Below, one piece after another: positions 1 to 64,000 of a stretch of 64,000 nt of DNA (position 1 is the first letter of the stretch; every line of letters starts with the position of its first letter). Under the pieces are notes generated by a model. It searched no databases, was not told the DNA's origin, and saw only the letters and a list, made by a program, of their open reading frames with translations. Made by a program: the position numbers and the translations under genes. Origin of the DNA: Pseudomonas sp. MTM4 (GTDB lineage: Bacteria > Pseudomonadota > Gammaproteobacteria > Pseudomonadales > Pseudomonadaceae); contig NZ_CP048411.1 in the NCBI RefSeq assembly GCF_019355055.1, positions 1,426,001 through 1,490,000 on the forward strand. Direction: 5' to 3'.

Positions 1-1007
1 GCCGCACCACCGCCCAAGCCCAAGCCCATCAGACAGTCGGTCTCGGTACTGCCAAAGCGTGGATGAGCCAGCACCTGCTGCATCATGACCGGCGCGCCGC
101 TGAATTGGGTGCAACGCTCGCGCGCGACCAGTTCGAGCGCCTGGTCGACGTCCCATTTGTACATCATCACCAGCCGCCGGCCGCCGCGCAGCGCGTTGAG
201 GAACATCGCGTGCAGGCCGCTGACGTGGAACAACGGCACCGCCAGCAGCACCGTGGGCTGCAAGCCGGATTCCAGCAGTGGGCGGATGCGCTCGTAGGAG
301 GTCATGCCGGCGAAGGCGCTTTGGAATTCCAGCGCGAACAGGGCCTGGGCAATGGCACGATGGGATGACACCGCACCCTTGGCACGATGGGTGGTGCCGG
401 AGGTGAAAAGGATCAACGCCGGATCGTCGGCAGCGGGACTGTGCGGTTCCACCGCCTCTACCGACTCGCGGAGCAAGTCCGCATAGGCCAGTATGCCTTC
501 GGCCGCCTCGACGTCCACAGCCAGTGCGCGTACATCCAGTGCCGCCAGTCGATCAGCCACTAGATCCAGGCGCGCCGGATCGCAGATCAGCAGCACCGGG
601 TCGATGTCCTCCAGCGCATTCAGCAACTCGTCGCGCAGCGCCCAGCTGTTGAGCGGGACCGGCACCGCTCCGGCCTGCACCACCGCGACGAAGCCGACCA
701 GCCATTCGGGCCGGTTGCGCATGGCAATGGCGACCCGCTGGCCCGGCTGTACGTCGAGGGTGCGCACCAGGTGCGCGGTCAGCCGATCGACCGCCTGGTA
801 GAACTCGGCATAACTCAGGCGCAGGTCCTGCCATACCAGGAAAGGCCGCTCGGCGAACGCCCGACCGGCCTGCACCGCTTCGACCAGATTAGCCGGAGCG
901 TTGCGGAACTGACGCGTGCCCTCCTCCGACGCTACCACCTCGAAAGACGCTCCCGGCGCGATGAGCTGCTGCCATGCACCCTGCCACTGCTGGATCTGCT
1001 CCTTCAT
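1..1007 (-). CDS. acyl-CoA synthetase (AMP-binding), 3' end cut by the window
   Basis: About 335 N-terminal residues of an ANL-family AMP-forming ligase, which would activate a steroid side-chain or ring carboxylate to its CoA thioester. Reading back from the ATG at 1007 the frame is open to the window edge. The phosphate-binding loop reads FTSGTTHRAKG, where the family usually has SGTTGxPKG, so the Gly after TT is His. An AGGAG-type site lies just upstream. It is the last visible gene of a minus-strand run behind two acyl-CoA dehydrogenases, which fits activation followed by dehydrogenation. The exact substrate cannot be read from sequence. Confidence 0.85.
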   Translation of the reverse strand, partial: MKEQIQQWQGAWQQLIAPGASFEVVASEEGTRQFRNAPANLVEAVQAGRAFAERPFLVWQDLRLSYAEFYQAVDRLTAHLVRTLDVQPGQRVAIAMRNRPEWLVGFVAVVQAGAVPVPLNSWALRDELLNALEDIDPVLLICDPARLDLVADRLAALDVRALAVDVEAAEGILAYADLLRESVEAVEPHSPAADDPALILFTSGTTHRAKGAVSSHRAIAQALFALEFQSAFAGMTSYERIRPLLESGLQPTVLLAVPLFHVSGLHAMFLNALRGGRRLVMMYKWDVDQALELVARERCTQFSGAPVMMQQVLAHPRFGSTETDCLMGLGLGGGA

Positions 1008-1032
1008 TTGCCGTCTCCTGTTACCGGGCCAT

Positions 1033-1055
1033 GGCCGGGCGACCTTTGCCCGGCC
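1033..1055. other. 8-bp perfect hairpin between two genes
   Basis: GGCCGGGC at 1033-1040 and GCCCGGCC at 1048-1055 form a stem with a 7-nt loop in the gap between the acyl-CoA dehydrogenase and the acyl-CoA synthetase. No T-run follows on either strand, so it may act in mRNA processing or stability or as an attenuator rather than as an intrinsic terminator. Confidence 0.4.
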
Positions 1056-1126
1056 TGCGACCCTCATCATTATTGTTGTTGTTTGGCGCGTGCTATGCGG
1101 GCCGGCTAGCCATTGCGCGCAACGCC

Positions 1127-2254
1127 TCAGCTCAGAATCGCGCCATAACGTTCGCAATGGAAGTCCGAATCGCCAAGGCAGGCCTGGGCCACACGAATGC
1201 GCTTGAGGTACAGGCCAAGGTCGTATTCGTCGGTTACGCCAATACCGCCGTGCATCTGCACCGCCTCGTTGGAAATCCGCTGCGCGGCCTCGTTGATCTT
1301 CCACTTGCCCAGGCTGACCAAGCGGGCCCGCTCGCTGGCATCCAGCTTGGTGTCATCCAACGCCTCGAAGGCCGCCATGACCACGCTGCGCGCCAGCTGC
1401 AGGTCGACATACAACCGCGCCGCCCGATGCTGCAATGCCTGGAACGAACCGATGGGCGCATCGAACTGCACCCGCGTGCGCAGGTATTCCAGCGTCATCT
1501 CGAAGATCCGCTCGGACATACCGAGCAGCTCCGCCGCCAGGCAGGCACGACCGCGATCCTGCGCCCGTTCCAGGACCGCCGCGGCATCACTCTCGCCGAG
1601 GCGTGCCGAGCACGGCACGCGCACGCTATCGAAGGCCAGCGCCCCGTGGTTGCGTGCATCCACCAGCGTCTGGGGCGTGACGTGCAGCCCCTCGCTAACA
1701 GCAGGCACCAGGAACAGCGCCGTCTGGCCGTCTTCGAGACGGGCAACGGTCAGAAAAGCATCAGCCTCGCGTGCATCCAGTACCCATGATTTGGTGCCGG
1801 CGAGCAGGTAGTCGTCCGCATCGGCAACAGCTCGCAGCGCGACCCGCTCGGGGGCGTGCCGATGGCTTTCTTCCAGGGCCAGGGCCAGGCGCTGCTCACC
1901 GCTGATCAAGGCCGGTATCAGCGCCTGGCGCTGCGCCTCGCTACCCAACTCCTCAATCAAACTGCCGCAGAGCACGATGCTCGACAGCAGCGGCGAGGGG
2001 CTCAGATGGCGGCCGAGCTCCTCGAACAGCGGGGCGAAGCCGGCAAAACCGAAGGCCAGGCCGCCCTGCTCCTCGGGAAACGCCACCGCGCTCCAGCCAA
2101 GTTCAAGCATCCCGCGCCAAGCGGCCTCGTCGAATCCGAGCGCCACGCCTTCATCGCGCAAGCGGCGCTGCTGGGCGACCGGTGCGCGGGCGGCGAGGAA
2201 GTCGCGGGCGCTGTCCTGCAGCTGTCGTTGTTCTTCGTTGTATACCAGGCTCAC
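1127..2254 (-). CDS. acyl-CoA dehydrogenase, HGG-type half of a heteromeric pair
   Basis: 375 residues with ACAD N-terminal, middle and C-terminal domains. It keeps the RxQFxxPIGSFQ segment and the FAD-contact motif QMHGGIGVTDEYDLGLYLKR near the C terminus, but lacks the GGSNEIQR-type segment. The upstream partner (2267-3457) has that second segment instead. This split is known from the alpha2beta2 steroid ACADs of actinobacteria (ChsE1-ChsE2 type). The start is GTG at 2254 with AAGGAG 7 nt upstream. It lies 12 nt downstream of its partner, so they are cotranscribed. Role: alpha,beta-dehydrogenation of a steroid acyl-CoA; substrate unknown. Confidence 0.85.
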   Translation of the reverse strand: MSLVYNEEQRQLQDSARDFLAARAPVAQQRRLRDEGVALGFDEAAWRGMLELGWSAVAFPEEQGGLAFGFAGFAPLFEELGRHLSPSPLLSSIVLCGSLIEELGSEAQRQALIPALISGEQRLALALEESHRHAPERVALRAVADADDYLLAGTKSWVLDAREADAFLTVARLEDGQTALFLVPAVSEGLHVTPQTLVDARNHGALAFDSVRVPCSARLGESDAAAVLERAQDRGRACLAAELLGMSERIFEMTLEYLRTRVQFDAPIGSFQALQHRAARLYVDLQLARSVVMAAFEALDDTKLDASERARLVSLGKWKINEAAQRISNEAVQMHGGIGVTDEYDLGLYLKRIRVAQACLGDSDFHCERYGAILS

Positions 2255-2266
2255 GGCAGACTCCTT

Positions 2267-3457
2267 CTACTTGCTATCCGGCAGGCCGAGCACGCGCTTG
2301 GCGATGACGTTCAGTTGTACTTCCGAAGAACCTCCGGCAATGGTCTGGGCGAAGCTGCCGAGCCATGCATGGGTCATCGCTACCTCGCGCTCGCCGTGGC
2401 CTTCGGTGGAAAACCCCAGCCCGCGGTGTCCCATCAGGTCCAGCATCAGTTCGAACTTGTCGCGCTCCTGCTCGGAATGCACCAGCTTGGAAATGGCCAT
2501 GATTCCGGACACGTCTTCGCGAGCGCGCATGCCTTCCATCATTCTCCGCGTGGTCAGGCGGAAGGCGTGCTCGTCCATCAAGCAGGCCAGAGCACGCTGA
2601 CGCAGGGCATGTTCGCCAGGCGTAGCGGGCTCAGGCAGGTACTGGCGCAGGTGCGGCAGCAGGTCGAAATGGGTCGGCAGAGCCGACTCGCTGAACTTGG
2701 ACATCGCCTTGCGCTCGTGCTGCAACAGCGCTTTTGCCAGCGTCCAACCGCCGTTGAGCGGGCCGATCAGGTTCTTCTTCGGGACTCGTACCTCGTCGAA
2801 GAACACCTGGCAGAACGACGACTTGCCGCTGATCAGGTCGATCGGCGTGACGGTCACGCCCGGCGATTTCATATCCAGCACGATCAGGCTGATGCCGGCG
2901 TGCTTGGGCTGCTGCGGGCCGGTGCGCACCAGCGCGTACATCCAGTCGGACTTGTTGCCGTAGGAGGTCCAGATCTTGGTGCCGTTGATGACGAAGTCAT
3001 CGCCGTCCTCGCGGGCGCTGGTCTTGAGGCTGGCCAGGTCGGAACCGGCGTTGGGCTCGGAGAAGCCTTGGCACCAGCGAATCTCGCCGTGCACCATAGG
3101 CGGCAGCAGTTCGCGCTTCTGCGCTTCGCTGCCGAACTCCAGCAGCACCGGGCCAAGCATCCAGATGCCGAGGTTGATCTGGGGCGGACGGCAACCGAGA
3201 CGACGCATCTCGCCGGTCAGCACCGCCTGGCGCTCGGGGTCGAGCCCGCCGCCGCCGAACTCGGTCGGCCAATCGGGAGCGAACCAGCCCTTGTCGCGCA
3301 TGCGCTCGAACCACAGGCGCTGGTCATCGGTCTTGAAATGGATGTCGCGACCACCCCAGATCAGCTCGTCTTCCGGCATCGGGGTGCGCATGGATGGGGG
3401 GCAGTTGGCTTCCAGCCAGGCCCTTGTCTCGTCGCGGAACTGCTCGATAGTGCTCAT
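2267..3457 (-). CDS. acyl-CoA dehydrogenase, catalytic-type half of a heteromeric pair
   Basis: 396 residues. Visible are the FAD/substrate segment CQGFSEPNAGSDLASLKT (about 129-146), INGTKIWTS, and a C-terminal AGGSSEVQLNVIAKR. The glutamate of ordinary ACADs (IYEGT) is Gly here. A Glu in HER (E248) sits where isovaleryl-CoA dehydrogenase and ChsE-type subunits carry the base, so this is probably the catalytic subunit. The partner gene follows after 12 nt. The palindromic island operator at 3529-3544 lies about 70 bp upstream of the ATG. Function as a steroid acyl-CoA dehydrogenase is inferred from family and context. Confidence 0.86.
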   Translation of the reverse strand: MSTIEQFRDETRAWLEANCPPSMRTPMPEDELIWGGRDIHFKTDDQRLWFERMRDKGWFAPDWPTEFGGGGLDPERQAVLTGEMRRLGCRPPQINLGIWMLGPVLLEFGSEAQKRELLPPMVHGEIRWCQGFSEPNAGSDLASLKTSAREDGDDFVINGTKIWTSYGNKSDWMYALVRTGPQQPKHAGISLIVLDMKSPGVTVTPIDLISGKSSFCQVFFDEVRVPKKNLIGPLNGGWTLAKALLQHERKAMSKFSESALPTHFDLLPHLRQYLPEPATPGEHALRQRALACLMDEHAFRLTTRRMMEGMRAREDVSGIMAISKLVHSEQERDKFELMLDLMGHRGLGFSTEGHGEREVAMTHAWLGSFAQTIAGGSSEVQLNVIAKRVLGLPDSK

Positions 3458-3528
3458 CGCATGTCCTTGAAAACTGAGAGTCGTCGAACGGGTGGATCGA
3501 ATCTAAGGGCCGGCTAGCAGGCGGCGCG

Positions 3529-3544
3529 TCGTCCGGATGGACGA
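3529..3544. promoter_or_regulatory. candidate island operator, perfect copy
   Basis: TCGTCCGGATGGACGA: arms TCGTCC and GGACGA are perfect inverted repeats with a 4-nt spacer. It lies in the gap upstream of the acyl-CoA dehydrogenase starting at 3457. The exact reverse complement occurs at 26126-26141, and a one-mismatch copy at 10935-10950. Confidence 0.7.
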
Positions 3545-3560
3545 GCCCGCCCAGGCACGT

Positions 3561-5030
3561 TCAAACCATCGCGGCCCTGAGCCCCGCCTGCCGGCCAAAG
3601 AAGGTGGAGTCGCCCAACGACAGACCGGAGCTGTAACCCTCACCCCAGCGCGGCAGACCGCAGGCGGTGCGCCCGGCCGCAAAGAGCCCGGCGATGGACT
3701 GGCCGTCGACGTCAAGTACTTCGCCGGTCGGCCGGGTGGCCAGCCCGCCGAGGGTGAAGGCGTGGCCGCTGAAATCCCCGGCGCAATAGCTCAGCGCGGC
3801 AAACGGTGGTTCGGTGAGTGGGCGCAGCCAATCGGCGGCCTTGTGCAGCAGTGGGTCGCGACCCTCTGCAGCTTCACGGTTGAAGGTCGCTACCGTATGC
3901 GTCAGCGCACCGGCGGGCAGGCCCAGCTCCGCCTCGACCTCCTCCCAGCTCTCCCCCACCGCAGCGACCAGGATGTCCGGCTGCAGCATTGGCCTGCCGA
4001 AGATTTCGTTGTCCACCAGCAACCAGGCGCGACCCTCGGGCTGGCGTAGCACGTAATGCGCGACCCGCCCGTGATAGGCGTCTTCGTTGATGAAGCGTTC
4101 GCCACGCGCGTTGACGAAGATGCCCTTGACCAAGGACTCCGGCGGGAAGAACGGCAGCGTGGCGAAGAATTCCTGCATGTTCAGGGCCGCCGCGCCGACG
4201 CCGATACCCATGCGGATGCCACTGCCGTCGTCGTTGCCAGCCGTCACTTGCTGCTGGCAGGCCTCGGCCGCCGGCACGAAGCGCCGCACCATTTCCGGGT
4301 TAGCGATGAAGCCGCCAGCACAGAGGATCACGCCCCTGCGTGCCCGGACGAAGCGTGGCTGACCGTCCAGGCGCACCACCAGCCCGCACACCGCACCGCT
4401 GCGGTCGGTCACCAGGGTCAGTGCGCGGCTGCCGTAATGCACCTGGGCGCCGAGGGTAACGGCGCGCTCGCACAGCACCTCCATCAGCACCTTGCCCCCG
4501 CCCCAGCCCACGAATTGCGCGGTATGCCCGCGCGGCGCCGGTTGGGCAACCTCGCTGAACGGCCAGGCCTTTTCACTGCCGGACCACAACAGCGTGTCGT
4601 CGGTGGTCGGCTCGATCCACTTGCCTGGCAGGTAGGTGCCTTTGAACGGCACGCCCTGTTCGCGCAGCCAGCCGAAATGCTCGACGCCGTGCTCGGCGTA
4701 CAAGCGCACGCGCTCGGCATCGGCTGCGGGCCCGCCGCACATCAGCAGATAACGGTAGAAGTCCTCGGTGTCGTCGCTGAAACCGGCCGCACGCTGGACA
4801 TCCGTCCCGCCGCTACCGCCCACATAGACCTCGCCACCGGACAGCGCAGCGCTGCCGCCAGCGGCCGAGGCGACTTCGAATACATGCACCTGGGCGCCGG
4901 CGGCGCAGGCCTCGATCGCCGCACAACTGCCGGCAGCGCCAAAGCCGACGATGGCCACGTCGGTCTCGATATCCCAGGCAGGCACATCTTCGACACGGCA
5001 AGGCCGCGCAGGGGTGTAGGAAATGCTCAT
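3561..5030 (-). CDS. 3-ketosteroid delta4-(5alpha)-dehydrogenase
   Basis: 489-residue flavoprotein of the KstD/fumarate reductase family. The FAD-binding GFGAAGS motif is at 29-35 and GGS at 58-60. It would introduce the C4-C5 double bond into 3-keto-5alpha-steroids, feeding ring A aromatisation. The specific evidence is positional: Tyr319, Tyr466 and Ser468 (within WGEGYSSG) fall at exactly the residue numbers I recall as catalytic in the Rhodococcus jostii RHA1 enzyme, a protein of nearly the same length (about 490). KstD proper has a different C-terminal YPGxG motif, seen here at 19876-21585. ATG at 5030, GGAG site upstream. Called TesI in Comamonas. Confidence 0.83.
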   Translation of the reverse strand: MSISYTPARPCRVEDVPAWDIETDVAIVGFGAAGSCAAIEACAAGAQVHVFEVASAAGGSAALSGGEVYVGGSGGTDVQRAAGFSDDTEDFYRYLLMCGGPAADAERVRLYAEHGVEHFGWLREQGVPFKGTYLPGKWIEPTTDDTLLWSGSEKAWPFSEVAQPAPRGHTAQFVGWGGGKVLMEVLCERAVTLGAQVHYGSRALTLVTDRSGAVCGLVVRLDGQPRFVRARRGVILCAGGFIANPEMVRRFVPAAEACQQQVTAGNDDGSGIRMGIGVGAAALNMQEFFATLPFFPPESLVKGIFVNARGERFINEDAYHGRVAHYVLRQPEGRAWLLVDNEIFGRPMLQPDILVAAVGESWEEVEAELGLPAGALTHTVATFNREAAEGRDPLLHKAADWLRPLTEPPFAALSYCAGDFSGHAFTLGGLATRPTGEVLDVDGQSIAGLFAAGRTACGLPRWGEGYSSGLSLGDSTFFGRQAGLRAAMV

Positions 5031-5137
5031 GACAGGCTCCGGAAGGTTTGTCTTGTTATGAAGAAGCCTGCAATCCCGTCGGCGAAAAGCGTCGCTCGGG
5101 ACGCAGCAGCGCCGGGACAGGCCCGGCGCCTAAGGTT

Positions 5138-6307
5138 TCAGCGAACCGCGCGTGGCATGCCCAGGCCGAACTGGGCGATCAGTTCGCGTTGCAGCTCGTT
5201 CACCCCGCCACCGAAGGTCTGGGTCACCGCTTCGCGCACCTCGTACTCCAGCTCGCCGAGCAGGAAGGCGGCGGAACTGCCGGGACGAACCAGGCCGTTG
5301 GCGCCGGCTACCTCGGTCAGCTTGCGGAGGATCTCGATGACCGACTCCGAACCGTAGACTTTGGTGGTGGAGGCCAGCGCGACGTCCATATGGCCCTGCT
5401 CCAACTCCGCAGCGATGCGGAAGTTGATCAGCCGCATCGCCTCGGTGCGCGCATAGCATTCGGCGAGCAGCTGACGCACCCAGGGCCGATCGATCGCCCG
5501 CCGGCCGCTCTCATCCGGCGTGCGCGCCCAGAGATAGACCCGGCGGAACAGCCCGACCACCTTGTCGCCCCAGGCGCCGAGGCCGAGCCGTTCATGGTTG
5601 AGCTGCGAGGTGATCAGGTTCCAGCCCTTGTGCAGCTGACCCACGAGCATCTCCTCCGGCACCTTTACGTTGTCGTAATAGGTGGCAGTCGTAGCCACGC
5701 TGCAAGTGGGGATACGCGTGTGGGAGAAACCTTCGCTCTTGGCGTCCACGATCAGGATGGAGATGCCTTTATGGCGCAGCTCCTCGGGATTGGTGCGCGC
5801 CGCCAGCCAGATGAAGTCGGCATTGCCGGCCCCGGAGGTCCACAACTTGTTGCCGTTGACCACGAAGTGATCGTCTTCAAGGCGCGCCGCCGTCTTCAAC
5901 GTAGCCAGATCGGTACCCGCATCAGGTTCGGAGTAGCCGATGGAAAAGTGAATCTCGCCAGCCGCGATGCCGGGCAGGAAACGCTCCTTCTGCATCGGGG
6001 TCCCGTGCTCCATCAGTGCCGGCCCGACGGTACTGATGGTCACGAATGGCAGCGGCGCGCCCGCAATGTTGGCTTCCTCGAAGAAGATCAACTGCTCGGT
6101 GGCGGCATAGCCCTGCCCGCCGTACTCCTTCGGCCAGCCGACGGCCAACCAGCCGTCCCGACCCATCTGGCGGATCAGTGCGCGGAATTCCTCGCCGCCT
6201 TCCCGGCCGCGCATCTGCATGCGCAGCTCGGGGCTTATCAGCTGATTGAAATAGTCCCGCACCTTCAGGCGCAGGGCTCTCTGCTCATCGGTGAGATCAA
6301 CGAACAT
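5138..6307 (-). CDS. acyl-CoA dehydrogenase, catalytic-type half (igr-like module)
   Basis: 389 residues. Motifs: IGYSEPDAGTDLATLKT (about 123-139), VNGNKLWTS, HER with Glu239 at the alternative catalytic position, and FGGGVNELQRELIAQ at the C terminus with no IYEGT. This is the half that lacks the HGGIG segment; the likely partner is 7904-9040. Together with the ChsH1-, ChsH2- and Ltp2-like genes directly upstream it reproduces the gene content of the mycobacterial igr operon, which removes the last three side-chain carbons as propionyl-CoA. ATG at 6307 with GGAGAG upstream; 10 nt after the thiolase-like gene. Confidence 0.86.
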   Translation of the reverse strand: MFVDLTDEQRALRLKVRDYFNQLISPELRMQMRGREGGEEFRALIRQMGRDGWLAVGWPKEYGGQGYAATEQLIFFEEANIAGAPLPFVTISTVGPALMEHGTPMQKERFLPGIAAGEIHFSIGYSEPDAGTDLATLKTAARLEDDHFVVNGNKLWTSGAGNADFIWLAARTNPEELRHKGISILIVDAKSEGFSHTRIPTCSVATTATYYDNVKVPEEMLVGQLHKGWNLITSQLNHERLGLGAWGDKVVGLFRRVYLWARTPDESGRRAIDRPWVRQLLAECYARTEAMRLINFRIAAELEQGHMDVALASTTKVYGSESVIEILRKLTEVAGANGLVRPGSSAAFLLGELEYEVREAVTQTFGGGVNELQRELIAQFGLGMPRAVR

Positions 6308-6317
6308 TTCGCTCTCC

Positions 6318-7496
6318 TCAGGCCACGCCGAGAATCAGGCCGCTGGTTGGCACACCGGTACCGGCGGTCACCAGCACGTGTTCGACGTTTTCCACTTGGT
6401 TGACGGCGTTGCCACGCACCTGACGGACACCTTCGGCGACGCCGTTCATGCCGTGAATGTAGGCTTCGCCGATCTGCCCGCCATGGGTATTGATCGGTAG
6501 CTTGCCGCCACGGGCGTGATGGCCGGCGCGTACGAACTCCTTCGCCTCGCCACGCGGCGCAAAGCCGAAGGCCTCCAGCTGCGGCAGCACGAAGGGCGTG
6601 AAGTGGTCGTAGATCACGGCGGTCTGGATCGCATCCGGGCCGATGCCGGCCTGGGCGTAAAGCTCACGCGCCACCACGTCCATCTCCGGCAGGCCGGTGA
6701 TGTCTTCGCGGTAGAACGAGGTCATCGACTGCTGCCCCGGCGCCATGCCCTGCGAGGCGCCTTTGATGATGACTGGCTTCTGCTTGAGGTCGCGGGCGCG
6801 CTCGACTGAGGTGATGACCATCGCCACCGCACCGTCGGACTCCTGACAGCAGTCGAGCAGGTGCAGCGGCTCGCAGATCCAGCGCGAGGCCTGGTGCTCT
6901 TCCAGTGTGATCGGCTTGCCATAGAAGAAGGCGTTCGGATTCGTCGAGGCGAAGTCGCGCGCCGCTACCGCTACACGCCCGAAATCCTCGGAGGTCGCGC
7001 CATAGGTATGCATATAACGCTGGGCGAACATGCCGATCCAGGCTGCCGGGGTGTGGAAGCCGTGCGGCATGTACCAGCCGTAGTTGACGTTCTCGAAGAT
7101 CGGCGTATTGCCGAAGCCGTAGCTGCCGTTGCCGAAGCGGTACCAGGAACGCTCGTTCATCGCGCGATAGACCACCACGGTTTTCGCAACGCCCGTCGCC
7201 ACGGCCATGGCGGCGTGCATGATCGGCGCGCAAGCGGCGCCGCCACCGTGCGGGATCTGCGAGAAGAAACGCACCTGCTCACTGCCGAGTAGCCGAGCGA
7301 TTTCGAATTCAGGGACCTTGTCCAGCGTATAGCTGCTGAAACCATCAACCTCTTTGGGATCGATGCCGGCCTCTTCGAGCGCCGCAAGGGTCGCCTCCAT
7401 CACCATGCGCAGCTCGGTGCGTCCGGAGTTCTTGGAAAATTCGGTGGCACCAAGGCCGACGATGGCCGCCTGGGCGGAAAGATTCGATTGGGTCAT
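6318..7496 (-). CDS. thiolase-like steroid aldolase (Ltp2/Sal type)
   Basis: 392-residue member of the non-decarboxylating thiolase/lipid-transfer-protein family (VGLGATEFSKNSGRT at the N terminus, INTHGGQIGEAYIHGMNG near the C terminus). In Mycobacterium, Ltp2 performs a retro-aldol cleavage of the 17-hydroxy-C22-oyl-CoA to androstenedione and propionyl-CoA, and needs the DUF35 domain of ChsH2 as a partner; a DUF35 protein is encoded at 9050-10033. The ATG at 7496 is preferred over an in-frame GTG at 7502 because GGAGG lies 8 nt upstream of the ATG. It could alternatively act as a true thiolase, but the neighbours favour the aldolase. Confidence 0.82.
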   Translation of the reverse strand: MTQSNLSAQAAIVGLGATEFSKNSGRTELRMVMEATLAALEEAGIDPKEVDGFSSYTLDKVPEFEIARLLGSEQVRFFSQIPHGGGAACAPIMHAAMAVATGVAKTVVVYRAMNERSWYRFGNGSYGFGNTPIFENVNYGWYMPHGFHTPAAWIGMFAQRYMHTYGATSEDFGRVAVAARDFASTNPNAFFYGKPITLEEHQASRWICEPLHLLDCCQESDGAVAMVITSVERARDLKQKPVIIKGASQGMAPGQQSMTSFYREDITGLPEMDVVARELYAQAGIGPDAIQTAVIYDHFTPFVLPQLEAFGFAPRGEAKEFVRAGHHARGGKLPINTHGGQIGEAYIHGMNGVAEGVRQVRGNAVNQVENVEHVLVTAGTGVPTSGLILGVA

Positions 7497-7515
7497 GAAC
7501 ACTGCCTCCGGTTGA

Positions 7516-7935
7516 TCACGGCAGGGCCACGGTGACCGAGCCGGTCACGTGGTTGCCCATGGAATTCCTGCCCTTGAGCGTGACGACGATGCGTTTGGTC
7601 GTCTCGTCGCGCTCGCTCACCTCACCGCTGAAGGTCATGCTGTCGCCCGGATAATTAGGCGCGCCGAGCTTGATCTTGAGATCGGAGAATCGCGCCTGAG
7701 GCCCGCTCCACTGCTCGATGAAGCCTTGCACCAAGGCACTGGTGGTCAGGATGTTCATGAACACGTTCGGTGCACCTTGGGCCCGCGCCGCTTCCACGTC
7801 GTGGTGCACGGGCACGTAATCGCGAGTGGCGATGGCGCCCCCTGCAACCAGCGTCACGGTGATTGGTAGTTGCTGCTCCGGCAGCTTTTCGCCGAGGGTG
7901 ATGTCAGCGAATGCCTTGGTTTTCTTCGAGGTCAT
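7516..7935 (-). CDS. MaoC-like hydratase subunit (ChsH1-like)
   Basis: 139 residues, a single hot-dog MaoC domain (FADITLGEKLPEQQ, then RDYVPVHHD, the hydratase-2 type region with Asp and His). In the actinobacterial igr system ChsH1 pairs with the MaoC domain of ChsH2 to hydrate the C17(20) double bond of the C22-oyl-CoA. Start chosen at 7935 (MTSKKTKAF); an upstream in-frame ATG at 7965 would extend further into the preceding gene. Even so it overlaps the end of the ACAD at 7904 by 32 nt, so translation is probably coupled. Confidence 0.83.
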   Translation of the reverse strand: MTSKKTKAFADITLGEKLPEQQLPITVTLVAGGAIATRDYVPVHHDVEAARAQGAPNVFMNILTTSALVQGFIEQWSGPQARFSDLKIKLGAPNYPGDSMTFSGEVSERDETTKRIVVTLKGRNSMGNHVTGSVTVALP

Positions 7936-9040
7936 ATTTCCATCCCAGCGTGTCGTTGTTGGCAAGCCACAGTCCGAGTCGATCGAGTGTGACGGCAGGT
8001 CCGCCCAAGCTCAGGCCCAGGTCACGGCTCCAGTACAGGTAACGATGGATCGGGTACGTCAGGTCGACGCCGATACCGCCGTGCACGTGTTGCGTCTTGT
8101 GGCCGATCAGGTGCCCTGCCTCGCAGGCCAGGTAGCGGGTCGCCAGGGCTTCGGATTCGCAGCCCAGTCCTTGGTCCAGCCGATAACAGAGCTGGTACAG
8201 CGACGATCGCAGGGCCTCTGCGGCGATCCGAGCGTCGGCCATGGTCATCTGCACCGCCTGAAACGAGCCGATGGCGCGGTCGAACTGGCGCCGCTCGCTG
8301 ACATAGTCCACGGTGCGGCGTATCTGCTCGTCGCTCACCCCCAGCTGCAGCGCGGCGGTGGCGGCGATGGCGCGTGTTTCCAGCCACGCCAGCGCGGCCT
8401 CTGGCAACAGCTGTTCGGCGGTCAGCAGCACGTTGTGGCAGTGCAGGTCTGCTACCGCCAGACCGTGGTTGGCGATGCCCCCGACGCGTTCGACGCCTTC
8501 GGCGCGTGGGTCCAACAGCACCAGACGCGGTCCGTCCGTGCCCTCGGCTACCAGCAGCAGCCGGTCGGCCTGCGCCGCCAGCGGCACCGCGCCTACCTCG
8601 CCGGATAGTGAGAATCCGCCCTCGACGGGCTCCAGTTGCAAGCCGATACCCCGCCCCGCGGCAAGGCCGGCGAGCGACAGCGAAAGCATCACGCCGCCCT
8701 CGGCCGCCCGGGCCACTTGCTCGGCATGAGCATCGCCACCCCAGCGTGCCAGGGTTGCGGCTGCCAGCTGGTGCTGCCACAGCGGCACCAAGGCGAGGCT
8801 CGCGCCCTGGGCCTGCAGCACGCAGAGCAATTCGGTCATGCCCAGCCCACTGCCGCCGACGTCTTCGGGGATCGCCAGGGCATGCAGGCCGGTCTCGACG
8901 CAGGTCCGCCAGAGTTCGCCCATGAAGGGCTCGCCGGTCAGTTCCCAGGCGCGATGGCGCTCATCGGTGCAGTAATCGCGGAACAGCCCGTCCGCCATCT
9001 CGGCGATGGCGCGCTGCTCGTCGCTGAATGAGAAATCCAT
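7904..9040 (-). CDS. acyl-CoA dehydrogenase, HGG-type half (igr-like module)
   Basis: 378 residues; weakly conserved in the middle domain, as is usual for the non-catalytic halves. Retains RRQFDRAIGSFQAVQ and a C-terminal VHGGIGVDLTYPIHRYLYW, but no GGSNEIQ segment. It is therefore complementary to 5138-6307, and the two probably form the alpha2beta2 ChsE1-ChsE2-like enzyme. ATG at 9040 preceded by GGAGG; 9 nt after the ChsH2-like gene. Substrate (a C22-oyl-CoA) is inferred from the operon. Confidence 0.84.
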   Translation of the reverse strand: MDFSFSDEQRAIAEMADGLFRDYCTDERHRAWELTGEPFMGELWRTCVETGLHALAIPEDVGGSGLGMTELLCVLQAQGASLALVPLWQHQLAAATLARWGGDAHAEQVARAAEGGVMLSLSLAGLAAGRGIGLQLEPVEGGFSLSGEVGAVPLAAQADRLLLVAEGTDGPRLVLLDPRAEGVERVGGIANHGLAVADLHCHNVLLTAEQLLPEAALAWLETRAIAATAALQLGVSDEQIRRTVDYVSERRQFDRAIGSFQAVQMTMADARIAAEALRSSLYQLCYRLDQGLGCESEALATRYLACEAGHLIGHKTQHVHGGIGVDLTYPIHRYLYWSRDLGLSLGGPAVTLDRLGLWLANNDTLGWKYDLEENQGIR

Positions 9041-9049
9041 GCGGCCTCC

Positions 9050-10033
9050 TTACCCGGCCACCGGCCGAAACTGGGGAAGCGTCAGGCGGTCGTCGAACGT
9101 GGCGAACTCCACTTGCAGACGCTGGCCGATATTCAGTTCACCCGGCTCGACACCGACCAGTCCGGCAATCAGGCGCACGCCTTCGTCCAGTTCGATCAGG
9201 CCGATGGGGTTGGGATGGTCGAACGGCGCCACCTCGGGGTAATGCATGACCACGAAGGAATACAGCTCGCCCTGCCCGCTGGCCTGGACGTGGTCCAGCT
9301 CGAAGCTATGGCAGGTGCTGCACACTGGAGCCGGCGGGTGCTGGAGGGTCTGGCAGGCGGTGCAGCGCTGGATCAGCAGCTTGCCTTCCTTGCAGCCGTC
9401 CCAGAAGAAACGAGTGTCATCGCTGATGCCCGGCAGCGGGCGCATTGGCTTGGGTGCTTCCTGGCTCGCCTTTGCCGGCTCGGCCGGCTGTGGCCGCTCG
9501 GCCGGCTTGAACTTGAACACCCGGAACAGCAGTTCGCCGACCCGCTCGTCGTCCTGGCCGTCGGGCTGCTCGATGAAATAGGTCATGATCGCCGTGACGA
9601 AGAAGCCCGTGCCCAGCGCGGTGGTCTTCTCTTCGCTGATGGCGTCGATGCGGCTGCTGTAGTAGATGCGCTCGCCGACATGCAGGTAGCGGTCGAAGGT
9701 CAGTTCCGAGTTCACCGCCACAACGCCGGGGTAGCCGCAGGCCTCGATATCCTTGAGGATCTCGAACACGTTGGCGTCGGTGGAACCCGGCGCGAAGTTA
9801 TCCAGGTCCGGTCCGGCCATGCCCCATACCTGCAACATCGCAGGTGGCGCCACCACATCGGGGTAGCCGGCATCACGGGCAAAGGCCGGGTCGGTGTAGA
9901 GCGGGTTGTCGATGCCCATGAGTTCGCACCAGTGGCGAATCATCGGGGCATTCACCTGGTCCCAGGCGTACACCCGGCCGTACTCGCGTCCGACCGTGGC
10001 CCGCAGTTTTTCTATCAGCTCTTGATCAGCCAA
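9050..10033 (-). CDS. MaoC-like/DUF35 OB-fold fusion (ChsH2-like), TTG start
   Basis: 327 residues: an N-terminal MaoC-like domain (about 1-160), a proline- and alanine-rich linker (about 165-185), then a DUF35 domain with a rubredoxin-like zinc knuckle CTACQTLQHPPAPVCSTC and an OB fold. This is the ChsH2 layout: hydratase half plus the DUF35 domain that binds the Ltp2 aldolase. The start is TTG at 10033 with AGGAGG 5 nt upstream; the codon run further upstream, although open, has no relation to the family. It lies 58 nt after the SDR gene. Confidence 0.84.
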   Translation of the reverse strand: MADQELIEKLRATVGREYGRVYAWDQVNAPMIRHWCELMGIDNPLYTDPAFARDAGYPDVVAPPAMLQVWGMAGPDLDNFAPGSTDANVFEILKDIEACGYPGVVAVNSELTFDRYLHVGERIYYSSRIDAISEEKTTALGTGFFVTAIMTYFIEQPDGQDDERVGELLFRVFKFKPAERPQPAEPAKASQEAPKPMRPLPGISDDTRFFWDGCKEGKLLIQRCTACQTLQHPPAPVCSTCHSFELDHVQASGQGELYSFVVMHYPEVAPFDHPNPIGLIELDEGVRLIAGLVGVEPGELNIGQRLQVEFATFDDRLTLPQFRPVAG

Positions 10034-10091
10034 GTTCGCCTCCTGATGGATCTGTCTGGACGCCACCGCTGGTGGCGTCACCGGGGTTGCA

Positions 10092-10877
10092 TCAATGCTG
10101 GTCGGCGTTGGCGGCAGCGAGAAACGCAGGCTTCTCGCCACCGCCATGCAGCAGCAGGTTGGTTCCACTGAAATAGGCCGCCAGCGGCGAGGCGGCATAA
10201 AGACAGGCATTGGCGATGTCGTCCGGCTCGCCCATACGCCCGGCCGGAATGGTCCGGCCCACCGCGTCGATGCCGGCTTCGTCGCCGTAATGCAGATGTG
10301 ATTGCTCGGTACGGATCAGTCCGGGGCTGATGGCGGCCACACGCACCCTGGGCGCCCACTCCACCGCCAGCGAGCTGACCAGTGCCAGCACACCGGCCTT
10401 GGCCGCGCCGTAGGCGGCGGTGCCGGGCGAAGGGCGCAGCGCGGCAACGCTGCCAATGAACAGGATCACTCCGCCCTCTGTCTGGCGCTGCATGAGCCGG
10501 TTGGCCTGCTGGGCAACATTCAGCGGGGCGATCAGATTCAGGCGGATGATGCCTTCGTGAAAGCGCGGGGAGGCGGTCGCAGCTTCGGCCGCCGGGCTGC
10601 CGCCGGCGTTATTGATCAGCACGTCCAGACGCCCATAACGGTCTTCGATAGCAGCGAACAGAGCCACCAGCGAATCAACGTCGCGCACATCGGCCGGGAT
10701 GAATTCGGCCGCGCGGCCACCGGCCTCCGGCAGGCGCTCCGGGGCCTGTCGCCCGCAGACCACCACGTCCGCACCAGCCTCAAGGAAGCGGCTGGCGATG
10801 GCCGCGCCGATCCCTTTGGTGCCGCCAGTCACCAGCACGGTCTTATCGGAAAAATTCAGGCTGCTAAGGGCATTCAT
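10092..10877 (-). CDS. short-chain dehydrogenase/reductase in the side-chain operon
   Basis: 261 residues, classical SDR: TGGTKGIG (Rossmann), NNAGG, catalytic Ser in GSVAALRPSPGT, YGAAK (Tyr-x3-Lys). Start at 10877 (MNALSSLNFSDK), with AGGA 8 nt upstream; the open frame extends further back without family similarity. First gene of the minus-strand operon that continues into the ChsH2/ACAD/ChsH1/aldolase module, and directly downstream of the operator at 10935. Probably oxidises a hydroxysteroid or hydroxyacyl-CoA intermediate; specificity not readable. Confidence 0.8.
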   Translation of the reverse strand: MNALSSLNFSDKTVLVTGGTKGIGAAIASRFLEAGADVVVCGRQAPERLPEAGGRAAEFIPADVRDVDSLVALFAAIEDRYGRLDVLINNAGGSPAAEAATASPRFHEGIIRLNLIAPLNVAQQANRLMQRQTEGGVILFIGSVAALRPSPGTAAYGAAKAGVLALVSSLAVEWAPRVRVAAISPGLIRTEQSHLHYGDEAGIDAVGRTIPAGRMGEPDDIANACLYAASPLAAYFSGTNLLLHGGGEKPAFLAAANADQH

Positions 10878-10934
10878 CACTGTGTCCTCGTTCGAGCAAT
10901 GGCCCCACTGTATTGAGCCGGCACAAGCAGCTCG

Positions 10935-10950
10935 TCGTCTGAATGGACGA
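10935..10950. promoter_or_regulatory. candidate island operator between divergent genes
   Basis: TCGTCTGAATGGACGA matches the TCGTCC-N4-GGACGA palindrome with one mismatch. It sits in the 137-bp gap between the minus-strand SDR (start 10877) and the plus-strand enoyl-CoA hydratase (start 11015), so one bound regulator could control both directions. Confidence 0.65.
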
Positions 10951-11014
10951 TGAGTCGGGCATTGCCGGCCCCAACAATCGCTGCATCTTCCTGCGCCCGA
11001 GGAGCGCTGCACGC

Positions 11015-11800
11015 ATGAGCCAAGCAGAACAACCAACGGTCCTTGCGGATTGGCCCTCCGAGGGCGTGGCCCGCCTGCGCCTGAACCGCCCTGCGGTCAA
11101 CAATGCCCTGAGCCTGGAACTGCAGACATCGCTGGCGCGGCATTTCAGCGAACTGGCGCAGGACTCCGCGGTGCGGTGCATCCTGCTCACCGGCGGCGAG
11201 CGGGTGTTCGCTGCCGGCGGCGATATTTCCAGCATGGCCGGCGTCGGTCCCATCGAGATTCTCCAGCGCCACACCGAGCGTGTCTGGGCACCGATCCAGC
11301 ACTGCCCCAAACCGGTGATCGCCGCCGTTTGTGGCTACGCCTATGGCGGCGGTTGCGAGCTGGCGATGCACGCCGACATCATCATTGCCGGCGAAGGCGC
11401 GCGCTTCAGCCAGCCGGAAATTCGCATTGGCATCATGCCCGGCATCGGCGGCACCCAGCGTCTGCTGCGCGCGGTGGGTAAGGCCAAGGCCATGCAGATG
11501 GCCCTCACCGGCCGGCCGATTACCGCTCATGAGGCATGGGTCGCCGGGCTGGTCAGCGAGGTGGTGGCCGACGACCGGGTGCACGACCATGCACTGGAGC
11601 AAGCACGCCTTATCGCGGCCATGTCGCCGCTGGCCGCCGAGCAGATAAAGGAAGTCATTCTTGCCGGCATGGACGCCTCGCTCGAAGCGGGCCTGGCTCT
11701 GGAGCGCAAGGCCAACGCCCTTCTGTTCGCTTCGCGCGATCAAAAGGAGGGCATGCAAGCGTTCCTGGAAAAACGCCGGCCAACCTTCGAGGGGTATTAG
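11015..11800 (+). CDS. enoyl-CoA hydratase (crotonase family)
   Basis: 261 residues. Both crotonase acid/base glutamates are present: GGGCELAM (Glu144 equivalent) and FSQPEIRIG (Glu164 equivalent), followed by PGIGGTQRLLRAVGK, so it should be a working 2-enoyl-CoA hydratase. Start chosen at ATG 11015 (MSQAEQ) with GAGGAG upstream rather than the earlier in-frame ATG at 10943, which lies at the operator. The stop codon abuts the MITE-like element, which separates it from the ACAD pair that follows. Likely job: hydration in a side-chain or CD-ring cycle (Shy-type). Confidence 0.85.
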   Translation: MSQAEQPTVLADWPSEGVARLRLNRPAVNNALSLELQTSLARHFSELAQDSAVRCILLTGGERVFAAGGDISSMAGVGPIEILQRHTERVWAPIQHCPKPVIAAVCGYAYGGGCELAMHADIIIAGEGARFSQPEIRIGIMPGIGGTQRLLRAVGKAKAMQMALTGRPITAHEAWVAGLVSEVVADDRVHDHALEQARLIAAMSPLAAEQIKEVILAGMDASLEAGLALERKANALLFASRDQKEGMQAFLEKRRPTFEGY

Positions 11801-12028
11801 GGTCTGTTGACGTTTCGTCGCGAGCCGCGTTGCTGCGCAACCCTGCGGGCCGGGCCTGTTTTTACGCGATGCGGCGTTACTCGTCGCTCATTTGGAACAA
11901 CCAAACTTCACTCCTCGTGCGATCTCCATGGATGGAGTGAATGCCGCAAGCCCGCCGGGAGCGGGCGCGGTCTTGCCTCGCACAAAAACAGGCTCCGGCG
12001 CGGCCGCGAACGAAACGTCAACAGCCCC
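11801..12028. mobile_element. MITE-like non-coding element with terminal inverted repeats
   Basis: A block of about 228 bp with matching ends: CTGTTGACGTTTCGT at 11804-11818 and its exact reverse complement at 12010-12024. The similarity continues inward (GAGCCGCG / GCGGCCGCG, GCCTGTTTTT / AAAAACAGGC). Short TA/TAG sequences flank both ends. No transposase is encoded and only short chance ORFs occur. It fills the gap between the enoyl-CoA hydratase and the ACAD pair and probably interrupted a former operon. I recall similar sequences dispersed in Pseudomonas stutzeri-group genomes, not checked. Confidence 0.65.
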
Positions 12029-12044
12029 TAGTCCGTATCGAGGA
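12029..12044. promoter_or_regulatory. weak operator-like sequence
   Basis: TAGTCC-GTAT-CGAGGA just right of the MITE-like element and about 60 bp upstream of the ACAD gene at 12104. The left arm matches 5 of 6 and the right arm 4 of 6 against TCGTCC-N4-GGACGA. It could restore control to the genes cut off by the insertion, but may be chance. Confidence 0.3.
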
Positions 12045-12103
12045 TTCCGCCGCCGCGCGCGCAGCCTAGGCTGCTGGCCATCGAAGCCCGAAGGAGCCCG
12101 AAC

Positions 12104-13273
12104 ATGGATTTCGCCTTGAGCGATGAACAACTGATGATTCAGGAGAGCGCCGCCGGCTTTCTGACCAAGGCCTCAGATTCAGCCGCCGTGCGAGCTGCGA
12201 TGGTGAGCGAGCGTTACAACGGCGAGCTGTGGCGGCAGATCGCTGCCGAGTTGTGCTGGCCGGCGCTGATCATTCCGGAAGACCACGGCGGCCTTGGTCT
12301 CGGCTTCGTCGAGCAGGCCATCCTGCTTGAACAGATGGGCCGGCGCCTGCTCAGTTCGCCGTTCTTTGCCAGCGCCTGCGTCGCCACCCCGGCGCTGCTG
12401 TTGGGCGATAACGAGGCGCTGAAGGCACGTTGGCTACCGGAACTAGCGGCCGGCAGCCTCACAGCCACCCTCGCCTGCTCAGCCACCACGCGCGCCGGGC
12501 ATTTGCTGCCGCAAGGGGTGCAGGCCACGACAGAGGGCAACGGCTGGCGGCTCGACGGCGTTTGCGAGACGGTGCTCGACGGCGCCGACGCGGATCTGCT
12601 GATCGTTGCCGCGCAACTCAAGGACGCCCCGAACAGCGCCATCGGGCTGTTTGCTGTGCCCGCCAATCAACCGGGCCTGAGCCGCCGCGCGCTGCCTACG
12701 CTGGACCAGACCCGGCGCCTCGGGCACCTCTCGCTGGAGGCCGTCCAGGTATCGACCGAGCACTGCCTGCATGCGCCCGGCGCAGGCGCGCAGTTGCTCG
12801 ACACCACGCTGCAACTCGCCGCCATCGCGCTGGCCTGTGAGCAGACCGGCAGCGCCCAGCAATGTCTGGATCTGACCCTGGCCTACCTCGGCGAGCGCCA
12901 GCAATTCGGCCGTCCCATCGCCAGCTTCCAGGCCATCAAGCACCGCTGCGCCGACCTCATGCTGGAGATCGAGAGCGCACGCTCGGCCTGCTACTACGCG
13001 GCCTGCGTGGCCCATGAGGTACTCGCGACCGAAGGCGACAGGCTGATCGCAGGCGAACTGGGCGAAGTCAGCGCCGTCGCCAAGATCCACGCCAGCGAAG
13101 CCTTCATGCACTGCGCCGCCGAGTCGATCCAGCTGCACGGCGGGGTCGGCTTCACCTGGGAATACGACCCGCACCTGTACTTCAAACGCGCCCGCGCCGG
13201 TGAACAGCTGTTCGGCAACCCCGCTCAGCACCGCGAGCGCCTGGCCCACCTGATTCTGGAGCAGTTCACATGA
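12104..13273 (+). CDS. acyl-CoA dehydrogenase, HGG-type half
   Basis: 389 residues. Contains ERQQFGRPIASFQAIKHR and IQLHGGVGFTWEYDPHLYFKR; lacks the GGSNEIQR segment, which is in the next gene. ATG at 12104 with GAAGGAG upstream. Its stop overlaps the start of the next ACAD (ATGA at 13270-13273), a strong sign of translational coupling and a stoichiometric complex. The third such split pair in the window. Likely substrate a steroid-derived acyl-CoA (side chain or the hydrindane propionate). Confidence 0.86.
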   Translation: MDFALSDEQLMIQESAAGFLTKASDSAAVRAAMVSERYNGELWRQIAAELCWPALIIPEDHGGLGLGFVEQAILLEQMGRRLLSSPFFASACVATPALLLGDNEALKARWLPELAAGSLTATLACSATTRAGHLLPQGVQATTEGNGWRLDGVCETVLDGADADLLIVAAQLKDAPNSAIGLFAVPANQPGLSRRALPTLDQTRRLGHLSLEAVQVSTEHCLHAPGAGAQLLDTTLQLAAIALACEQTGSAQQCLDLTLAYLGERQQFGRPIASFQAIKHRCADLMLEIESARSACYYAACVAHEVLATEGDRLIAGELGEVSAVAKIHASEAFMHCAAESIQLHGGVGFTWEYDPHLYFKRARAGEQLFGNPAQHRERLAHLILEQFT

Positions 13274-14460
13274 AGATCGGATTCAGTGCAGAAGACGAAG
13301 CCTTCCGTCAGGAAGTTGCCGGCTGGATCGCCGAGCATTTGCGCGGCCCCTTCGAGCCGCTGCGCTTTCGTGGCGGGCCGGGCGACGAGCATATGTTTCC
13401 TGAAGAACGCAAAGCCTGGGAACGCGAGCTGGCCAAGGGTGGCTGGATCGGTCTGGGCTGGCCGAGCGCGTGTGGCGGTCGCGGGTTGTCGATCAGCCAG
13501 CAGGTAATCTTTCACGAGGAATATGCCCGCGCCGGCGGACCCGGCCGCATGGGGCACATCGGCGAGGGGCTGATCGGCCCGACCCTGGTGGCGTTCGGCA
13601 GCGACGAGCAGCGCGCGCGCTTCTTGCCCGGCATCCTCGAAGGCCGCGAGTTCTGGTGCCAGGGTTATTCCGAGCCGGGCGCTGGTTCTGATCTCGCCGG
13701 CGTCAAGACCCGCGCGCAGCTCGACGCCACTCGCGGTACCTGGCGGATCAACGGGCAGAAGGTCTGGACTTCGCTGGCCCACGAGTCGGACTGGTGCTTC
13801 GTGCTGGCGCGCACCGATCCGGACAGCCGCGGCCATCACGGCCTGTCCTTCCTGCTGGTGCCGATGGATCAGCCCGGCATCAGCGTGCAGCCGATCCAGC
13901 AGATTACCGGCACCAGCGAGTTCAACGAGGTGTTCTTCGACGATGCCGAAGCCGAGGCGTCCTGCATGATCGGCGCGCCGGGCGAGGGCTGGAAGATCGC
14001 CATGGCGCTGCTGGGCTTCGAGCGTGGCGTGTCCACCCTCGGCCAGCAGATGCAGTTCCAGAACGAGCTGGATGAGGTCATCCGTCTCGCCAAAGGCAAC
14101 GGCGCCGCCGACGACCCGCTGATCCGCCAGCGCCTGGCCCAGGCCTGGGCGGGTCTCAGGGTGCTGCGCTACAACTCGCTGCGAATGCTCTCCGGCCCGC
14201 AGGACGGCAGCCTGCGCCGCGAGGCGACCATCTACAAGCTGGCCTGGTCCACCTGGCATGCCGAGCTGGGCAAGCTGGCAATGGACGTGCTCGGGCCGCA
14301 GGCGGAAATCCTCGAGGAAGCGCCCTACGCACTGTCGCGCCTGCAGTCACTGTTCCTGTTCACCCGCGCCGACACCATCTACGGCGGCAGCAACGAGATT
14401 CAACGCAACATCATTGCCGAACGCGCGCTAGGCATGCCGCGCGAGCCGAGGGTGCAGTAG
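13270..14460 (+). CDS. acyl-CoA dehydrogenase, catalytic-type half
   Basis: 396 residues. CQGYSEPGAGSDLAGVKT (about 130-147), INGQKVWTS, GFERG with Glu251 at the alternative base position, and IYGGSNEIQRNIIAERALG, in which the Glu of the usual IYEGT is Gly. This complements the HGG-type gene whose last 4 nt it overlaps. Last gene of the plus-strand run; a repeat-filled gap of 680 bp follows. Confidence 0.87.
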   Translation: MKIGFSAEDEAFRQEVAGWIAEHLRGPFEPLRFRGGPGDEHMFPEERKAWERELAKGGWIGLGWPSACGGRGLSISQQVIFHEEYARAGGPGRMGHIGEGLIGPTLVAFGSDEQRARFLPGILEGREFWCQGYSEPGAGSDLAGVKTRAQLDATRGTWRINGQKVWTSLAHESDWCFVLARTDPDSRGHHGLSFLLVPMDQPGISVQPIQQITGTSEFNEVFFDDAEAEASCMIGAPGEGWKIAMALLGFERGVSTLGQQMQFQNELDEVIRLAKGNGAADDPLIRQRLAQAWAGLRVLRYNSLRMLSGPQDGSLRREATIYKLAWSTWHAELGKLAMDVLGPQAEILEEAPYALSRLQSLFLFTRADTIYGGSNEIQRNIIAERALGMPREPRVQ

Positions 14461-14496
14461 CGCGCCTTGCGAGAGGCCCGGCTCTGAGCGCAACGC

Positions 14497-14591
14497 CGTT
14501 CGCCCCGAGGTCGGGCCTCCCACAAACGCTAACCACGCTTGCTGCCGTAGCCCCGATCCGCTTTTGTAGGAGGCGCGCCCTCGCGGCGAAA
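14497..14591. repeat. REP pair in inverted orientation (BIME-like)
   Basis: Two copies of a roughly 30-nt palindromic unit face each other. The copy at 14562-14591 reads TTTGTAGGAGGCGCGCCCTC and then GCGGCGAAAG. The copy at 14497-14526, read on the minus strand, differs at about 4 of 30 positions. The spacer is 35 bp. The GTAGGAG...GCGGCGAA form is typical of Pseudomonas REP sequences. It lies just after the stop of the ACAD gene, a usual position for such elements. Confidence 0.65.
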
Positions 14592-15140
14592 GCGTGTGTT
14601 CAAGCAACGCAAAAGCTGACGCTTCGCCCCGAGGCCAGGATCCCAGCAGCAGCCCACCACGAATCTGCGCGTCTCTTGAGTGAGTGCGTGTTGTCTGGCA
14701 GGCGTGTCGACGGCGCTCAAGCGCTGGGCGTTACGGACTGGCGAGTTCGGGTGTGTTGAATGAACGTTTCGCTTTTGTGGCGATTGGCGAGTTGTTTGAA
14801 TGCTTGGTTTCGCCCTGCTGGGCGAGTCACTTTTTCCAAACGCCGAAAAAGTAACCAAAAACGCTTGCCCCTGCATCCGGCCCTGCGCTTCGCTCCGGGT
14901 CCGTTCACTCCATCGTCGCTCCGAGGGTCGTCGTACAAGGGCCATCCATGGCCCTTTACGACTCTCGCCGCGTCCTGCGGCTCGCCCCTCTACGCAACGA
15001 TTTCGCTCACCCTTCTGATGGGGCGTTTGGTGTCGCCTGTTGGTTCGTGCAAAAAAAGCCAAATCAAAGCAAACGGGACGCGAGGCATAGACGCCGAGCG
15101 TGGGCAGGGCGAAACACGAACAACCACATCCCTGGAAAAC
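14592..15140. repeat. non-coding stretch, probably dispersed intergenic repeat
   Basis: No frame here has family similarity or a credible ribosome site. The stretch includes CTTTTTC and GAAAAAG arms around CAAACGCC (near 14827-14850), which can form a hairpin, then GC-rich sequence. I recall this CTTTTTCCAAACGCCGAAAAAG type of sequence as a common intergenic repeat in pseudomonads; that is memory, not a search result. No promoter or gene is claimed. Confidence 0.45.
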
Positions 15141-16376
15141 TCAGGAAGCCGCCGCCTGGGCATTGAGCACCGGGTCACCCGGCGCACCAAGCACGCAGCT
15201 GGTACCGCCGGGCGTATACATCATCGCCACGCATCGGTTGCACGCCGTGCAGATACCCTGCTGGCTTGCGCCCAAAGAAAACTTGGCGACCAGATCCGGC
15301 TCGGCGATCAGCGCTCGGCCCAGTGCCAGCGCGTCGAAGCCCTCGTCTAGCACCTGCTGGACGCCACGCAGGCTTGTGACGCCGCCCAGGTAGGCCAGCG
15401 GCACCTTGACGGCCTGACGGATCCGCCGCGAATGCTCCAGCAGGTACAGCTCGCGAAATTCCACCGGCCGCTCGCGCAGTTGCTGGATCGCCATGGCTGC
15501 CGCCACCAGCGGATTGCTCGGGCGCACGCGGTTTTCCTTGGGAAACGACGAACCGAACATGGTGGTGATGGACTCGGCGTTCATGCCAGCGCTGAGCACC
15601 AGCATGTTCGCGCCTTCCGCCTCGAGCAGGCGCGCAATGGTCACGCCGTCCTCCGGCTGATTACCGCCCTTCACCCCCTCGGTGATGCTGTATTTGCACA
15701 GCACCGCCATGTCCCGGCCCACCGCATCGAGCACCGCACGCAATACCTGACGCGGAAAGCGCAGGCGGTTCTCCAGGCTGCCGCCGTAGGCATCGCGGCG
15801 CTTGTTGTACAGCGGCGAGATGAACTGGCTGAGCAGGTAGCCGTGACCCATGTGGATCTCCACGGCATCGAACCCCGCCTCCCGCGCCAGCCGGGCGCCC
15901 TGGGCGAACTCGCGGACGACCTGATCCATGTCCGCCTCGGTCATCGCCTGCTTGCGGAACATGCCGCTGAGCATGCCGATCTTGTTGAAACCACCGCTGG
16001 CGGACAACGGCCGGGGCGTCGAACGCTCGGGCATAAAGGTGAAACAGCCGCCATGGGTGATTTGCGCCGAGGCCGCGGCGCCGTGTCGGTGCACCGCATC
16101 GGTCAGCACGCGAAGATGCGTCAGGCTGTCCGGCTGCAGCACGATCTGGCCCGGCAGCGTTCGCCCGTCGGGGCTGACCGAACAGTAGGCCAGCGTGGTC
16201 ATGGCCGTGCCGCCAGCCGCCATCGACTCGTGGAAGCGCACCAGCTGCTTGCTGGGCACTCCACCGATGGACATGCCTTCATTGGTCGCGGCCTTGATGA
16301 AGCAATTCCTGAGCGTCAGCGGGCCGATGCGCAGGGGGCTGAAGGGAGACCTGGAAGTATTGTTGTCGTGGTCCAT
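15141..16376 (-). CDS. OYE-family NADH:flavin oxidoreductase
   Basis: 411 residues: FMN-binding TIM barrel of the old yellow enzyme/2,4-dienoyl-CoA reductase family (PLRIGPLTLRNCFIKAATNEG at the N terminus; HMGHGYLLSQFISPLYNKR). Start at 16376 (MDHDNNTSR) with AGAGGC upstream. The C terminus has the cluster-type spacing CTACNRC...SC expected for a 4Fe-4S site, yet the protein stops before the FAD/NAD domains of dienoyl-CoA reductase. BaiCD-type steroid reductases belong to the same superfamily, so reduction of a steroid enone is a reasonable guess. Last gene of the 18.06 kb minus-strand run. Confidence 0.75.
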   Translation of the reverse strand: MDHDNNTSRSPFSPLRIGPLTLRNCFIKAATNEGMSIGGVPSKQLVRFHESMAAGGTAMTTLAYCSVSPDGRTLPGQIVLQPDSLTHLRVLTDAVHRHGAAASAQITHGGCFTFMPERSTPRPLSASGGFNKIGMLSGMFRKQAMTEADMDQVVREFAQGARLAREAGFDAVEIHMGHGYLLSQFISPLYNKRRDAYGGSLENRLRFPRQVLRAVLDAVGRDMAVLCKYSITEGVKGGNQPEDGVTIARLLEAEGANMLVLSAGMNAESITTMFGSSFPKENRVRPSNPLVAAAMAIQQLRERPVEFRELYLLEHSRRIRQAVKVPLAYLGGVTSLRGVQQVLDEGFDALALGRALIAEPDLVAKFSLGASQQGICTACNRCVAMMYTPGGTSCVLGAPGDPVLNAQAAAS

Positions 16377-16451
16377 GAATCGCTTGCCTCTGATGGGCGA
16401 AATCGGGATCGGCCAGGTCACGGCTGGCCGATCATTCACTGCCTGGATCGC

Positions 16452-18059
16452 TCAGGACAGTTCGGCGCGCAGCTTCAGTTTGTCGATCTTGTTCGATGCG
16501 TTGGTCGGCAGTTGCTCGAAGAACACCACCTTGCGCGGCACCTTGTAGTTGGCCATGTGTTCGCGCGACCAGGCGATCAGGTCAAATGCGTCGAGTATCG
16601 CGCCGCTTTTGCGCACCACGCAGGCGCAGCCCACCTCGCCCATGCGCTCATCGGGAACGCCGATCACCGCCACCAATGCAACGTCCGGATGCTCGCCGAG
16701 TGCGGCCTCGATCTCGGCCGGATAGCAGTTGAAACCACCGACGATGAACATGTCCTTGAGCCGCCCGGTGATGCGCAGATTGCCGCTGGGATCCAGGCTG
16801 CCGACGTCGCCGGTGTGCAGCCAGCCCTCCGCGTCGATGGCCTCGGCGGTGGCGCCGGGGTCGTCGAAATAGCCCTGCATCACATGGAAGCCGCGCAAGC
16901 AGATTTCGCCGTTCTCCCCCGGTGGTACCGGTCGGTTGTCGGCGTCGACGATGCGCACCTCCGTACCGGGGATGGGCTGGCCGCTGGTGCCGGCAATGAC
17001 TTCCGCGGCAGCGGCCGGGTCGCAGATGGTCGCCAGCCCGCCGCATTCGGTCAGGCCATAGGCGGTCGTCACCACCTCGCAACCCAGCTCGCCGCGGATG
17101 CGCTCGATCAATTGCGGCGGGATGGTCGATGCGCCGGTAACGGCAATTCTCAGGCTGCCCAGATCGGTGTTTTGCAGATTCGGGTGCGCCAGCATCGACA
17201 GGTACAGCGTCGGCGGGCCGGGTAATACGGTGATCCGTTCGCTGGCGACCCGCTCGAAAATCTGTTCAGCGTCGAACACCGCATGCGGCAGGATCGTCGC
17301 GCCAGCCAGCAGGCAAGTCAGCCAGCCGGCTTTGTAGCCGAATGAATGGAAGAACGGATTGACGATCAGGTAACGGTCGCCCGGCACCAGGCCGATGATC
17401 CGGGCGTATTCGCCAAAGGCGCGCAGGCTTTGACCGTGGGCATTCATCACGCCCTTGGGTTTGCCGGTGGTGCCAGAGGTATAGAGCAGATCCGACAGAT
17501 CTTCCGCGCGCACCGCCTGGGCGCGTTCGCAGGCGGCTTGCGGCGATACCGTCGAGCCGATGGCCACGAGCGCATCCAGGCTGAAATCCGCCGCAGCCGA
17601 CGGGGCTTCGCCCAGCACCACTACATGTCGCAGGCCCGCTGGCCGGTGTGGCGCCAGCATTGCCGGATAGTCCACGCCGAGAAACTGCCCCTGCACGAAT
17701 AGCAGGCGCGTACGGCTACGCGACAGGATATCCGCCGCCTCGGCGCCCTTCATGCGGGTGTTGAGCGGCACCAGCACCGCGCCGGCGCATAGTAGGCCGA
17801 GGGCCAGCAGCACCCAGTCAATGCAGTTCGGCGCCCAGATGGCGACTCGATCGCCCGCCTTCACACCGAGCGCCATCAACCCGCGGGTGATAGCCAGAGC
17901 GTGCTCGGGCAGCTCGGCATAGTCGATTCGCCGCTCGCCATCTTCCAGCGCTGTGCGCCCCGCATGGACCTCGGCGGCAGAAAACAGCAGCGCAGGCAGC
18001 GTCTGGATGGCGCGGACGTCAGCGTCGGCGCGGGTCGAAGGGGTCGTCAGCACGGTCAT
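16452..18059 (-). CDS. acyl-CoA ligase (FadD3/steroid carboxylate type)
   Basis: 535 residues, ANL superfamily. SDLLYTSGTTGKPKGVMNAH is the intact phosphate loop; TAYGLTECGG (A5) and GWLHTGDVGSLDPSGNLRITGR (A7-A8) follow, and a C-terminal NKIDKLKLRAEL carries the A10 lysine. Forms an acyl-CoA from a free acid with ATP. In this neighbourhood the substrate could be a bile acid side chain or the hydrindane propionate (HIP) left after ring cleavage. ATG at 18059 with GAGG upstream, 16 nt after the KshB-like gene. Confidence 0.83.
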   Translation of the reverse strand: MTVLTTPSTRADADVRAIQTLPALLFSAAEVHAGRTALEDGERRIDYAELPEHALAITRGLMALGVKAGDRVAIWAPNCIDWVLLALGLLCAGAVLVPLNTRMKGAEAADILSRSRTRLLFVQGQFLGVDYPAMLAPHRPAGLRHVVVLGEAPSAAADFSLDALVAIGSTVSPQAACERAQAVRAEDLSDLLYTSGTTGKPKGVMNAHGQSLRAFGEYARIIGLVPGDRYLIVNPFFHSFGYKAGWLTCLLAGATILPHAVFDAEQIFERVASERITVLPGPPTLYLSMLAHPNLQNTDLGSLRIAVTGASTIPPQLIERIRGELGCEVVTTAYGLTECGGLATICDPAAAAEVIAGTSGQPIPGTEVRIVDADNRPVPPGENGEICLRGFHVMQGYFDDPGATAEAIDAEGWLHTGDVGSLDPSGNLRITGRLKDMFIVGGFNCYPAEIEAALGEHPDVALVAVIGVPDERMGEVGCACVVRKSGAILDAFDLIAWSREHMANYKVPRKVVFFEQLPTNASNKIDKLKLRAELS

Positions 18060-18075
18060 GTCAGCCTCGGTTCAA

Positions 18076-19107
18076 TCAGTCGGGAAAACGCAGGTGGACG
18101 TAGCTGCTGAGCGCGATGGCCTGGCAGGCCAGCGTCCAGCCTTCCTTCAGTTCGTCCGCATCCAGGGCATCATTGGCCAGCAGCTCGACGTCACCCTCCA
18201 CCAGGGTGCACATGCAGGAGGCGCAGGCGCCGACCAGACAGGAGTGCGGCGCTTGCAGCCCTTCCCGGCGCATCGCCGCCAGCAGCAGCTCGCCAGGTTC
18301 GCAGTCGATGGTGTGGCGCTCGCCGTCCAGCTCGACAGTCAGACGCGTCGCGGTAGCGCCGGCATGCTCCACCACATCGGCGGGCTGCTCGCCCTCGCCC
18401 GGCAGCGAGACGAACCGTTCGACGTGTACCGCCTGGTTCGGCAAGCCAGCGGCCTTCAGCGCGGTGACAGCGCCATCCATGAACGGTCCCGGCCCGCAAA
18501 TGAACGCCTCGGCGTGACCGAAGCCCTCGGCGAACGCGGCCAGTTGCTCGGGCGAGGGACGGCCCTGCACGCTGTCCAGCCAGTGGATCACCTGCAACCG
18601 CCGCGGATGGAAGGTGGCCAGCTCACGCAGCAGGTCACGGAAGATCACCGACGCCTCGTCGCGGTTGGCATATATCAGGCGAACCCGGCCGTGCCCCTGT
18701 TTCAGCGCCGCGCGCAGGATCGACAGCACCGGTGTGATACCGCTCCCGCCAGCGAACAGCAGCAGGTCGGTGTCCAGCGATTTGGGCACGAACACACCGG
18801 CCGGCGGCAGCACCTGAACGCTGTCGCCGGGCCTTAACCGGTCGCATAGCCAGTTCGAGCCGCGACCGTCCTCCACTCGTTTGACGGTGACGCGCAGCGA
18901 CTCGTCTTCCAGCGGCGAGCTGGACAGCGAGTAGCAGCGCGGCAGCCAATCATCGCCGTGGGGAATACGCAGGGTGAGGAACTGGCCAGGGCGGTATTCG
19001 AAACGCCGGATCAGAGCCTCAGGCACGTCGAAGACGAAGGAGCAGCTGTCGGCGGTCTCGTGGATCACCTCGGCGACCTGCAGCGTGATGTATTCGGGCG
19101 CGTTCAT
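18076..19107 (-). CDS. 3-ketosteroid 9alpha-hydroxylase reductase-like (KshB-like)
   Basis: 343 residues in the KshB order: FAD-binding barrel with RCYSLSSSP (about 57-65), NAD-binding domain with GGSGITPVLSI and CGPGPFM, then a C-terminal plant-type 2Fe-2S domain with HSCLVGACASCMC and a final Cys in LACQ. It would pass electrons from NADH to the Rieske oxygenase KshA, which opens ring B. No KshA-type gene lies within the window, so the partner must be elsewhere or the reductase serves another oxygenase. Starts 2 nt after the SDR gene. Confidence 0.8.
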   Translation of the reverse strand: MNAPEYITLQVAEVIHETADSCSFVFDVPEALIRRFEYRPGQFLTLRIPHGDDWLPRCYSLSSSPLEDESLRVTVKRVEDGRGSNWLCDRLRPGDSVQVLPPAGVFVPKSLDTDLLLFAGGSGITPVLSILRAALKQGHGRVRLIYANRDEASVIFRDLLRELATFHPRRLQVIHWLDSVQGRPSPEQLAAFAEGFGHAEAFICGPGPFMDGAVTALKAAGLPNQAVHVERFVSLPGEGEQPADVVEHAGATATRLTVELDGERHTIDCEPGELLLAAMRREGLQAPHSCLVGACASCMCTLVEGDVELLANDALDADELKEGWTLACQAIALSSYVHLRFPD

Positions 19108-19109
19108 GT

Positions 19110-19865
19110 CTAGATACTCATGACGAACTGGCCACTATCGATGCGCAGTTCGATGCCATTGATCGCCCGCGACTCGTCCGAGGCGAGAAAGACCATGGCA
19201 TTGGCCACGTCTTCTGGCCGGCAGGCCCGGTTCATGGGGTCCGTGTCGATGGTCAGCCGCTCCGGATCGATACCCGGTGGGTAGATCGCACGGGTCATGG
19301 GCGTAAGCACGCCGTCCGGATGCAGCGAATTGCAGCGGATGCGGTGCGCCCGGCCAAAGGCCGCGACACTGCGCGTGAGTGCACTGATAGCGCCCTTGCT
19401 GGCGCTGTAGGCCAGAAAGTCGGGCTTGCCGGCAATCGCGGCAATCGAGGACAGGTTGATGATCGAGCCGCCCCCGCCGCGCTTCATCAGTGCGACCGCC
19501 GTCTGGCAACCGAGGAATACGCTATCGGCGTTGACTCGCATCAGCGTCTGCCAGTCGGCCAGAGTGGTCTGTTCGATCGTCCCGGCCTTGAGGATGCCCG
19601 CGTTATTGACCAGCACGTCGAGCCGGCCATAGCGCTCATCCACTAGCGCGCCCAGCGCTTGCCAGCCATCGGGATCGCTGACGTCCTGCTGCACGAACGA
19701 CACCGCGTCGCCCAACTCGTGAGCCAGACGACGTCCGGCCTCGACGTTCAGGTCAGTCAGCAGCACCTGTGCGCCTTCAGCGGCGAACTGGCGCACGGCG
19801 CATTCGCCCATGCCGCTGGCGCCGCCCGTGACGATCGTCACCTTGTCCCGCAAACGTGCACTCAT
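19110..19865 (-). CDS. SDR resembling 3beta/17beta-hydroxysteroid dehydrogenase
   Basis: 251 residues, classical SDR: VTGGASGMG, NNAGIL, catalytic Ser in NLSSIAA, YSASKGA. The run NSLHPDGVLTPM and the SVFLGCQ segment closely resemble, from memory, the Comamonas testosteroni 3beta/17beta-HSD (NSIHPDGIYTPM, SVFIGCQ). It would interconvert steroid hydroxyl and keto groups with NAD(H). Start set at the second ATG (19865), 7 nt from GAGGG; the first ATG at 19871 is too close to that site. Lies 10 nt downstream of the KstD gene. Confidence 0.78.
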   Translation of the reverse strand: MSARLRDKVTIVTGGASGMGECAVRQFAAEGAQVLLTDLNVEAGRRLAHELGDAVSFVQQDVSDPDGWQALGALVDERYGRLDVLVNNAGILKAGTIEQTTLADWQTLMRVNADSVFLGCQTAVALMKRGGGGSIINLSSIAAIAGKPDFLAYSASKGAISALTRSVAAFGRAHRIRCNSLHPDGVLTPMTRAIYPPGIDPERLTIDTDPMNRACRPEDVANAMVFLASDESRAINGIELRIDSGQFVMSI

Positions 19866-19875
19866 GAGCATGCCC

Positions 19876-21585
19876 TCACGCCGTTGCCGACAGGTGGTGC
19901 GCGGCTATGTAGCCGAAGGTCATGGCCGGGCCGAGCGTGGCGCCGGCGCCCGGATAGCGCGTGCCCATGACCGACGCTGAGGTATTGCCGATGGCGTATA
20001 GGCCGGCAATTGGCAAGCCGTCCTCGCGTAGCACCTGGGCATTCGCGTTGGTCAGCAGCCCGCCCTTGGTGCCGATGTCGCCGGCATTCATCCGCATCGC
20101 ATAGAACGGCCCCTTGTCCAGCGGCGCCAGGCAAGGGTTGGGTTTGACGTTCGAGTCGCCGTAGTAACGGTCGAAGACGTTGCCGCCGCGAGCGAAGTCC
20201 TCGTCGATACCGCTGCTGGCGAAGCGGTTCACGCGCGCCACGGTATCTTTCAACCCGTCAGCGTCGACGCCGATTTGGCGGGCCAGATCGTCCAGACTGT
20301 CGGCCTTCCAGTAGACGCTGCCCAGCCATTCCTTGCGCAGGCGGCTGTCCGGCATGATCTGCGCCGGCATCAGTGGGCCCATCGCATAGCCGAAGCGGAA
20401 CCTGGCATCGAAGATCACCCAGGCGGGCACGCTTTTGCCGCCGCTGGTCTCGTTGTCGCGGTACATCGCATCGACGAATTCCAGATAAGGCGCGGCTTCG
20501 TTGACGAAGCGCCGACCCTGGCCGTTGACCACGATGGCGCCGGGAAAGGCCCGCTCGGCGAACACCCCGCGTGACTGCGGCTCACCCGGCACCTGTAGCG
20601 TCGGCGCCCACCACGCCCAGTCCAGCAGGTCGGTGGCGGCACCGATCTTCTGCCCCGCCTCCAATGCCGCTCCGGTGTTGCCGCCCTTGGGCGTGGCGCT
20701 CCATTCGTGATTGTTCGGCTGCGGCAGATATCGGTCGCGCAGAGCCTGGTTCTGCTCGAAACCGCCGGCACCGAGAATCACCCCGCGCCGCGCGCGGATG
20801 GCCATCGCCTGGCCGTCGCGCTCGACGACCACGCCCGTCACCACGCCGTCTTCCTCGATCAGTTCGCGGAAGCCGGTGTTCAGCCACAGGGGAATGTTGC
20901 GGTCGAGCATGGAGGCGCGCAGGCTCGCCACCAGGGCGTTGCCGAGCGCGGTGCGGCGGTCGCGGCGGGTCTTCTTGCGCCAAGCGAAGTCGAACTTGTA
21001 GCGCAGCATCAGCCAGAGCACCAGCAGCCGCCAGCCCGGCGTCTTGGCCATGGCCTTGTGGGCGTGCCGCGCGGTCCAGGCGATGCGCCCCATCAGCAAC
21101 GTAGTCGGCGAGGCCTCGCGCAGGTTTTCCAGTTCCGCGCCCAACACGCTGACGTCGAACAGTTCCGGGTCCAGGCTGCGCCCGCCCTTCAGGGCGCCGG
21201 GCAGGTCCTGGTAATAATCCGGGTATTTGTCGGCCACCGTGTAATGCACCCGGGTCTGCTCCTCCAGGTACTGGATCATCACCGGGGCGTGGGTCAGGTA
21301 GGCATGCAGGCGTGACTCGTCGACCCGGTCGCCGATCGCAGCCTTGAGGTAGGTCATGGCCTGCTCGTAGCTGTCCTTGCCGCCGATCTTCTTGAAGTAG
21401 TGATTGCCGGGGATCCAGATGCCGCCGCCGGACAGCGCCGAGGTGCCGCCGTACTGCGCGGCCTTTTCCACTACCAGCACCGACAGCCCCTGGTCGGCAG
21501 CGGTTATCGCTGCCGTCATCGCACCGGCTCCCGAGCCGACTACCACGACGTCGTAAGTGTCTGGATGACTCTTGTTGTTATGCAT
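19876..21585 (-). CDS. kstD: 3-ketosteroid delta1-dehydrogenase (KstD/TesH type)
   Basis: 569-residue flavoprotein. FAD site VVVVGSGAGAMTAA at about 13-26 and GGTSALSGGG. The C-terminal RYPGAGATLGPAMTFGY contains the Tyr-x3-Gly pair (Tyr544, Gly548) that matches catalytic Tyr487/Gly491 of Rhodococcus KSTD1; a PDYYQDLPG segment near residue 125 carries a candidate for its Tyr119. It inserts the C1-C2 double bond into 3-ketosteroids, which leads to ring B opening and ring A aromatisation. First gene of a tight minus-strand operon with the SDR, KshB-like reductase, acyl-CoA ligase and OYE genes. Confidence 0.85.
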   Translation of the reverse strand: MHNNKSHPDTYDVVVVGSGAGAMTAAITAADQGLSVLVVEKAAQYGGTSALSGGGIWIPGNHYFKKIGGKDSYEQAMTYLKAAIGDRVDESRLHAYLTHAPVMIQYLEEQTRVHYTVADKYPDYYQDLPGALKGGRSLDPELFDVSVLGAELENLREASPTTLLMGRIAWTARHAHKAMAKTPGWRLLVLWLMLRYKFDFAWRKKTRRDRRTALGNALVASLRASMLDRNIPLWLNTGFRELIEEDGVVTGVVVERDGQAMAIRARRGVILGAGGFEQNQALRDRYLPQPNNHEWSATPKGGNTGAALEAGQKIGAATDLLDWAWWAPTLQVPGEPQSRGVFAERAFPGAIVVNGQGRRFVNEAAPYLEFVDAMYRDNETSGGKSVPAWVIFDARFRFGYAMGPLMPAQIMPDSRLRKEWLGSVYWKADSLDDLARQIGVDADGLKDTVARVNRFASSGIDEDFARGGNVFDRYYGDSNVKPNPCLAPLDKGPFYAMRMNAGDIGTKGGLLTNANAQVLREDGLPIAGLYAIGNTSASVMGTRYPGAGATLGPAMTFGYIAAHHLSATA

Positions 21586-21644
21586 GTTCCGGACTCACTT
21601 GCTTGATCGATCGAACCGCCGTCGCACAGACAGCGGCATGGCTG

Positions 21645-22835
21645 TCACACGTAGGGGTCGGGATTGGGCAGGCCGAGCTGGACGGCGCCATAGGTACGGG
21701 CAAACGCGGCCACGTTGTTGGAGATGTGCCCGCGGGCCTGGTGCAGGTCGCGGAAAATCCGCGCCACCGGATTGCTCTCATAGAGCCCGGACGCGGCCAT
21801 GCAGCGCAGGATGCCGCTGACCTTCTCGGCGCAGGTATTGGTCACGTAGGCCGACTGGTAGCGATACAGCAGGCGGGTTTCCACATCCGGGAAGGCGTTA
21901 CCGGCGGAGATTTCCTGCAACTGCTCGTAGTTGCGATCGAGCACCAGACGCAGCATGTCCAGGGTCAGCGAGGCATCGGCCACGGTTTCCTGGGCGAGCG
22001 GGTCCTCTGCGGTTTTCGCACCGTGCTTGCCGATATGCCGCGCGGCGTTTTCACGGAACTCGTTGATCGCACCCTGCAGCGCGCCCAAGCAAGAGGTGGA
22101 AACAGCGCGGGTGAACACCTGGGCGAAAGGAATGCCGTACAGCGGGTTGGGGTTGGCTTCGCGGCCCGGGGTCGCTTCGAGGCTTGAATTGTTGGTGCGC
22201 TGAACGCGGTGCGCCGGCACGAATGCATCCTCCACGACGATGTCGTGACTACCGGTACCGCGCAGCCCCAGGACGTCCCAGTTGTGCTCGATGCGATAGT
22301 CGCTGCGTGGCACTAGGAAGGTGCCGTGCTCGGAGCCCTCGCCGTTCTCGTCGGCCGGGATAATTCCGCCCAAAAGACACCAATGGCAGTGTTCGCTGCC
22401 GCTGGAAAAGCCCCAGCGACCGCTGATGCGAAAGCCGCCCTCCACAGGCGTCACCTTGGCTACCGGCATATAAGTTGAAGACATGAGCGTGGATTGATCC
22501 GAACCCCAGACGTCTTCCTGCGCCTGGAGCGGATAGCGGGCCAGCTGCCAGGGATGCACGCCGATGACGCCGTAGATCCAAGCGGTCGACATGCAGCCCT
22601 CGGCCAGCGCGATCTGGATTTCCGCAAATGTACGCAGGTCGGCCTCGTAGCCACCGAAACGCTTGGGTTGCAGGACCTTGAACAGGCCGGCTTCCTGCAG
22701 ATCGGCGATGGTTTCGTCCGGCACCTTCTGCTGGCTTTCCGCTTGTGCGGCGCGCGCTTTAAGCACGGGGATCATTTGCCGCGCGCGCTCGATCAGGTCG
22801 ACTTCTTGTTGTGTTTTCTGGCGAGTGGCTGCCAT
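21645..22835 (-). CDS. flavin-dependent monooxygenase oxygenase component (HsaA-like)
   Basis: 396 residues with the acyl-CoA-dehydrogenase fold of group D flavin monooxygenases: GFSSGSEHCHWCLLGG, VLGLRGTGSHDIVVEDAFVP, and a C-terminal ARIFRDLHQARGHISNN. This fits HsaA/TesA2, which hydroxylates the aromatised ring of 3-HSA with reduced flavin; p-hydroxyphenylacetate hydroxylase C2 is a close relative and a possible alternative. The matching reductase is encoded at 26240-27241. ATG at 22835 with GAGG upstream; an operator-like palindrome lies at 22912-22927. Confidence 0.82.
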   Translation of the reverse strand: MAATRQKTQQEVDLIERARQMIPVLKARAAQAESQQKVPDETIADLQEAGLFKVLQPKRFGGYEADLRTFAEIQIALAEGCMSTAWIYGVIGVHPWQLARYPLQAQEDVWGSDQSTLMSSTYMPVAKVTPVEGGFRISGRWGFSSGSEHCHWCLLGGIIPADENGEGSEHGTFLVPRSDYRIEHNWDVLGLRGTGSHDIVVEDAFVPAHRVQRTNNSSLEATPGREANPNPLYGIPFAQVFTRAVSTSCLGALQGAINEFRENAARHIGKHGAKTAEDPLAQETVADASLTLDMLRLVLDRNYEQLQEISAGNAFPDVETRLLYRYQSAYVTNTCAEKVSGILRCMAASGLYESNPVARIFRDLHQARGHISNNVAAFARTYGAVQLGLPNPDPYV

Positions 22836-22911
22836 CTCTGATTCCTCTATAGCGCCGCTGCGAGGAAGGCGCGGCTGTTCTGATTATCGGAAGCCGGAGC
22901 TGGCAGACTCA

Positions 22912-22927
22912 TCGTCAAAGCGGACTA
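22912..22927. promoter_or_regulatory. candidate island operator upstream of the HsaA-like gene
   Basis: TCGTCA-AAGC-GGACTA: each arm differs by one base from the TCGTCC-N4-GGACGA palindrome. It lies in the 117-bp gap between the amidase stop (22953) and the oxygenase start (22835). Confidence 0.5.
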
Positions 22928-22952
22928 GCAGAGGGTCAAAAAACACGGCCAA

Positions 22953-24545
22953 TCACACCGGCAGGCCAGGGCGGCGCGACGACCAGGGACGGACCTGTTC
23001 CAGCTGCCCGGCCAGGCGCAGCAGCAGGTCCTCGCCACCCAGGCGCGCGGTGAACATCATCCCCACCGGCAACCCCTCCTCGCTCCAGCCGAGCGGCAAC
23101 GAGATCGCCGGCTGCCCGCTGACGTTGGCCAGCACCGTGAAGGAGGCGCTGCCCATGGCCTTCTGCATGTAGCTTTCCCAGGGTTGCGAGAGGCGCAGCT
23201 CGCCGAGCTTGGGCGGCAGGTTGGCGGTGACTGGCGAAAGAATCAGGTCGAAGCGTTCGAACGGGCGCTCCATTTGCTCGCTGATGGTCTCGAACGCGTG
23301 CCGGGCGCGGTACAGCTCGAGCCCACTGACCCGCTCGCCATTGCCCAGCACGACATGTGTGATCTGCTCCAGCTCGTCTGTGTTCAGCTTGCGCCCGAGC
23401 ATATCTTCGCGGTCACGGATGCTGGCCAGCAGCGCGGTGGCGCTCACCTTGCCATGGGCCGAGAACAGCTCGCGCGGGTCGACCGGCAGGGTCAGTTCCT
23501 CGATCTCATGACCCTGGCCGAGCAAGAGTTTCACGGTGTCGTCGAGCACCTGCGCCACTGCCGGGTCCAGCGTCGCACCGGTCAGCGAACGGCTGACCAG
23601 CGCAATTTTCAGGCGCCCGGGATCGCGCTCCACCGCCTCGACGAAGGGGCGCTCCAGTGGCTGGGTCCAGTATGGGCTGCCGGCCTCATGGCCCTGCCCC
23701 GCATCGAGAAACAGCGCCGTGTCGCGCACCGTGCGCGAAACCACGTGCGCCACGCTCGCGCCGAACCAGCCCTCGAAGCGGCCCGGACCGCTGGGCGTGC
23801 GGTAACGGCTGGGCTTCAGGCCGACCAGGCCGCAATAAGACGCCGGGATGCGAATCGAGCCGCCGCCGTCGGTGGCATGGGCCGCCGGTACGATGCCCGC
23901 CGCCACTGCCGCCGCCGCGCCGCCGGAGGAGCCTCCGGCGCTGCGCTCGAGATCCCAAGGGTTGCGAGTCTGGCCCCACAGCGCCGACTCGGTGGTGGTG
24001 GTCAGCCCGAACTCAGGGGTGGCAGTCTTGCCAAAGGGCACCGCACCGGCGGCCTGGTAACGCGCGATCAAGGTGCTGGTGAATTGCGACGGCGGGCCAT
24101 CCCGAAACAGTCGACTGCCATGGCTGGTCACGGTGCCAGCCAGATACGTGCTGAGATCTTTCACCAGCAGTGGCACGCCGGCCAGCGCACCCGTCTCGCG
24201 GGCCGCGCGACGTTCGTTCAGCAGCGCCCGAGCGTAATCCTCATGCAGCATGTTCACGGCGTTGACTTGCGGATTGACCGCCTCGCAGCGAGCAAGCGCC
24301 GCGGCCAACAGCTCCGCGCCTGTCAGCTCACCGCTACGCACCGCCTCGGCCATGGCCCAGGCGTCGAGCCCCGCGTATTGCTCTGACGTTAGGCCGGTGG
24401 TTCGCTCGCCTGCCAGGGCGAAGCGACCGAGCATCGTGGCGCCCAAAACCAGCGCGCCGGCTTTGAGTACCCCACGGCGCGGCCAGGCTGGCTGGATTTC
24501 TAGCTCGGCGAGAACGGGCTCGCCAGCGGGGTCGGTTTTGCTCAT
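22953..24545 (-). CDS. Tat-exported amidase (amidase signature family)
   Basis: 530 residues. The Ser-cisSer-Lys triad is visible: Lys in LLVKDLSTY, cis-Ser in the [16 protein letters not shown] signature, Ser in [12 protein letters not shown]. The N terminus has [10 protein letters not shown] followed by [16 protein letters not shown], a twin-arginine signal, so the enzyme should fold in the cytoplasm and act in the periplasm. Start at 24545 (MSKTDP), GGAG 7 nt upstream. In a bile-acid island an attractive substrate is the glycine or taurine amide of conjugated bile salts, but this is inference; family members have wide specificity. Confidence 0.8.
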
Positions 24546-24622
24546 GGGAATGCTCCGATCATGAATGACGGTTTTTACGCAGGGCCGGCGCGACCTGGCA
24601 GCCACGACCGGGCCATGTCTGC

Positions 24623-26056
24623 TCAGTCAGCGGTGACCTGCGCCTGCAAGGTGGCGAGAAGGTTTTCGCCGTAGGGCGGCAAAAGGCCCCACTCGCCGCG
24701 CGGGTCATAGGCCGGCGCCTTGAATATGGTGCGTGCATGACTGAACTGACAGAAGCCCTCCCAGCCGTGGTAGTGCCCCATGCCCGAAGCGCCAACGCCA
24801 CCGAACGGGGCGTCATGCATGGCCGGATGCATCATCGCGTCGTTGATCGTCACGCCGCCCGACAAGGTGTGGCCGAGCACGTAATCCTGCTCGGCCTGGT
24901 CATGGCCGAAGTAATACAGTGCCAATGGCCGGGGCCTGCTGTTGATTTCTTCCACCACGGCGGGAAGGTCGCTGTAGGTCAGCAGCACCATTGCCGGGCC
25001 GAAGATCTCTTCTTGCATGACCAGGCTGTGCAACGGCGGGTTGACCACCACACTCAGCGGCCGCTTGCAGCAGCCAGGTACGGGCGCCTCGTCGGGGCAA
25101 CGGATGATCTCGGCGCCTTGCGCCTCGGCATCGGCCAGGTAACGGTCGATGCGCTGGAGGTGGCGCTCGTTGACCACCGCAACCAGGTCCGGGTTGCCGG
25201 CGGCTCGTGGGTACAGCACGCCAACCGCATCGCGGAGCGCGCCGATGAAGGCCTGTTTCTGTTCCACCGGCACGTAGACCAGATCCGGCGAGACGCAAAT
25301 CTGCCCGCCGTTGGTGAACTTGGCGATGGCCAGGCGCCGGGCCGCATCGGCGATGTCCGCACTGCGGCCGACAATGGCCGGCGACTTGCCGCCGAGCTCC
25401 AGCGTCACCGGTACGAGGTTCTCCGCGGCGCGGCGCATAACGTCCCGGCCAATTGAGGTACCGCCGGTAAATACCAGATGATCGAACGGCTGGCTGGCGA
25501 AGCCCTGTCCGACCTCGACGCCGCCCGTGACAATGGCCAGCTCTAAGGGATCGAAACGATCAGCGATGGCCTCCGCCAGCACCTGCGCAGTGTTGGGCAC
25601 GATCTCGGACGGCTTGAGAATTGCCCGGTTGCCGGCGGCGAGCACACCTGCAAGCGGGCTCAGCAAGGTAAACACCGGCGCGTTCCAGGTGCCGATGATG
25701 CCCACGCTGCCCTTGGGCCGATACTGCACCCATGCCTCGGCACCGAGCTGGTCATAGGGCGCAAACGGCGGCCGGGGCGAATCCTGCATCCACTGCTCGA
25801 AATGGCTGCGAGCGTGCTTGAGTGAACTCAGCGCACCGAGCACATCTGTCATCAGTGAATAGCCCGGATGGCGCCCACCAAAGTCGGCATCCATCGCCTC
25901 CAGCAGCCTGTTCTGCTCGGCCACCAGCAGTTCGATCACCGCTTGCAGCCGGCGTCGGCGGGTCGCGGCGTCGACCGGGCCCTCTCGGTCGTAAGCCTGA
26001 CGCTGTGCGCCAAGCAGCGCGCGCACTTCATCGATGGATCGCAGATATGCACTCAT
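24623..26056 (-). CDS. aldehyde dehydrogenase, coniferyl-aldehyde type (possible steroid aldehyde dehydrogenase)
   Basis: 477 residues. TLELGGKSPAIVG holds the catalytic Glu, FTNGGQICVSPD the catalytic Cys, and VFTGGTSIGR the NAD-binding turn. The start at 26056 (MSAYLRSIDE) has GGAGG 5 nt upstream; the open frame reaches 26635 on this strand, but that part crosses the divergent promoter and is not coding. Pseudomonas sp. Chol1 oxidises a C22 steroid aldehyde with a dedicated dehydrogenase (Sad); this is the only aldehyde dehydrogenase of this kind in the window and may fill that role. Confidence 0.8.
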   Translation of the reverse strand: MSAYLRSIDEVRALLGAQRQAYDREGPVDAATRRRRLQAVIELLVAEQNRLLEAMDADFGGRHPGYSLMTDVLGALSSLKHARSHFEQWMQDSPRPPFAPYDQLGAEAWVQYRPKGSVGIIGTWNAPVFTLLSPLAGVLAAGNRAILKPSEIVPNTAQVLAEAIADRFDPLELAIVTGGVEVGQGFASQPFDHLVFTGGTSIGRDVMRRAAENLVPVTLELGGKSPAIVGRSADIADAARRLAIAKFTNGGQICVSPDLVYVPVEQKQAFIGALRDAVGVLYPRAAGNPDLVAVVNERHLQRIDRYLADAEAQGAEIIRCPDEAPVPGCCKRPLSVVVNPPLHSLVMQEEIFGPAMVLLTYSDLPAVVEEINSRPRPLALYYFGHDQAEQDYVLGHTLSGGVTINDAMMHPAMHDAPFGGVGASGMGHYHGWEGFCQFSHARTIFKAPAYDPRGEWGLLPPYGENLLATLQAQVTAD

Positions 26057-26125
26057 AGGGCCTCCCGGGCGGCCGTGTCGTTCCTGGTCGACGGACACGT
26101 TAGCCCGCGCCATCCGGCCCCTGCC

Positions 26126-26141
26126 TCGTCCATCCGGACGA
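26126..26141. promoter_or_regulatory. candidate island operator, perfect copy
   Basis: TCGTCCATCCGGACGA, exact reverse complement of the site at 3529-3544. It lies in the gap between the divergent aldehyde dehydrogenase (start 26056, minus) and flavin reductase (start 26240, plus) genes, with a second copy 36 bp further right. Confidence 0.7.
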
Positions 26142-26161
26142 CACGCGGCGGACCGCGTTTT

Positions 26162-26177
26162 TAGTCCGTAAAGACGA
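26162..26177. promoter_or_regulatory. candidate island operator, second copy in the same promoter
   Basis: TAGTCCGTAAAGACGA: each arm differs by one base from TCGTCC-N4-GGACGA. Its centre is 36 bp from the perfect copy at 26126-26141, between divergent genes. Confidence 0.55.
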
Positions 26178-26239
26178 TGTTCCCACTTGCCCGACTGCCA
26201 ATACTGCGTCCACGACTGACCGGATTCACGAGGCAGACC

Positions 26240-27241
26240 ATGACGGCTGTAGCCAGCTTCAACCCTCAGGCGTTTCGCGCCGCGCTGAGCACCTTCACCA
26301 CCGGCGTGACAATCATCACCACCCGCAACGCAGAGGGCGAGCCGGTAGGCGTCACCGCAAACAGCTTCAATTCGGTTTCGCTGAATCCGCCCCTCGTACT
26401 GTGGAGCCTGGCCAAATCGGCGCTGAGCTTGCCGGCGTTCACCGAAAACAGGCACTGGAACGTGCACGTCCTGTCGGCAGAGCAGGACGTGCTGTCGGGC
26501 CGTTTCGCCTCCCGCGGTGAGAACAAGTTCGCCGGCGTCAATCTCGACCAGGGCATCAACGACACGCCGCTGTTCAAGGATTGCACCGCCCGCTTTCAAT
26601 GCCGTACGGCCTTCACCTACGAAGGCGGCGATCACCTGATCTTCGTGGGCGAGGTGCTGGCCTTCGACAAGACCGAACTACCGCCGCTGGCCTACCAAAG
26701 CGGCCAGTACGCGCTGGCGACGTGCAAGCCTCGCGAACTCCTGCGCCTGGGTGCGGAGCCGCCACCCGAGTGCAGCTATACCGAAGACCTGCTGGGCTAT
26801 CTGGCCGGTCGTGCGCACTACCAGCTGCTGGACGCACTGCGGCGGCTGCTGCATAGCCAGAAGATCGATGAGCATGCCTTCTTCGTACTCTCGGTGCTGT
26901 GCATCCAGGACAACCTGACCCTGGAAGAAATCAATGACTACGTCAGCTATACCGGCCGGGAAGTCACGCAATCGCTGATGCTGTTCCTGGAGAAGCAGGG
27001 CTATGTGGCGCCCGACAAGCAGTTTGGGGTGCTTCGCTTTTTGCTCACTGCGGCCGGGCGGGAGCTGTCGCTCGAACAGATCGCGTTGGCCAAGGCGGTC
27101 GAACAGCAGCTGATAGAAAAGCTTGGCCAAGCAGACGCGCAGGTTCTGAAGATGCTGCTCAAGCGCCTCATTCAGGCGACCGATCCCGGCCTGCCGGACC
27201 TGTGGGCGCCAGCGTCACAGGAATTCGGCGCCCGCGCTTGA
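26240..27241 (+). CDS. flavin reductase fused to a MarR-like domain (HsaB-like)
   Basis: 333 residues: a flavin reductase domain (about 1-170; RAALSTFTTGVTIITTRN, GVTANSFNSVSLNPP) followed by a winged-helix MarR-like domain (about 175-325). Ordinary HsaB is a single domain of about 190 residues. The fused layout is that of the Acinetobacter p-hydroxyphenylacetate hydroxylase reductase C1, where the MarR-like part senses substrate and releases autoinhibition. It should supply reduced flavin to the HsaA-like oxygenase at 21645-22835. Start at ATG 26240, with AGGCAG upstream; the in-frame ATG at 26177 overlaps the operator. Confidence 0.82.
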   Translation: MTAVASFNPQAFRAALSTFTTGVTIITTRNAEGEPVGVTANSFNSVSLNPPLVLWSLAKSALSLPAFTENRHWNVHVLSAEQDVLSGRFASRGENKFAGVNLDQGINDTPLFKDCTARFQCRTAFTYEGGDHLIFVGEVLAFDKTELPPLAYQSGQYALATCKPRELLRLGAEPPPECSYTEDLLGYLAGRAHYQLLDALRRLLHSQKIDEHAFFVLSVLCIQDNLTLEEINDYVSYTGREVTQSLMLFLEKQGYVAPDKQFGVLRFLLTAAGRELSLEQIALAKAVEQQLIEKLGQADAQVLKMLLKRLIQATDPGLPDLWAPASQEFGARA

Positions 27242-27266
27242 AGACTCTCGAAAAAAGGAAGACATC

Positions 27267-28040
27267 ATGAGCTTGCTCGATCGCTTCACCCTGCGCGATG
27301 ACGTCGCCATCGTCACCGGTGCTGGACGCGGAATTGGCCGCGCCATCGCGCTCGCCTATGCCGAAGCCGGTGCGCGGGTGGTCTGCGCCGCGCGCACACT
27401 GACGGACGTCGAGGCCGTGGTGGCCGACATTCGCGCCGCCGGTGGCCAGGCCGTCGCGGTCAGCTGCGACGTCAACGAGCCGGCCCAACGCCAAGCGATG
27501 GTGCAGACCGCGCTGGAGACCTTCGGGCGCATCACTCATCTGGTCAACAATGCTGGCGGTGCCGGACCGAACGATCCGCTGAAGATGAGCGTCGAGGAAT
27601 TCGAGCAGGTTCTGCGTTTTAACGTGAGCTCGGCCTATGCGCTTGCCCAGCTCTGCGTGCCGCACATGCACGAAGCCGGTAGCGGCAACATTCTCAATAT
27701 CACCTCTGGCGCCGCCCGCTACGCGCAGCCGCAGTTCAGCGCTTACGGTGCAGCCAAGGCGGCGTTGACGCAATTGACTCGCCTGCTGGCGCACGATTTC
27801 GCGCCACGGATCCGGGTCAACGCCATCGCACCCGGCCCGATCCTCACCGATGCGTTGAATCGAGTGATGCCGACCGAGATGCGCGCGGCCATGGAAGCGA
27901 ACACGCCGATGAAATGCCTGGGCGAGGTGGAAGACATCGCCGCTGCCGCACTGTACCTAGCGACCCCGGCCTCCAGGTGGGTAACCGGCAAGATCATCGA
28001 AGTCGACGGCGGTGCCGAATCCAGCGTCTGGCCGGGCTGA
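27267..28040 (+). CDS. SDR resembling 7alpha-hydroxysteroid dehydrogenase
   Basis: 257 residues, classical SDR: TGAGRGIGRA, NNAGGAGP, catalytic Ser in NITSGAA, YGAAKAA. The C-terminal half, with NAIAPGPILTDAL, NTPMKCLG, the EDIAAAALYLATP run and VTGKIIEVDGG, lines up with E. coli 7alpha-HSD (NGIAPGAILTDAL, NTPIRRLG) as I remember it. A 7alpha-hydroxyl occurs in cholate and chenodeoxycholate, so this fits a bile-acid island. AAGGAAG site, 25 nt after the flavin reductase, at the head of the hydratase/dehydrogenase/aldolase genes. Confidence 0.75.
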   Translation: MSLLDRFTLRDDVAIVTGAGRGIGRAIALAYAEAGARVVCAARTLTDVEAVVADIRAAGGQAVAVSCDVNEPAQRQAMVQTALETFGRITHLVNNAGGAGPNDPLKMSVEEFEQVLRFNVSSAYALAQLCVPHMHEAGSGNILNITSGAARYAQPQFSAYGAAKAALTQLTRLLAHDFAPRIRVNAIAPGPILTDALNRVMPTEMRAAMEANTPMKCLGEVEDIAAAALYLATPASRWVTGKIIEVDGGAESSVWPG

Positions 28041-28049
28041 GGAGAAACC

Positions 28050-28844
28050 ATGCTTGACCCCCAACTGATTGAAACCCTCGGCGACGAGCTGTTCGCCGCC
28101 CTGCGCGAGCGCCGCACCCTGGCGCCGCTGACCCAGCGCTACCCGGCCATCGACATCGATGACGCCTATCGCATCTCGCTGCGTTTTCTCGCACGGCGCG
28201 AGGCCTTCGGTGAACAGGTGATCGGTAAAAAAATCGGCGTCACCAGCAAGGCCGTACAGGACATGCTGAACGTCCACCAGCCCGATTTCGGCTTTCTCAC
28301 CAATCGCATGCAGGTTGCCCGCGGCAGCGACGTGAGCATGGCCGAACACCGATTGATCCAGCCGCGCGCCGAAGGCGAGATCGCCTTCATTCTGGCCGAG
28401 GATCTCAACGGCCCGGGCGTTACCGCATCCGACGTGCTGGCGGCGACCGCCTCGGTAGCCTGCTGCTTCGAGATTGTCGATTCGCGGATCGACGACTGGA
28501 AAATCCGCATCCAGGACACCGTCGCCGATAACGCCTCCTGCGGCGTGTTTGCCCTGGGCGATACCCGCATCGACCCGCGCCAGCTGGATCTGGCCGCCTG
28601 CGAGCTACGGATGTTCAAGAACGATCAACCCGCTGGCCAGGGGCTGGGCTCCGCCGTGCAGGGCCACCCCTGCGAGGCCGTCGCGTGGCTGGCCAATACG
28701 CTGGGCCGGCTCGGCATTCCGTTTCGCAAGGGCGAGGTGATCCTTTCCGGCGCCCTCGCCCCGCTGGTGCCAGTGGGCGCCGGCGACCGCATCCACATGA
28801 CTATCGGCGGCCTTGGCTCGGCCAGCCTGCAGTTCATCGAGTGA
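28050..28844 (+). CDS. 2-hydroxypenta-2,4-dienoate-type hydratase (HsaE/TesE/BphH family)
   Basis: 264 residues of the fumarylacetoacetase/hydratase fold: [31 protein letters not shown] (metal-ligand glutamates), [15 protein letters not shown]. It adds water to the 2-hydroxydienoate released by meta-cleavage, giving a 4-hydroxy-2-oxo acid for the aldolase two genes on. In steroid degraders the substrate is the 2-hydroxyhexa-2,4-dienoate from ring A. GAGGAG 5 nt before the ATG; 9 nt after the SDR gene. Confidence 0.88.
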
Positions 28845-28869
28845 CCCCGAGCTGGCAAGGAGACGATTG

Positions 28870-29766
28870 ATGAGCAAGAAAATCCGCTGCGCCCTGATCG
28901 GGCCCGGCAACATCGGCACCGACCTTCTGTACAAGCTAAAGCGTAGCGAGGTGCTGGAGCCTGTATGGATGGTGGGCATCGACCCCACTTCCGAAGGCTT
29001 GAAGCGCGCCGAGGAGATGGGCCTGAAAGTCACGGCCGAGGGCGTGGACGGCCTGCTGCCTCACGTGAAGGCGGATGACATTCGCATCGCCTTCGATGCC
29101 ACTTCTGCCTACGTGCATGCCGAGAACAGCCGCAAGCTCAACGAACTGGGCGTGCTGATGATCGACCTGACGCCAGCGGCCATCGGCCCCTATTGTGTGC
29201 CTCCGGTGAACCTGAAAGACAACCTCAAGGCCGGCGCGCTGAACGTCAACATGGTCACCTGCGGCGGCCAGGCCACCATTCCGCTGGTGGCGGCGGTGTC
29301 TCGGGTGCAGCCGGTGGCGTATGCCGAGATCATCGCAACGGCGGCTTCGAAGTCGGTCGGGCCTGGTACTCGCAAGAATATCGACGAGTTCACCCGCACC
29401 ACCGCCAGCGCGGTGGAACAGGTGGGCGGCGCGAAGAAGGGCAAGGCGATCATCGTCATCAACCCGGCCGAGCCGCCGTTGATCATGCGCGACACCGTGC
29501 ACTGCCTAACGGAAGGCACCCCGGACGAGGCGGCGATCACCACCTCGATCATGGCCATGATCGCCGAGGTGCAGCGGTACGTGCCCGGCTACCAACTGGT
29601 CAACGGGCCGGTGTTCGAGGGCAACCGGGTCTCCATCTTCATGGAAGTGGAAGGCCTGGGCGACTACCTGCCCAAGTACGCCGGCAACCTGGACATCATG
29701 ACCGCAGCCTCGGCGCGTACTGCCGAGATGTTCGCCGAAGAACTGCTCAAGCAGACCGAGCTTTAA
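28870..29766 (+). CDS. acylating acetaldehyde/propionaldehyde dehydrogenase (HsaG/TesF/BphJ family)
   Basis: 298 residues. [11 protein letters not shown] is the NAD-binding loop; the catalytic Cys is Cys131 in [11 protein letters not shown], the same number as in BphJ. It converts the aldehyde made by the aldolase into acyl-CoA, by substrate channelling in the heterotetramer with the next gene product. In the steroid pathway the aldehyde is propionaldehyde. Start at 28870 (MSKKIR) with AAGGAG upstream; an earlier in-frame ATG at 28813 lies inside the hydratase gene. Confidence 0.9.
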
Positions 29767-29776
29767 GGAGCGCGCC

Positions 29777-30808
29777 ATGGACCTTCGCGGCAAGAAAATT
29801 ACCGTTCACGACATGTGCCTGCGCGACGGCATGCACCCCAAGCGCCACCAGATCAGCCTGGAGCAGATGAAAAGCATCGCCCAGGGCCTGGATGCGGCCG
29901 GCGTGCCGCTGATCGAGGTCACCCACGGCGACGGCCTGGGCGGTACCTCGGTCAACTACGGCTTTCCGGCCCACAGCGATGAGGAATACCTGTCGGCGGT
30001 GATTCCACTGATGAAAAACGCCAAGGTATCCACCCTGCTGCTTCCGGGCATCGGCACCGTCGATCACCTGAAGATGGCCCACGAGCTGGGCGTTGCCACC
30101 ATTCGCGTGGCGACCCATTGCACCGAGGCGGACGTCTCCGAGCAACATATCAGCCACGCCCGCACGCTGGGCATGGACACCGTGGGCTTTCTGATGATGG
30201 CGCATATGAACAGTCCGCAAGGACTGGCGACTCAGGGCCGGCTGATGGAAAGCTATGGCGCCAACTGCGTGTACATCACCGACTCGGCCGGTTACCTGTT
30301 GCCGGAGGATGTCCACGCGCGGGTCGCCGCCCTGCGAGATGCCCTCGCGCCGGAAACCGAGATCGGCTTTCACGGCCACCACAACCTGTCGATGGGCGTG
30401 GCCAACTCCATCGCCGCCATCAGCGCCGGCGCGACACGCATCGACGCAGCCTGTGCAGGCCTTGGTGCCGGTGCCGGCAATACGCCGATGGAAGTGCTGG
30501 TGGCGGTCTGCGACCGCATGGGCATCGAGACCGGCGTCAGCGTGTTCGGCATCCAGGATGTGGCCGAGGATCTCGTGGTGCCAATCATGGATTTCCCCAT
30601 CCGCAGCGACCGCGATGCACTGACCATGGGCTACGCCGGGGTTTACGGGTCCTTCTTGTTGTTCGCCAAGCGCGCCGAGAAGAAGTACGGCGTCTCGGCG
30701 CGTGAAATCCTGGTCGAAATGGGCCGCCGTGGCATGGTCGGTGGCCAGGAAGACATGATCGAGGACACCGCCCTGACTCTTCTCAAGCAGCGCCAGGCCA
30801 GCGCCTGA
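29777..30808 (+). CDS. 4-hydroxy-2-oxovalerate/hexanoate aldolase (HsaF/TesG/BphI family)
   Basis: 343 residues. Arg16-Asp17 in CLRDGMH and the His199-Gly-His201 metal site in IGFHGHHN match BphI. A Mn-dependent class II aldolase giving pyruvate and an aldehyde that passes to the dehydrogenase encoded just upstream (10-nt gap, AAGGAG site). The terminal step of ring A degradation in this island. Confidence 0.9.
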
Positions 30809-30855
30809 GCCGCCCCTCTCGGTCGGCCCGCCCAGGCCGGCCACCGGAGCCACGC

Positions 30856-32214
30856 ATGACGACCGCGACTACTTCCGAGACTGGCCTTGGCTGGCGTACC
30901 CATGGCGTGCTGGCGCTGCTGGTGACGGCCTATGCCGGCAGCTTCATTGGCCGGCAGATCATGTCGGTGATGATCGAACCGATCAAACTGGAATTCGGCG
31001 TCAGCGATACCGCGATGGGGCTGCTCTCCGGTCTGGTCTTTGCCGCCTTTTACGCACTGCTCGGCCTGCCCGCCGGACGCCTTGCCGACCGCCATTCGCG
31101 CATGCGGGTGCTGGCTATCGCCGCCGTGCTGTGGGCATTGGCGACCCTGCTCTGCGGCCTGGCCATGAGCTTTTTCATGCTGGCGTTGGCGCGGATGCTG
31201 GTTGCGGCCACCGAAGCGCCGGTAATGCCGGCCTCGCTGTCGCTGATCGCGGATCTCTACCCGGCGCACAACCGCTCGCTGGCAATCAGCTGCTTCACCG
31301 GCGCGCCGACCCTGTCGGCCATCCTCGGCCTGAGCGTCGGCGCCTGGCTGGTCGACGTTTATGGCTGGCGCACCGGCTTTATGCTGATCGCCGCGCCTTT
31401 GTTGCTGCTATCGCTGGTGTTCGGTTTTGTGGTTCGCGAACCGTCTCGCGGCCGCTGGGATGCGGTGAGCACGCACCCGGTCCCGGGCGAGACGCTGACG
31501 CAATCGGCGCTGGAACTGCTACGCAACCGACCCTACCTGCTATTGATGAGCGCCAGCTCGCTGACGACCTTTGGCGCCTACGCCTTCGGCATGTGGAACA
31601 CGACCTTTCTGATGCGCAGCCACGACCTCTCGCTGCAGCATGCCGGCATCCTCGCCGGCGTGGTCAGCGGGGCCAGCATGGCCGTTGGCGGATTGTTCAG
31701 CGGCTGGCTGACCGATCGCCTTAGCGCCTTGAACCGCGCCTGGCTATTGCGCATTCCGCTGCTGGGACATGTCGTGGGGCTGATTGGAATGGCGCTTTAC
31801 CTGCTCGCGCCCAAGGGCACCTTGTTCATGCTAGGCGGCCTGCCCGTGCCGACAGCGATGCTCTGGGCTGCGCTCAGTGGCTTCTTCGCGATCTGGTGGG
31901 TGGCGGCTTCTTTCAATCTGCTGACTCAACTGGTCAGCCCCTGGCAACGCGGCACGGCGATCGCGCTGCAGACGATCTTCTCCACCCTGCTCGGCATCGG
32001 CCTCGGCCCGCTCGCTGCCGGGCTTCTGAGCGACGCGCTCAGCACCACGTTCGGACATGAATCGCTGCGCTACGCCTTGTTGGTGGTCAGCTGTAGTTTG
32101 TTCGCACCGCTGGCGCTGCTTCTGACGCTGTACCGTGCCCGGGCGTACCAGGAGACTTCGCCCGTTCGTACCCCCGCGCCCTCAGCCATCCCGCTCGCCG
32201 CTTGCGCGGATTAA
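30856..32214 (+). CDS. MFS transporter (probable steroid or metabolite permease)
   Basis: 452 residues with about 12 hydrophobic segments. The loop GLPAGRLADRHSRMRVL between TM2 and TM3 is the MFS signature, and the N-terminal half resembles spinster-type permeases. Same strand as, and 47 nt after, the aldolase gene, GGAG site. A role in uptake of steroid acids or export of intermediates is inferred from position only. A bidirectional terminator follows. Confidence 0.8.
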   Translation: MTTATTSETGLGWRTHGVLALLVTAYAGSFIGRQIMSVMIEPIKLEFGVSDTAMGLLSGLVFAAFYALLGLPAGRLADRHSRMRVLAIAAVLWALATLLCGLAMSFFMLALARMLVAATEAPVMPASLSLIADLYPAHNRSLAISCFTGAPTLSAILGLSVGAWLVDVYGWRTGFMLIAAPLLLLSLVFGFVVREPSRGRWDAVSTHPVPGETLTQSALELLRNRPYLLLMSASSLTTFGAYAFGMWNTTFLMRSHDLSLQHAGILAGVVSGASMAVGGLFSGWLTDRLSALNRAWLLRIPLLGHVVGLIGMALYLLAPKGTLFMLGGLPVPTAMLWAALSGFFAIWWVAASFNLLTQLVSPWQRGTAIALQTIFSTLLGIGLGPLAAGLLSDALSTTFGHESLRYALLVVSCSLFAPLALLLTLYRARAYQETSPVRTPAPSAIPLAACAD

Positions 32215-32232
32215 CGTCGGTTCTCCAAACGC

Positions 32233-32261
32233 AAAAACGCCTGGCAAGCCAGGCGCTTTTT
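32233..32261. terminator. bidirectional intrinsic terminator
   Basis: Stem CGCCTGGC (32238-32245) and GCCAGGCG (32248-32255) with AAAAA before and TTTTT shortly after, so both strands have a hairpin plus T-run. It lies between the convergent MFS transporter and 3alpha-HSD genes. Confidence 0.8.
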
Positions 32262-32278
32262 GATCTGCGAGACGAACT

Positions 32279-33046
32279 TCAGAACGTGTTCGGTCGGACC
32301 ATCGCGTCCATGCCGCCATCGGCGAATAGCACGCTGCCATGGACGAAACTCGCCTGTTCCGAGAGCAGGAAGGCGATCACCGACGCCACCTCCGTTGGCT
32401 CGCTGCCCCGGCCCAACGGCGCAACAAAACGACGGGTCGATTCGCCGTAGCGAGGATCGGCCTTGGACGCTTGCAACAAAGGCGTTTCCACGGCGCCAGG
32501 CGCGACCACATTGAGGCGCACCCCAAGCTTGCCCCAGTCCGGCGCCTTTTGCCGCGCCATGCAAGTGACCGAATATTTGGAACCGGCGTAGGCCATGTGC
32601 GGCTCGTTCTGCGACTCGGCCAGCTCGATCGCTCGGGTTTCATCACCGCTCAGCATGGCCTTGACCATCGGCAACTCATGCGCGCCTGGCTGCACTGAAG
32701 CGACGGACCCAACCACCACAGCGGCGGGCTTGTGTCCTTTCTGCAACGCCTCGAATAGCCCGTCCAGCAGATCGTTCACACCAAAATGATTGACCGCCAC
32801 GATCAGCCCGCAGCTTGGCGCGGTGACGCCAACGCCCGCGCAGCAGACCAACCCGTCAAGCACGCCGCCACAACGCTCGAGCACCGAGGCGACTGCCGCC
32901 TGGCGACCACTGGGAGTGGATAAGTCGGCATTGATCTCGGCGTTGGCTCGGTCGATTCCGATTACGGTGTGGCCGGCGCTCATCAGCACCTCGCTCAGCG
33001 CCGCGCCGATGCCAGAGGCGGATCCGGTAATTGCTGTGACAGGCAT
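32279..33046 (-). CDS. hsdA: 3alpha-hydroxysteroid dehydrogenase/carbonyl reductase
   Basis: 255 residues, SDR with TGSASGIGAAL, NADLSTPSGRQ, GSVAS, YAGSKYS. The C-terminal stretch PLLQASKADPRYGES...SVIAFLLSEQASFVHG...GGMDAMVRPNTF is nearly collinear with Comamonas testosteroni HsdA as I recall it (PLLQAGLQDPRYGES, GGIDAVMRP). It oxidises the 3alpha-hydroxyl of bile acids and other steroids to the 3-ketone, the first step before the KstD-type enzymes. Start at 33046 with AAGGAG 6 nt upstream; the in-frame ATG at 33109 lacks a good site. Confidence 0.88.
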   Translation of the reverse strand: MPVTAITGSASGIGAALSEVLMSAGHTVIGIDRANAEINADLSTPSGRQAAVASVLERCGGVLDGLVCCAGVGVTAPSCGLIVAVNHFGVNDLLDGLFEALQKGHKPAAVVVGSVASVQPGAHELPMVKAMLSGDETRAIELAESQNEPHMAYAGSKYSVTCMARQKAPDWGKLGVRLNVVAPGAVETPLLQASKADPRYGESTRRFVAPLGRGSEPTEVASVIAFLLSEQASFVHGSVLFADGGMDAMVRPNTF

Positions 33047-33136
33047 GTGCTTCTCCTTCCAAAACGATATGGGTGGCGCCCTGACTTCAGGCATCAGCGG
33101 TTGGCTCATTTGCCCATGCGTTCACAGCGCCTCACA

Positions 33137-33152
33137 TCGTCCGGAAAGACTA
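33137..33152. promoter_or_regulatory. candidate island operator upstream of hsdA
   Basis: TCGTCC-GGAA-AGACTA: left arm perfect, right arm 4 of 6 against the TCGTCC-N4-GGACGA palindrome. Lies in the 303-bp divergent gap between hsdA and the crotonase-like gene; apart from this and the copy at 33177-33192 I see nothing in that gap. Confidence 0.5.
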
Positions 33153-33176
33153 AAGCCTCCGAGGTTGTCTGAGATG

Positions 33177-33192
33177 TACTCCGTATGAACGA
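33177..33192. promoter_or_regulatory. second operator-like copy between hsdA and the crotonase-like gene
   Basis: TACTCC-GTAT-GAACGA: 4 of 6 and 5 of 6 matches to the arms of TCGTCC-N4-GGACGA, 40 bp from the copy at 33137. Paired spacing resembles that at 26126/26162 (36 bp). Confidence 0.4.
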
Positions 33193-33349
33193 TGCGCCGA
33201 CCACGGGCTCTTGCCAACACTGATCGCAATCGTGGGCACCGCATGCCGAGCCGCCGGATTTCTGCCCACACGCTGATCACAAATGAAGGTGCGCCCTTTG
33301 GGCCAAACCTCGGCTCCAGCTACCCGCCGCCCCTGTTTCGGAGTCCTAT

Positions 33350-34132
33350 ATGAACAATCGAGCCTCCTCGCCCGTGTCGCTTGAACATAACGGCGCCATC
33401 AGCCAGATCCGATTCAACCGGCCAGAGGCGCTCAATACCATCGACCGGGACATGGCCTGGGCCTTTCTGGCGGCATGCCGTGAGGTGGCGGCGCGTCCAG
33501 CCAGCAGAGTGCTCGTGCTCAGCGGCGCAGGCCGCACGTTCATGGCTGGGGTCGATCTGCCGCAGGTACTCGCGGCGCCAGACTTGATCATCGAAGACCT
33601 GATCGAGCCGATGAATCAGGCCATACAGATCCTGACCGAGCTCGACATCCCGGTTCTCGGCAGCCTGCAGGGACCGATTGCAGGCGCCGGCATGAGCATC
33701 GCCCTGGCTTGCGATCTGGCCATCGCCGCCACCAATTGCCGTTTCAATTTCGCCTGTTTGCAGGCGGGCATCAGCTGCCAGCTCGGTGCTTCCTGGCACC
33801 TGCCTCGTCTCGTGGGGCTGCGCGCGGCCATGGAAATCGCGCTGCTCAATGAGCCCTTGAAGGCTTCCCAGGCGGCAGCCATTGGGCTGGTCAATCGCAT
33901 CGTGCCGCTCGAAACGCTGGCCAGCGAGACCTCGTGCCTGGCCAAGCGCTTGAGCGAGGCGGCAGTACCCGCTCAAGGCCAGCTCAAGCGTTTGATGCGT
34001 GATGCCTACCAGCGCGATCTGCCGCAGCAGCTCGAAGCGGAAAAACGCGCGTTATCCGATTGCCTGGAGAGCGACGAATGCCAGCGCGCGGCCCACGCGT
34101 ACCTGGAAAGGTATCCGGCCATTAACGGCTAG
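33350..34132 (+). CDS. crotonase-family protein lacking both hydratase glutamates
   Basis: 260 residues of the enoyl-CoA hydratase/isomerase family; the oxyanion-hole segment GPIAGAGMSIALACDLAIA is intact. The two Glu residues of hydratases are not: Ser replaces the one in GGGCE, and NFACLQAG replaces FxQPEI. It therefore probably is not a hydratase, but may be an isomerase, hydrolase or ring-opening enzyme. Starts with CGGAG before ATG 33350, divergent from hsdA and upstream of etfBA on the same strand. Confidence 0.8.
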   Translation: MNNRASSPVSLEHNGAISQIRFNRPEALNTIDRDMAWAFLAACREVAARPASRVLVLSGAGRTFMAGVDLPQVLAAPDLIIEDLIEPMNQAIQILTELDIPVLGSLQGPIAGAGMSIALACDLAIAATNCRFNFACLQAGISCQLGASWHLPRLVGLRAAMEIALLNEPLKASQAAAIGLVNRIVPLETLASETSCLAKRLSEAAVPAQGQLKRLMRDAYQRDLPQQLEAEKRALSDCLESDECQRAAHAYLERYPAING

Positions 34133-34289
34133 CAGTCTGTGAATCGGCCCCAGCATCGTCCGTTTAGGTCATCCCTGTTTCAGGAACGCTGCCTATCTTA
34201 GCGACAGCCAATCAGCAGGCGTGTTGAGTCGACTCGACCCTGCTCGCCCAATGAGCCGACATGATCAATCACGGAACAAGAGCCGACTT

Positions 34290-35039
34290 ATGAGAGTTTT
34301 GGTACCCGTCAAACGAGTGGTCGATTACAACGTCAAGGTTCGCGTCAAGGCGGACAACTCCGGCGTCGACCTCGCCAACGTCAAGATGTCGATGAACCCC
34401 TTCTGCGAAATCGCCGTGGAAGAAGCCGTGCGCCTGAAAGAAAAGGGCGTGGCAAGCGAAATCGTCGTGGTTTCCATTGGCCCGACCGCAGCTCAAGAGC
34501 AGCTGCGCACCGCGCTGGCACTGGGTGCCGATCGCGCCGTACTGGTCGAGTCGACCGAAGAGCTCAACTCCCTGGCCGTGGCCAAGCTGCTAAAGGCTGT
34601 AGTCGACAAGGAGCAGCCACAGCTGGTCATTCTCGGTAAGCAGGCCATCGACAGTGACAACAACCAAACCGGCCAGATGCTCGGTGCTTTGACGGGCTAC
34701 GCCCAGGGCACCTTCGCTTCGAAAGTCGAAGTGGAAGGCGACAAGGTCAAAGTCGAGCGTGAAATCGACGGCGGTGCGCAGACCGTTGCGCTGAACCTGC
34801 CGGCAATCGTGACCACCGACCTGCGCCTGAACGAGCCGCGCTACGCGTCGCTGCCGAACATCATGAAGGCCAAGAAGAAGCCGCTGGAAGTGCTGACTCC
34901 GGACGCGCTGGGTGTCACCACCGCCTCCACCGTGAAGACCCTGAAAGTCGAAGCGCCGGCTGCTCGCAGCGCGGGCATCAAGGTCAAGTCCGTGGCTGAA
35001 CTGGTCGAGAAACTGAAGAACGAGGCGAAGGTAATCTAA
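34290..35039 (+). CDS. etfB: electron transfer flavoprotein beta subunit
   Basis: 249 residues: [20 protein letters not shown], the conserved [15 protein letters not shown] and [10 protein letters not shown], and the [16 protein letters not shown] signature. With EtfA it takes electrons from acyl-CoA dehydrogenases and passes them to ETF-ubiquinone oxidoreductase. Start at 34290; an in-frame ATG at 34221 adds residues unlike the family. The six ACADs in this island all need such an acceptor. A half-operator TCGTCC lies at 34156-34161. Confidence 0.93.
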
Positions 35040-36002
35040 ATGACTATCCTGGTTATCGCTGAACACAACAACGCCGTTCTGGCTGCTGCGACCCTCAACA
35101 CTGTGGCTGCCGCAAAGCGGATTGCCGCCCAAACCATTGGCGGCGACATTCATGTACTGGTCGCTGGTAGCGGCTGCGGTGCCATCGGCGAAGCAGCTGC
35201 CAAGATCGAAGGTGTGACCAAGGTACTGGTCGCCGACGATGCAGCCTACGCCCACCAGCTGCCGGAAAACGTCGCGCCGCTGATTGCCGGCCTGGCGCAA
35301 GGAGCCTCGCCGGCCGCCTACAGCCACGTACTGGCTGCCGCGACCACTAACGGCAAGAACTCCCTGCCGCGGGTTGCAGCGCAGCTGGACGTCGACCAGA
35401 TCTCCGAGATCATCGCCGTCGAGAGCGCTGATACCTTCAAGCGCCCGATCTATGCCGGTAACGCCATTGCCACAGTGCAATCCAGCGCGCCGATCAAGGT
35501 GATCACCGTGCGTGCCACCGGTTTCGATCCGGTCAAGGCAGAAGGTGGTTCGGCTGCCGTCGAGCAGGTTTCGGGCACTGGCGACAAGGGCATTTCTTCG
35601 TTCGTGGGTGAAGAACTGGCCAAGTCCGACCGTCCCGAGCTGACCGCTGCCAAGATCGTTGTCTCTGGCGGTCGCGGCATGCAGAACGGTGAGAACTTCA
35701 AGCACCTGTACTCGCTGGCCGACAAGCTCGGCGCTGCCGTTGGCGCCTCGCGCGCGGCGGTCGACGCCGGCTTCGTACCGAACGACATGCAGGTCGGTCA
35801 GACCGGCAAGATCGTTGCGCCGCAGCTGTACATCGCCGTGGGTATCTCGGGGGCCATTCAGCACCTGGCCGGTATGAAAGACTCCAAGGTGATCGTCGCG
35901 ATCAACAAGGATGAAGAAGCGCCAATCTTCCAGGTCGCCGATTACGGCCTGGTGGGTGACTTGTTCGAGATCGTGCCGGAGCTCGAGAGTCTGCTTGGCT
36001 GA
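35040..36002 (+). CDS. etfA: electron transfer flavoprotein alpha subunit
   Basis: 320 residues, slightly longer than the usual 309 or so. N-terminal [15 protein letters not shown]-terminal FAD site with [36 protein letters not shown] and [17 protein letters not shown]. The ATG begins directly at the end of the etfB stop codon (TAA then ATG), so the two are translated together. Typical pseudomonad codon use. Whether this is the core copy or an island paralogue cannot be decided from the window. Confidence 0.93.
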
Positions 36003-36060
36003 TAGACCGGTCTTCGGCGCTAGTCGGTCTAGCAGGCAACGGGTCGATGTCGAGGCCCCG

Positions 36061-36612
36061 TCAGCTATCCGGACGGACCACTGCAGCGATATCGCTCATG
36101 ACGTCCGTCCACTCCTCCTCGCCTATTTCCATCAGGCGAAAGAAGCGCAGCGCGAAAATGCCTTCGGCAGCGAAAAAGGCAACACGGGCGCGGCGCCCTT
36201 CTTCGGTCGAGGTGTCGAGTCCGGCAAGGCGCTCCCGGTACCACGCCTGGGTCGACTGCAGGTGCTCGGGAGTTTGTAGCAGCGCCGCCAACAGACTCGC
36301 CGCCTTGGCGTGAGAACCGAAGTCCGAGCCGCGAGTGGCCTCGATATGCGCGCGCACCGCCGTCAGCGGATCGGGGTCGTCCCCGGCGATGCGCTGGAAC
36401 TGCTCGGTATAACCCTTGCCCCAACGCTCGAACATCGCGTTGATCAGCTCATCCTTGGTGCCGAAGCTGTACTGCACGCCACCTTTGGTAATGCCCGCAG
36501 CTTTGGCGACGGCGTCTATCGTCAGTGCTGCAGCGCCTTGTCGATTGACGATTCCTTCGGCCACATCCAGCAGTACCTCGCGATCGATAGTTCTCTTTCT
36601 GCCCACATTCAT
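36061..36612 (-). CDS. TetR-family repressor of the adjacent efflux gene
   Basis: 183 residues. N-terminal helix-turn-helix AALTIDAVAKAAGITKGGVQYSFGTKDELINAM (about 28-60), then an all-helical ligand domain. Divergent from an MFS efflux gene, with a perfect 7-4-7 palindrome between them (36623-36640). The ATG at 36612 sits directly on AAAGGG; a GTG at 36606 has better spacing and may be the true start. The operator differs entirely from the steroid-island palindrome, so it is not the evident island regulator. Confidence 0.87.
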   Translation of the reverse strand: MNVGRKRTIDREVLLDVAEGIVNRQGAAALTIDAVAKAAGITKGGVQYSFGTKDELINAMFERWGKGYTEQFQRIAGDDPDPLTAVRAHIEATRGSDFGSHAKAASLLAALLQTPEHLQSTQAWYRERLAGLDTSTEEGRRARVAFFAAEGIFALRFFRLMEIGEEEWTDVMSDIAAVVRPDS

Positions 36613-36622
36613 CCCTTTAAAT

Positions 36623-36640
36623 TAAATACGTATGTATTTA
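36623..36640. promoter_or_regulatory. TetR-type operator
   Basis: TAAATACGTATGTATTTA: arms TAAATAC and GTATTTA are perfect inverted repeats with a 4-nt spacer, between divergent tetR-like and MFS efflux genes. AT-rich against a GC-rich background. Confidence 0.8.
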
Positions 36641-36701
36641 TATTCTGCCGCAACGTTTTCCCCCCGCCAATTGCTGGGATACCGGACCCGAGGATGACCC
36701 G

Positions 36702-38180
36702 TTGAAATCACCTCTTCGCTGGCTGGTGCTGGGCATATTATCCAGCGCGCTTTTGCTGATCGTCATCGACATGACGGTAATCTACCTGGCGTTGCCAAGC
36801 CTGACCTACGAACTGCGCGCCTCGGCCACCGAGAAGCTATGGATCGTGAACGCTTATGCCCTCACAGTCGCGGGCCTACTGCCCGGGATGGGCGCGCTGG
36901 GAGACCGCTTCGGCCACAAGCGGATGTTCATCGCCGGGCTGGTGGTGTTCGGTGGAGCCTCCCTGGGCGCTGCCTTTTCGCCCAGTGCCGAGGCGCTGAT
37001 CGCCGCCAGGGTGGCCTTGGCGGTAGGTGCGGCGATGATGATGCCGGCCACACTGGCGATCATCCGCCACGTCTTCGACGACGTCCGCGAGCGCGCCCTG
37101 GCGTTCGGCATATGGGCCGCGATCGCTTCGGGCGGTGCCGCCTTCGGCCCGGTCGTCGGCGGTGTGCTGCTGGAACATTTCTGGTGGGGCTCGGTGTTCA
37201 TCATCAACGTGCCGATCGTAATCGTGGCGTTGGTGCTCGCCGTGATCTGGGTGCCCGCCCGGCCCGGCAACCCCGATCGACCGTTCGACCTGCTCGCCTC
37301 ACTGTGGATCATGGGTGCGCTGGTCGGCCTGACGCTGGCCATCAAGGAAGCCGGCAAGCCAGACCCGTCCGTGCTGCAAGCCAGCGCGGCGGCAATTACG
37401 GCGTTCGTGTGCGGCCTGGCTTTCCTGCGGCGCCAGCGCCAGACGACAGTACCGATGATCGAATTCGCTCTGTTTCGCGACCGCAGTTTCTCGGCTGGCG
37501 TAGCCACGGCATTGATCGCCTCGGCAGCATTGATGGGCATGGAGTTAGTGGTCAGCCAGCGGCTGCAGCTGGTGGTCGGCTTATCACCATTGCAGGCCGG
37601 TCTGGCCATTCTGCCAATCCCGCTGGGTGCCTTCGTCGCCGGTCCGCTTGCCGGATTGGCGTTGCCGCGCCTGGGGGCGGAACGCATCCTGAGCACCTCC
37701 CTCGCCCTGTCGGCAGCCGGGGCGCTGCTGTACCTGCTGGGTTATGGCGCCGCGCTATGGGTTCAGATTCTATCGTTCAGCCTGCTCGGCTTCGGCATCG
37801 GCGCGGCAATGACTGCCGCCTCCAGCGCCATGCTGTTGCATGCGCCGCCAGACCGCGCCGGCATGGCGGCGTCGATCGAAGAGGTCTCGTACGAGCTGGG
37901 CGGTGCACTGGGCATCGCCATACTGGGTAGTTTGATGTCCGGGGTGTATTCCGCAGCCTTCACCACACCGGCAGGCAGCGCGGCGCCAGCGCTGGCCCGA
38001 GACAGCCTAGACGGCGCGTTGATCGCCGCCGAAGCCCTGCCTGAAACCGTTGCCGCCCCGCTCGTCAGCCTGGCGCAAAGCGCTTTCGACAGTGCTTTCG
38101 TGACGGTAATGATCATGGTCGTCGCGCTGCTCGGCGCGGCATCGGCCGGCATCGCCCTGACCACCCGCCGCGCTCGTTAG
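36702..38180 (+). CDS. MFS multidrug efflux transporter (DHA2, SmvA/QacA-like), TTG start
   Basis: 492 residues, about 14 transmembrane segments. The N-terminal DMTVIYLALPSL and the LPGMGALGDRFGHKRMF loop are typical of 14-TM drug/proton antiporters. The start is TTG at 36702 with GAGG 10 nt upstream; the nearby ATG at 36694 opens a 3-codon frame only. Divergent from its likely TetR repressor; expression should rise when the repressor binds ligand. Confidence 0.86.
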   Translation: MKSPLRWLVLGILSSALLLIVIDMTVIYLALPSLTYELRASATEKLWIVNAYALTVAGLLPGMGALGDRFGHKRMFIAGLVVFGGASLGAAFSPSAEALIAARVALAVGAAMMMPATLAIIRHVFDDVRERALAFGIWAAIASGGAAFGPVVGGVLLEHFWWGSVFIINVPIVIVALVLAVIWVPARPGNPDRPFDLLASLWIMGALVGLTLAIKEAGKPDPSVLQASAAAITAFVCGLAFLRRQRQTTVPMIEFALFRDRSFSAGVATALIASAALMGMELVVSQRLQLVVGLSPLQAGLAILPIPLGAFVAGPLAGLALPRLGAERILSTSLALSAAGALLYLLGYGAALWVQILSFSLLGFGIGAAMTAASSAMLLHAPPDRAGMAASIEEVSYELGGALGIAILGSLMSGVYSAAFTTPAGSAAPALARDSLDGALIAAEALPETVAAPLVSLAQSAFDSAFVTVMIMVVALLGAASAGIALTTRRAR

Positions 38181-38517
38181 TGGAACACGCAAGCAACAGG
38201 ACGAAGCTTCAAGCCAATTGGAGATGCCAGCAAACCGCCTGCATGGAAAGGACCGCTCTGGACCAAGGCAACACCTGGCTCGTTGCGCTGCATCAAAGCG
38301 GCATCGATCGATATGGCTCATAGCTGCGTTAGGCCATCGTCGTGCCGAACTGGCGCTCGCGGCGCGGCATCCCGCCGGCTTCCAGCGGCGTCATGGCCGA
38401 TGTTTGGCGGTGAAGAACGCTGTGCTGCTCGCCCGCGACCAGTTGGCGGCCCAGGCCAAAGACCAGCAGGAAACCACGAGTCTGACATGCGCCTGATCGC
38501 TTGTTACACGCGACCGA
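38181..38517. other. gap with no supported gene
   Basis: 337 bp between the MFS efflux gene and the GlxA-type regulator. Short frames on the plus strand (for example 38218-38496) have no ribosome site or recognisable family, and no hairpin or operator stands out. It may be a decayed gene, but nothing proves it. Confidence 0.4.
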
Positions 38518-39495
38518 TTAGCTGAGCGCCTTCGAGCGCAGCTCCTTACAGAAGGTCCGACGGTAATCCGAGGGGGTCGTACCCAATTGCGCAGCGAACT
38601 GCTGACGCAGTGAAAGCGACGTGCCGAAGCCTACCTCCGATGCGATGCAGTCAATCGGCATCTCGGTGGTCTCCAGGAGCTGTTGTGCCCGCGCGACACG
38701 TTCGGCGTTGAGCCATTTGATGAAGGTCGTGCCTGTGGTTTCGCGAAAACGGCGGGTGAAGGTACGGCGACTCATGGCGGCCACATCAGCCAGCGTATCG
38801 AGCGACAAGGGTTCAGCCAGATGTTCCCGCGCCCACTCTAGGACACCGGGCAGCCGGCTCTCGCTCGGCAGCTGCGGAACAGGTTGTTCGATGTATTGCG
38901 CCTGCCCACCTTGCCGATGCGGTGGTGTAACCAGCAGCCGGGCCATTCGATTCGCTACATCGGCACCGTGTCGCTGACGCAGCAGATGCAGGCAACAGTC
39001 GATGGCGGCGACCGTACCGGCCGAGGTAATGATGTTGTCGTCAGAAACGTAGAGCACATCCGGGCGGAAGTGGCTGCTGGGGAAACGCCGAGCGAAGAGA
39101 TCGCGAGCCACCCAATGCGTGGTGGCTTCGCGGCCATCCAGCAGACCTGCATCGCCTAACACGAAGGCACCCAAGCACAGGCCAACGATCAGTGCGCCTT
39201 GTGCATGGCGCTGACGCAGGGCATCGGTCAGTTCGGTAGGTGCTTGCTGGTTGGGATCGCTCCAAGCCGGCACGATGACGATATCGGCACGCTCCATCGC
39301 CTCCAGCCCATCGGGGACATCGATCATCACGCCTTGATCGCTACGGACCTGGCCCGGCTTTACAGCGTAATATCGAACTTCGTAATGCGGCAGATCCGGT
39401 GCGTCTTTGGCTGCGCCAAAGACCATTCCGGGCACGGAGAGATGAAACAGGCTCACGCCATCGAACGCCAGGACGGCAACGCGAAGCATGGACAT
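38518..39495 (-). CDS. GlxA-type regulator (DJ-1/PfpI domain plus AraC HTH)
   Basis: About 325 residues: a DJ-1/PfpI-like N-terminal domain (LRVAVLAFDGVSLFHLSVPG; nucleophile-elbow GLCLGAFVLGDAGLLDGR) and a C-terminal AraC/XylS domain with TLADVAAMSRRTFTRRFRETTG and IASEVGFGTSLSLRQQF. Start taken at 39495; 39489 is equally possible and neither has a strong ribosome site. It reads toward lower coordinates, away from the hydrolase and the second GlxA-type gene, which it probably controls. Ligand unknown. Confidence 0.85.
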   Translation of the reverse strand: MSMLRVAVLAFDGVSLFHLSVPGMVFGAAKDAPDLPHYEVRYYAVKPGQVRSDQGVMIDVPDGLEAMERADIVIVPAWSDPNQQAPTELTDALRQRHAQGALIVGLCLGAFVLGDAGLLDGREATTHWVARDLFARRFPSSHFRPDVLYVSDDNIITSAGTVAAIDCCLHLLRQRHGADVANRMARLLVTPPHRQGGQAQYIEQPVPQLPSESRLPGVLEWAREHLAEPLSLDTLADVAAMSRRTFTRRFRETTGTTFIKWLNAERVARAQQLLETTEMPIDCIASEVGFGTSLSLRQQFAAQLGTTPSDYRRTFCKELRSKALS

Positions 39496-39636
39496 GGCAG
39501 ATGACCCGCTTGGGAAAGATGGCCCGAAAGTATCCAAGAGCTTTATTCAGGTCAAACATCGAGTGCCGAGCGGCATCGCTGGTAGGTGCTTCCCCGACCT
39601 GCGGATTGGGCACAGATCGGGATATCCAACAGCGGC

Positions 39637-40185
39637 TTAGGCCGTCAGATAGGCTTGCGTCGAGATCACGTTGGCGTAGCCGAACTTAAGGGCAGCCATC
39701 ATGGCCGCATGCACCTGAGCTGCCGGAACCTGTACACCCTCGAACTCCAGATCCAGCGTCGCGCAGGCATCGTGCAGTACGGTCACCGAATAGCCCAAAT
39801 CGGCTGCGGCACGAACGCCGGCATCGACACACATGTGGCTCATCGCGCCGACGATCACGATTTCTTCTACACCCTGCTCGTCGAGCAAACGCTTGAGCTC
39901 CGTTTCACGGAACGAGTTAGGGTAGTTCTTGACGATGACAGGCTCGCCATTCTGCGGGGCGACAGCAGGTTGGATCTCGACGTTTTGAGTTCCCGGAACG
40001 AAAGCCGGGACTTCCCCGTTGACGAATTCATGACGGACGTGAATGACCGGGACATCCTTGGCGCGGGAGTCGGCAATCACTTTTACTGCATTATCGACGG
40101 CTGCCTCGATACCGGTCAGCGGTAGATTGCCCGTCGGCAGGTATTCGTTCTGCAGATCGATTACGACCAATGCACGCTTGCTCAT
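39637..40185 (-). CDS. isochorismatase-family cysteine hydrolase
   Basis: 182 residues: RALVVIDLQNEYLPTGNLP carries the catalytic Asp, VKNYPNSF the Lys, and GAMSHMCVDAGVRAAADLGY the Cys nucleophile. Such enzymes hydrolyse amides or isochorismate-like substrates (nicotinamidase, ureidoacrylate hydrolase relatives). Start at 40185 with AAGGAG upstream; the frame upstream is open but non-conserved. Flanked on both sides by GlxA-type regulators. Confidence 0.85.
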   Translation of the reverse strand: MSKRALVVIDLQNEYLPTGNLPLTGIEAAVDNAVKVIADSRAKDVPVIHVRHEFVNGEVPAFVPGTQNVEIQPAVAPQNGEPVIVKNYPNSFRETELKRLLDEQGVEEIVIVGAMSHMCVDAGVRAAADLGYSVTVLHDACATLDLEFEGVQVPAAQVHAAMMAALKFGYANVISTQAYLTA

Positions 40186-40291
40186 TATTGGCTCCTTGAC
40201 GATGTTGTAAGGGGAAGCGTGACCATCATCAGCCATCGAGGCGCTTGTTGCGAAGTGGCGAGATCGACATCTTCAAGGGCTGGATCGACAC

Positions 40292-41322
40292 ATGCCGGAT
40301 ATGAACGTCATAGAGATCGGGATACTGCTGTATCCCGGTGCGCAGCTGGCGACGGTTCTGGGCCTGACCGATCTGTTCGCGTTTGCACAACGAATCGCCG
40401 ACGAGCGAGGGGCGCCGGATATGCCGGTTTTGCGCATCAGCCAGTGGCAAAAACAAAGCCCGAGCGAAACTCCGGTGCGCGTACAGGATTCGCTTGCTGG
40501 CATGAGCACGACGCCCGCCGTGCTCATCCTGCCCCCTAGCCTGGAAGAACCGATTGCCACCAGCGCAGCGGCGCCTTACAGAGATGGCTGCAGGCGCAGC
40601 ACCGCGCGGGGGCTACGCTCGCGTCCGTGTGTGCAGGCGCTTTCCTGCTTGGCGAAACAGGCTTGCTGTCCGGTCGCACCATCACGACGCATTGGCTCTA
40701 TGTGGAGAAATTCGCGGAGCGCTTCCCCGATGTGCGGCTCGATATCGACCAGCTCATCATCGACGCCGACGACATCATCACCGCCGGCGGCGTCATGGCC
40801 TGGATCGATCTCGGATTGCGATTGGTAGACCGCTACCTGAGCGCTGCGGTGATGATCGACACCGCCCAGATGTTTCTCGTCGATCCGCCCGGACTCCAGC
40901 AGCGTTACTACAGCGCCTTCGCGCCGCGGTTGGCTCATGGCGATCAGGCCGTGCTGGCCGTGCAGCACTGGTTGCAAGAGACAGGTGCCAAGCACATCGC
41001 CCTTCCCGACCTGGCTCAACGTGCCGGCATGGAGGTGCGCACCTTTCTGCGCCGCTTTCAGAAAGCTACCGGCATGACCACCACCGAATATTGCCAGCGC
41101 CTCCGAGTGGGCCGCGCGCGCGAGATGCTACAGGCGAGCCAGTTACCCATCGAGCGGATCGCCTGGGAGGTCGGCTATGGTGACGCCGGAGCGTTCCGCA
41201 AGGTATTCACAGGTATCGTCGGGCTCACGCCTAGCGAATATCGACGACGTTTCAGTGGGTTTCATAGGCAGGCTTGGGCAAATTCACGACCCGCCGAAAG
41301 AATGGCCCGTTTTTATCTATGA
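40292..41322 (+). pseudogene. GlxA-type AraC regulator broken by a one-base frameshift
   Basis: The first part (MPDMNVIEIGILLYPGAQLA...[18 protein letters not shown]) is a DJ-1/PfpI domain in one frame. The rest, from [31 protein letters not shown] through the AraC domain ([28 protein letters not shown]), is in the next frame. The switch falls at about 40574-40576: one base is missing after GCGCC. Both halves are otherwise intact and full length (about 343 residues when joined). Either a recent inactivating deletion or a sequencing error. Confidence 0.8.
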
Positions 41323-42293
41323 TTGTCTTTTGGGCCGCTATTGCTTCTTTCTCTCTGCTCCCACAATGCGCTCCTTCGAAACGAACCCAGGAGTCGCTCC
41401 ATGCATTTTTCAAAATCAGCAGTTCACTGGCTTTGGCCGTCAGCCTCGCCTTCACCAGCGCATTTGCCTCGGCACAACCAGCAGGTACATCAGCCACGCC
41501 TTCCGAGCGGGTGCAGCTGCAGCAGATCCGCAGCTCTACGCTGAAAATCATCTACGCCGACACGACCTTTCTGATCGACCCGATGCTCGCCAAGAAAGGC
41601 ACTTACCCAGGCTTCGAGGGCACTTACCGCAGCGAACTTCGCAACCCGCTGGTCGAGCTGCCGATGCCAGCCGAAGAGGTCCTTGCCGGGGTCGATGCGG
41701 TGATCGTCACGCACACTCATCTGGATCATTGGGATGACGCCGCGCAGCAGATGCTGCCCAAGGATCTCCCGCTGTTCTTACAGAACGAGGCCGATGCCGA
41801 GATCATCCGTGGGCAGGGCTTTGGCGACGTCCGGATTCTCACGGACCAAGCGGAGTTCGGCGGCGTCACGCTAAGCAGGATTGGTGGCCAGCACGGTACC
41901 GACAAGATGTTCGCTACACCTGAGCTCGCGGAGTTCCTCGGCGTTGCGATTGGTGTCGTCTTCGAAGCGCCAGAGCACAAAACGCTCTATCTGGCAGGCG
42001 ATACCATCTGGCGTGACGAGGTCGACCAGGCGCTAAGCCGGTACAAGCCCGAAGTCGTCGTGTTGAATGCCGGTTATGCACAGGTGACTGGCTATGACGG
42101 CGCGATCCTCATGGGCAAGGAAGATGTACTGCGTGCCAGCCAGGCGGTGCCGGATGCAACAGTCGTGGCGACGCACATGGATGCCATCAACCATATGGGG
42201 CTGAGCCGTAAAGAGTTGAAAGCCTACGTTCAGGAGAAAGGCATTCAGGAACGCGTCGAGATTCCCGAGGATGGGGCAACACTGAAGTTCTAA
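41319..42293 (+). CDS. exported MBL-fold metallohydrolase (UlaG-like), start uncertain
   Basis: Metallo-beta-lactamase fold with [10 protein letters not shown] (metal site), LAGDTIW and ATHMDAINH. The mature part starts near [13 protein letters not shown] after a hydrophobic [16 protein letters not shown] signal. In frame, the first ATG is at 41274 or 41319. A better start, ATG 41401 with AGGAG upstream, is one base out of frame; one more T in the T5 tract at 41406-41410 would give [14 protein letters not shown], an ideal signal peptide. So the 5' end is frameshifted or misread. Substrate unknown. Confidence 0.75.
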
Positions 42294-42430
42294 GCTGGCT
42301 TGGGACCGCCTTGTCAGGGCGCCCCACCTGCGCTAGCCCAGGGCTGCTGGGGGCTGATCCAGAGACAACGGGGCTTTGAACCGACTCCATCATGCTCAAG
42401 AATGTAGCTCAGGTCTGGAACGAGCATCGA

Positions 42431-42476
42431 TTGTATACAATTGCTGGAGATTTATTTGTCAGCATGTGTACAATTG
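42431..42476. promoter_or_regulatory. tandem GntR-like operator upstream of the cupin gene
   Basis: TTGTATACAATTG at 42431-42443 (containing the perfect palindrome TTGTATACAA) and ATGTGTACAATTG at 42464-42476 match at 11 of 13 positions and are 33 bp apart, about three helical turns. TTGTATACAA-like palindromes are common targets of GntR-family regulators; no such regulator is in the window. Confidence 0.6.
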
Positions 42477-42544
42477 AGCACATAGCTCCGCACCCAGCCT
42501 GCGGCCATCTCGACCGCAGGCACCACCAACAAGATGGGAGTCAT

Positions 42545-43384
42545 ATGGCAAACACAAGGTACTACGCCCCCACTGGCGGGCACCCAGCGCAGACTGAGTT
42601 GCTGACCGATCGCGCGATGTTCACGGAGGCCTACGCCGTCATTCCGAAGGGCGTGATGCGCGACATCGTCACCAGCCATCTGCCCTTCTGGGACAACATG
42701 CGCATGTGGGTGCTCGCCCGCCCGCTGTCCGGCTTCGCCGAGACCTTCTCCCAGTACATCGTTGAACTAGCCGACGGCGGTGGCAGCGAAAAGCCCGAGC
42801 AGGACCCGAACGCCGAAGGCGTACTCTTTGTGGTCGATGGCGAGTTCACCCTGACCCTCGAAGGCACCCAGCACGTCATGCGTCCGGGCGGCTACGCCTT
42901 TATCCCGCCGGCGGCCAAATGGAGCCTGCGCAACAACAGCGGCGCCCCTGCGCGCTTCCACTGGGTACGCAAGTACTACCAGGCCGTCGAAGGCCTGCCA
43001 CATCCGGAAGCTTTCGTCACCAACGAGCAGGACGTCGAGCCGATCGCGATGCCAGGCACCGATGGCAAGTGGGTCACTACTCGCTTCGTCGACATGAGCG
43101 ACATGCGCCATGACATGCATGTGAACATCGTGACCTTCGAGCCGGGTGCGGTAATCCCGTTCGCCGAAACTCACGTGATGGAGCACGGCCTGTACGTACT
43201 GGAAGGCAAGGCCGTCTATCGCCTGAACCAGGACTGGGTCGAAGTGGAAGCCGGCGACTATATGTGGCTACGCGCCTTCTGCCCGCAGGCCTGCTACTCC
43301 GGCGGCCCCGGCAAGTTCCGCTACCTGCTGTACAAGGATGTGAACCGTCACATGGACCTGGGCAAGTACAACCACCGGGCCTGA
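42545..43384 (+). CDS. (S)-ureidoglycine aminohydrolase-like bicupin
   Basis: 279 residues with two cupin domains (about 55-150 and 185-270). MANTRYYAPTGGHP, FVVDGEFTLTLEG and PFAETHVMEHGLYVLEGKAVYRLN, with a His/Glu metal set in the second cupin, match the AllE/UGHY family. It releases ammonia from ureidoglycine in purine (allantoin) breakdown. Start at 42545 (GGGAG upstream); the frame extends back to 42392 across the operator. No other ureide genes are nearby, so it is an orphan here. Confidence 0.82.
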   Translation: MANTRYYAPTGGHPAQTELLTDRAMFTEAYAVIPKGVMRDIVTSHLPFWDNMRMWVLARPLSGFAETFSQYIVELADGGGSEKPEQDPNAEGVLFVVDGEFTLTLEGTQHVMRPGGYAFIPPAAKWSLRNNSGAPARFHWVRKYYQAVEGLPHPEAFVTNEQDVEPIAMPGTDGKWVTTRFVDMSDMRHDMHVNIVTFEPGAVIPFAETHVMEHGLYVLEGKAVYRLNQDWVEVEAGDYMWLRAFCPQACYSGGPGKFRYLLYKDVNRHMDLGKYNHRA

Positions 43385-43396
43385 TTCTTCGCATCG

Positions 43397-43430
43397 AACG
43401 CCCCCTCGCCTCTTGGCCAGGGGGCGTTTT
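43397..43430 (+). terminator. intrinsic terminator after the cupin gene
   Basis: AACGCCCCCT (43397-43406) pairs with AGGGGGCGTT (43419-43428), followed by TTTTCGTTT. Placed 12 nt after the stop of the ureidoglycine aminohydrolase-like gene. Confidence 0.8.
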
Positions 43431-43604
43431 CGTTTCTGCGGGTCGTTCTCGTAGAGGTCCGCCAGTTGATCTAGGCACTTAGTATCGGGCTAGCTGGGAA
43501 CGTCTGTGCGATCGGGCGTACCCGGCACATACGGTCATAGCCAGAATGGCAGCAACCAGCTGTCGGCCACGTGCCGTGACTGCTTCTCGACCGGTTCGCT
43601 GGCA

Positions 43605-44810
43605 TCAGGTGACAGCCTCGTGCCAAGAGCCGAAAGGGTCGGGAAGCCGCTCCCAAGTCTGCACGCCCGCGGCCATCTCCTGGTCGGTGAGTAGGCAGGC
43701 ATCCAGCTCCGCGCTCAATCGCTCGAAATCGATATTCTGCCCGATGAATACCAGCTCCTGCCGGCAGTCGCCGGTCTGGACGTCCCAGTGTTTGAGAATT
43801 TCCTGCATCCCCTCGTCATCGGTGGGCCATTGTGTCTTGGGTACGAAACGCCACCAACGTCCCGCCAGACCATGGCGCATCAGACCACCCGCCTGGGACC
43901 AGCTACCGGCGTCGCGGTACTTGCTCGCAAGCCAGAAGAAGCCCTTGGAGCGCAGCAGCTTGCCATTGCTCCAGTCACGGATCAGAAATTCATGGAAACG
44001 CTGCGGATGGAACGGCCGACGCGCACAATACGCGGTCGAGGCGATACCGTACTCCTCGCTTTCGGGCACATGCTCGCCCCGTAGCTCCTTGAGCCAGCCT
44101 GGCGCCTGGGCGGCACGCTCGAAATCGAAGCGGCCTGTGTCCAAGATACTGCCCAGGGGCACCCGGCCCATGCTCATCGGCATGATTTCGGCGTGCGTGT
44201 TAAGGCCGCGCAGGATAGCGGTCAGCTCTTCACGCTCGGCGCTGGAGATCAGATCGATCTTGCTGATCAGGATGATGTCGGCGAATTCCACCTGCTCGAT
44301 CAGCAGATCGGTAATGGAGCGCTCATCCTCTTCGCCCAAGGTCTCGCCACGGCTGGCCAAGCTCTCCGATTCATGGAAGTCGCGGAGAAAGTTGACCCCG
44401 TCGACCACCGTGACCATGGTATCCAGGCGCGCCAGGTCGGAGAGGCTGCGCCCCTGCTCGTCGCGGAAAGTGAAGGTCTCGGCCACTGGCAAGGGTTCGG
44501 CGATGCCAGTGGATTCGATCAGCAGGTAGTCGAAACGGCCTTCGCGAGCCAGGCGACTGACTTCCTCCAATAGATCTTCGCGCAAGGTGCAGCAGATGCA
44601 GCCGTTGCTCATTTCTACCAGCTTCTCCTCGGCACGGTTGAGGCTTACATTGCGTTGCACTTCGCTGCCGTCGATGTTGATTTCGCTCATGTCGTTGACG
44701 ATCACCGCGACACGACGGTTCTCACGATTCTTCAGCACATGGTTGAGCAGCGTGCTCTTGCCGGCACCAAGAAAGCCGGACAGTACGGTAACGGGAAGTC
44801 GGTCAGTCAT
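43605..44810 (-). CDS. COG0523 GTPase, CobW/ZigA-like zinc metallochaperone
   Basis: 401 residues. Walker [10 protein letters not shown] (about 12-20), the metal-binding CICC motif in [11 protein letters not shown], Walker B/switch [13 protein letters not shown] (NKxD variant), and a CobW C-terminal domain. Members co-induced with dksA2 in Pseudomonas serve zinc allocation during starvation. ATG at 44810, 10 nt after dksA2, one transcript. The Zur box at 45360-45372 lies upstream of this pair. Confidence 0.87.
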
Positions 44811-44820
44811 GGGGAAAGCC

Positions 44821-45225
44821 TCAAGTCTCACGTAGATGTTTCTCTTTCTTTTCCTGCCGCTCCTTGGCCTCGATGCACAAGGTCGCCGTAGGTCGCAGCA
44901 ACAGGCGGCGCAAACCGATCGGCTCTCCGGTTTCCTCGCACCAGCCGTATTCGCCACGGGCCAGGCGTTCGAGCGCCCGGTCAATCTTGTCGAGCAGCTT
45001 CTTCTCACGTTCGAGTAGACGCAGCTGCCACTGGCGCTGCTCCTCCGTACTACCGATATCCGCAGGATCGCTGCTCGGCTCGTGATCGCGTAGTTCATTG
45101 AACTCGCTCGTGATTCGCTCCTGCAGCTCACGACGCTCGGTCAACAGCAGCTCGCGGAAAAACGCCTGCTGCTGTTCGCTCATGTATGCGTTGGGGTGTT
45201 GCTGAAGTAGTTCCTGCTCAGTCAT
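44821..45225 (-). CDS. dksA2: DksA2, zinc-independent DksA paralogue
   Basis: 134 residues: a coiled-coil hairpin with the tip DPADIGS and a zinc-finger remnant, [11 protein letters not shown]...[11 protein letters not shown]. Canonical DksA has CxxC twice; here the second cysteine of each pair is Thr and Ala, so only two of four remain. This is the DksA2 hallmark, replacing zinc-bound DksA as an RNA polymerase/ppGpp cofactor when zinc is scarce. Start at 45225 ([11 protein letters not shown]); upstream in-frame ATGs at 45288 and 45354 lie close to the Zur box. Confidence 0.88.
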
Positions 45226-45359
45226 GGGTGCACCAATGATCGATTGAGACGACAACATCCATAAATCAAACCGCTCTCTGAAGTTCATCTTGATAAAAGC
45301 GTTTCGGCATACCTGCTGGGCTACGGGTGATCCCATTACGGTTTCGCCCAACACATATC

Positions 45360-45372
45360 GTTATGATATAAC
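45360..45372. promoter_or_regulatory. Zur box between dksA2-cobW and rpmE2 operons
   Basis: GTTATGATATAAC, a near-perfect match to the Zur palindrome GTTATANTATAAC (one arm base differs). It sits between the divergent dksA2 (start 45225) and rpmE2 (start 45421) genes, so zinc-loaded Zur should repress both directions. Confidence 0.8.
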
Positions 45373-45420
45373 ATTTAAGTTCGTATCAATCACACCCTAC
45401 TCAAAATGAAGGAGCAGCTT

Positions 45421-45678
45421 ATGAAACCAGGCATCCATCCCGACTATCGTCCCGTCCTGTTCCACGACACGGCGGCGGACGTCTACTTCCTGATCGGCTC
45501 GACGGTCGAAGCCAGCCGTACGCACCAGCACACCGATGGCAATACCTACCCGTACGTAGCGCTCGACGTGTCCAGCGCATCGCATCCGGTCTACACCGGC
45601 CAGCAGCGCAAAACGACGTCCGAAGGCCGTATCGCGGGCTTCAACAAGCGCTTCGCCGGATTTACCACGAAGAAGTGA
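45421..45678 (+). CDS. rpmE2: 50S ribosomal protein L31 type B (zinc-free form)
   Basis: 85 residues: [29 protein letters not shown], and [13 protein letters not shown] identify L31 type B (YkgM). It has no CxxC zinc pair, and replaces zinc-binding L31 to free zinc during starvation. Start at 45421 with AAGGAG 6 nt upstream rather than the in-frame ATG at 45406, which overlaps that site. First gene after the Zur box, followed 97 bp later by the TonB receptor. Confidence 0.92.
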
Positions 45679-45775
45679 TCGCTCTTTTCACAACGCCAAG
45701 ACGATCCGCTCGAATACCCGAGCGGATCGCGTCCTCACCCCGATAGCAATCATCCAAGCCACGGAAGACGCTTCA

Positions 45776-47737
45776 ATGTCCCGCAAGACCCGCCTCCTTA
45801 CTGTCCGCACACCCGCCCGACTCGTTTCCGCCCTCGCCCTGCTACCCCTGACGGCACTGGGCGCTGACCAGCCCCTGAACCTCGAACCCACGGTCATCAC
45901 CGCCACCTCCACGGCGCGCCAGCTGAGCGATGCCCCCGCAAGCGTTACGGTCATCACCCACGAGGAACTGAGCATGCGGCCCGTTCAGGATCTCGAAGAT
46001 GCCCTGCGTGGCACGCCGGGGCTCCAGTTCACAGGCATTGGCATGACGCGCCGTGGCGTCAGCATTCGAGGGATGGGAAGCGAGCACACCTTGGTGCTGA
46101 TGAATGGACAGCGCATCAATACCGCCGCTGGCGCCGTGGCGCATGCCGATTTCGACCTAGGCTGGATGCCGGTGGAGGCGATCGAACGCATCGAGGTGAT
46201 ACGCGGCCCGATGTCCTCGCTCTACGGTTCCGAAGCGCTCGGCGGTGTGATCAATGTCATCACGCGGCGCGCGACGGACGCATGGCAGGGCGCGGCGCAG
46301 ATCAACGGCGGCGTACGCGAGGACGGGCGCGGCGGCCAGATACATCAACTGGGGATCTATGCCGGCGGCCCACTTGTGCCTGGACTGCTCGGCCTATCCT
46401 TGAGCGGCGAGACGCGGCGCCGCCAGGAAACGCCCTTTAACGAGGACGCCTCGCTGTCGGAGATCGAAGGCCGTGACGCGCACAGCGGCGACATCACCCT
46501 GAGCTGGACGCCAGACACCGCGCAACGCATCGACTTCAGCTATGCAAGCGGCCTTGAGGATCGCTGGCGCAATACCCGCAGTGCAGGACGCGCACCAGTG
46601 GATTACGAGTCCAGCGATCGTATCGAACGTGAGCGATTCTCCCTCGCCCATAGTGGCGATTGGACGTGGGGCAGCAGCTCGCTGCGCGCCTACCGCAACA
46701 CACTGGAGCGCACCAACCGCTATACCAACGGCGTGGTCCCCTCCTCGCCACGTCAGGAACTCACCGACGACATCGTCGATGGCAGCCTGACCCTGCCATT
46801 CGCCGGCATGCACTTGATCACGCTCGGCGGCGAGTGGCGCAAGGAGCAGCTGGAGGACGGCGGTTTTACGACAGGCGATGCCCGAATCATTCACCGTGCG
46901 CTGTTTCTGCAGGATGAAATTCAGTTCAACCCAGCGTGGTCGCTGGTCCTGGGTAATCGCTTCGATCAGCACGAGGAATACGGCTGGCACAACAGCCCGC
47001 GTGCCTACCTGGTTCACCATGTCAACGATGCCCTGACGATCAAGGGCGGCGGTGGCCGCGGGTTCAAGGCGCCCTCACTCAAGCAGCTATCGCCGGGCTA
47101 TTCGGCGATCGGCGGCGGCGGGATGTTCAGGATCTACGGCAATCCGGACCTCGAACCGGAGATCAACACCATGTACGAAATCAGCGCGGACTATCAGGCA
47201 GACGGCTGGTCCGTGAACGCGGGTGTCTTTCAGAACAACGTGCGCGGTCTGATCCAGACGGTCTGCGTATCGAGCTGTGGCGTTCGCGGCCAAGAAGTTC
47301 GCAACTACGACAACGTCGACGAGGCGCGCATCCGCGGGCTCGAGCTAGGCGGCGGTCTGGATTTGCCCGCCAACCTGCGCTGGGACCTGAATTACACCTA
47401 CCTCGACGCCATCGACCGCAGCGCCGACCGGCGCCTGGGTGATCGAGCACGCCATCTGGCCAACACCCAACTGCAATGGACGCCGAACGCCACGTTCACC
47501 GGGCAGCTGCGTGGCGAATACGTCGGCAGCCAGCTGACCTATTCCAGCAACACGGCCTATGCGGTGCCGGCCTACAGCCTGTGGCATCTGGAACTGACGC
47601 AGCGGATTACCGACACCCTGAGCATTCGCGGCGGCATCGAAAACCTGACCGACGAAGACTTCAGCGATGCGTCTGACAGCTTCACCTTCGCCGAACCGGG
47701 CCGCACCTATCACGTCGGCTTGAGCCTGAGTTTCTGA
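45776..47737 (+). CDS. TonB-dependent outer-membrane receptor (CirA/ZnuD-like)
   Basis: 653 residues. Signal peptide at about 1-29 (LVSALALLPLTALGA), a TonB-box-like PTVITAT, plug domain with TRRGVSIRGMGSEHTLVLMNGQRIN and IERIEVIRGPMSSLYGSEALGGVINVIT, then a 22-strand barrel ending in YHVGLSLSF. In P. aeruginosa the Zur-repressed PA1922-PA1925 genes pair a CirA-like receptor with a CobN-like gene, as here (the next gene starts 1 nt after the stop). Cargo is unknown: zinc or a zinc-carrying ligand is inferred from the Zur box. Confidence 0.87.
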   Translation: MSRKTRLLTVRTPARLVSALALLPLTALGADQPLNLEPTVITATSTARQLSDAPASVTVITHEELSMRPVQDLEDALRGTPGLQFTGIGMTRRGVSIRGMGSEHTLVLMNGQRINTAAGAVAHADFDLGWMPVEAIERIEVIRGPMSSLYGSEALGGVINVITRRATDAWQGAAQINGGVREDGRGGQIHQLGIYAGGPLVPGLLGLSLSGETRRRQETPFNEDASLSEIEGRDAHSGDITLSWTPDTAQRIDFSYASGLEDRWRNTRSAGRAPVDYESSDRIERERFSLAHSGDWTWGSSSLRAYRNTLERTNRYTNGVVPSSPRQELTDDIVDGSLTLPFAGMHLITLGGEWRKEQLEDGGFTTGDARIIHRALFLQDEIQFNPAWSLVLGNRFDQHEEYGWHNSPRAYLVHHVNDALTIKGGGGRGFKAPSLKQLSPGYSAIGGGGMFRIYGNPDLEPEINTMYEISADYQADGWSVNAGVFQNNVRGLIQTVCVSSCGVRGQEVRNYDNVDEARIRGLELGGGLDLPANLRWDLNYTYLDAIDRSADRRLGDRARHLANTQLQWTPNATFTGQLRGEYVGSQLTYSSNTAYAVPAYSLWHLELTQRITDTLSIRGGIENLTDEDFSDASDSFTFAEPGRTYHVGLSLSF

Positions 47738-47738
47738 C

Positions 47739-50700
47739 ATGACCAGTTGGATCAAAATCGGCGTGGCGCTAATCGCGCTGGCCGGCTGGGGAGCGGCTGC
47801 GTTCGCCAACCCGGTACGGCAAGACATTCATGTACAGGTGCTGACGACCGACTTCGTCCTGCAGGGCAAGTTCGACCGGCTGGCGGGCTGGGCGGACCAA
47901 TACGGTGTCACTCTCGATACGCTGCGCGTGTCCTCTGTAGCTACGCCGCAACACGGGACTGACACGGACCTGCTGATACTGGACACGCCGCGCCCTGGGG
48001 ACCTTGCAACAGTCCAGCAGCAGTTCGACGCGCTAATCGCGAAGGGCACGCCTTGGATACGCGTCGGCGGTGGCTCGCCTGCCTTTGGCAACCTGCCCAC
48101 GCCGGTCGCCAAGCGGTTGATCGGTTATTACGCCAACGGTGGCGAGCAGAACTTCAGGGATCTGTTCGCCTACCTGCAAGCCTGGCACGACGACCTCCCC
48201 ACCGACTCGATTCCTGCCCCTACGGAGCTGGGCAAGGTCGGTTTTTATCACCCCGACGCACCCGCGCCCTTTACAGAACTCGACGACTACCTCGCCTGGG
48301 GCGCCGATCGCTGGACGATAGATGCGCCGCGTGTCGCCTTCGCCATTCACCGCGGTGCCGTCGTCGATAGCCAGTTGCAGTTGATCGACGCGTTGATGAA
48401 AAGCAGCGAGTCGCGTGGCCAGGCTCCAATCGCGTTCTGGATAGAGGGCAGGGACCCGCAGGCGCTGAGCAAGGTGCTGGTACCCGCACGCAGTGATTTG
48501 CTGGTTAACCTTCAGCACATGCAGAACGGTCTAGCACGTCAGGCAGAGTTTCTAGTACTTGGCATCCCGGTGCTGTCCACCCTGACCTGGCGTGAAGGTG
48601 ATCCTGCGCACTGGCGAGCGTCCGATAGCGGTATTACGGCGCGAACCGCCGCGGCCATGCTGACCATCCCGGAAAGCTGGGGCATGACCGATCCGCTGGT
48701 GATCGCCGCCGTCGAAAACGGCGAGCCGACCCCGATCCCCGAACAAGTCGAGGCGCTGCTCAGCAAGGTCGACAGCCTGACCCGGCTGCGTCGGCTTGCC
48801 CCTGCGGAGAAACGTCTAGCGTTGATGTTCTGGAACCATCCCGACGGCGAAAAGAATGTGGCCGCCTCGAACCTCAACGTGCCGCGCAGCCTGGCGCACC
48901 TCTCCACTGCGCTGCGTGAAGCCGGTTATGACGTACCCGCTACGGATGAGCCACGATTGATCGAAACGGCGCAGCGCCTGCTTGGCGGTTACTACCGGCC
49001 GCAAACGCTGGATTCTCTGCTAGCCGACGGGCTTGCCGTGGCGTTGTCACTGTCGGATTACCAGCGCTGGCTCGCCGATCTGCCGGCACCCAGCCGCCAG
49101 GCATTGCTTGAGCGATGGGGCGATCCCGCTGACCATTGGGCGCTACGCGATATCGATGGCCAGCCTCACTTCATCATTCCCGCCGCGCGCCTTGGCAAGC
49201 TGTTGCTGCTGCCGCAACCGCCGCGTGCCGGTCGCCCCGGTGAGGCCTATCACGACAGCAAGGTTCCGCCCGATCATCTCTACCTGGTCGCTTATCAGGC
49301 GCTGCGAGAGGATTTCCAGGCCGATGCGCTGATCCATTTCGGCACGCATGGCACGCAGGAATGGCTACCCGGTAAAGATCGCGGTCTGGCCGCGAGCGAC
49401 TACCCCTTCCTTGCGCTGGGCGATATGCCGGTGTTCTATCCCTACATTCAAGACAACATCGGCGAGGCCATACAGGCGCGCCGCCGCGGCCGTGCGGTCA
49501 TCGTCAGTCACCAGACGCCACCGTTTGCGCCGGCCGGACTCTACGATGAACTGCGCGACATGCATGCGCTGATCCACGAGTATCAGCAACTCGATGAGGG
49601 CGCGGTGCGTGAAAACACGGCCGAACGTATTCGTCGGTTGACCCTGGAAAACAAACTGCTGGAAGACTTGGGCTGGGACGAAGCGCGCATGCGTGCCAAT
49701 ACCGGAGGCTTCCTGCAAGCGTTGCATGATCACTTGCATGACATCGCCCAGGCGAACCTCCCGCTCGGCCTGCACACCTTCGGCGAGCCTGCATCCACCG
49801 AACATCGCCTGGCCACCGTGCTGCAACAACTGGGCGAGCCCTATCTGCGCGCGTTGGAGCTGACCGATGACGAGCCGATGGCCGAGGATTTCGCCGGGCT
49901 ACAGGCCAGCCTTCCCTACCGCACGCTGCAGCGTTATTTGCGCGAGGGTGAAAGCCTTGATTCGATTGCCGGTGCACGACTGCGCGAACAGATCGAACGC
50001 GCACGCGTGCTCGACGCCCGGCTGACCGACACGGGGGAAATGAAAGCGCTGCTGACCGGCCTCGCCGGTGGCTTCATCGCTCCCGGACTCGGGGGCGACC
50101 CGGTGCGCAATCCGGACGTGCCAAGCGGTCGCAACCTCTACGCCTTCGAGGCCGACAAGTTGCCGACCCGAGCGGCCTATGAGGCAGGCGACAAGGCACT
50201 GGAGCAACTGCTCGCGAGCTACCGTGATGAGCACGAAGGCGAATTGCCGACGAAACTCGCGTTCAGCCTGTGGTCCTCCGAAGCCATGCGCCACATGGGC
50301 ATTCTCGAAAGCCAGGTCCTGCATGCACTGGGTGTACGTCCGGTTTGGGATGAGGGAGGACGGATTCGTACCCTGGAAATCATTCCGGCAGCGGAACTTG
50401 GCAGAGCACGCATTGACGTCGTCGTCCAGGTCACTAGCGTCTACCGCGATCAGTTCGACGGCTTCATGCGTCAGCTAGCCGATGTAATGGAGCGTCTCGC
50501 CGTGCTGGATGAGCCGGGCAACACGCTGGCCACCAACAGCCGACTACTGGCCCAGCGGCTGGTGGATCAAGGGGTCGATGCCGAGCGCGCCGGGCGCTTG
50601 TCGCACTTGCGGCTGTTCGGTAACGAGCCCGGCGATTACGGCACCGGCGTTTCTCAGTTAACGATGGACTCGACACGCTGGGAGAACGATTCGGCCCTCG

Positions 50701-51626
50701 CAGAGCAGTTCATCTCGCGGTTGCAATATGGCTACGGCACCGGCAGTTGGGGAGAAAAGATCGAGGGCCAAAACCTGTTCGCCGAACAACTCAAAGGTGT
50801 CCAGGCTGCGATCATGGCCCGCTCCAGCGAGCTCAACGGCGTGCTGTCGACCGACCATCCATTCGAGTTTCTAGGGGGCCTGTCACTGGCGGTCCGCCAT
50901 CTCGACGGTGCCAGTCCATCACTCTACATATCGGACCTACGCAAGGCCGAGCCCCGCACGACGGGCGCGGCGAGCTACCTTGCCAGTGAACTGCGCAGCC
51001 GCTACCTGAACCCGCAATGGATCAGCGCGATGCAGCAGGAAGGCTACGCCGGCACGTTGGAAGTGCTGAACGTCGCCAATAACCTCTGGGGCTGGCAGGC
51101 CGCCGACCGCAGCATGGTCCGCGCCGATCAATGGCAGGCCCTGCATGACACCTTCGTCATGGATCAGCGCGAGCTTGGCCTCGATGAATGGTTCGAGGCA
51201 CACAACCCCACGGCCCAGGCCCAGCTGATCGAGCGTATGGCCGAAGCGATCCGCAAGGGCTACTGGGATGCCTCCGATCAAACCCGCCGCGAACTGGCCG
51301 AACGTTGGCAGGCGCTCACCACCGAACATGGCGCCGATGCCGGCGAGCCGATCACCCGAGACTTCATCGAACAGATGGCCGCCGGTTATGGCCTCGCTCC
51401 AGAAGCCGCTCCAACTGCCGAAACGCCCACCTCATCAAGCAACGCGAACGCGGGTGAAACGGTGCGCGGCCAGGTGATGCAGGAAGTGGCTGAGCAACCA
51501 AACGAAGCGCCGAGCCCATGGCGGCTTCTGCTCGGCATCGCCGCGTTGGCGTCGTGTCTGGCGTTGGGTGCCCTACGCCAGGCGCTTGCCAATCGTCGCG
51601 CCGATCCCGTTTTGAACCCTCAATGA
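47739..51626 (+). CDS. periplasmic, membrane-anchored CobN-like chelatase subunit
   Basis: 1295 residues of the CobN/magnesium chelatase H family; the signature HFGTHGTQEWLPGKD is near residue 532 and a long run (about 90-1230) is family-like. Unlike B12-pathway CobN it starts with a signal peptide (GVALIALAGWGAAAFANP) and ends with a hydrophobic segment (WRLLLGIAALASCLALGAL) before a short basic tail, so it should face the periplasm with a C-terminal anchor. No CobS/CobT or other cobalamin genes occur here. The neighbours point to metal removal or insertion on an imported ligand under zinc starvation. Confidence 0.83.
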   Translation: MTSWIKIGVALIALAGWGAAAFANPVRQDIHVQVLTTDFVLQGKFDRLAGWADQYGVTLDTLRVSSVATPQHGTDTDLLILDTPRPGDLATVQQQFDALIAKGTPWIRVGGGSPAFGNLPTPVAKRLIGYYANGGEQNFRDLFAYLQAWHDDLPTDSIPAPTELGKVGFYHPDAPAPFTELDDYLAWGADRWTIDAPRVAFAIHRGAVVDSQLQLIDALMKSSESRGQAPIAFWIEGRDPQALSKVLVPARSDLLVNLQHMQNGLARQAEFLVLGIPVLSTLTWREGDPAHWRASDSGITARTAAAMLTIPESWGMTDPLVIAAVENGEPTPIPEQVEALLSKVDSLTRLRRLAPAEKRLALMFWNHPDGEKNVAASNLNVPRSLAHLSTALREAGYDVPATDEPRLIETAQRLLGGYYRPQTLDSLLADGLAVALSLSDYQRWLADLPAPSRQALLERWGDPADHWALRDIDGQPHFIIPAARLGKLLLLPQPPRAGRPGEAYHDSKVPPDHLYLVAYQALREDFQADALIHFGTHGTQEWLPGKDRGLAASDYPFLALGDMPVFYPYIQDNIGEAIQARRRGRAVIVSHQTPPFAPAGLYDELRDMHALIHEYQQLDEGAVRENTAERIRRLTLENKLLEDLGWDEARMRANTGGFLQALHDHLHDIAQANLPLGLHTFGEPASTEHRLATVLQQLGEPYLRALELTDDEPMAEDFAGLQASLPYRTLQRYLREGESLDSIAGARLREQIERARVLDARLTDTGEMKALLTGLAGGFIAPGLGGDPVRNPDVPSGRNLYAFEADKLPTRAAYEAGDKALEQLLASYRDEHEGELPTKLAFSLWSSEAMRHMGILESQVLHALGVRPVWDEGGRIRTLEIIPAAELGRARIDVVVQVTSVYRDQFDGFMRQLADVMERLAVLDEPGNTLATNSRLLAQRLVDQGVDAERAGRLSHLRLFGNEPGDYGTGVSQLTMDSTRWENDSALAEQFISRLQYGYGTGSWGEKIEGQNLFAEQLKGVQAAIMARSSELNGVLSTDHPFEFLGGLSLAVRHLDGASPSLYISDLRKAEPRTTGAASYLASELRSRYLNPQWISAMQQEGYAGTLEVLNVANNLWGWQAADRSMVRADQWQALHDTFVMDQRELGLDEWFEAHNPTAQAQLIERMAEAIRKGYWDASDQTRRELAERWQALTTEHGADAGEPITRDFIEQMAAGYGLAPEAAPTAETPTSSSNANAGETVRGQVMQEVAEQPNEAPSPWRLLLGIAALASCLALGALRQALANRRADPVLNPQ

Positions 51627-51636
51627 ACCGAAATCC

Positions 51637-52116
51637 ATGAACGCACTTGAAACCAGTCTCTACGAACTGACACGTATTTTTCTCGCACCCGTCCTGCTAT
51701 TGATCCTGGCCGCGCTGGTCTATGCCTTTCTGGCATTGGGCAGCTTCGCCATGGAGGCCTGGCAACGCCGTAACGGCCGCTATCGCTCCGTCCTTGCGGC
51801 GCACCAAGCGGCAAACGGTGGCACCAGCGATGACCTCGAACTCTGGATCATGCAACGCCTGGAATGGCTGCGCGTGACCTCGCGGAGCGCACCGATGCTT
51901 GGGCTGGTCGCAACCATGATCCCTATAGGCCCAGCCCTGCTGGCATTAACCCAGAGCGACGCAAAAGGCATCGGCGACAATCTGGTGGTCGCCTTCTCCT
52001 CTGTGATCCTTGCGCTCATCGCAGCGAGCATCACCTTCTTCGTTCTCACCGTTCGGCGCCGCTGGCTGTTGCAGGAGCTGCGTGCCATCGAGCGCGCCGG
52101 GGTACAGCGCCGATGA
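51637..52116 (+). CDS. MotA/TolQ/ExbB-family proton-channel protein
   Basis: 159 residues, three transmembrane segments (about 12-38, 88-108, 118-140). The core SRSAPMLGLVATMIPIGPALLALTQ is the TolQ/ExbB signature (usual form: PxLGLLGTVxGM). With the next protein it should form a small proton-driven complex in the inner membrane. Ten nt after the CobN-like gene; its stop overlaps the next start. Much shorter than ExbB or TolQ proper (about 230-240). Confidence 0.82.
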   Translation: MNALETSLYELTRIFLAPVLLLILAALVYAFLALGSFAMEAWQRRNGRYRSVLAAHQAANGGTSDDLELWIMQRLEWLRVTSRSAPMLGLVATMIPIGPALLALTQSDAKGIGDNLVVAFSSVILALIAASITFFVLTVRRRWLLQELRAIERAGVQRR

Positions 52117-52436
52117 GATTTCTCGACCATGACGAGGACGATGACCCGCTGCTGTCGGTGGTCAACCTGATCGACTTGTTCCTGGTGGTGATCGGCATTC
52201 TGCTCATCGTCATCGTGCAGAACCCGCTCAATCCATTCAGCCAGGAGAAGGTCGTGGTTATCGAAAATCCAGGCGAAGCGAACATGCGCATGCTGATCAA
52301 GGATGGTCAGGAGCTGAAGCAATATGAGTCAAGCGGCGAAATCGGCGAGGGCCAGGGCGCCAAGGCTGGAATCACCTATCGCCTGAACGACGGAAGGATG
52401 ATTTACGTGCCCGAGGAGAAGGCATTGGTTAAGTAA
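52113..52436 (+). CDS. DUF2149 protein, ExbD/MotB-like partner
   Basis: 107 residues: one N-terminal transmembrane segment, VVNLIDLFLVVIGILLIVIV (about 15-34), with an Asp in the membrane as in ExbD/TolR/MotB, then a small soluble periplasmic domain. Start at 52113 (ATGA overlap with the previous stop); a longer open frame from 51864 runs through the ExbB-like gene and is not coding. Coupled translation and complementary topology suggest a two-part motor serving the anchored CobN-like protein. Confidence 0.8.
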   Translation: MRFLDHDEDDDPLLSVVNLIDLFLVVIGILLIVIVQNPLNPFSQEKVVVIENPGEANMRMLIKDGQELKQYESSGEIGEGQGAKAGITYRLNDGRMIYVPEEKALVK

Positions 52437-52574
52437 TTTCTAACCGTGATCTAGGCAAAAGAAGACAGCCCAATCCTATTGAGGCCACATCGGTATCGGG
52501 CCGACAGCTGCCGATAGTCGAACCTTACGCGGGGCCAGGTCGAAATTTGGCGAACAGTCATTCCAAATGACCTT

Positions 52575-52587
52575 GTTATATTATAAC
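52575..52587. promoter_or_regulatory. perfect Zur box
   Basis: GTTATATTATAAC, a perfect palindrome matching the Zur consensus, 35 bp before the ATG of the membrane acyltransferase gene at 52623. It sits in a 186-bp gap that otherwise shows no gene, so it gives the downstream acyltransferase-porin pair its own zinc control. Confidence 0.85.
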
Positions 52588-52622
52588 TTTCGCATCCCGC
52601 TTTATATCCAGGACGCGCTTAC

Positions 52623-53819
52623 ATGACTAACGCCGCCACGATGCCCGCAGCCGGCACGCTTTCATCCCTTCATGTGAAGACGCAGATACGCACGCGGATG
52701 CTTGCGATCGATGCATTGCGCGGGCTGGTCATGCTGTTCATGCTCGTCGACCACGTGCGGGAGACCTTTTTCCTGCACGTTCAGGTAGGCGACCCCATGG
52801 ATCCGGTCAACACGCCACCGGAGCTGTTCTTCACGCGTATCAGCAGCATGGTCTGCGCACCGGTCTTTGTATTCCTGACCGGCCTTTCCGCATGGTTGTA
52901 CGGGCAATCCCACAGCCGCAGCGAAGTGTCGACGTTCCTGCTCAAGCGGGGCGTATTCCTCGTGTTCCTCGAACTGACCTTAGTGAACTTCGCCTGGAAC
53001 GCGACCTTCGTACCGCCGACCCTGTGGTTGCAGGTCATATGGGCCATCGGCTTGAGCATGATCGTGCTGTCCGCGCTTATCCACATGCCGCGTGCGGGGT
53101 TGGCGGTGCTGGGTCTGGTGATCGTGGCCGGCCACAACCTGCTTGATGGCATCGTGCTCACAGCGGATTCGCCGTTCTTCGAGATCTGGTCGATCCTGCA
53201 CCAGCGTTCCTTTCTCGAAATTACCGAGCACACACGTGCACGGACCACTTACCCCATCCTGCCCTGGATCGGTCTCATCGCACTTGGCTACTGCGCAGGC
53301 CCCTGGTTTGCCCGCGATGCCGATCCGGCGCAGCGTGCCTGCCGCCTGTTGATGTGGGGTATCGGTTTGCTCGTGGGTTTCGTCCTGATCCGCTACCTGA
53401 ACGTCTATGGCGACAAGCCGTGGAGCACCATGGAAAACGGCGTACGCACCTTCATGAGCTTCATGTCGCTTACCAAATACCCACCTTCCCTAATGTTCCT
53501 GATGCCAACCATCGGTGTCGGCTTTCTGCTGCTCGCCTGGTTTCAGCAACTCGAAGGGCGTCCCGTGCTGAAGGTGCTTTCGCTGTATGGCGGTGCGCCG
53601 ATGTTCTTCTACGTCCTGCACCTGCTGGTACTCAAGGCGCTTTACCTGATCGCTGTGCAGATCTGGGGCCTGAACCAAGGCAACTACTACGGTTTCGATA
53701 GCCTCGCTGGTATCTGGCTGTGGGCAGTGATGCTGTCGGCGGCGCTTTATTTTCCGACCCGCTGGTTCGCGCAACTCAAGCAGCGCCGTCGCGATATCGC
53801 TTGGCTGAAGTACTTCTAA
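52623..53819 (+). CDS. multi-spanning membrane acyltransferase-like protein (DUF1624/HGSNAT-like)
   Basis: 398 residues, about 10 transmembrane segments. The start IDALRGLVMLFMLVDHVRETFF matches the heparan-alpha-glucosaminide N-acetyltransferase/YeiB-like family, which carries a conserved His in the first helices. It might modify an envelope molecule or a ligand in the periplasm; no substrate can be named. AGGA site upstream. Behind a perfect Zur box and 9 nt before the porin gene, so it belongs to the zinc-starvation response. Confidence 0.78.
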   Translation: MTNAATMPAAGTLSSLHVKTQIRTRMLAIDALRGLVMLFMLVDHVRETFFLHVQVGDPMDPVNTPPELFFTRISSMVCAPVFVFLTGLSAWLYGQSHSRSEVSTFLLKRGVFLVFLELTLVNFAWNATFVPPTLWLQVIWAIGLSMIVLSALIHMPRAGLAVLGLVIVAGHNLLDGIVLTADSPFFEIWSILHQRSFLEITEHTRARTTYPILPWIGLIALGYCAGPWFARDADPAQRACRLLMWGIGLLVGFVLIRYLNVYGDKPWSTMENGVRTFMSFMSLTKYPPSLMFLMPTIGVGFLLLAWFQQLEGRPVLKVLSLYGGAPMFFYVLHLLVLKALYLIAVQIWGLNQGNYYGFDSLAGIWLWAVMLSAALYFPTRWFAQLKQRRRDIAWLKYF

Positions 53820-53828
53820 GGCTTGGTG

Positions 53829-55175
53829 ATGAACAGAAAAACCGGTTACTGGATGCGGGTGCTGTCGCTCTCATGCCTGCCATTGGCGGCATGTGCTGGC
53901 GCACAGGAGCAGGCGGCGGGTTTCATCGAAGATGGCACATGGAACCTGCTAAACCGCACCGTCTACGACCGTCGTGATTATCGCCACGGTGGGCTCAACG
54001 GGGCCGCGCGCAATGCAGCTAAACCGCGCGGCGAGCGCAGCGATCTGGCGGAGGAATGGGGCTACGGGCTAATGGGCAGCTACGCCTCAGGGTTCACCCA
54101 AGGCACGGTCGGCTTCGGCCTCGATGCCCACGCCTATCTGGGGGTAAAGCTGGACAGCGGCGGTGGTCGCGCTGGCAAGGCTCGCCTGCTTTCGGTGGAT
54201 AACGAGGGGCATCCCAAAGATGACTATGGACGCGCTGGTGCGGCGGCGAAGCTGCGTCTGTCATCCACAGTGCTGAAATACGGCGAGCACCGGGTGAAAA
54301 CGCCCGTCTTCGGCTCGTCCGACAGCCGCCTGCTGCCTGAAACCGCCACGGGGTGGTGGGTGACCAGCCAGGAATGGGGCGACCTGACCCTCAACGGTGG
54401 TCATTTCACCGAAAGTACCGACCGCAATGCCAGCAGCCACGACCGTGGGTTCGTCGTGAACTACTCCAACGGGAGACAAGGCGACTCGTTCGACTTCCTG
54501 GGCGGCAGCTACGACGGCATGGAGCGCCTCAACCTGACCCTTTACAGCGCGCAATACGACGAAACCTGGCGGCAGCATTATCTAGGCGGCGTGTACGCAT
54601 GGCCGATTGATGATGAACAGGCGTTGTCCTTCAATCTGAATCTCTACCGCACACAGGACACCGGAGAGGCACGCTCGGGCGCTATCGACAACACCACCTG
54701 GAGCTTGATGAGTTCTTACTTGCGCGGTGCCCATCGCTTTTCGTTGGGCTACCAGAAGGTGCATGGGGATACGCCGTTCGATTACGTCACCCGCGGTGCC
54801 ATCTACCTCACTAACGCGGTGGCGCTGTCTGACTTCAACGGGCCGAATGAAGCCTCATGGCAATTACGCTATGACCTGGCGATGGCTGCATACGGCATAC
54901 CCGGCTTGAGTTTCAGTGCAGCATATATTCGCGGCAGTGGCATCGACGGTAGCGATGTGGACCCCAGCGGTGGCTATACCTATCTGGGTTATGGGCGTAA
55001 CGGACGGCACTGGGAGCGTGACCTGGAAGCCCGTTACGTCGTACAAAACGGGGCCGCCCAAGGGATGACCTTCAGCGCCCGCTATGCGGTGCATCGGGGC
55101 AACATCGATCAGGCGGAATTGGACGCCGACCAGATTCGCTTGGCGGTGGAGTATCCAATCCAGGGGATGTTCTAG
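53829..55175 (+). CDS. OprD-family outer-membrane porin
   Basis: 448 residues. Signal peptide ending near ACAGAQEQAAGF, then OprD-type sequence: FIEDGTWNLLNRTVYDRRDY, WGYGLMGSYASGFTQGTVGFGLDAHAYLG, SSDSRLLPETATGWW, and a final barrel strand ending in Phe. Substrate-specific porins of this family pass small carboxylates and peptides; under Zur control it might admit a zinc-ligand complex. Start at ATG 53829; the frame is open from a TTG at 53823. Confidence 0.85.
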   Translation: MNRKTGYWMRVLSLSCLPLAACAGAQEQAAGFIEDGTWNLLNRTVYDRRDYRHGGLNGAARNAAKPRGERSDLAEEWGYGLMGSYASGFTQGTVGFGLDAHAYLGVKLDSGGGRAGKARLLSVDNEGHPKDDYGRAGAAAKLRLSSTVLKYGEHRVKTPVFGSSDSRLLPETATGWWVTSQEWGDLTLNGGHFTESTDRNASSHDRGFVVNYSNGRQGDSFDFLGGSYDGMERLNLTLYSAQYDETWRQHYLGGVYAWPIDDEQALSFNLNLYRTQDTGEARSGAIDNTTWSLMSSYLRGAHRFSLGYQKVHGDTPFDYVTRGAIYLTNAVALSDFNGPNEASWQLRYDLAMAAYGIPGLSFSAAYIRGSGIDGSDVDPSGGYTYLGYGRNGRHWERDLEARYVVQNGAAQGMTFSARYAVHRGNIDQAELDADQIRLAVEYPIQGMF

Positions 55176-55381
55176 TCCGCGACGCGGTGAGAGGCTACCG
55201 GGTCTATCCGAATGCAGACCGCACGGCGGCTCGGCGCCGGTGAAGAAGCACGGTGGATGCCCACCGATATACGAGCATGGCTGCGATCGTCTCTCAGATG
55301 GTGGGGGCAGTTCGACATAGGGCGGCTTCGGGCGGGCTGGAATGTGCGTTCTTGCCCCAATTTTGCCCAAACCAGACTCAG

Positions 55382-55424
55382 GAAAACAAAAAGCCCCGCT
55401 ACACGCTAAGCGCTGCGGGGCTTT
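55382..55424 (-). terminator. intrinsic terminator of the tRNA-Ser transcript
   Basis: AAAGCCCCGC (55390-55399) pairs with GCGGGGCTTT (55415-55424); read on the minus strand the stem is followed by TTTTTGTTTT. It lies 15 nt beyond the 3' end of tRNA-Ser. Confidence 0.75.
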
Positions 55425-55439
55425 CAGGTCTTTCAATAG

Positions 55440-55529
55440 TGGCGGAGAGATAGGGATTTGAACCCTAGGAACAGTTGCCTGTTCAACGGATTTCGAATCC
55501 GTCCCGTTCGGCCACTCCGGCATCTCTCC
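55440..55529 (-). tRNA. tRNA-Ser(CGA)
   Basis: 90 nt on the minus strand including an encoded CCA. Acceptor GGAGAGA pairs with TCTCTCC, discriminator G. The anticodon stem ACGGA/TCCGT encloses loop TTCGAAA, giving anticodon CGA (reads UCG). A long variable arm (class II tRNA) and a T arm with GGTTCAAATCC are visible. The position beside purC is the same as in other pseudomonads. Confidence 0.95.
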
Positions 55530-55663
55530 AGCGGCGCGCATCATAGCAGTTCGCAAGCGATTGTCGAACCCCAGGAGGGTGTTTTTTCGCTCGCTATTCA
55601 GGATGTTGCGCTAAACCCCCAGCGCTTTTGAAGCCGCCACTCCACTCCAATCAAAAGCTGTAA

Positions 55664-56533
55664 TCAGGTCGTCAGCCGAGTCAGGGCTTCGCGATATTTG
55701 TCCGCGGTCTTCTGGGCGACATCAACCGGCACAGGAGGCGCTGGCGGCTCCTTGTTCCAACCGGTGGATTCCAGCCAGTCGCGAACGAACTGCTTGTCGA
55801 AGCTTGGCGGATTGCTGCCTTCCCGGTAGCTATCGGCAGGCCAGAAGCGGCTGGAGTCGGGAGTCAGCACTTCATCCATGAGCGTTAGGTTACCGGCCTC
55901 GTCGAGGCCGAATTCGAACTTGGTATCGGCGATGATGATGCCACGGGTTGCCGCGTATTCGACGGCTGCCGAATACAGTGCGATGGAAGTATCGCGCACT
56001 TGGGCTGCCAGTTCCTTGCCAATGATGGCCTCGCACTGCTCGAAGGATATGTTCTCGTCGTGATCGCCGACGGCGGCTTTGGTCGATGGCGTGAAGATCG
56101 GCTGCGGCAACTTAGCGGCTTCCTTCAAACCGGCCGGTAACTGGATGCCGCAAACGGTTCCGTTTTTCTGATATTCCTTCCAACCGGAGCCAACGATATA
56201 GCCACGGACAATGGCTTCAACGGCAACCGGCTTTAAGCGCTTGGCGACCACCGCACGCCCCTCTACCAGTGGCAGCTCTTGCGCCGAGACCACGTCCTCG
56301 ACCTTGTCGCCAGTGAAGTGATTGGGTACGAGAGCGGAAAGCTTCTCGAACCAGAAATTCGAAATCGCTGTGAGAATCTTGCCCTTCTCAGGTATTGGCT
56401 CGGAGAGAATCACATCGAATGCTGAGAGCCGGTCCGTAGCGACCATAAGCATGCGCTTGTCGTCGATTTCGTACAGATCACGAACCTTGCCGGAGTAGAT
56501 TTTCTTCAGGCTGAGTGCATTGGGAGTAGGCAT
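55664..56533 (-). CDS. purC: SAICAR synthetase, long form
   Basis: 289 residues: [53 protein letters not shown], and [30 protein letters not shown] are all diagnostic. It joins aspartate to CAIR in purine synthesis. The usual gammaproteobacterial PurC is about 236 residues and has quite different sequence (starting like MEKREELYRGKAKSVY); the form here is the long type common in beta-proteobacteria. It sits at the standard purC place, next to bamC-dapA and tRNA-Ser. Confidence 0.93.
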
Positions 56534-56608
56534 TTCGATTCTCGCGGTTCCGAACCTTCGTTACGTTGCGCGGGACGGCAGTGTAACGGCAGGCCTGTCA
56601 TCAAACGA

Positions 56609-56638
56609 AACAGGCGAAACCGAGAGGGTTTCGCCTGT
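56609..56638 (-). terminator. probable terminator after bamC
   Basis: ACAGGCGAAACC pairs with GGTTTCGCCTGT around a short loop; on the minus strand TTTCGTTTGATG follows. It lies between the bamC stop and the purC start. Confidence 0.6.
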
Positions 56639-56665
56639 ACTGGCTGGAGCGGGCTGATCGGTGTC

Positions 56666-57766
56666 TCAGTCCAGACTGTCCTTGAGCATGTTCAGCACGC
56701 GCCGTGCGACGTCGGCTGGCGCGACGGTGTCAAGGTTCTTGTCGAGCGTCACCTGGATGTTGCCGGCCACATCGTTCACACGGACCTGATAACGCTCCGC
56801 GCGCGCCTCGATCTCCTCACGGTCGGGCGCCCCGCCGAACAAGCGGGAGAAAAAGCCCGGCTCGTCGTCCGGATTCTCCGCACCTTCCGACAGGTTGATG
56901 TAGTAAACACCGAGGCTGCGATCCAAATCCTCGACGAGGATGTCACTTGCAGCCAGTGCCCGGCCCACACTTGACCAGGCACGGTTGAAGTCAGTATCAA
57001 GTTGTAGCACCGGAGTGCCGCTGCCAGCTTCGATGAGCGTCACTCGGCTGGGTGCGTCGAACTCGCGCTCTGCAAGCAGAGAGGCTGAACCGCCTTGGGC
57101 TGCGCTGCTGTTCAAACCGACCTGCAGTTCATCGAGCAGTACCCGATCGAGTTCGGCATTGACTGGGGTATCAGGCCAGGCTACGTCAGCATTGCTGTCT
57201 GCGGGACGCTGAACGCTGAGCAGCTGGATCTCGCTCGTATTGCGCTGCACACCCGGTTCGATGCGAACCCGGATACGGGTCTCTCCATCGCCCAGCCCAA
57301 GGTTGCGCACCAGCGCTGGAGCAAGCTGATCACGGGTCTGCCAGGCCGTAATGAGCTCTCCCGTTTGCGGGCGCTCTTCGGCAATCTGAAAGCCATTGTC
57401 GGTGAAGAACTGCCGCGTCGCAGTCCAGACTTGCGACGGCTCACGCATCGCGACCAGCCAGCGCGCATCCTCCGACGTCTGCAGGCTGAACTCGCTGGCT
57501 TCTTCAGCGACCAGCAACCGTTGCGGGCGCGGCACCTCGTATTCGCCTGTCGCGCGGGTATCAGGGACCTGCTGGGGGATCGGTAGCAAGGGCTCGATCG
57601 GGCGCAACTCACTATCGGCCGGGACCTGCATCGGCGGTACCTGATGGGCCTGGAGATAGTCGCTACCACGGTCACGGAAATATCCGTCTTCTCCCCACAG
57701 CCAGCCACAACCGCTGGTTCCAGAGATGATCAGGGCTAGGGTCGAGAGGCCGGCCAGTCGCTTCAT
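56666..57766 (-). CDS. bamC: outer-membrane assembly lipoprotein BamC
   Basis: 366 residues. Lipoprotein signal ending in ISGTSGC (Cys20), an unstructured N-terminal stretch, then two helix-grip domains with LVAMREPSQVWTATRQFFTDNGF and [20 protein letters not shown] component of the BAM complex that inserts beta-barrel proteins. ATG at 57766 with AAGGAA upstream; downstream of dapA in the usual dapA-bamC order. Confidence 0.9.
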   Translation of the reverse strand: MKRLAGLSTLALIISGTSGCGWLWGEDGYFRDRGSDYLQAHQVPPMQVPADSELRPIEPLLPIPQQVPDTRATGEYEVPRPQRLLVAEEASEFSLQTSEDARWLVAMREPSQVWTATRQFFTDNGFQIAEERPQTGELITAWQTRDQLAPALVRNLGLGDGETRIRVRIEPGVQRNTSEIQLLSVQRPADSNADVAWPDTPVNAELDRVLLDELQVGLNSSAAQGGSASLLAEREFDAPSRVTLIEAGSGTPVLQLDTDFNRAWSSVGRALAASDILVEDLDRSLGVYYINLSEGAENPDDEPGFFSRLFGGAPDREEIEARAERYQVRVNDVAGNIQVTLDKNLDTVAPADVARRVLNMLKDSLD

Positions 57767-57806
57767 GCATGTTCCTTCATTATTAGATCAGTACACCGGA
57801 TACCGT

Positions 57807-58685
57807 TCAGGCCAGTACACCGGACTGACGCATGGCGTCGCGAAGCGGCTCCTGGCAACGCTGGCTGAGCCAGGTCAGCGGCAAGCGAATACCGTCCGAC
57901 ATCAGGCCCATTTCGTGTAGCGCCCATTTCACCGGAATCGGATTGGCCTCGATGAACAGCGTCTGATGCAGCGGCATCAGCAATGCGTTGATGGCACGCG
58001 CCTTCTCCGCATCACCGGCAATGGCGGCAGCGCATAGCTCGCTCATGGCGCGGGGCGCGACGTTCGCCGTGACGGAAATATTGCCTTTGCCACCCATCAG
58101 CATCAGCTCAACGGCGGTGGCATCGTCTCCGGAGTAGACAAGAAAGTCCTTGCCGACACGATCGAGCACTTCCTGCCCACGCTTGAGGTCGCCGGTCGCC
58201 TCCTTGATTCCGATGATGTTCGGCACCTTGGACAGACGCTCGACGGTTTCCGGCAGCATGTCGCAGGCGGTACGCCCGGGCACGTTGTAGAGGATCTGTG
58301 GAATCGCCACGGCTTCGGCGATGTGGCGGAAGTGCAGGTACATGCCTTCCTGGGTCGGCTTGTTGTAGTAGGGCGTGACCAGCAGGCAGGCATCCGCTCC
58401 GGCTGCCTTGGCATTTTCAGTCAGCTCGACGGCTTCGCGAGTGGAGTTGGCACCGGTGCCAGCAATCACCGGAATGCGACCGTTGACTTGATCCACCACC
58501 CGGCGGATTACCTCGATATGCTCGGGCACTTCTAGCGTCGCCGACTCGCCAGTGGTACCCACCGCAACGATCGCATTGGTGCCTTCCTGAAGATGGAAGT
58601 CCACCAGTTTGCTCAGGCTGTCCCAATCAAGACCGCCATGCGCGTCCATGGGAGTGACGAGCGCCACCATACTGCCTGAGATCAT
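57807..58685 (-). CDS. dapA: 4-hydroxy-tetrahydrodipicolinate synthase
   Basis: 292 residues. Schiff-base Lys161 in [10 protein letters not shown], Tyr133 and Arg138 in [12 protein letters not shown], and the Thr44-Thr45 pair in [10 protein letters not shown] fall at the numbers of the E. coli enzyme. It condenses pyruvate with aspartate semialdehyde in lysine and cell-wall synthesis. Start at 58685 ([12 protein letters not shown]) with AGGAG upstream; an in-frame ATG at 58766 is not conserved. Divergent from gcvR. Confidence 0.95.
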
Positions 58686-58902
58686 GCAACCACTCCTGCC
58701 GGAAAAAGAGAGGCGTAATGGTACAAGGCTCCTGAGCGCTTTGCGAGTACGCTGGTTACATCCCACCGTCGGAACGACCGAACGCCAGCGTTGCGCTTTT
58801 CGGGCTCACACCGCACACGCATTCCCTCGGGCGGTGCTTTTCGCTAACCTTAGCCATTTTCGGCTTGGCTGGCCGTCCGATTCATCTTCGCCAGGAACCT
58901 GC

Positions 58903-59463
58903 ATGTCCACCCCCTCAGTACCTCGAGAACAGTTTCTCGTCATCAGCGCCATGGGCCGCAACCCTATGGCGCTCACCAACGTGCTTTGCAGAGCGAGCAA
59001 CGAGAATCGCTGCGCCGTAGTCAGTACACGTCTGACCCGTCATGGCGAATGCTGTGCGCTGGTCCTGGAGATCACCGGGACCTGGGATGCCCTCGCTCGC
59101 ATGGAGACGGCGCTACCGAGCCTGGCCAAGAAGCACGACTTCACCACCAATGTAGTGCGCAGCGAACCATCGGAAACCCGCCCGCAAGCGTTGCCATACG
59201 TAGCCTATGTCAGCTCGGTATACCGTCCGGACATACTCAATGAGCTGTGCCAGTTCTTCATCGACCACCGCGTCGAACTGGAAAATCTTACCTGCGACAC
59301 GTACCAGGCGCCCCAGACCGGCGGCACCATGCTCAACGCGACGCTGACCGTCACGCTACCGGCAGGTACGCAGATCAGCTGGCTGCGTGATCAATTTCTG
59401 GATTTTGCCGACGCACTGAATCTTGACGCTCTGATAGAGCCCTGGCGCCCGCAAAACCCCTGA
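58903..59463 (+). CDS. gcvR: glycine cleavage regulator-type ACT protein
   Basis: 186 residues forming two ACT domains (about 8-85 and 98-180): EQFLVISAMGRNPMALTNVLCRA and YVAYVSSVYRPDILNELCQFFI. In E. coli GcvR binds glycine and antagonises GcvA; in pseudomonads the gene stands, as here, between dapA and bcp. Start at ATG 58903 (CAGGA upstream); the open frame extends back to 58609, overlapping dapA, and is not conserved. Confidence 0.85.
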   Translation: MSTPSVPREQFLVISAMGRNPMALTNVLCRASNENRCAVVSTRLTRHGECCALVLEITGTWDALARMETALPSLAKKHDFTTNVVRSEPSETRPQALPYVAYVSSVYRPDILNELCQFFIDHRVELENLTCDTYQAPQTGGTMLNATLTVTLPAGTQISWLRDQFLDFADALNLDALIEPWRPQNP

Positions 59464-59477
59464 TAAGGAAACAAGTG

Positions 59478-59951
59478 ATGGCCGTAGCAATCGACCAGCC
59501 CGTTCCGCCCTTCCAGGCCCAAGCCACTAGCGACACCCTGGTCAGCCTCGACACGCTGAAGGGCAAGCAGGTGGTGCTCTACTTTTATCCCAAGGACAAC
59601 ACGCCAGGCTGCACCACTCAGGGCCAGGGTTTCCGCGACCTGCAGCCGGAGTTCAGCGAAGCCAACACACTAATCTTCGGCGTTTCGCGGGACAGCCTGC
59701 GGACACACGAGAACTTCAAGGCCAAGCAGGCGTTTCCTTTCGAGCTCATTTGCGACAAGACTGAGGAGCTCTGCCAGCTGTTCGATGTCATCAAGCTGAA
59801 GAAGCTCTATGGCAAGGAATACATGGGCGTAGACCGCAGCACCTTCTTGATCGACCGCGACGGCATCCTTCGCCAGGAGTGGCGAGGCGTGAAGGTTCAC
59901 GGACATGTCGAAGCCGTTTTGCAGGCCGCTCAAGCACTGCATCGACAATAA
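59478..59951 (+). CDS. bcp: Bcp/PrxQ-type peroxiredoxin, one-cysteine variant
   Basis: 157 residues, thioredoxin fold. Peroxidatic Cys45 in YPKDNTPGCTTQGQGFRD. Residue 50, which is the resolving Cys in E. coli Bcp (GCTVQAC), is Gln here, so it must resolve through another thiol. Reduces hydroperoxides. Start at ATG 59478 (AAGGAA upstream), preceded by an in-frame GTG at 59475. Fifteen nt after gcvR and followed by a terminator. Confidence 0.92.
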   Translation: MAVAIDQPVPPFQAQATSDTLVSLDTLKGKQVVLYFYPKDNTPGCTTQGQGFRDLQPEFSEANTLIFGVSRDSLRTHENFKAKQAFPFELICDKTEELCQLFDVIKLKKLYGKEYMGVDRSTFLIDRDGILRQEWRGVKVHGHVEAVLQAAQALHRQ

Positions 59952-59954
59952 GCG

Positions 59955-59981
59955 AAGGCCGGTAGCACCGGCCTTTCTCGT
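59955..59981 (+). terminator. intrinsic terminator after bcp
   Basis: AAGGCCGGT (59955-59963) and ACCGGCCTT (59967-59975) form a stem with a short loop, followed by TCTCGTT. It separates bcp from the convergent permease gene. Confidence 0.75.
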
Positions 59982-59982
59982 T

Positions 59983-61059
59983 CTAGCCGACCTCCACCAC
60001 CGGGACCGTGGGTGGCCTGCGCGGCCAAGCGTATAGCACCGCCTTGAACAAGGTAGCCAGGGGGATCGCGAAAAATACTCCCCAGAATCCCCAGAGACCG
60101 CCGAATAACAGCACCGAGCAGATAATGGCCACCGGGTGCAGGTTCACCGCTTCGGAGAACAGCAAAGGCACAAGGACATTGCCATCCAACGCCTGAATGA
60201 TCGCGTAGGCCACCATCAAGTAGATGAACTGGTCACCCAACCCCCACTGGAATAAGCCAATCAGGGCGATGGGAATGGTCACCACGGTCGCACCGATATA
60301 AGGCACCACAACCGAGACTCCCACCAGCAGCGCCAGCAGCGCGGCATAGTTGAGTTCCAGCGCCGCGAACACCGCATACGACACCACGCCGCAGATCAGG
60401 ATCTCGATCGCCTTGCCCCGAATGTAATTGGCGATCTGCACGTTCATTTCCTGAGACACCTGCGTAATCAGCGCACGCTCACGCGGCAGGTAGCCGCTCA
60501 ACCAGTCGCTTATCTGCTGGCGATCCTTGAGAAAGAAGAACACAAGAATCGGCACCAGGATCAGATAGATCATCAGGCTTAACAACAATGGCAGGCTGGA
60601 CAACGACGACGTCAGCACCACCTGGCCGTAGCGGCCTACCTCGCCACGCATGAAATCGATGCCACGCAGCACCTGCTCTTCGGTGAGCAATTGCGGGTAG
60701 CGCTCGGGCAGAAGCAGCAACAAGGACTGCCATTCCACAAGCATCCGTGGCAGCTCGTTGAACAGGGTTAGCACCTGCTGCCAGACCAAAGGCACAAGAA
60801 ACAGCATGCAAACCGTGAGCGCGCCGACGAACATCAAAAATACTAGCCAGACCGCCACGAGGTGGGGAATCCTGATGCGCTCCAGCGCGCCGACCAAACC
60901 CTGCATCAGGTAGGCGAGCACCAGGCCGGCAAGGACTGGCGCAAGCATTTCGCCCAGCGTTAGCACCGCAGCAAAGGCAACCACCAACAGTACAGCCAAG
61001 ACCACCGCTTCCTCATCAGAGAAATAGCGATGGGCCCAGCTGCGCAACACCTTGAGCAT
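59983..61059 (-). CDS. PerM/AI-2E-transporter family permease
   Basis: 358 residues, about 8 transmembrane segments, with the family core LVGVSVVVPYIGATVVTIPIALIG and the VLVPLLFSEAVNLHPVAII region. Family members include AI-2 exporters and Na+/H+ antiporters, so substrate is open. ATG at 61059 with AGGGAA upstream. The gene order beside tusA-like and bepA is that of P. aeruginosa PA1005-PA1007. Confidence 0.85.
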   Translation of the reverse strand: MLKVLRSWAHRYFSDEEAVVLAVLLVVAFAAVLTLGEMLAPVLAGLVLAYLMQGLVGALERIRIPHLVAVWLVFLMFVGALTVCMLFLVPLVWQQVLTLFNELPRMLVEWQSLLLLLPERYPQLLTEEQVLRGIDFMRGEVGRYGQVVLTSSLSSLPLLLSLMIYLILVPILVFFFLKDRQQISDWLSGYLPRERALITQVSQEMNVQIANYIRGKAIEILICGVVSYAVFAALELNYAALLALLVGVSVVVPYIGATVVTIPIALIGLFQWGLGDQFIYLMVAYAIIQALDGNVLVPLLFSEAVNLHPVAIICSVLLFGGLWGFWGVFFAIPLATLFKAVLYAWPRRPPTVPVVEVG

Positions 61060-61077
61060 ATGTTTCCCTTAGAGCCT

Positions 61078-61332
61078 TCAGCCCTCAGCCTTACGCAGCC
61101 AGTAGCGATAGAGCCCTTCATCCGCCTCTTCCCGTAACAGAGCGTGGCCGGACAATCTGGCGAAACTACGAAAATCTCGCTGCGAGCCCGGATCGGTCGC
61201 GGTAACCTTCAGTACCTGCCCGCTGGCTAGTCGGTTGAGTTCAAGTTTAGCCTTGAGCAGCGGCATCGGGCATTCCAGCCCGACCGCATCCAGCTCGGCA
61301 TCGCAGGTGACAGGCACGGTCTGTTGGGTCAT
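61078..61332 (-). CDS. TusA/SirA-family sulfurtransferase-like protein
   Basis: 84 residues. The motif DAVGLECPMPLLKAKLELNRL contains the CPxP cysteine; GSQRDFRSFARLSGHALL follows, as in the SirA fold. Members relay sulfur for tRNA thiolation or molybdenum cofactor; the P. aeruginosa orthologue at this place, PA1006, is linked to molybdenum-dependent nitrate respiration. Start at 61332, 6 nt from GAGGAG; an in-frame ATG at 61338 abuts that site. Confidence 0.87.
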   Translation of the reverse strand: MTQQTVPVTCDAELDAVGLECPMPLLKAKLELNRLASGQVLKVTATDPGSQRDFRSFARLSGHALLREEADEGLYRYWLRKAEG

Positions 61333-61438
61333 GTTCATCTCCTCGAAAGGAGCGCAGGATACCGACCCGCGCCCGCCCCTGGCCAGCCACCCTGGCACAA
61401 GGCTACAGTAACGCTCCTGCCTTCATGAGCCAGTCTGG

Positions 61439-62869
61439 ATGAAATTGCTGCGCCCCACCCTGCTGACACTGGCATGCCTGATTGCGCAGCCGGTCATGGC
61501 CAATGATCTGCCCTCTCTCGGCGATTCCAGCTCAGGTATCGTCTCGCCAGAACAGGAGTACCATCTGGGCCGGGCCTGGCTCAGCCTGCTTCGCGGACAG
61601 GTTCCGCAATTGTCCGACCCGCTGCTGAAAGACTATCTGGAACGCAGCGTCTATCGCCTGGCCGAGACCAGCCAGCTGCAAGACCGCCGTCTGGAGTTCG
61701 TACTGCTCGAAAGTCCGCAGCTGAACGCGTTTGCCGCGCCGGGCGGAATCATCGGAGTCAATGGCGGCCTGTTTCTTCATGCCCAGACTGAAGCCGAATA
61801 CGCCTCGGTACTGGCGCACGAACTAGCGCATCTGTCCCAACGCCACTTCGCACGCGGCCTGGAGGCGCAGAAGCGCATGCAGCTGCCGCTGATGGCGGCG
61901 ATGCTCGCGGGGGTCGTAGCGGCCGCAGCCGGCGCGGGTGACGCAGGCATCGCCGCGATTGTTTCGACTCAGGCCGCGGCAATCCAGGCACAACGACGCT
62001 TCTCCCGACAGAACGAACAGGAAGCCGATCGCATCGGCATCGTCAATCTCGAACGAGCAGGTTACGACCCTCGCGCCATGCCGCAGATGTTCGGTCGTCT
62101 GATGCGCCAGTATCGCTACGACCAGAAACCGCCCGAATTCCTCCTGACCCACCCGGTCACGGAATCGCGCATCGCCGATACCAAAAACCGCGCCGAACAG
62201 TTTCCGGCTGGAGGAGTGCAAGACAGCCTGCGATATCAGCTGATGCGTGCAAGAGTCGACCTTAAATTCGAAAGCACACCCGGCCTCAGCGCTAAGCGCT
62301 TCCGAGCCATGCTCAATGAAGACGAAAGCCTGGATGCTGCTCGCTACGGCCTGGCGCTGGCTCAGATCAAGAGCGGCCAACTCTCGGACGCCGCCGCCAG
62401 CCTGCAACCGTTACTGACGGAGTCGCCGGATGAAGTCAGCTACAACCTGGCGCAGATCGAGTTGGATATCACCGCCAACCGACTGGCCGCGGCACGCGAG
62501 CGAACCCAGACCCTGCTCGATCTCTACCCCAGCAGTTACCCGGTACGCCAAGCGCATATCGATCTGCTGATAAAGGAAGACAAGCTGCAAGAGGCCGAGC
62601 GAGAGCTGGACAAGCTGGTCGAAGCACGCCCCAAGGACCCGGACATTTGGTATCAGGTTTCGGAGATCCGCGGACTCACCGGAAACATACTGGGGCTGCA
62701 CCAGGGCCGAGCTGAGTTCTTCGCCCTGGTCGGAGATTACGATCAGGCTATCGAGCAACTGGATCTCGCTAAACGCCGATCGAGCAATTTTCAAACAGCC
62801 GCACGTATCGACGCTCGGCAGAAACAGCTGATCGAAGAGAAGCGAATGATTGAGGAGATGCTGCGCTGA
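61439..62869 (+). CDS. bepA: periplasmic M48 metalloprotease with TPR domain (BepA)
   Basis: 476 residues. Signal peptide (LLTLACLIAQPVMA, about 1-21), M48 protease domain with zinc motif HELAH at 127-131 and the third ligand region NEQEADRIG, then TPR helices from about 290 on. BepA checks LptD and BAM-dependent folding and degrades stalled products. Divergent from the tusA-like gene. Confidence 0.92.
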   Translation: MKLLRPTLLTLACLIAQPVMANDLPSLGDSSSGIVSPEQEYHLGRAWLSLLRGQVPQLSDPLLKDYLERSVYRLAETSQLQDRRLEFVLLESPQLNAFAAPGGIIGVNGGLFLHAQTEAEYASVLAHELAHLSQRHFARGLEAQKRMQLPLMAAMLAGVVAAAAGAGDAGIAAIVSTQAAAIQAQRRFSRQNEQEADRIGIVNLERAGYDPRAMPQMFGRLMRQYRYDQKPPEFLLTHPVTESRIADTKNRAEQFPAGGVQDSLRYQLMRARVDLKFESTPGLSAKRFRAMLNEDESLDAARYGLALAQIKSGQLSDAAASLQPLLTESPDEVSYNLAQIELDITANRLAAARERTQTLLDLYPSSYPVRQAHIDLLIKEDKLQEAERELDKLVEARPKDPDIWYQVSEIRGLTGNILGLHQGRAEFFALVGDYDQAIEQLDLAKRRSSNFQTAARIDARQKQLIEEKRMIEEMLR

Positions 62870-62900
62870 GCGTGCAGCACCTCCCTCGACGACAATGATG

Positions 62901-63959
62901 TCAGGCGTTGCCAGCCTGCTTGATACGCGCAGCCTGAGTGAAATCCAGCATGCGCTTGAGCGGCTTGACCGCCCGCGGAACTAAGGCTGGATCGACGAAT
63001 ATCTCATTGCTGCCGGTGCGCAGGCAATGCAGTGTACGCTCGAGCGTGTTCATCGCCATCCACGGGCAATGCGCGCAGCTACGGCAGGCGGCTCCGCTAC
63101 CCGCCGTCGGCGCCTCGATGAACGCCTTATCAGGACAAAGCTGTTGCATCTTGTAAAAGATGCCGCGGTCGGTGGCAACGATGAAAGTTGGATTCGTCAG
63201 CGTCTGGGCCGCCTTGATCAGCTGACTGGTGGACCCAACGGCATCCGCCAGAGCGATCACCGATTCAGGTGATTCAGGGTGAACCAGAACGGCAGCGTCC
63301 GGATACAGCGCCTTCATATCCTCCAGCTGCTTCGCCTTGAATTCTTCGTGGACGATGCAAGCCCCATCCCAAAGCAGCATGTCGGCTCCGGTTTCACGCT
63401 GCACATAGCTGCCGAGATGTTTGTCTGGAGCCCAGATGATCTTCTCGCCGTTGTCCATCAGGCTTTCGACGATTTCCAGCGCACAACTCGAGGTAACTAC
63501 CCAGTCGGCCCGAGCCTTCACAGCCGCCGAAGTATTGGCATAGACCACGACAGTGCGCTCTGGATGCTGATCACAAAAAGCCGAAAACTCTTCCACCGGG
63601 CAACCGAGGTCCAGCGAGCAGGTGGCGTCCAATGTCGGCATCAGCACCCGCTTTTCAGGATTGAGGATCTTCGCCGTCTCACCCATGAACTTGACGCCCG
63701 CGACCACCACGGTCTGCGCCGAGTGTTCGTTGCCGAAGCGGGCCATCTCCAGCGAATCGGAAACACAGCCTCCGGTTTCCTCGGCGAGCGACTGGATCAC
63801 CGGGTCGGTATAGTAATGCGCCACGAGCACCGCATTCTGGCGCTTCAACTCGACAGCGATATCGTCGCGCAATTGCGCTTCCTGCTCGGGCGACAGCGGC
63901 TGGGGTTGTTTGGCTGCCAGGTGAGCCTGCACAAGAATGCGTTCGGGTATCTGCGTCAT
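62901..63959 (-). CDS. nadA: quinolinate synthase A
   Basis: 352 residues. Three NadA triplet repeats; 4Fe-4S ligand cysteines in [10 protein letters not shown], the [12 protein letters not shown] region and [16 protein letters not shown]. Condenses iminoaspartate with dihydroxyacetone phosphate for NAD synthesis. ATG at 63959 with GGACC upstream; the last 41 bases of the window hold only upstream sequence. Confidence 0.95.
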
Positions 63960-64000
63960 ATTCGCGGTCCTGCAAAAGCGCGTTATTGCATGAAGCGCCG

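Follow-up and report, generated by a model that had tools for sequence, protein, structure and literature searches.

The closest described system is that of HmuS, which is encoded in the hmuYRSTUV operon of Bacteroidota (Bacteroides and Porphyromonas) and, in the available portions of the 2025 work (PMC12583661, PMC13227078), is a proven heme dechelatase that converts heme to protoporphyrin in an NADH-dependent reaction, with Met79 forming half of a heme site that needs reduction for turnover. Recombinant HmuS lacking HmuU and HmuV is reported there to dechelate heme poorly, with 1–2 turnovers. The iron-regulated hmu operons of Bacteroidota contain genes of the receptor, CobN-like, ExbB-like, and DUF2149 kinds (PMC10434189, available part). 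In P. aeruginosa, loss of znuA raises expression of the operon PA1922–PA1925 by a factor of 45 to 147, in agreement with the zinc response cited in the original prediction (PMC4542158, available part), and its PA1922 promoter is bound by Zur in vitro (PMC8531726, available part). The BtuS family, a name from Rodionov 2003 cited in the accessible text of PMC6460266, comprises exported CobN-like proteins proposed to act in metalloporphyrin salvage.

Gene order and predicted zinc control of the operon

In the 64,000-nt stretch of Pseudomonas sp. MTM4 DNA analyzed here (the window), a Zur box, rpmE2, and genes for a TonB receptor, a CobN-like, an ExbB-like, and a DUF2149 protein occupy positions 45360–52436 exactly as first described, and the ORFs, Pfam matches, and exact palindrome all bear out four packed genes behind rpmE2 and a Zur box. 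On the plus strand, rpmE2 (type B ribosomal protein L31; 45406–45678; Pfam Ribosomal_L31; NF002462, 123 bits, cut-off 86) is followed by genes for a PA1922-type TonB-dependent receptor (45776–47737; Pfam Plug/TonB barrel), a 1295-aa CobN/HmuS-like class I chelatase with a predicted export signal (47739–51626; CobN-Mg_chel, PF02514, 993 bits, cut-off 24.5), a short MotA/TolQ/ExbB-family protein of 159 aa (51637–52116; MotA_ExbB, PF01618, 26.9 bits, cut-off 22.9), which is the short ExbB-like channel that had been anticipated, and a 107-aa DUF2149 protein with one membrane helix and an ExbD-like layout (52113–52436; Pfam DUF2149, 99.9 bits), whose ATG overlaps the stop codon of the ExbB-like gene. 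The minus strand carries the divergent zinc-stress neighbor dksA2 (44821–45225; profile searches) and zigA, encoding a COG0523 zinc chaperone GTPase (43605–44810; NCBIfam ZigA, NF038288, 687 bits, cut-off 600).

The locus thus shares with hmuYRSTUV a TonB receptor, a predicted anchored periplasmic class I chelatase, an ExbB-like protein, and a DUF2149 protein, the last being the HmuV counterpart by family; the R, S, U, and V counterparts are contiguous here, whereas no genes occupy the places of Y and T. PA1922–PA1925 comprises the same four genes under Zur control, but in Stutzerimonas rpmE2 leads the operon and the Zur box precedes rpmE2. PA1924 bears the printed name ExbD, while its counterpart here, assigned from gene order alone, is the ExbB-like protein. 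A perfect inverted repeat with 11-bp arms and a 6-base loop, free of a T-run, lies between rpmE2 and the receptor gene (45702–45729) and is a possible attenuator or stabilizer. At the matching place in relatives the hairpin measures 10 bp in L005, 6 bp in L008, and 7 bp in L009, and merely 4–5 bp in L004, L006, and L078; L003 and L007 were left out of this comparison because their starts were called too far upstream. A scan of 45150–52700 for sigma-70 promoters and terminators found nothing.

The Zur box at 45360–45372, GTTATGATATAAC, is a perfect palindrome (GTTATNNNATAAC) upstream of rpmE2 and the operon, and a second perfect box with the same palindrome at 52575–52587 precedes the genes for a membrane protein at 52623 and an OprD porin at 53823. 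The box searches used a 13-base sequence that we take to be the Zur form; allowing one mismatch, 0.23 sites per window are expected by chance, and at least 2 sites appeared in 2 of 100 shuffles. The exact palindrome is present at two sites in the whole 4.69-Mb genome, both at the zinc-type locus; because the pattern read backwards also gives two sites genome-wide, this number is by itself unremarkable. Definition of a genome-wide Zur regulon by a 2-mismatch pattern was uninformative (458 matches per strand vs 641 for the control). A consensus of similar kind is quoted in the available part of PMC10393844. The genome also encodes a Zur-like regulator (112.5 bits, cut-off 167) adjoining a ZnuA-like gene (264.4 bits, cut-off 268), and since both scores fall under the model cut-offs, the regulator owes its name to similarity and genomic position.

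Our search for relatives retained 80 of 88 loci. Of 81 operons from alpha-, beta-, and gammaproteobacteria, 61 have a Zur box with no more than one mismatch in the 4.2 kb upstream (30 of them perfect; 3/81 with the reversed-pattern control), a count that, like those for His1209 and for the gene set given below, contains many close relatives and therefore non-independent events. Downstream boxes occurred in 4 of 78; in three of these cases (the window, L003, and L005) the match is the second box adjoining the operon. Zur control therefore appears to reach across these three classes, contrary to the printed view limiting it to P. aeruginosa, and the bacterium appears to make the receptor and chelatase system when zinc is scarce.

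Predicted export, family, and active site of the chelatase

Cytoplasmic chelatases work with ATP-driven partners, namely CobS/CobT for CobN and ChlI/ChlD, and both CobN and ChlH are metal-inserting enzymes. The window chelatase shares the PF02514 fold and the first histidine with the CobN of CobNST, which is cytoplasmic and needs CobS/CobT. Hydropathy and inspection suggest that the window protein, unlike CobN, is exported and anchored: the predicted signal peptide and C-terminal anchor are both represented, the former by residues 1–23 with a cleavage site between AFA and NP, read by eye (47739–47807, plus strand), the latter by a hydrophobic segment from about residue 1263 (51525–51590), which is likely a membrane anchor. 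HmuS, in contrast, is said to carry an N-terminal anchor. With segments called on a hydropathy scale, a comparable N-terminal segment was found in 65, a C-terminal one in 76, and both in 61 of the 81 proteins. Among the 13 CobN/ChlH controls, the threshold was passed at the N-terminus by 4 and at the C-terminus by 0. The chelatase is the sole PF02514 protein in the genome, and the expectation that CobS/CobT would be missing was borne out by profile searches, which found no CobT in the genome and for CobS only a 25-bit match, far under the cut-off of 558.55. The relatives' genomes gave the same picture in 8 of 26 cases, with the chelatase as the sole PF02514 protein and CobT absent.

The nearest solved relative of the chelatase is HmuS (PDB 9d26; 429 bits vs 372 for the best CobN entry), although plain identity gives HmuS no edge over CobN (26.6% vs 29.2% for the true CobN of P. 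aeruginosa PA7). The B12-pathway model TIGR02257 is failed by the window protein (514.5 bits, cut-off 822.05) and passed by 12 of 12 CobN controls (1505–1848 bits). NF004644, the NCBIfam equivalog named "cobaltochelatase subunit CobN", is passed by the window protein (2028.6 bits, cut-off 1248) and also by a paralogue, L112, of the Fur clade described below. A P. aeruginosa PA7 protein is 66% identical to the window chelatase over 1270 aligned residues, and an Azospirillum relative (P0064) named BtuS is 59% identical; BtuS was named for B12, whereas the window operon lacks a cobalamin riboswitch (Rfam).

Alignment supports an active site that resembles that of the proven dechelatase HmuS rather than that of CobN. 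The His538/His1209/Glu1212 center of HmuS and its His254 are shared, as, probably, is control by metal starvation. His537 (49347–49349, plus strand) corresponds to catalytic His538 and lies within HFGTHG, a form of the HmuS motif HFG(T/A)HG, and His1040 (50856–50858, plus strand) corresponds to His1209 within LSTDHPFEFLGG, which keeps the His and Glu of the HmuS motif LSLDHxxEFMGG with two motif letters changed. True CobN has Asp/Gln at positions 1209/1212 in 12 of 12 sequences, in place of His/Glu. The counterpart of His538 is conserved in 81/81 proteins, that of His1209 in 79/81, that of Glu1212 in 77/81, and that of His254 in 78/81, mostly within H-M/L-Q and not HGR. His at 1209 is no proof of dechelation, because the single ChlH compared (NF009140, 2205 bits, cut-off 1300), an inserting enzyme, also has His there.

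The window protein differs from HmuS in lacking the Met-rich insertion, Met79, the HGR motif, and Gln299. The domain IV insertion comprises 19 residues with 0 Met in the window protein and L061, whereas that of HmuS has 16 Met among its 141 residues. The Met79 position is occupied by Thr, and none of the listed letters for 78 of the 81 rows is Met at this position, where the head-domain alignment is weak. Loss of Met79 would fit a metal that needs no reduction, such as Zn(II).

A quick tree of 101 rows, limited to sequences of 900 aa or more that shared less than 80% identity with those already in the set, was complemented by a careful tree of 46 hand-picked rows. In the latter, HmuS, a Fur clade, and a Zur clade (support 99/98) grouped together at 98/91, separate from CobN, ChlH, and one further group. 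Using a 19-base sequence presumed to be the Fur consensus, Fur-like sites (up to 5 mismatches) were found in 1 of 81 Zur-clade leaders (control 1/81), and Fur-like boxes were present at 9 of 15 loci of the sister Fur clade (control 1). The Zur box and His1209 associate at the clade level only, since 17 of 62 His-type rows lack the box, and an independent-pairs test with one informative pair was non-significant.

The ExbB-like and DUF2149 pair

In 81 of 81 loci, with the non-independence stated above, the chelatase gene is followed on the same strand by the ExbB-like and DUF2149 genes. Conversely, a DUF2149 survey of an even draw of genomes found the chelatase and ExbB-like genes alongside in 34 of 35 loci, one of the 34 holding just an edge fragment of the chelatase. 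The Asp that had been noted in the DUF2149 membrane helix is Asp21 (52173–52175, plus strand), within NLIDLFLV, and all 72 DUF2149 sequences in the alignment have Asp there.

With ExbB-ExbD and TolQ-TolR the pair shares a MotA_ExbB member and a single-helix partner with a membrane Asp; it differs in the short cytoplasmic loop of the 159-aa protein and the short periplasmic part of DUF2149. Identity of the ExbB-like protein rests on Pfam, because hhalign against the three ExbB/TolQ proteins of the genome gave 5% probability with the wrong register. The ExbD model PF02472 had no match at the locus, and hhalign of DUF2149 against ExbD was weak (4% probability, P = 0.011) yet placed membrane Asp on Asp, compared with P = 0.31 and 0.4 for unrelated pairs. 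Neither a DUF2149 nor an ExbB profile had a meaningful match among PDB sequences. The ExbB-like and DUF2149 proteins are probably a proton-driven partner of the chelatase.

A candidate dechelatase system and its alternatives

We judge the chances to be evenly balanced that the operon encodes a zinc-regulated dechelatase system, in which zinc or a substitute metal would be taken from an imported tetrapyrrole-like chelate. The metal-stripping reading of the original prediction is favored in part, by the export signal and anchor, the absence of CobS/CobT, gene coupling, Zur box, and HmuS-type site; it had, however, overlooked hmuYRSTUV/HmuS, which sets a precedent for a CobN-like dechelatase in the periplasm accompanied by ExbB/DUF2149 (PMC12583661, available part). 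What appears to be new, judged from sequence, is the constant linkage of chelatase, ExbB-like, and DUF2149 genes, the wide occurrence of Zur boxes, and one clade with the HmuS histidines and no Met ligand, next to a Fur-type sister clade.

The working mode would be that of the HmuR-HmuS-HmuU-HmuV core, with zinc, or a metal accepted in its stead, as the prize. Zur would turn the system on at low zinc, and a tetrapyrrole-like chelate carrying the metal would reach the periplasm through the TonB receptor. There, the ring would be held between His537 and His1040 of the anchored enzyme and protonated to release the metal, which ZnuABC would import. The ExbB-like and DUF2149 proteins would form a small TolQ/TolR-type proton-driven unit, which would take over from the ATP-driven CobS/CobT or ChlI/ChlD and most likely power either the conformational turnover of the enzyme or the release of its product. 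Zinc coproporphyrin is made by a cheese-rind bacterium; it is a mere candidate substrate, because the available part of that report (PMC6104308) makes no mention of a zincophore or zinc acquisition.

The printed reading of PA1922–PA1925 is import of free zinc or cobalt. In one alternative, stated in reviews (PMC10393844, PMC8456098, available parts) and compatible with Zur control, the receptor would take up non-chelated Zn2+ energized by ExbB/DUF2149, and the CobN-like protein would be a zinc-binding relic or carrier. We consider this improbable: a free-ion importer needs no 1295-aa chelatase, yet 79 of 81 operons retain one with an intact two-histidine center; the receptor is Cir/siderophore-like, its nearest solved structure being the colicin I receptor Cir; and the genome has four canonical ExbD/TolR proteins for energizing receptors. 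The receptor has conserved His residues and a conserved Cys pair, C497/C501, which name no ligand.

In a second alternative, cobalt from imported cobalamin-like rings would substitute for zinc. In its favor, cobalt is increased in a P. aeruginosa znuA mutant and relieves zinc starvation in that species (PMC4542158, PMC13083405, available parts), the NF004644 match carries the CobN name, and a cobalamin riboswitch adjoins the operon at L004, L035, and L078. This origin of the metal seems rather improbable, given the His/Glu pair and the TIGR02257 result, and given that 0 of 50 Zur-clade receptors reached the TIGR01779 or BtuB cut-offs (best E-values 5.3e-76 and 7.9e-61). Rfam scans covered 16 places, 12 of them in the Zur clade including the window: an operon-strand cobalamin riboswitch was found in 0 of the 12, and 9 had none on either strand. 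The only hits, at L004, L035, and L078, adjoin the operon on the minus strand and face away from it. A presumed B12-box pattern matched exactly in L004, L015, L035, L059, and L078, of which L015 and L059 lay outside the Rfam scan. Some other loci matched with no more than 2 mismatches; one of them, L054, has its 2-mismatch box on the operon strand but no Rfam riboswitch.

A heme dechelatase under zinc control, supplying for example iron or porphyrin during zinc starvation, would share its module, two-histidine site, and 26.6% identity with HmuS, and we hold it to be about as doubtful as the cobalt reading. The hmu system is iron-controlled, whereas the window operon has a Zur and not a Fur box, and its chelatase lacks the Met79 ligand. 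The window receptor scored under the heme and B12 receptor-model cut-offs, and heme cut-offs were reached by 0 of 50 Zur-clade receptors (best E-values 2.9e-74 for TIGR01785 and 2.4e-66 for TIGR01786) vs 5 of 13 Fur-clade receptors; the 50, from 74 PA1922-type receptors, were judged from E-values, with bit scores for the window receptor alone, and the 13 came from 15 loci, L148 and L149 being omitted. Finally, loading of metal into, or its retention in, an exported or periplasmic ring is very improbable: CobN and ChlH do insert metals, and the ChlH compared has the 1209 His, but the ATPase partners are absent, the counterpart is induced under metal scarcity with an importer alongside, and in HmuS this site serves dechelation (PMC12583661, available part).

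Returning to zinc dechelation, a broader scheme, which we regard as tentative and somewhat unlikely in full, would split proteobacterial proton-powered periplasmic dechelatases by metal, with heme for the Fur branch and, for the Zur branch, the first biological zinc dechelatase, releasing Zn(II) from porphyrin-type carriers; ExbB/DUF2149 (HmuU/HmuV) would then be a chelatase motor and not a TonB helper, doing with protons what CobS/CobT and ChlI/ChlD do with ATP. Such a motor could explain why HmuU/HmuV sit in hmu operons and why lone recombinant HmuS stalls at 1–2 turnovers. Zinc dechelation would give a concrete, testable function to the strongly zinc-starvation-induced PA1922–PA1925-type operon, filed by reviews under free-zinc or cobalt import, and would add Proteobacteria, and probably zinc, to the periplasmic dechelation described for iron in gut Bacteroidota. 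It also argues that "cobaltochelatase CobN" is the wrong name for a wide group of proteins.

Gene content and conservation of the operon

The genes, strands and coordinates originally proposed for the locus at 45360-52436 were borne out by ORF calls, by the sequence and by Pfam, and the proposed Zur box proved to be a perfect palindrome at 45360, ahead of rpmE2. The genes for the TonB receptor, the CobN-like chelatase, the ExbB-like protein and DUF2149 follow rpmE2 in this order, no intergenic gap exceeding 97 bases and the final two genes overlapping by ATGA; dksA2 and zigA are the divergent neighbours of the operon. The genome also encodes Fur, a Zur-like regulator whose gene adjoins a ZnuA-like gene, four canonical ExbD/TolR proteins, one PF02514 protein and one DUF2149. 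The claimed absence of CobS/CobT held for this genome, which contained no CobT and no CobS above the cut-off.

Relatives were fetched from named genomes with the chelatase as the sole similarity query; 80 of 88 loci (L-numbers) were kept, giving with the window the 81 loci of the Zur clade. The ExbB-like and DUF2149 genes adjoined the chelatase gene on the same strand in all 81 loci. A PA1922-type receptor (>200 bits) was found in 74 of them, six carried a different TonB-receptor-type frame of ~800 aa (one of the six identified by Pfam), and in L044 the contig ended at the receptor position. The search was also run in reverse, by seeking DUF2149 in evenly drawn genomes of the class and the phylum, where it was present in 21 of 369 and 17 of 398, respectively. 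All 35 DUF2149 places besides the window's own were fetched, and 34 held both ExbB-like and CobN-like genes (the chelatase of L124 being seen only as an edge fragment of the fetched stretch), indicating that in the phylum DUF2149 accompanies these genes practically always; the DUF2149 match of the sole exception, L138, lay below the cut-off. The window system is real and widely conserved. The same kinds of genes, encoding HmuY, a TonB receptor, the CobN-like HmuS, HmuT, an ExbB-like protein and DUF2149, are described for the Bacteroidota hmu operons (PMC10434189).

Predicted zinc control

In the 4.2 kb preceding the chelatase gene, Zur boxes with at most one mismatch were present in 61 of 81 loci, 30 of them perfect, compared to 3 of 81 for the reversed-pattern control, and the remaining 20 operons showed none at this threshold and distance. 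In the leader window around the receptor start, the counts were 54 of 81 and, for the reversed pattern, 1 of 81. Downstream boxes occurred in only 4 of 78 loci, three of which represent the second box of the window locus and of two close relatives. Boxed operons were found in Stutzerimonas, Halopseudomonas, P. aeruginosa PA7, Vibrio, Photobacterium and Pseudoalteromonas, and also in Azospirillum, Bradyrhizobium, Thauera, Luteimonas and others. A review describes Zur control of PA1922 as seemingly peculiar to P. aeruginosa, from a search that covered 150 bases before the ATG (PMC10393844). In the window and its near relatives, rpmE2 intervenes between the Zur box and the receptor gene.

A zur-like gene (72-97 bits) lay within 8 kb of the chelatase gene in four loci, L018, L020, L031 and L045. 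In the Bosea locus L018 (5679-7485) it is divergent from a zigA-receptor-chelatase-ExbB-DUF2149 row, an arrangement in which regulator and operon may share one control region. Rfam scans of 12 Zur-clade loci revealed no cobalamin riboswitch controlling the operon. Minus-strand cobalamin riboswitches adjoin the operon in L004 (7057-7275), L035 (1252-1448) and L078 (7112-7330) and serve genes facing away from it, with a receptor-like gene on the riboswitch strand in L004 and L078.

Apart from the box ahead of rpmE2, the genome contains a single exact Zur palindrome. It is at 52575-52587, directly behind the operon and ahead of an HGSNAT-like (PF07786) membrane-protein gene, which is followed by an OprD-family porin gene (PF03573, 466 bits), both within 52623-55175. 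This porin is possibly a further zinc-regulated outer-membrane channel; the second box and the membrane-protein gene are present in L003 and L005 too. The spacer separating rpmE2 from the receptor gene contains a perfect inverted repeat of 11 bp (45702-45729), with hairpins at the corresponding place in L005, L008 and L009; the repeat may attenuate transcription or set the rpmE2-to-receptor ratio.

The chelatase and its relatives

Judged by its sequence, the window chelatase is no B12 CobN: it differs in falling short of TIGR02257, in having no CobS/CobT, in its predicted location and in the absence of the Asp/Gln pair, although one NCBI model nevertheless gives it that name. At HmuS positions, the numbering of which was checked on P0242, His538, the removal of which is reported to abolish heme turnover (PMC12583661), was kept in 81 of 81 loci, His1209 in 79, Glu1212 in 77 and His254 in 78. 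All 12 true CobN controls, each above the TIGR02257 cut-off, carried Asp at 1209 and Gln at 1212, and none had His254; the single ChlH compared has His at 1209. His1209 is replaced in two Lampropedia loci, L038 and L075, which carry Asp/Gln in place of His/Glu, both without a Zur box, and offer a natural test case for substrate change. An independent-pairs test of Zur box against His1209 had one informative pair only and proves nothing.

In a careful tree of 46 rows and 444 columns, HmuS grouped with two proteobacterial clades (support 98/91), the Zur clade (99/98) and its sister clade (98/92). Most simply, the window system is related to the heme dechelatase system but regulated by zinc, and putatively works in a manner like HmuRSUV. 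Because it lacks HmuS's Met79/HGR site and Met-rich insertion, and its operon does not have all six genes, it was not assigned to HmuS itself; the Met79 position is Thr in the window, with no Met among the letters listed for the 81 loci. We infer that loss of the Met79 site agrees with a metal not requiring reduction. The P. aeruginosa counterpart, PA1922-PA1925, has been interpreted as cobalt-linked (PMC4542158, PMC8531726, PMC13083405), as a free-zinc importer (PMC10393844, PMC8456098) and as a converted cobalt importer (PMC11761036). Among the titles, abstract openings and passages of the open-access literature searched, we found no publication linking it to HmuS.

Fur-like leader sites were found in 6 of 15 sister-clade loci at up to 5/19 mismatches (control 0) and in 9 at up to 6/19 (control 1), and Zur boxes in none of the 15. 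Five of 13 sister-clade receptors tested (L126, L140, L141, L142 and L144) exceeded NCBI heme/hemoglobin receptor cut-offs, compared to 0 of 50 in the Zur clade, judged from best E-values. The boxes therefore place closely related systems under iron-type versus zinc-type control, the iron-type ones partly with heme receptors. Receptor type alone fails to split the clades, since L115-L117 and L123 of the sister clade have Cir-like receptors, as in the Zur clade. Residues 1209/1212 in the sister clade are Asp/Gln in 13 of 15, Asp/Glu in L143 and His/Glu in L125; His/Glu does not encode the metal, because HmuS itself handles iron with this pair.

The sister systems L115, L116, L117, L123, L126 and L140-L144, which often have Fur-like boxes and in some cases a receptor of the heme family, probably represent uncharacterised heme dechelatase operons of the HmuS type from outside Bacteroidota. 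L115 has an additional receptor-like frame of 718 residues between chelatase and ExbB. A separate CobN-like group (L127-L137, L150-L153), mostly of ~1450 aa and accompanied by ExbB-like and DUF2149 genes, showed neither Zur nor Fur boxes and carries HLGRHS and LDNNDAFDYLGG-like motifs, unlike the other clades.

Proposed energy coupling by the ExbB-like/DUF2149 pair

Cytoplasmic class I chelatases are driven by ATPases, and the periplasm has no ATP supply. The ExbB-like protein scored above the Pfam MotA_ExbB cut-off. The single helix of DUF2149 carries an Asp that was conserved in all 72 sequences aligned; in a profile comparison with four ExbD/TolR proteins from the same genome, this residue aligned on the ExbD Asp, but at 4% probability. 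Recombinant HmuS is described as halting after 1-2 turnovers; lysates of B. theta are reported to dechelate heme independently of ATP. In the HmuS authors' drawing, HmuU/HmuV energise the receptor. As an alternative role, proton-driven reset of the chelatase by HmuU/HmuV, here ExbB/DUF2149, would account for both the stalled recombinant enzyme and the ATP-independent lysate activity.
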